Below, piece by piece: positions 1 through 6,204 of a stretch of DNA of 6,204 nucleotides; the stretch's first letter is position 1; each line of letters begins with the position of its first letter. The stretch covers positions 1 through 6,204 of the forward strand of contig JASIJX010000391.1 in NCBI GenBank assembly GCA_030049955.1. The letters run 5' to 3'. The position numbers and the translations under genes were made by a program. The notes beneath the pieces were generated by a model that searched no databases, was not told the DNA's origin, and saw only the letters and a program-made list of their open reading frames with translations. This stretch comes from Acidobacteriaceae bacterium (GTDB taxonomy: Bacteria > Acidobacteriota > Terriglobia > Terriglobales > Acidobacteriaceae).

Positions 1-392
1 ACACCCGCCCGATCGAGTGTTTCACGCAAAATCGCCTGTTTAAAGCGTAGCTGCGCTGTGTAGTCCGCGTGCTGATAATGGCAGCCGCCGCATGGCCCAA
101 AGTGTGGGCATGGCGCAGGAACGCGCTCGGCCGCGACAGTCACAATCTCTTCCGCTTCGGCGGCGGCGTAGCTGCGCTTATCTTCCACAATGCGCACTCG
201 CGCTTGCTCGCCGGGCAACGTGAGTGGAACGAAAACGGCCTTGCCTTCAGCGCGCGCCAGAAATGCACCGCCGTACACCGGCTTTTCAATCTCTACAAGC
301 TGCGGCTGCGCAACAGTCCGCGCAGGCGCAGCGACGCTTCCCTGCTCCTTGCGTTTTGGTCTGCGCCGATTTACAGGTCGCCGCGGCTTCAT
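1..392 (-). CDS. rlmD: RlmD/RumA-type 23S rRNA (uracil-5)-methyltransferase, N-terminal part (runs off left edge)
   Basis: The first 130 codons of a class I SAM-dependent RNA methyltransferase that makes 5-methyluridine in 23S rRNA. I translated it by hand from the ATG whose complement is at 390-392. It opens with a very basic tail (MKPRRPVNRRRPKRK), then a TRAM-like beta-barrel RNA-binding segment at about residues 31-90 (LVEIEKPVYGGAFLARAEGK). The CPHFGPCGGCHYQHADY motif follows at about 95-111. Its cysteines 95, 101 and 104 have the C-x5-C-x2-C spacing of three of the four [4Fe-4S] ligands in RlmD. The fourth ligand and the SAM-binding catalytic domain lie beyond the window. The start overlaps the upstream stop by 4 bp (ATGA) and lacks a clear Shine-Dalgarno, which suggests translational coupling. 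The family call is strong. Whether the target is U1939 (RlmD) or U747 (RlmC, or the dual RlmCD), or even a tRNA, cannot be decided from this part. Confidence 0.88.
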   Translation of the reverse strand, partial: MKPRRPVNRRRPKRKEQGSVAAPARTVAQPQLVEIEKPVYGGAFLARAEGKAVFVPLTLPGEQARVRIVEDKRSYAAAEAEEIVTVAAERVPAPCPHFGPCGGCHYQHADYTAQLRFKQAILRETLDRAG

Positions 393-1096
393 TGCTGGCT
401 CATGTAGAAGAGGCTGAGGCGCGGCAGCGCGTAGTGGACGAGCAATTGCTTCTGCACAAACTGGCGTTCAACCTGCCTGAGTTGCACCGCGCCCATGCGG
501 CTGCGATAGGGCGCGAGCTCGCGTGCGGCGTGCTCCTTCAGGCTCACGAGCAGTTCCTCCGGCGCGGCGGCGGTAAGTGCGGCAAATAATTTTTCTTCGA
601 GAACGGTCAGTGAGCGTTCGAGCGACTCGAGATCGGTCGCCTTGCCGTTAGTGGCGCGCAGATCGCCGGCAAGTTCGCGCAGCCGCGCGGACGTTGCGCG
701 GCATGCTTCCGGCGCCACGGCCGCGGTATCGAGCGCTGCTGCTGCTGCTTCCAGGTGCGCGGCCACACGCTCATGTTCGAAACCCGATTCACCCTCCTCG
801 ACGCTTCGCGCAGGCGCGCTGCCCGTGGCTGCCTCTTTCATTTCCTCGGCAGCTTCCATGACCGCCTGCGCGCACCACGCGAGCCCGTTGACGCGCCGCA
901 TGCGGCCGCGCTTCTGTCTGGATTCATACTTATCGAAAGCGGCGTCGATGCCGCGAAGAGCAGCTTCCAGCGGAATGCCCGCCTCGCGCCAAGTCTCAAT
1001 CAGCGCCCAGTCGATTGTCGATAGCAGAAGGATCGATCCACGGCGCTGCTGAAAGCGCTCTTCGATCTCTGTGAAGTAGTTAAAATAGTTGCGCAC
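389..1096 (-). CDS. Uncharacterised conserved-looking 235-aa protein in the cofactor operon
   Basis: I cannot assign a function. The protein has no signal peptide, membrane segment or recognisable enzyme motif. It falls into three parts. Residues 1-86 look conserved: an aromatic start (RNYFNYFTEIEERF), an RRGSILLLSTIDWALIETW segment, then AGIPLEAALRGIDAAFDKYE, which resembles a small helical unit. Residues 87-180 are rich in Ala and Glu and look like a variable helical linker. Residues 181-235 carry basic and aromatic residues (VSLKEHAARELAPYRSRMG, then VQKQLLVHYALPRLSLFYM). I recall similar proteins from Acidobacteriota, but this is memory, not a search. The start is GTG at 1096, supported by GAGAGGG 7 bases upstream. 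The gap to coaX is 12 bp, and the stop overlaps the start of the rRNA methyltransferase by 4 bp. That position suggests a cytoplasmic, constitutively made protein, perhaps one that works with nucleic acid or translation; that role is only a guess. Confidence 0.8.
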   Translation of the reverse strand: MRNYFNYFTEIEERFQQRRGSILLLSTIDWALIETWREAGIPLEAALRGIDAAFDKYESRQKRGRMRRVNGLAWCAQAVMEAAEEMKEAATGSAPARSVEEGESGFEHERVAAHLEAAAAALDTAAVAPEACRATSARLRELAGDLRATNGKATDLESLERSLTVLEEKLFAALTAAAPEELLVSLKEHAARELAPYRSRMGAVQLRQVERQFVQKQLLVHYALPRLSLFYMSQQ

Positions 1097-1103
1097 AGCG
1101 ACG

Positions 1104-1110
1104 CCCTCTC
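1104..1110 (-). promoter_or_regulatory. Ribosome binding site supporting the GTG start at 1096
   Basis: On the minus strand GAGAGGG lies 7 bases before the GTG codon. It overlaps the coaX stop codon (TGA at 1109-1111). This placement supports GTG as the true start and suggests that ribosomes finishing coaX can reinitiate here. Confidence 0.55.
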
Positions 1111-1912
1111 AGTTGCGGCGCCGCGGCCGGGCTGCGCTGCGATTGCGCTCGAACAGAATGCGCAGCCCTTCAAGCGTGAGCATATCGTCGATCTCGTTGA
1201 TGTAGCGCGAATCCGGAGCGATAAGGTGCGCCAGAATGCCGCTGGCCACAATGCGCGGCGAAGCGCCAAGCTCCGCGATCATCCGCTCCAGAATGCCGTC
1301 CACGAGCCCAATGTAGCCGTAATAGAGACCGCTCTGCACATGCGCCACAGTATTGGTGCCGATCACTTTCGCCGGTCGCTTGATGTCGACTCGGCTGAGT
1401 TTCGCTGCGCGCGCAAACAGCGCCTCCGCGCTCAGGCTCAACCCCGGCGCGATTACTCCGCCCAGGTATTCGCCACGTGCGGAGATGGACTCAAACTTAG
1501 TCGCCGTGCCAAACTCCACCACAATACACGGGCCGCCGTAGCGCTCAAACGCAGCCACCGAATAGGCAAGCCGATCGGCGCCGAGCTCGGCGGGGTAATC
1601 CACCAGCAGCGGCATGCCGGTGTTCATGCTGTGCTCGACAAACATCGGCTCAATGTCGAAGTAGGCCTCGCACATCTGCCGTAGCGTGCCGTCGATCGGC
1701 GGCACGACGGACGAGATGATGATATGCTCCACGTCGGCAGGATTGAATCCTCGCATCGTGAAGAGATTAATGAAGAGCGTACCGTACTCGTCGACGGTTT
1801 GCGCGCGCTGTGTGCTCAGGCGCCAGTACGCCGCGATGCCGGGTGCGTCGCCAACGAGGCGATAAAGACCAAGCTTCGTGTTGGTGTTGCCGACATCGAG
1901 GGCGAGCAGCAT
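1109..1912 (-). CDS. coaX: Type III pantothenate kinase CoaX
   Basis: Phosphorylates pantothenate with ATP, the first committed step of coenzyme A synthesis, in the cytoplasm. The 267 residues match the family's usual length of about 250-270. Visible family motifs are the ASKHA phosphate loop LLALDVGNTNTKLGLY at 2-17 (Asp6), TVDEYG at 39-44, ISSVVPP at 66-72, GADR at 111-114 (Asp113 is the expected general base), GEYLGGVIAPGL at 147-158, and KVIGTNTVAHVQSGLYYGYIG at about 182-202. Several positions are unusual. The common DFGTATTFD reads EFGTATKFE at 133-141, and the common ATGGLA reads ASGILA at 223-228. Catalytic Asp6 and Asp113 are kept, so activity is plausible but altered cation or substrate handling is possible. 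The ATG at 1912 has GGGAG 9 bases upstream (1922-1926). The start lies 58 bp after birA and the gene ends 12 bp before the unknown gene. The C-terminus is basic (RSAARPRRRN). Confidence 0.95.
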   Translation of the reverse strand: MLLALDVGNTNTKLGLYRLVGDAPGIAAYWRLSTQRAQTVDEYGTLFINLFTMRGFNPADVEHIIISSVVPPIDGTLRQMCEAYFDIEPMFVEHSMNTGMPLLVDYPAELGADRLAYSVAAFERYGGPCIVVEFGTATKFESISARGEYLGGVIAPGLSLSAEALFARAAKLSRVDIKRPAKVIGTNTVAHVQSGLYYGYIGLVDGILERMIAELGASPRIVASGILAHLIAPDSRYINEIDDMLTLEGLRILFERNRSAARPRRRN

Positions 1913-1970
1913 GATCGAGAACTCCCGGCTTGTGTCTCTTTGATTCTAGCCTCGCGGGTGCGGACTGAAG

Positions 1971-2759
1971 CTAGTTGTCCTGCTCTGCGGCACGAATGCC
2001 GCCGGTTTGCACCGTCACCAACCCAGAAACGGTCTGGACGCGAAGAAACCCATTTTCATCGAGGCCTGCAGTAATGCCCGCGCAGGCCTGTGGACCATGT
2101 ACGCGGACGCAGCGGCCGCGCAGCCAGGTGGAAGCCAGTTCTACCCGCGCTGGAATATCATTTGCGGATTCGGCATCAGCTAGTGCAGTGATTTCACTTT
2201 CGAGCGATCTGAGCAACGCGGTCAGCAGTGCGCGCCGGCAGATTCGTGTGCCTGCCTCGATATCGAGCGAAGTTGCAAGCGCGTCGAGCTCCGAGGAAAA
2301 TTCGCGCTGGTGCACATTGATCCCAATACCCACGACTGCGAACCGTTGTTGCGCGGACGAACCGGCAGACTCGACAAGGATGCCGCCGGTCTTGCGCGGG
2401 CCGATAAGCAGATCGTTGGGCCAGCGCAGGTCAACGACCACTGCGGCAACATCGTGAATCGCCCGGGCAGCGGCCAGACCGGCAGCGAGCGGTAGCAGGC
2501 CAAAGCGTTCTGCAGAGATCTGCGGGCGAAGCAGCACGCTTGCGTACAGTCCTTCGCCGGCGGCCGAGTGCCAGCGATGATCGCCCCGGCCGCGACCGGC
2601 GGTCTGCTCATCTGTCAGCCATACCGAGCCATGCGGCGCGCCAGCACGTGCGCTCGCCATTGCATCGGAGTTGGTCGACCCTGTCACTGCTGCGTAGTGC
2701 AGCTTGCCCGCGAAGATAGTCTCGGCTAGTTCCGAGTCGAGAGCGGCCAGATCGTACAT
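1971..2759 (-). CDS. birA: Biotin--[acetyl-CoA-carboxylase] ligase, monofunctional (no repressor domain)
   Basis: Activates biotin with ATP to biotinyl-5'-AMP and attaches it to the lysine of biotin carboxyl carrier protein, which fatty-acid synthesis needs. At 262 residues it lacks the N-terminal winged-helix domain of E. coli BirA (about 320 residues), so it should be a ligase and not a DNA-binding repressor. Motifs in order: STN at 28-30, DEQTAGRGRGDHRW at 50-63 (the biotin/adenylate loop; the usual form is GRGRRGRxW), LRWPNDLLIG at 111-120, KTGGILVE at 123-130 (Lys123 matches the catalytic lysine of KxxGILxE) and GIGINV at 144-149. A small SH3-like C-terminal domain covers about 212-256, ending in QTGGIR. 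The ATG at 2759 follows the nadC stop by 8 bp. The protein is Ala-rich and shows no sign of damage. Confidence 0.95.
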   Translation of the reverse strand: MYDLAALDSELAETIFAGKLHYAAVTGSTNSDAMASARAGAPHGSVWLTDEQTAGRGRGDHRWHSAAGEGLYASVLLRPQISAERFGLLPLAAGLAAARAIHDVAAVVVDLRWPNDLLIGPRKTGGILVESAGSSAQQRFAVVGIGINVHQREFSSELDALATSLDIEAGTRICRRALLTALLRSLESEITALADAESANDIPARVELASTWLRGRCVRVHGPQACAGITAGLDENGFLRVQTVSGLVTVQTGGIRAAEQDN

Positions 2760-2765
2760 GACACG

Positions 2766-2769
2766 CCTT
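2766..2769 (-). promoter_or_regulatory. birA ribosome binding site overlapping the nadC stop
   Basis: On the minus strand the nadC stop codon TAA runs into GG, making AAGG 6 bases before the birA ATG. The Shine-Dalgarno thus uses the last bases of nadC, which points to coupled translation of the two genes and supports the birA start at 2759. Confidence 0.5.
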
Positions 2770-3664
2770 ACTCCGCGACAATACTCATGGAGATATCTGC
2801 AGCCTTGGCCGAATGGGTAAGCGCGCCCACGCTGATGAAGTCCACTCCCGCTTCTGCATACGCGCGGATGTTCTCGAGCACAATACCGCCCGAAGCCTCA
2901 GTCGGAATCCAGCGGCCTTCGCGTTTAATCCGATCTACCGACTGTTTGATCTCTGCCGGCGTCATATTGTCGAGCAGGATAGCCTCGGCGCCGTTCGCCA
3001 GCGCCTCATCCAGTTCCGCGGCGGTCCGCACCTCCACCTGCACGCGCTGCCCGGGCTTGCGCTCGGCAAGCGCACGCTTGAGAACAGTGGGAATGCCTCC
3101 ACCCAAGGCGATGTGGTTGTTCTTGATGAGAATGCCGCTGGCGAGATCGATGCGGTGATTCGTTCCGCCGCCGCAGAGAACCGCGTATTTTTCGAGCGCG
3201 CGCAATCCCGGAACAGTCTTACGCGTGTCGAGCACGCGCGCCTGCGTTCCCCCACCCGTATTTTGGATTGCATCGGCATAGCGGCGCGTTAACGTGGCAA
3301 TGCCGCTGAGGTGCTGCAGCAGGTTCAGGATCACGCGCTCGCAGCTCAGCAGCACGCGCGCGTTGTGCCGAATGACTGCGAGCACCTGGTTGCGATGCAC
3401 GCGCACACCGTCGAACATTTCAGGATGACTGATGACCTCAAAACGCGTCTGCGCCTGCGGGCGCGGATCGAGGCGCGCGAAGATCTCAAGAAAACGCGGG
3501 ATGGCGCCCAGCCCGGCAACGACAAGTTCCTCGCGCGCCACGATGGCTGCCGAAGCGCGCAGGTTAGGGTCGATCACCAGGTTCGTGGTGGCGTCGCTTG
3601 CGGCCTTGTCTTCCACAAGGGCCTGCTCCAGCAGAACGTCGATGCGATGGCTCTTCCAGTCCAT
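2768..3664 (-). CDS. nadC: Nicotinate-nucleotide pyrophosphorylase (carboxylating), quinolinate phosphoribosyltransferase
   Basis: Converts quinolinate and PRPP to nicotinate mononucleotide, CO2 and pyrophosphate, the entry into NAD from the de novo pathway. The 298 residues are the usual length. An N-terminal alpha/beta sandwich covers about 1-115, and the alpha/beta barrel follows. Visible motifs are ERVILNLLQHLSGIATLT at 109-126, DTRKTVPGLRALEKYAVLCG at 146-165, NHRID at 169-173, IKNNHI at 180-185, EVRT at 211-214, LLDNM at 230-234, EASGGI at 256-261 and ISVGALTHS at 277-285. The substrate-binding set Arg148, Lys149, His170, Arg171, Lys181, Glu211 and Asp232 has the same spacing as the known active site, within one residue. 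All key residues are kept. The ATG at 3664 is the first start after an in-frame stop, but there is no clear Shine-Dalgarno because a 7-bp tandem repeat occupies that position. It is probably the first gene of the nadC-birA-coaX operon. Confidence 0.97.
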   Translation of the reverse strand: MDWKSHRIDVLLEQALVEDKAASDATTNLVIDPNLRASAAIVAREELVVAGLGAIPRFLEIFARLDPRPQAQTRFEVISHPEMFDGVRVHRNQVLAVIRHNARVLLSCERVILNLLQHLSGIATLTRRYADAIQNTGGGTQARVLDTRKTVPGLRALEKYAVLCGGGTNHRIDLASGILIKNNHIALGGGIPTVLKRALAERKPGQRVQVEVRTAAELDEALANGAEAILLDNMTPAEIKQSVDRIKREGRWIPTEASGGIVLENIRAYAEAGVDFISVGALTHSAKAADISMSIVAE

Positions 3665-3670
3665 AGTCAG

Positions 3671-3698
3671 TTCACAGTTCGTAGTTCACAGTTCACAG
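3671..3698. repeat. 7-bp tandem repeat (four units) just upstream of nadC
   Basis: On the plus strand four units follow each other: TTCACAG, TTCGTAG, TTCACAG, TTCACAG. Three are identical and the second differs at two bases. On the minus strand (the nadC sense strand) this is a CTGTGAA array that ends 6 bases before the nadC ATG, so it fills the place where a ribosome binding site would be. The unit length is not a multiple of three, but the array is outside the reading frame. I recall similar short arrays between genes in Acidobacteriota, without having checked. Confidence 0.9.
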
Positions 3699-3726
3699 CT
3701 AACTCTATAAACAGCTAACTCTATAA
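3695..3726. repeat. Perfect 16-bp tandem duplication in the nadC leader
   Basis: The 16-base unit ACAGCTAACTCTATAA occurs twice without mismatch, at 3695-3710 and 3711-3726. It overlaps the last four bases of the neighbouring 7-bp array. It is AT-rich in a GC-rich region. On the minus strand each unit gives TTATAGAGTTAGCTGT, so two TATAGA-like boxes lie about 40 and 56 bases before the nadC ATG. One could serve as a -10 element, with GTGACA at 3729-3734 as a weak -35 for the copy nearer nadC, although the spacing of 19 bases is poor. The duplication is certain; the promoter role is speculative. Confidence 0.92.
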
Positions 3727-3732
3727 TCTGTC

Positions 3733-3773
3733 ACCCTGGGCAACCGGGGTCCCCGCGGACTGGTTTTGTCCGC
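3733..3773. repeat. Palindromic element in the valS-nadC gap (GGGGTCCCC box plus stem-loop)
   Basis: Read on the plus strand, the element has three parts. An imperfect stem pairs ACCCTG (3733-3738) with CGGGGT (3745-3750), including one G-T pair, around GGCAAC. A 9-bp odd palindrome GGGGTCCCC lies at 3746-3754. A perfect 6-bp stem GCGGAC (3755-3760) / GTCCGC (3768-3773) encloses the loop TGGTTTT. There is no T-run after the stem on the minus strand, so I do not call it a rho-independent terminator of valS. Box, stem and loop match the arrangement of the palindrome inside valS at 5021-5053, which suggests one dispersed repeat family. The whole 146-bp gap is this element, the two tandem repeats and about 37 bp of unremarkable sequence next to the valS stop. 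Confidence 0.75.
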
Positions 3774-3810
3774 CATGTGAAGAAGCGAAGGATCTGCGGT
3801 TGCTTTTCGT

Positions 3811-6204
3811 CTACTCCTCTGGCAGTGCATCCAGCGCCGCCTTCGCCTTTTCGAGCAGCAGGCGTGTCTCGGCTTCCTGTTTCTTCAATCCCTCCACAAT
3901 ATGCGCTGGAGCCTTAGACAAAAATGTTTCATTGCCCAACTGCCGCTCAGCGGCTGCCAAGCCTTTTTCCAATCGCGCAATCTCTTTTGTCAAACGCTCC
4001 CGCTCGGCAGCTACATTGACTGAGCGCTCATATACCACCGCAACGTCGAACGCCGTAGTGTGGTGCTTCGAGAGACCCGCAGAAATCTGCTCCACGAACC
4101 GCAGCTCGCTCACGCGGGCCAGTCGCTCGATAATGTCGCGGTTCGCGGAGAAGATTTCGCGCGCCGTAGCGTGCGTACGCACCTCGATGGGCGCCGCAGC
4201 CTTTTCTTCCACGCCGATCTCCTTGCGCAGAGCGCGGACCTCGACGATCAGGTTCTGCACCAGTTCCATCTCTTCGATGGGCGCCTGATCCACGGCCGGT
4301 GTTGCCGCCTGCGGATAGCGTGTAAGCGCAATAGACTTCGCCGGCGGGTTCCCGTTGTAAACCGCGTGCCACAACTCTTCCGTGAGGAAGGGCATGAAGG
4401 GCGAAAGCAAGCGCAAGGCCGCTTCGAAGACTGCGACCAGCGTATTCAACGCGGCGCTGGTTTTCCGCTTGTCCGCGCCATCTGAGAAATCGAGCCGCAG
4501 CTTGACGATCTCGAGATACCAGTCGCAGAAGCTCCCCCAGAAGAAGCGATACGTGGCGTTGGCCGCATCGTCAAAGCGGTAATTTTCAAGCGCCTGGTGT
4601 ACGCTGGCTGCGGCTGCGTGGAGTTCGGAGACAATCCAGCGGCTCTCGATTGGCGCGTCATCCGGTACAGAAGGCATGCCGCCCAGCGTGGCGAGGTCGA
4701 GAGTGATACCCACCTCGGCCGCCTTGTCCACATTCATAAAAATAAAGCGCGCCGCATTCCAGATTTTATTGGCGAAGGCGCGATAGCCTTCGGTGCGGGC
4801 CACGTTGAACGCAATATCGGTGCCCGGCGAGGCCATCGACGCCAGCGTGAAGCGCACGGCATCGGTGCCGTACTGTTTCACGATCTCGATTGGATCGATG
4901 ACGTTGCCCTTGGTCTTGGACATCTTCTCGCGATTAGCGTCACGCACCAGCGCGTGAATGTAGACCTCGCGGAACGGAACTGAATCCGCCAATTCTCTGG
5001 GCGAACCGCCTGACATGGCTGGGGTCCCCAACGACGGGTCCTTGTCGTTGGGGTGGGTCGGCACATCCGGCGAAAACCAGCAGCCCAGCATGATCATGCG
5101 CGCCACCCAAAAGAACAGAATGTCAAAACCGGTGACCAGCACGCTTGTTGGGTAAAACGTGTCAAAGTCGGCCTGCGTTTCCGGCGTGACGCGCGGCCAC
5201 CCGAAGACCGAAACCGGCAGAAGCCCCGAGGAAAACCACGTGTCGAGCACGTCCGTCTCCTGGGTGATCTCTTTAGAACCGCAGTGTGAGCAGGCCGCGG
5301 GGTCCTCGCGCGCCACCGTGATCTTGTGGCAGGTAGCGCAGTGCCACGCAGGAATCCGGTGGCCCCACCAAAGCTGCCGCGAAATGCACCAGTCGTGGAT
5401 GTTGTTCATCCAGTCGAGGTAGATCTTCTCGTAATTCTCGGGCGTAAAGCGGATGGCCTTGCGTCCGCTGGCGTCCGGCTTGACGGCGGCGATGGCTTTG
5501 TCGGCCAGCGGCTGAATCTTAATGAACCACTGCGTCGAAAGGCGCGGTTCCACGACCGTCTTGCAGCGGTCGCAGTGGCCCACGTTGTTTACGTGGTCCT
5601 TGACGCCGGCCAGAAGCCCCTGGGCCTCAAGGTCAGCAACGATCTTCTTGCGCGCCGCGTAGCGATCGAGTCCTGCGTACGGCCCGCCGTGCTCGTTAAT
5701 ATGCGCGCGATCGTCCATCACGTTGATGGAGGACAGATGGTGCCGTTCGCCCAGCGCGAAGTCATTTGGATCGTGCGCCGGCGTCACCTTCACCGCGCCG
5801 GTGCCGAATTCGCGGCTCACCCACTCGTCGAGGATGATGGGAATCTCGCGGTTCATCAAGGGCAGGCGCAGCTTTTTTCCGTGTAGATTCTTGTAGCGCT
5901 CGTCCTCGGGATGAATGGCTACGGCCGTATCGCCGAGCATCGTCTCCGGGCGCGTCGTCGCTACAGTCAGGAACTCGCCGGTATCTCTGCCATCGTCACC
6001 GACAACCGGGTACCGGATCTCCCAGAGATGCCCCTTCTGTTCTTCGTGAACAACTTCAAGATCACTGATGGCCGTCTGGCAGCGCGGGCACCAGTTCACG
6101 ATGTAGGCGCCGCGATAGATGAGCCCCTGCTCGTAGAGGCGCACAAACGCCTCGCGGACGGCGACCGAAAGCCGCTCGTCCATAGTGAAGTACTCGCGGC
6201 TCCA
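3811..6204 (-). CDS. valS: Valyl-tRNA synthetase, lacking its N-terminus (runs off right edge)
   Basis: Charges tRNA-Val with valine and edits misactivated threonine. The frame is open to the window edge, giving 797 residues from WSREYFTMDERLS. Roughly the first 130 residues, with the HIGH motif, are outside. Numbering from the first visible residue, landmarks are WCPRC at 38-42, the editing-domain signatures TVATTRPETMLGDTAVAIHP at 80-99 and TPAHDPNDFALGERHH at 141-156, CDRCKTVVEPRLSTQWF at 211-227, DWCISRQLWWGHRIPAWHC at 271-289, a four-cysteine zinc-ribbon set at 289, 292, 305 and 308, DVLDTWFSSG at 318-327, and the KMSKS loop as EKMSKTKGNVIDP at 426-438. The anticodon-binding helical domain spans about 520-670, and the C-terminal coiled-coil arm about 729-797. 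An extra segment at about 383-407 is encoded by a palindromic insertion. Codon use and frame are otherwise intact, so the enzyme should be functional. The gap to nadC is 146 bp, so valS may be a separate transcription unit. Confidence 0.97.
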   Translation of the reverse strand, partial: WSREYFTMDERLSVAVREAFVRLYEQGLIYRGAYIVNWCPRCQTAISDLEVVHEEQKGHLWEIRYPVVGDDGRDTGEFLTVATTRPETMLGDTAVAIHPEDERYKNLHGKKLRLPLMNREIPIILDEWVSREFGTGAVKVTPAHDPNDFALGERHHLSSINVMDDRAHINEHGGPYAGLDRYAARKKIVADLEAQGLLAGVKDHVNNVGHCDRCKTVVEPRLSTQWFIKIQPLADKAIAAVKPDASGRKAIRFTPENYEKIYLDWMNNIHDWCISRQLWWGHRIPAWHCATCHKITVAREDPAACSHCGSKEITQETDVLDTWFSSGLLPVSVFGWPRVTPETQADFDTFYPTSVLVTGFDILFFWVARMIMLGCWFSPDVPTHPNDKDPSLGTPAMSGGSPRELADSVPFREVYIHALVRDANREKMSKTKGNVIDPIEIVKQYGTDAVRFTLASMASPGTDIAFNVARTEGYRAFANKIWNAARFIFMNVDKAAEVGITLDLATLGGMPSVPDDAPIESRWIVSELHAAAASVHQALENYRFDDAANATYRFFWGSFCDWYLEIVKLRLDFSDGADKRKTSAALNTLVAVFEAALRLLSPFMPFLTEELWHAVYNGNPPAKSIALTRYPQAATPAVDQAPIEEMELVQNLIVEVRALRKEIGVEEKAAAPIEVRTHATAREIFSANRDIIERLARVSELRFVEQISAGLSKHHTTAFDVAVVYERSVNVAAERERLTKEIARLEKGLAAAERQLGNETFLSKAPAHIVEGLKKQEAETRLLLEKAKAALDALPEE
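4984..5058 (-). repeat. In-frame palindromic insertion within valS
   Basis: This 75-bp stretch encodes the segment from THPNDKDPSLGTPAM to GGSPRELAD, between CWFSPDVP and SVPFREVYIHAL. Compared with E. coli ValS as I recall it, the link between the ARMIM helix and VPF has about 22 extra residues (31 against 9). Its core is a perfect 10-bp inverted repeat, CCCCAACGAC (5026-5035) and GTCGTTGGGG (5044-5053) on the plus strand, with loop GGGTCCTT. It abuts GGGGTCCCC (5021-5029). The arm nearer the KMSKS end reads SLG and the other reads HPND. The exact edges are uncertain: the part after the palindrome (SGGSPRELAD) may be native sequence. The length keeps the reading frame. Confidence 0.7.

Follow-up and report, generated by a model that had tools for sequence, protein, structure and literature searches.

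A palindromic element inside valS

The window, that is, the whole 6,204-nt stretch of DNA analysed here, carries valS, nadC, a biotin ligase gene, coaX and one unnamed gene on its minus strand. The valS gene (3811..6204, minus strand; NCBIfam PRK05729, 943 bits, E 1.3e-283) is truncated at its 5' end by the window edge, and nadC occupies 2768..3664 on the same strand (TIGR00078, 279 bits). Several of the closest ValS relatives of the window are named Terracidiphilus, and the host is a Terracidiphilus-like acidobacterium. At 5026..5053, within valS, a perfect 10-bp stem encloses an 8-nt loop: on direct reading the arms CCCCAACGAC (5026-5035) and GTCGTTGGGG (5044-5053) are perfect complements, with the loop at 5036-5043. 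A scan for perfect inverted repeats with 10-bp arms and loops of 3-15 nt found this one alone in the window, against 0.14 expected from 50 first-order Markov versions, confirming the repeat that a first-pass annotation had described in the gene. Its folding energy by itself is only modestly unusual (valS-sense RNA, -24.3 kcal/mol, z -2.43, with 5/200 shuffles equally low; opposite-strand RNA, z -1.57), and Rfam gave no match to the window up to E 1.

The inserted unit extends beyond the palindrome on both sides. A matrix built from the other copies of the repeat (see below) finds its best place in the window at 5019..5057 on the minus strand (score 47.8, second-best place -17.8; nhmmer E 8.4e-10), delimiting a 39-nt element copied in frame into valS, with the peptide HPNDKDPSLGTP as predicted residues 377-388 of a 790-aa ORF (3811-6183, minus strand). 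Together with a presumed 3-nt target-site duplication the unit comes to 42 nt; the right copy of the duplication is placed at 5016..5018 (CCA in the valS sense) and the left at 5058..5060 (CGA in the valS sense), both on the minus strand and agreeing at 2/3 bases, in the register (-5..-3 against +37..+39) taken over 87 single copies. The first-pass annotation had given 4984..5058 for the segment; the part of it outside the inserted unit is ordinary ValS linker, common to relatives. A degenerate second copy, the 3' half only, lies between valS and nadC (3744..3762, minus strand; 3'-half score 19.2, against at most 9.2 in 40 Markov versions); at full length (3744-3782) its score is within chance. 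In the Thermus ValRS structure (1gax) just three residues, 507-509, stand between the matched parts, i.e. at the linker. Structure predictions for the window ORF (29 rows, mean pLDDT 61) and for the homologue P0003 (72 rows, mean pLDDT 64) are uninformative on the insert loop, because the surrounding catalytic part falls below 50.

Dispersed copies in the Acidobacteriaceae

Searching the genomes of 22 relatives with a structure-like pattern of the element (39-nt consensus TCCACCCCANNGACNNNGACCNGTCNNTGGGGACCCCGG), with up to two mismatches allowed, recovered copies in 20 of them, and the reversed pattern used as control recovered 0. Together with the degenerate copy in the window, these genomes constitute the evidence for dispersal. 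Copies reach 84 per genome in G021, followed by 48 in G022, 47 in G008, 35 in G010 and 29 in G014, and Occallatibacter savannae AB23, a named host strain, has seven. Among the genes of O. savannae, rimO, mtaB and a hydrolase-like gene contain copies. At no more than one mismatch, 49/300 genomes of the family (Acidobacteriaceae) have the pattern, as do 5/297 in a phylum-wide sample, and these five are all among the 300 as well; the element seems restricted to a single family. Tandem copies are spaced 41-43 nt apart, mostly 42. At E 0.01 the consensus found nothing in plasmid and phage records, and a literature search confined to open-licence papers found nothing on this element in Acidobacteria.

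The stem is kept through compensatory changes on both sides. Over 104 distinct copies, stem pair 7-24 is GC in 41, CG in 33, AT in 19 and TA in 3, and pair 8-23 is CG in 60, GC in 37 and AT in 3.

Copies inside genes and their reading frames

Some dispersed copies lie inside genes and the majority outside. For 113 matches, found in the window and in 198 loci, some of which overlap, a hexamer coding model was used to score the flank on each side. We counted a copy as in-gene where one and the same frame reached 10 or more in each flank and ran through the copy with no stop, a tandem array or a doubly fetched place counting as one. This gave 26 in-frame gene places in the first set and, by the same rule, 8 from later loci, 34 altogether. 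Four are positions in valS (the window, L016, L034 and L059) and four are positions in RNase R (L149, with L256, L258 and L260 found later). Tandem copies occur in birA (two, L018), cysN (three, L040) and comEC (two, L054). Further places are in rlmD (L036), rimO (L162), malQ (L170), lnt (L120), ftsK (L121), a CorC/PaeA-like gene (L129), a TamB-like gene (L135), purH (L138), rnpA (L142), a DPP IV-type peptidase gene (L143), tsaB (L148), an MsbA-type ABC transporter gene (L157), an ABHD18-like gene (L167), mtaB (L168), a ureide-permease-like gene (L185), bshB1 (L187), gntP (L192) and priA (L196). The later set also contains a second purH position (L216), yidC (L272), an IS5-type and an IS3-type transposase gene (both L325), and the tsaB of G021 (L289), at a position identical to that in G008. 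The genes at all 34 places match named families, some of them below the curated cut-off. We left out L126, which meets the rule in an ORF that looks decayed; L159, which meets it and was not family-tested; L140, where the insert falls in the upstream part of the mtnP ORF; L137 and L150, which are not open; and a weak case in L036 at 14966. For G008 the 43 stretches analysed cover all 47 matches, and 10 of these stretches contain an in-gene place.

The consensus has no stop in any of the six frames, so an insertion into a gene would yield a short, mostly hydrophilic peptide and leave the gene unbroken. At the first 26 places the insert is read in four consensus forms, GVPSDRSSSLGW (10), HPSDEDLSLGTP (7), PPQRRRPVAGDP (5) and PGSPATGLRRWGG (4), and the later eight places add RGPQRQVFVAGV-like peptides, one in the RNase R of G021, the other in the IS3-type transposase. 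The first-pass annotation had raised the question of one constant frame for in-gene copies; instead, five of the six frames and both orientations occur. Frame counts over the 34 places are 13, 8, 7, 4, 2 and 0 (chi-square p 0.0017), only the Cys/Trp frame (STPATKTCRWGPR) being unseen (chance of some unused frame 0.012). The avoidance of two frames suggested by the first 26 places (chance 0.0004) was dropped, as two of the eight added places use one of them.

Empty sites and the flanking duplication

The commonest step between filled and empty orthologues is 14 residues, with larger scatter in variable loops (rnpA, comEC). Counting every spanning match, including overlapping loci, paralogues and a second donor copy, 14 residues are missing in 90/102 matches at the valS site of L016, 54/105 at that of L034 (18-19 in another 39), 31/52 in rlmD, 22/24 in purH, 13/16 in tsaB, 10/15 in RNase R, 8/19 in the ABC transporter and 5/16 in rnpA (21 in 6/16); birA, with its two copies, has 28 missing in 61/61, and comEC has no clean step (34 missing in 23/40). 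At the DNA level, a single gap of exactly 42 nt separates the members of 9/9 pairs, drawn from two valS sites, purH, RNase R, rnpA and the ABC transporter.

Among 23 single in-gene copies, flanking bases match at positions -5, -4 and -3 in 17, 13 and 17 cases, with 7, 7 and 6 expected (permutation p 0.009 at -4 and 0.001, the floor, at the other two), and the next position beyond has 9 matches against 6 expected (p 0.10). With the flanks matching above expectation at three bases and not clearly so at the next, the most fitting description is an element of 39 nt with a target duplication of 3 nt, a sum of 42 nt that makes insertion frame-neutral. The evidence for the duplication is statistical and comes from testing many registers; single copies, the window's included, often agree at 2/3 bases. 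The 64 copies outside genes give less signal at the 3-nt register (p 0.011-0.033), and two positions there also support a register of 41 nt (p 0.001). Both a 2-nt duplication and CCGG-specific insertion without duplication were set aside, the permutation test favouring 3 nt. The left flank of in-gene copies leans to GCCGG, which resembles the element's own right end.

The valS linker across relatives

A ValS homologue search seeded with the insert-bearing region listed 120 homologues, 19 of which carry the segment (P0001-P0019) and three another insert (P0020-P0022); in most of the others the linker is short (DVPMPDGSPR, for example). P0025, P0023 and P0032, the relatives nearest to the window (the last 91% identical over 669 columns), are without the 14 residues. 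A segment shared by all relatives, or a palindrome unique in its genome, would have spoken for an ordinary loop, and neither was found; the dispersed copies and the relatives lacking the segment both support the first-pass proposal of a small dispersed palindromic element that was kept in frame and tolerated. In 80 ValS loci of public genomes, 0/75 readable linkers had this insert, five being unfit for the reading pattern. The linker region was matched in 331/398 family genomes, with filled linkers in 0/29 readable cases among the best 30.

On a tree of 180 ValS rows, built with the linker left out, the filled state needs 14 changes, 10 of them forced by well-supported branches; on a 62-row tree it needs 15, 8 of them forced, and a single clade of filled linkers is rejected (AU p=1.5e-6). 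The sample behind these trees is biased, because the search was seeded with the insert. As far as the trees can be read, the linker appears to have been filled and/or emptied repeatedly, and the changes can be losses. Among other genes, purH is filled at one position in G008 and G013 and empty in G010, the nearest to G008 (91%), and tsaB is filled in G008 and G021 and empty in G010. Either the same position was struck again in these cases, or the element departed precisely.

Comparison with known palindromic elements

In the excerpts of the literature consulted, most descriptions of in-gene, in-frame palindromic elements come from Rickettsia and Wolbachia, and intragenic REPs are on record from scattered cases elsewhere. 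Wolbachia protein-coding palindromic repeats, which lie in frame within protein genes, resemble the element in behaviour and belong to another phylum. Rickettsia palindromic elements (RPEs) are dispersed palindromes in frame in conserved protein genes, with a tolerated peptide, in the sections consulted of PMC2229807 and PMC10969869; the first-pass annotation had likened the segment in valS to them, and copies dispersed in frame within conserved genes make the comparison apt. Classical RPEs are 105-146 bp long, with no established duplication in the account consulted (PMC2229807), whereas our element, at 39 nt plus a 3-nt duplication, falls outside that range, occurs in a free-living soil phylum and uses five frames and both orientations; the separation is drawn from published descriptions of RPEs. 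RPE-4 and RPE-6 are given as short CGTC repeats in the sections consulted of PMC3733652, and our element is without the CGTC tag.

The same excerpts describe REPs with a GTAG or CGTC tag inside genes of organisms that include Opitutus terrae and R. conorii: palindromes of 20-40 bp, which often come in pairs or groups and are read through as coding sequence in genes for repair and for tRNA synthetases, among others (PMC3733652). Short palindromes within reading frames are thus common to both, but base counts over 104 copies contain no unpaired GTAG or CGTC tag beside the stem, the element is not beside RAYT in 30 loci, and it has a 3-nt duplication; by the tested features it is not a tagged REP. 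The acidobacterial TIRYT/TIR families share its phylum and its occurrence as single or grouped repeats, but their motif as reported in that excerpt, GGGGWSAS (PMC3733652), does not match GGGGACCC, a distinction drawn from the published motif and not from TIR sequences. REPs in Granulicella aggregans are counted by RepRanger in the part consulted of PMC12306157. Of the features of MITEs, a target-site duplication is present, 3 nt in in-gene copies (p<=0.009 at each position) and of mixed register outside genes. The element is new as a separate family with new features, RPEs having been compared by description, and its behaviour is already known from Rickettsia and Wolbachia.

Origin and mobilisation of the element

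With dispersal, a compensated stem, presence and absence in 42-nt steps, 34 in-frame places and a 3-nt flanking duplication in genes all observed, we consider it highly probable that what valS contains here is a copy of a small mobile palindrome, non-autonomous, dispersed in the Acidobacteriaceae and tolerated as selfish DNA. A transposase acting in trans would move the element with a 3-bp target duplication, each insertion adding 42 nt, or 14 codons; selection would then discard insertions that disturb the fold and retain those that a loop can accommodate, as in the ValS linker ahead of KMSKS, where the insert would have no part in enzyme function.

That the segment is an ordinary lineage-specific loop with a chance palindrome is suggested by the varying linker length in other Acidobacteria, but is refuted by the dispersed copies, absent from the control, and by the exact 42-nt gaps in orthologues, and we give it practically no credence. 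Selection of the insert for a function, as a translation-tuning mRNA hairpin or an enzyme-changing peptide, would accord with the stem computed for the valS transcript, with recurrence at one valS site and with the uneven frames; for the last, a simpler explanation is that the Cys/Trp peptide and the most hydrophobic one are rejected. Unrelated genes carry the same element, in either orientation and in five frames, and the closest relatives manage without it, so that we regard a function as very improbable. More serious is the proposal of one old insertion in the valS linker, inherited or spread by valS recombination and lost many times, so that the same-site cases would not be separate. The 19 other filled linkers share the window's place and frame, most of them close to HPNDKDP, a likeness biased by the seeding of the search with the window's insert, and the filling of purH and tsaB in distant relatives with empty sites in the nearest is what precise losses would give. 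Against it stand the AU test of one clade, the 14-15 changes with 8-10 forced by well-supported branches, and the lack of filled linkers among the readable best matches of the 331 genomes; we hold this history to be possible, though we lean away from it.

Another reading of the element would be a RAYT/TIRYT-type REP moved as single-stranded DNA by a hairpin-recognising HUH tyrosine transposase. HUH transposition should leave no duplication, yet a 3-nt duplication was found, and both the absence of a GTAG or CGTC tag from the stem foot and the unmatched TIR motif GGGGWSAS also count against it. In its favour are the hairpin with its compensatory changes, the tandem copies 41-43 nt apart, the leaning of the upstream flank of in-gene copies to GCCGG, like the element's right end, the RAYT-family genes above cut-off in 21/22 genomes, and the tyrosine transposases flanked by TIRs reported for Acidobacteria in the excerpt consulted (PMC3733652). 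The element was found at 0/30 RAYT loci within about 1.5 kb at E 0.01 (best match E 0.38), and RAYT was therefore rejected as an adjacent mobiliser; we judge the REP origin unlikely.

Ten stretches where copies lie close together were examined for a mobiliser of the selfish palindrome, with ten ORFs scanned, and no transposase unit bounded by the element was established. Transposase genes were recognised in two of the ten stretches: in L325 single copies lie in frame inside the IS5-type and IS3-type transposases, and in L324 two inverted copies flank an IS21-type istA, one a short way upstream of its start, the other close to its end, ahead of istB. We read the latter copies as insertions into an IS21, in this one case, which is also a lead to a possible link between the element and IS21.

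What distinguishes the element is the combination, in a free-living soil family, of a very short in-frame palindrome with tens of copies, orthologous empty sites and a target duplication. Empty sites, duplication and a named host, Occallatibacter savannae AB23, make movement and protein tolerance directly testable. The element is one source of the loops by which conserved enzymes differ between lineages; a function should not be taken for granted in such loops.

Recurrent use of ValS loops

More speculatively, the element may in effect be tuned to in-gene life, through its 42-nt unit, its six open frames and repeated insertion and removal at fixed gene positions. Loops in ValS (and in RNase R) would then serve permanently as places to land, and those in ValS would receive several repeat families unrelated to one another. 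We put this forward tentatively and with more doubt than belief; if true, housekeeping proteins of this family would be continually lengthened and trimmed by selfish DNA. Other repeats do occupy the valS linker: L064 and L066 have a palindrome beginning with GTAG (5 and 29 genome matches, the valS place among them), and L068 and L079 a third repeat (6 and 2 genome matches, again including the valS place). The linkers of L065, L067 and L077 contain segments that by eye resemble the GTAG-beginning palindrome, with 1, 0 and 1 genome matches, none on the valS contig. At a second place in valS, after FGWP, 16/80 loci have a segment of more than 16 residues, and the 13-mer ACCTGGGGCACCC is present in five of these 16, with 9 occurrences in L001-L080 against 0.04 expected.

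Element copies in other genes and their flanking sequence

Insertion in frame into a coding sequence recurs in the gene for RNase R, where the 39-nt palindromic element lies in frame at four distinct positions in four genomes (loci L149, L256, L258 and L260), and RNase R may for this reason be a second favoured host gene of the element. An ABC transporter gene of genome G016 (L314/L317) carries two diverged in-frame copies, and genome G008 has one at the same position. To the left of copies that lie within open reading frames, positions -10 to -6 lean to GCCGG, which resembles the element's own right end and could be a target preference.

Many of the intergenic copies in G008 share a longer context, CCCACCCTAG...GAAGCCGCAAAAACAAG (L083, L123, L131, L139, L150, L158 and others), and a composite, larger repeat thus exists in this genome.

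Copies are also found in or beside transposase genes. At L324 (genome G218), inverted copies at 1253-1287 and 2768-2802 flank an IS21-type istA gene, one directly upstream of the istA start and the other near its end, before istB. At L325 (genome G309), the element is in frame within IS5-type and IS3-type transposase genes (1338-1372 and 4786-4820). Two tandem in-frame copies occur in an open reading frame of L126 (1796-2800), the start of which matches an amine oxidase domain and the end of which we take to resemble an IS110-type transposase.

Other inserts in valS

The valS linker, the stretch before KMSKS in which the window's gene carries its copy, holds other repeats elsewhere. At L064 and L066 it contains, in frame, a palindromic repeat of another family that begins GTAG; the L066 repeat has 29 matches in its own genome, and look-alikes occur at L065, L067 and L077. 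The linkers of L068 and L079 carry yet another repeat, CCCTTCGACAAGCTCAGGGCAGGCTCT, the third to be read in frame at this place, and the ValS homologues P0020, P0021 and P0022 have a different insert there, of the LYADKDKDPLLLDLEMPYGMKRPL type.

A second valS loop, after FGWP, has long segments in 16 of the 80 loci (e.g. L021, L023, L044 and L059), several of them repeat-like (GAPGLDSETWE, GAPSFPRSSAERVG and CHPERANIDCHPERRSSARADD).

Between nadC and valS in the window, positions 3695-3726 hold a perfect direct repeat pair, ACAGCTAACTCTATAA, of 16 nt each.
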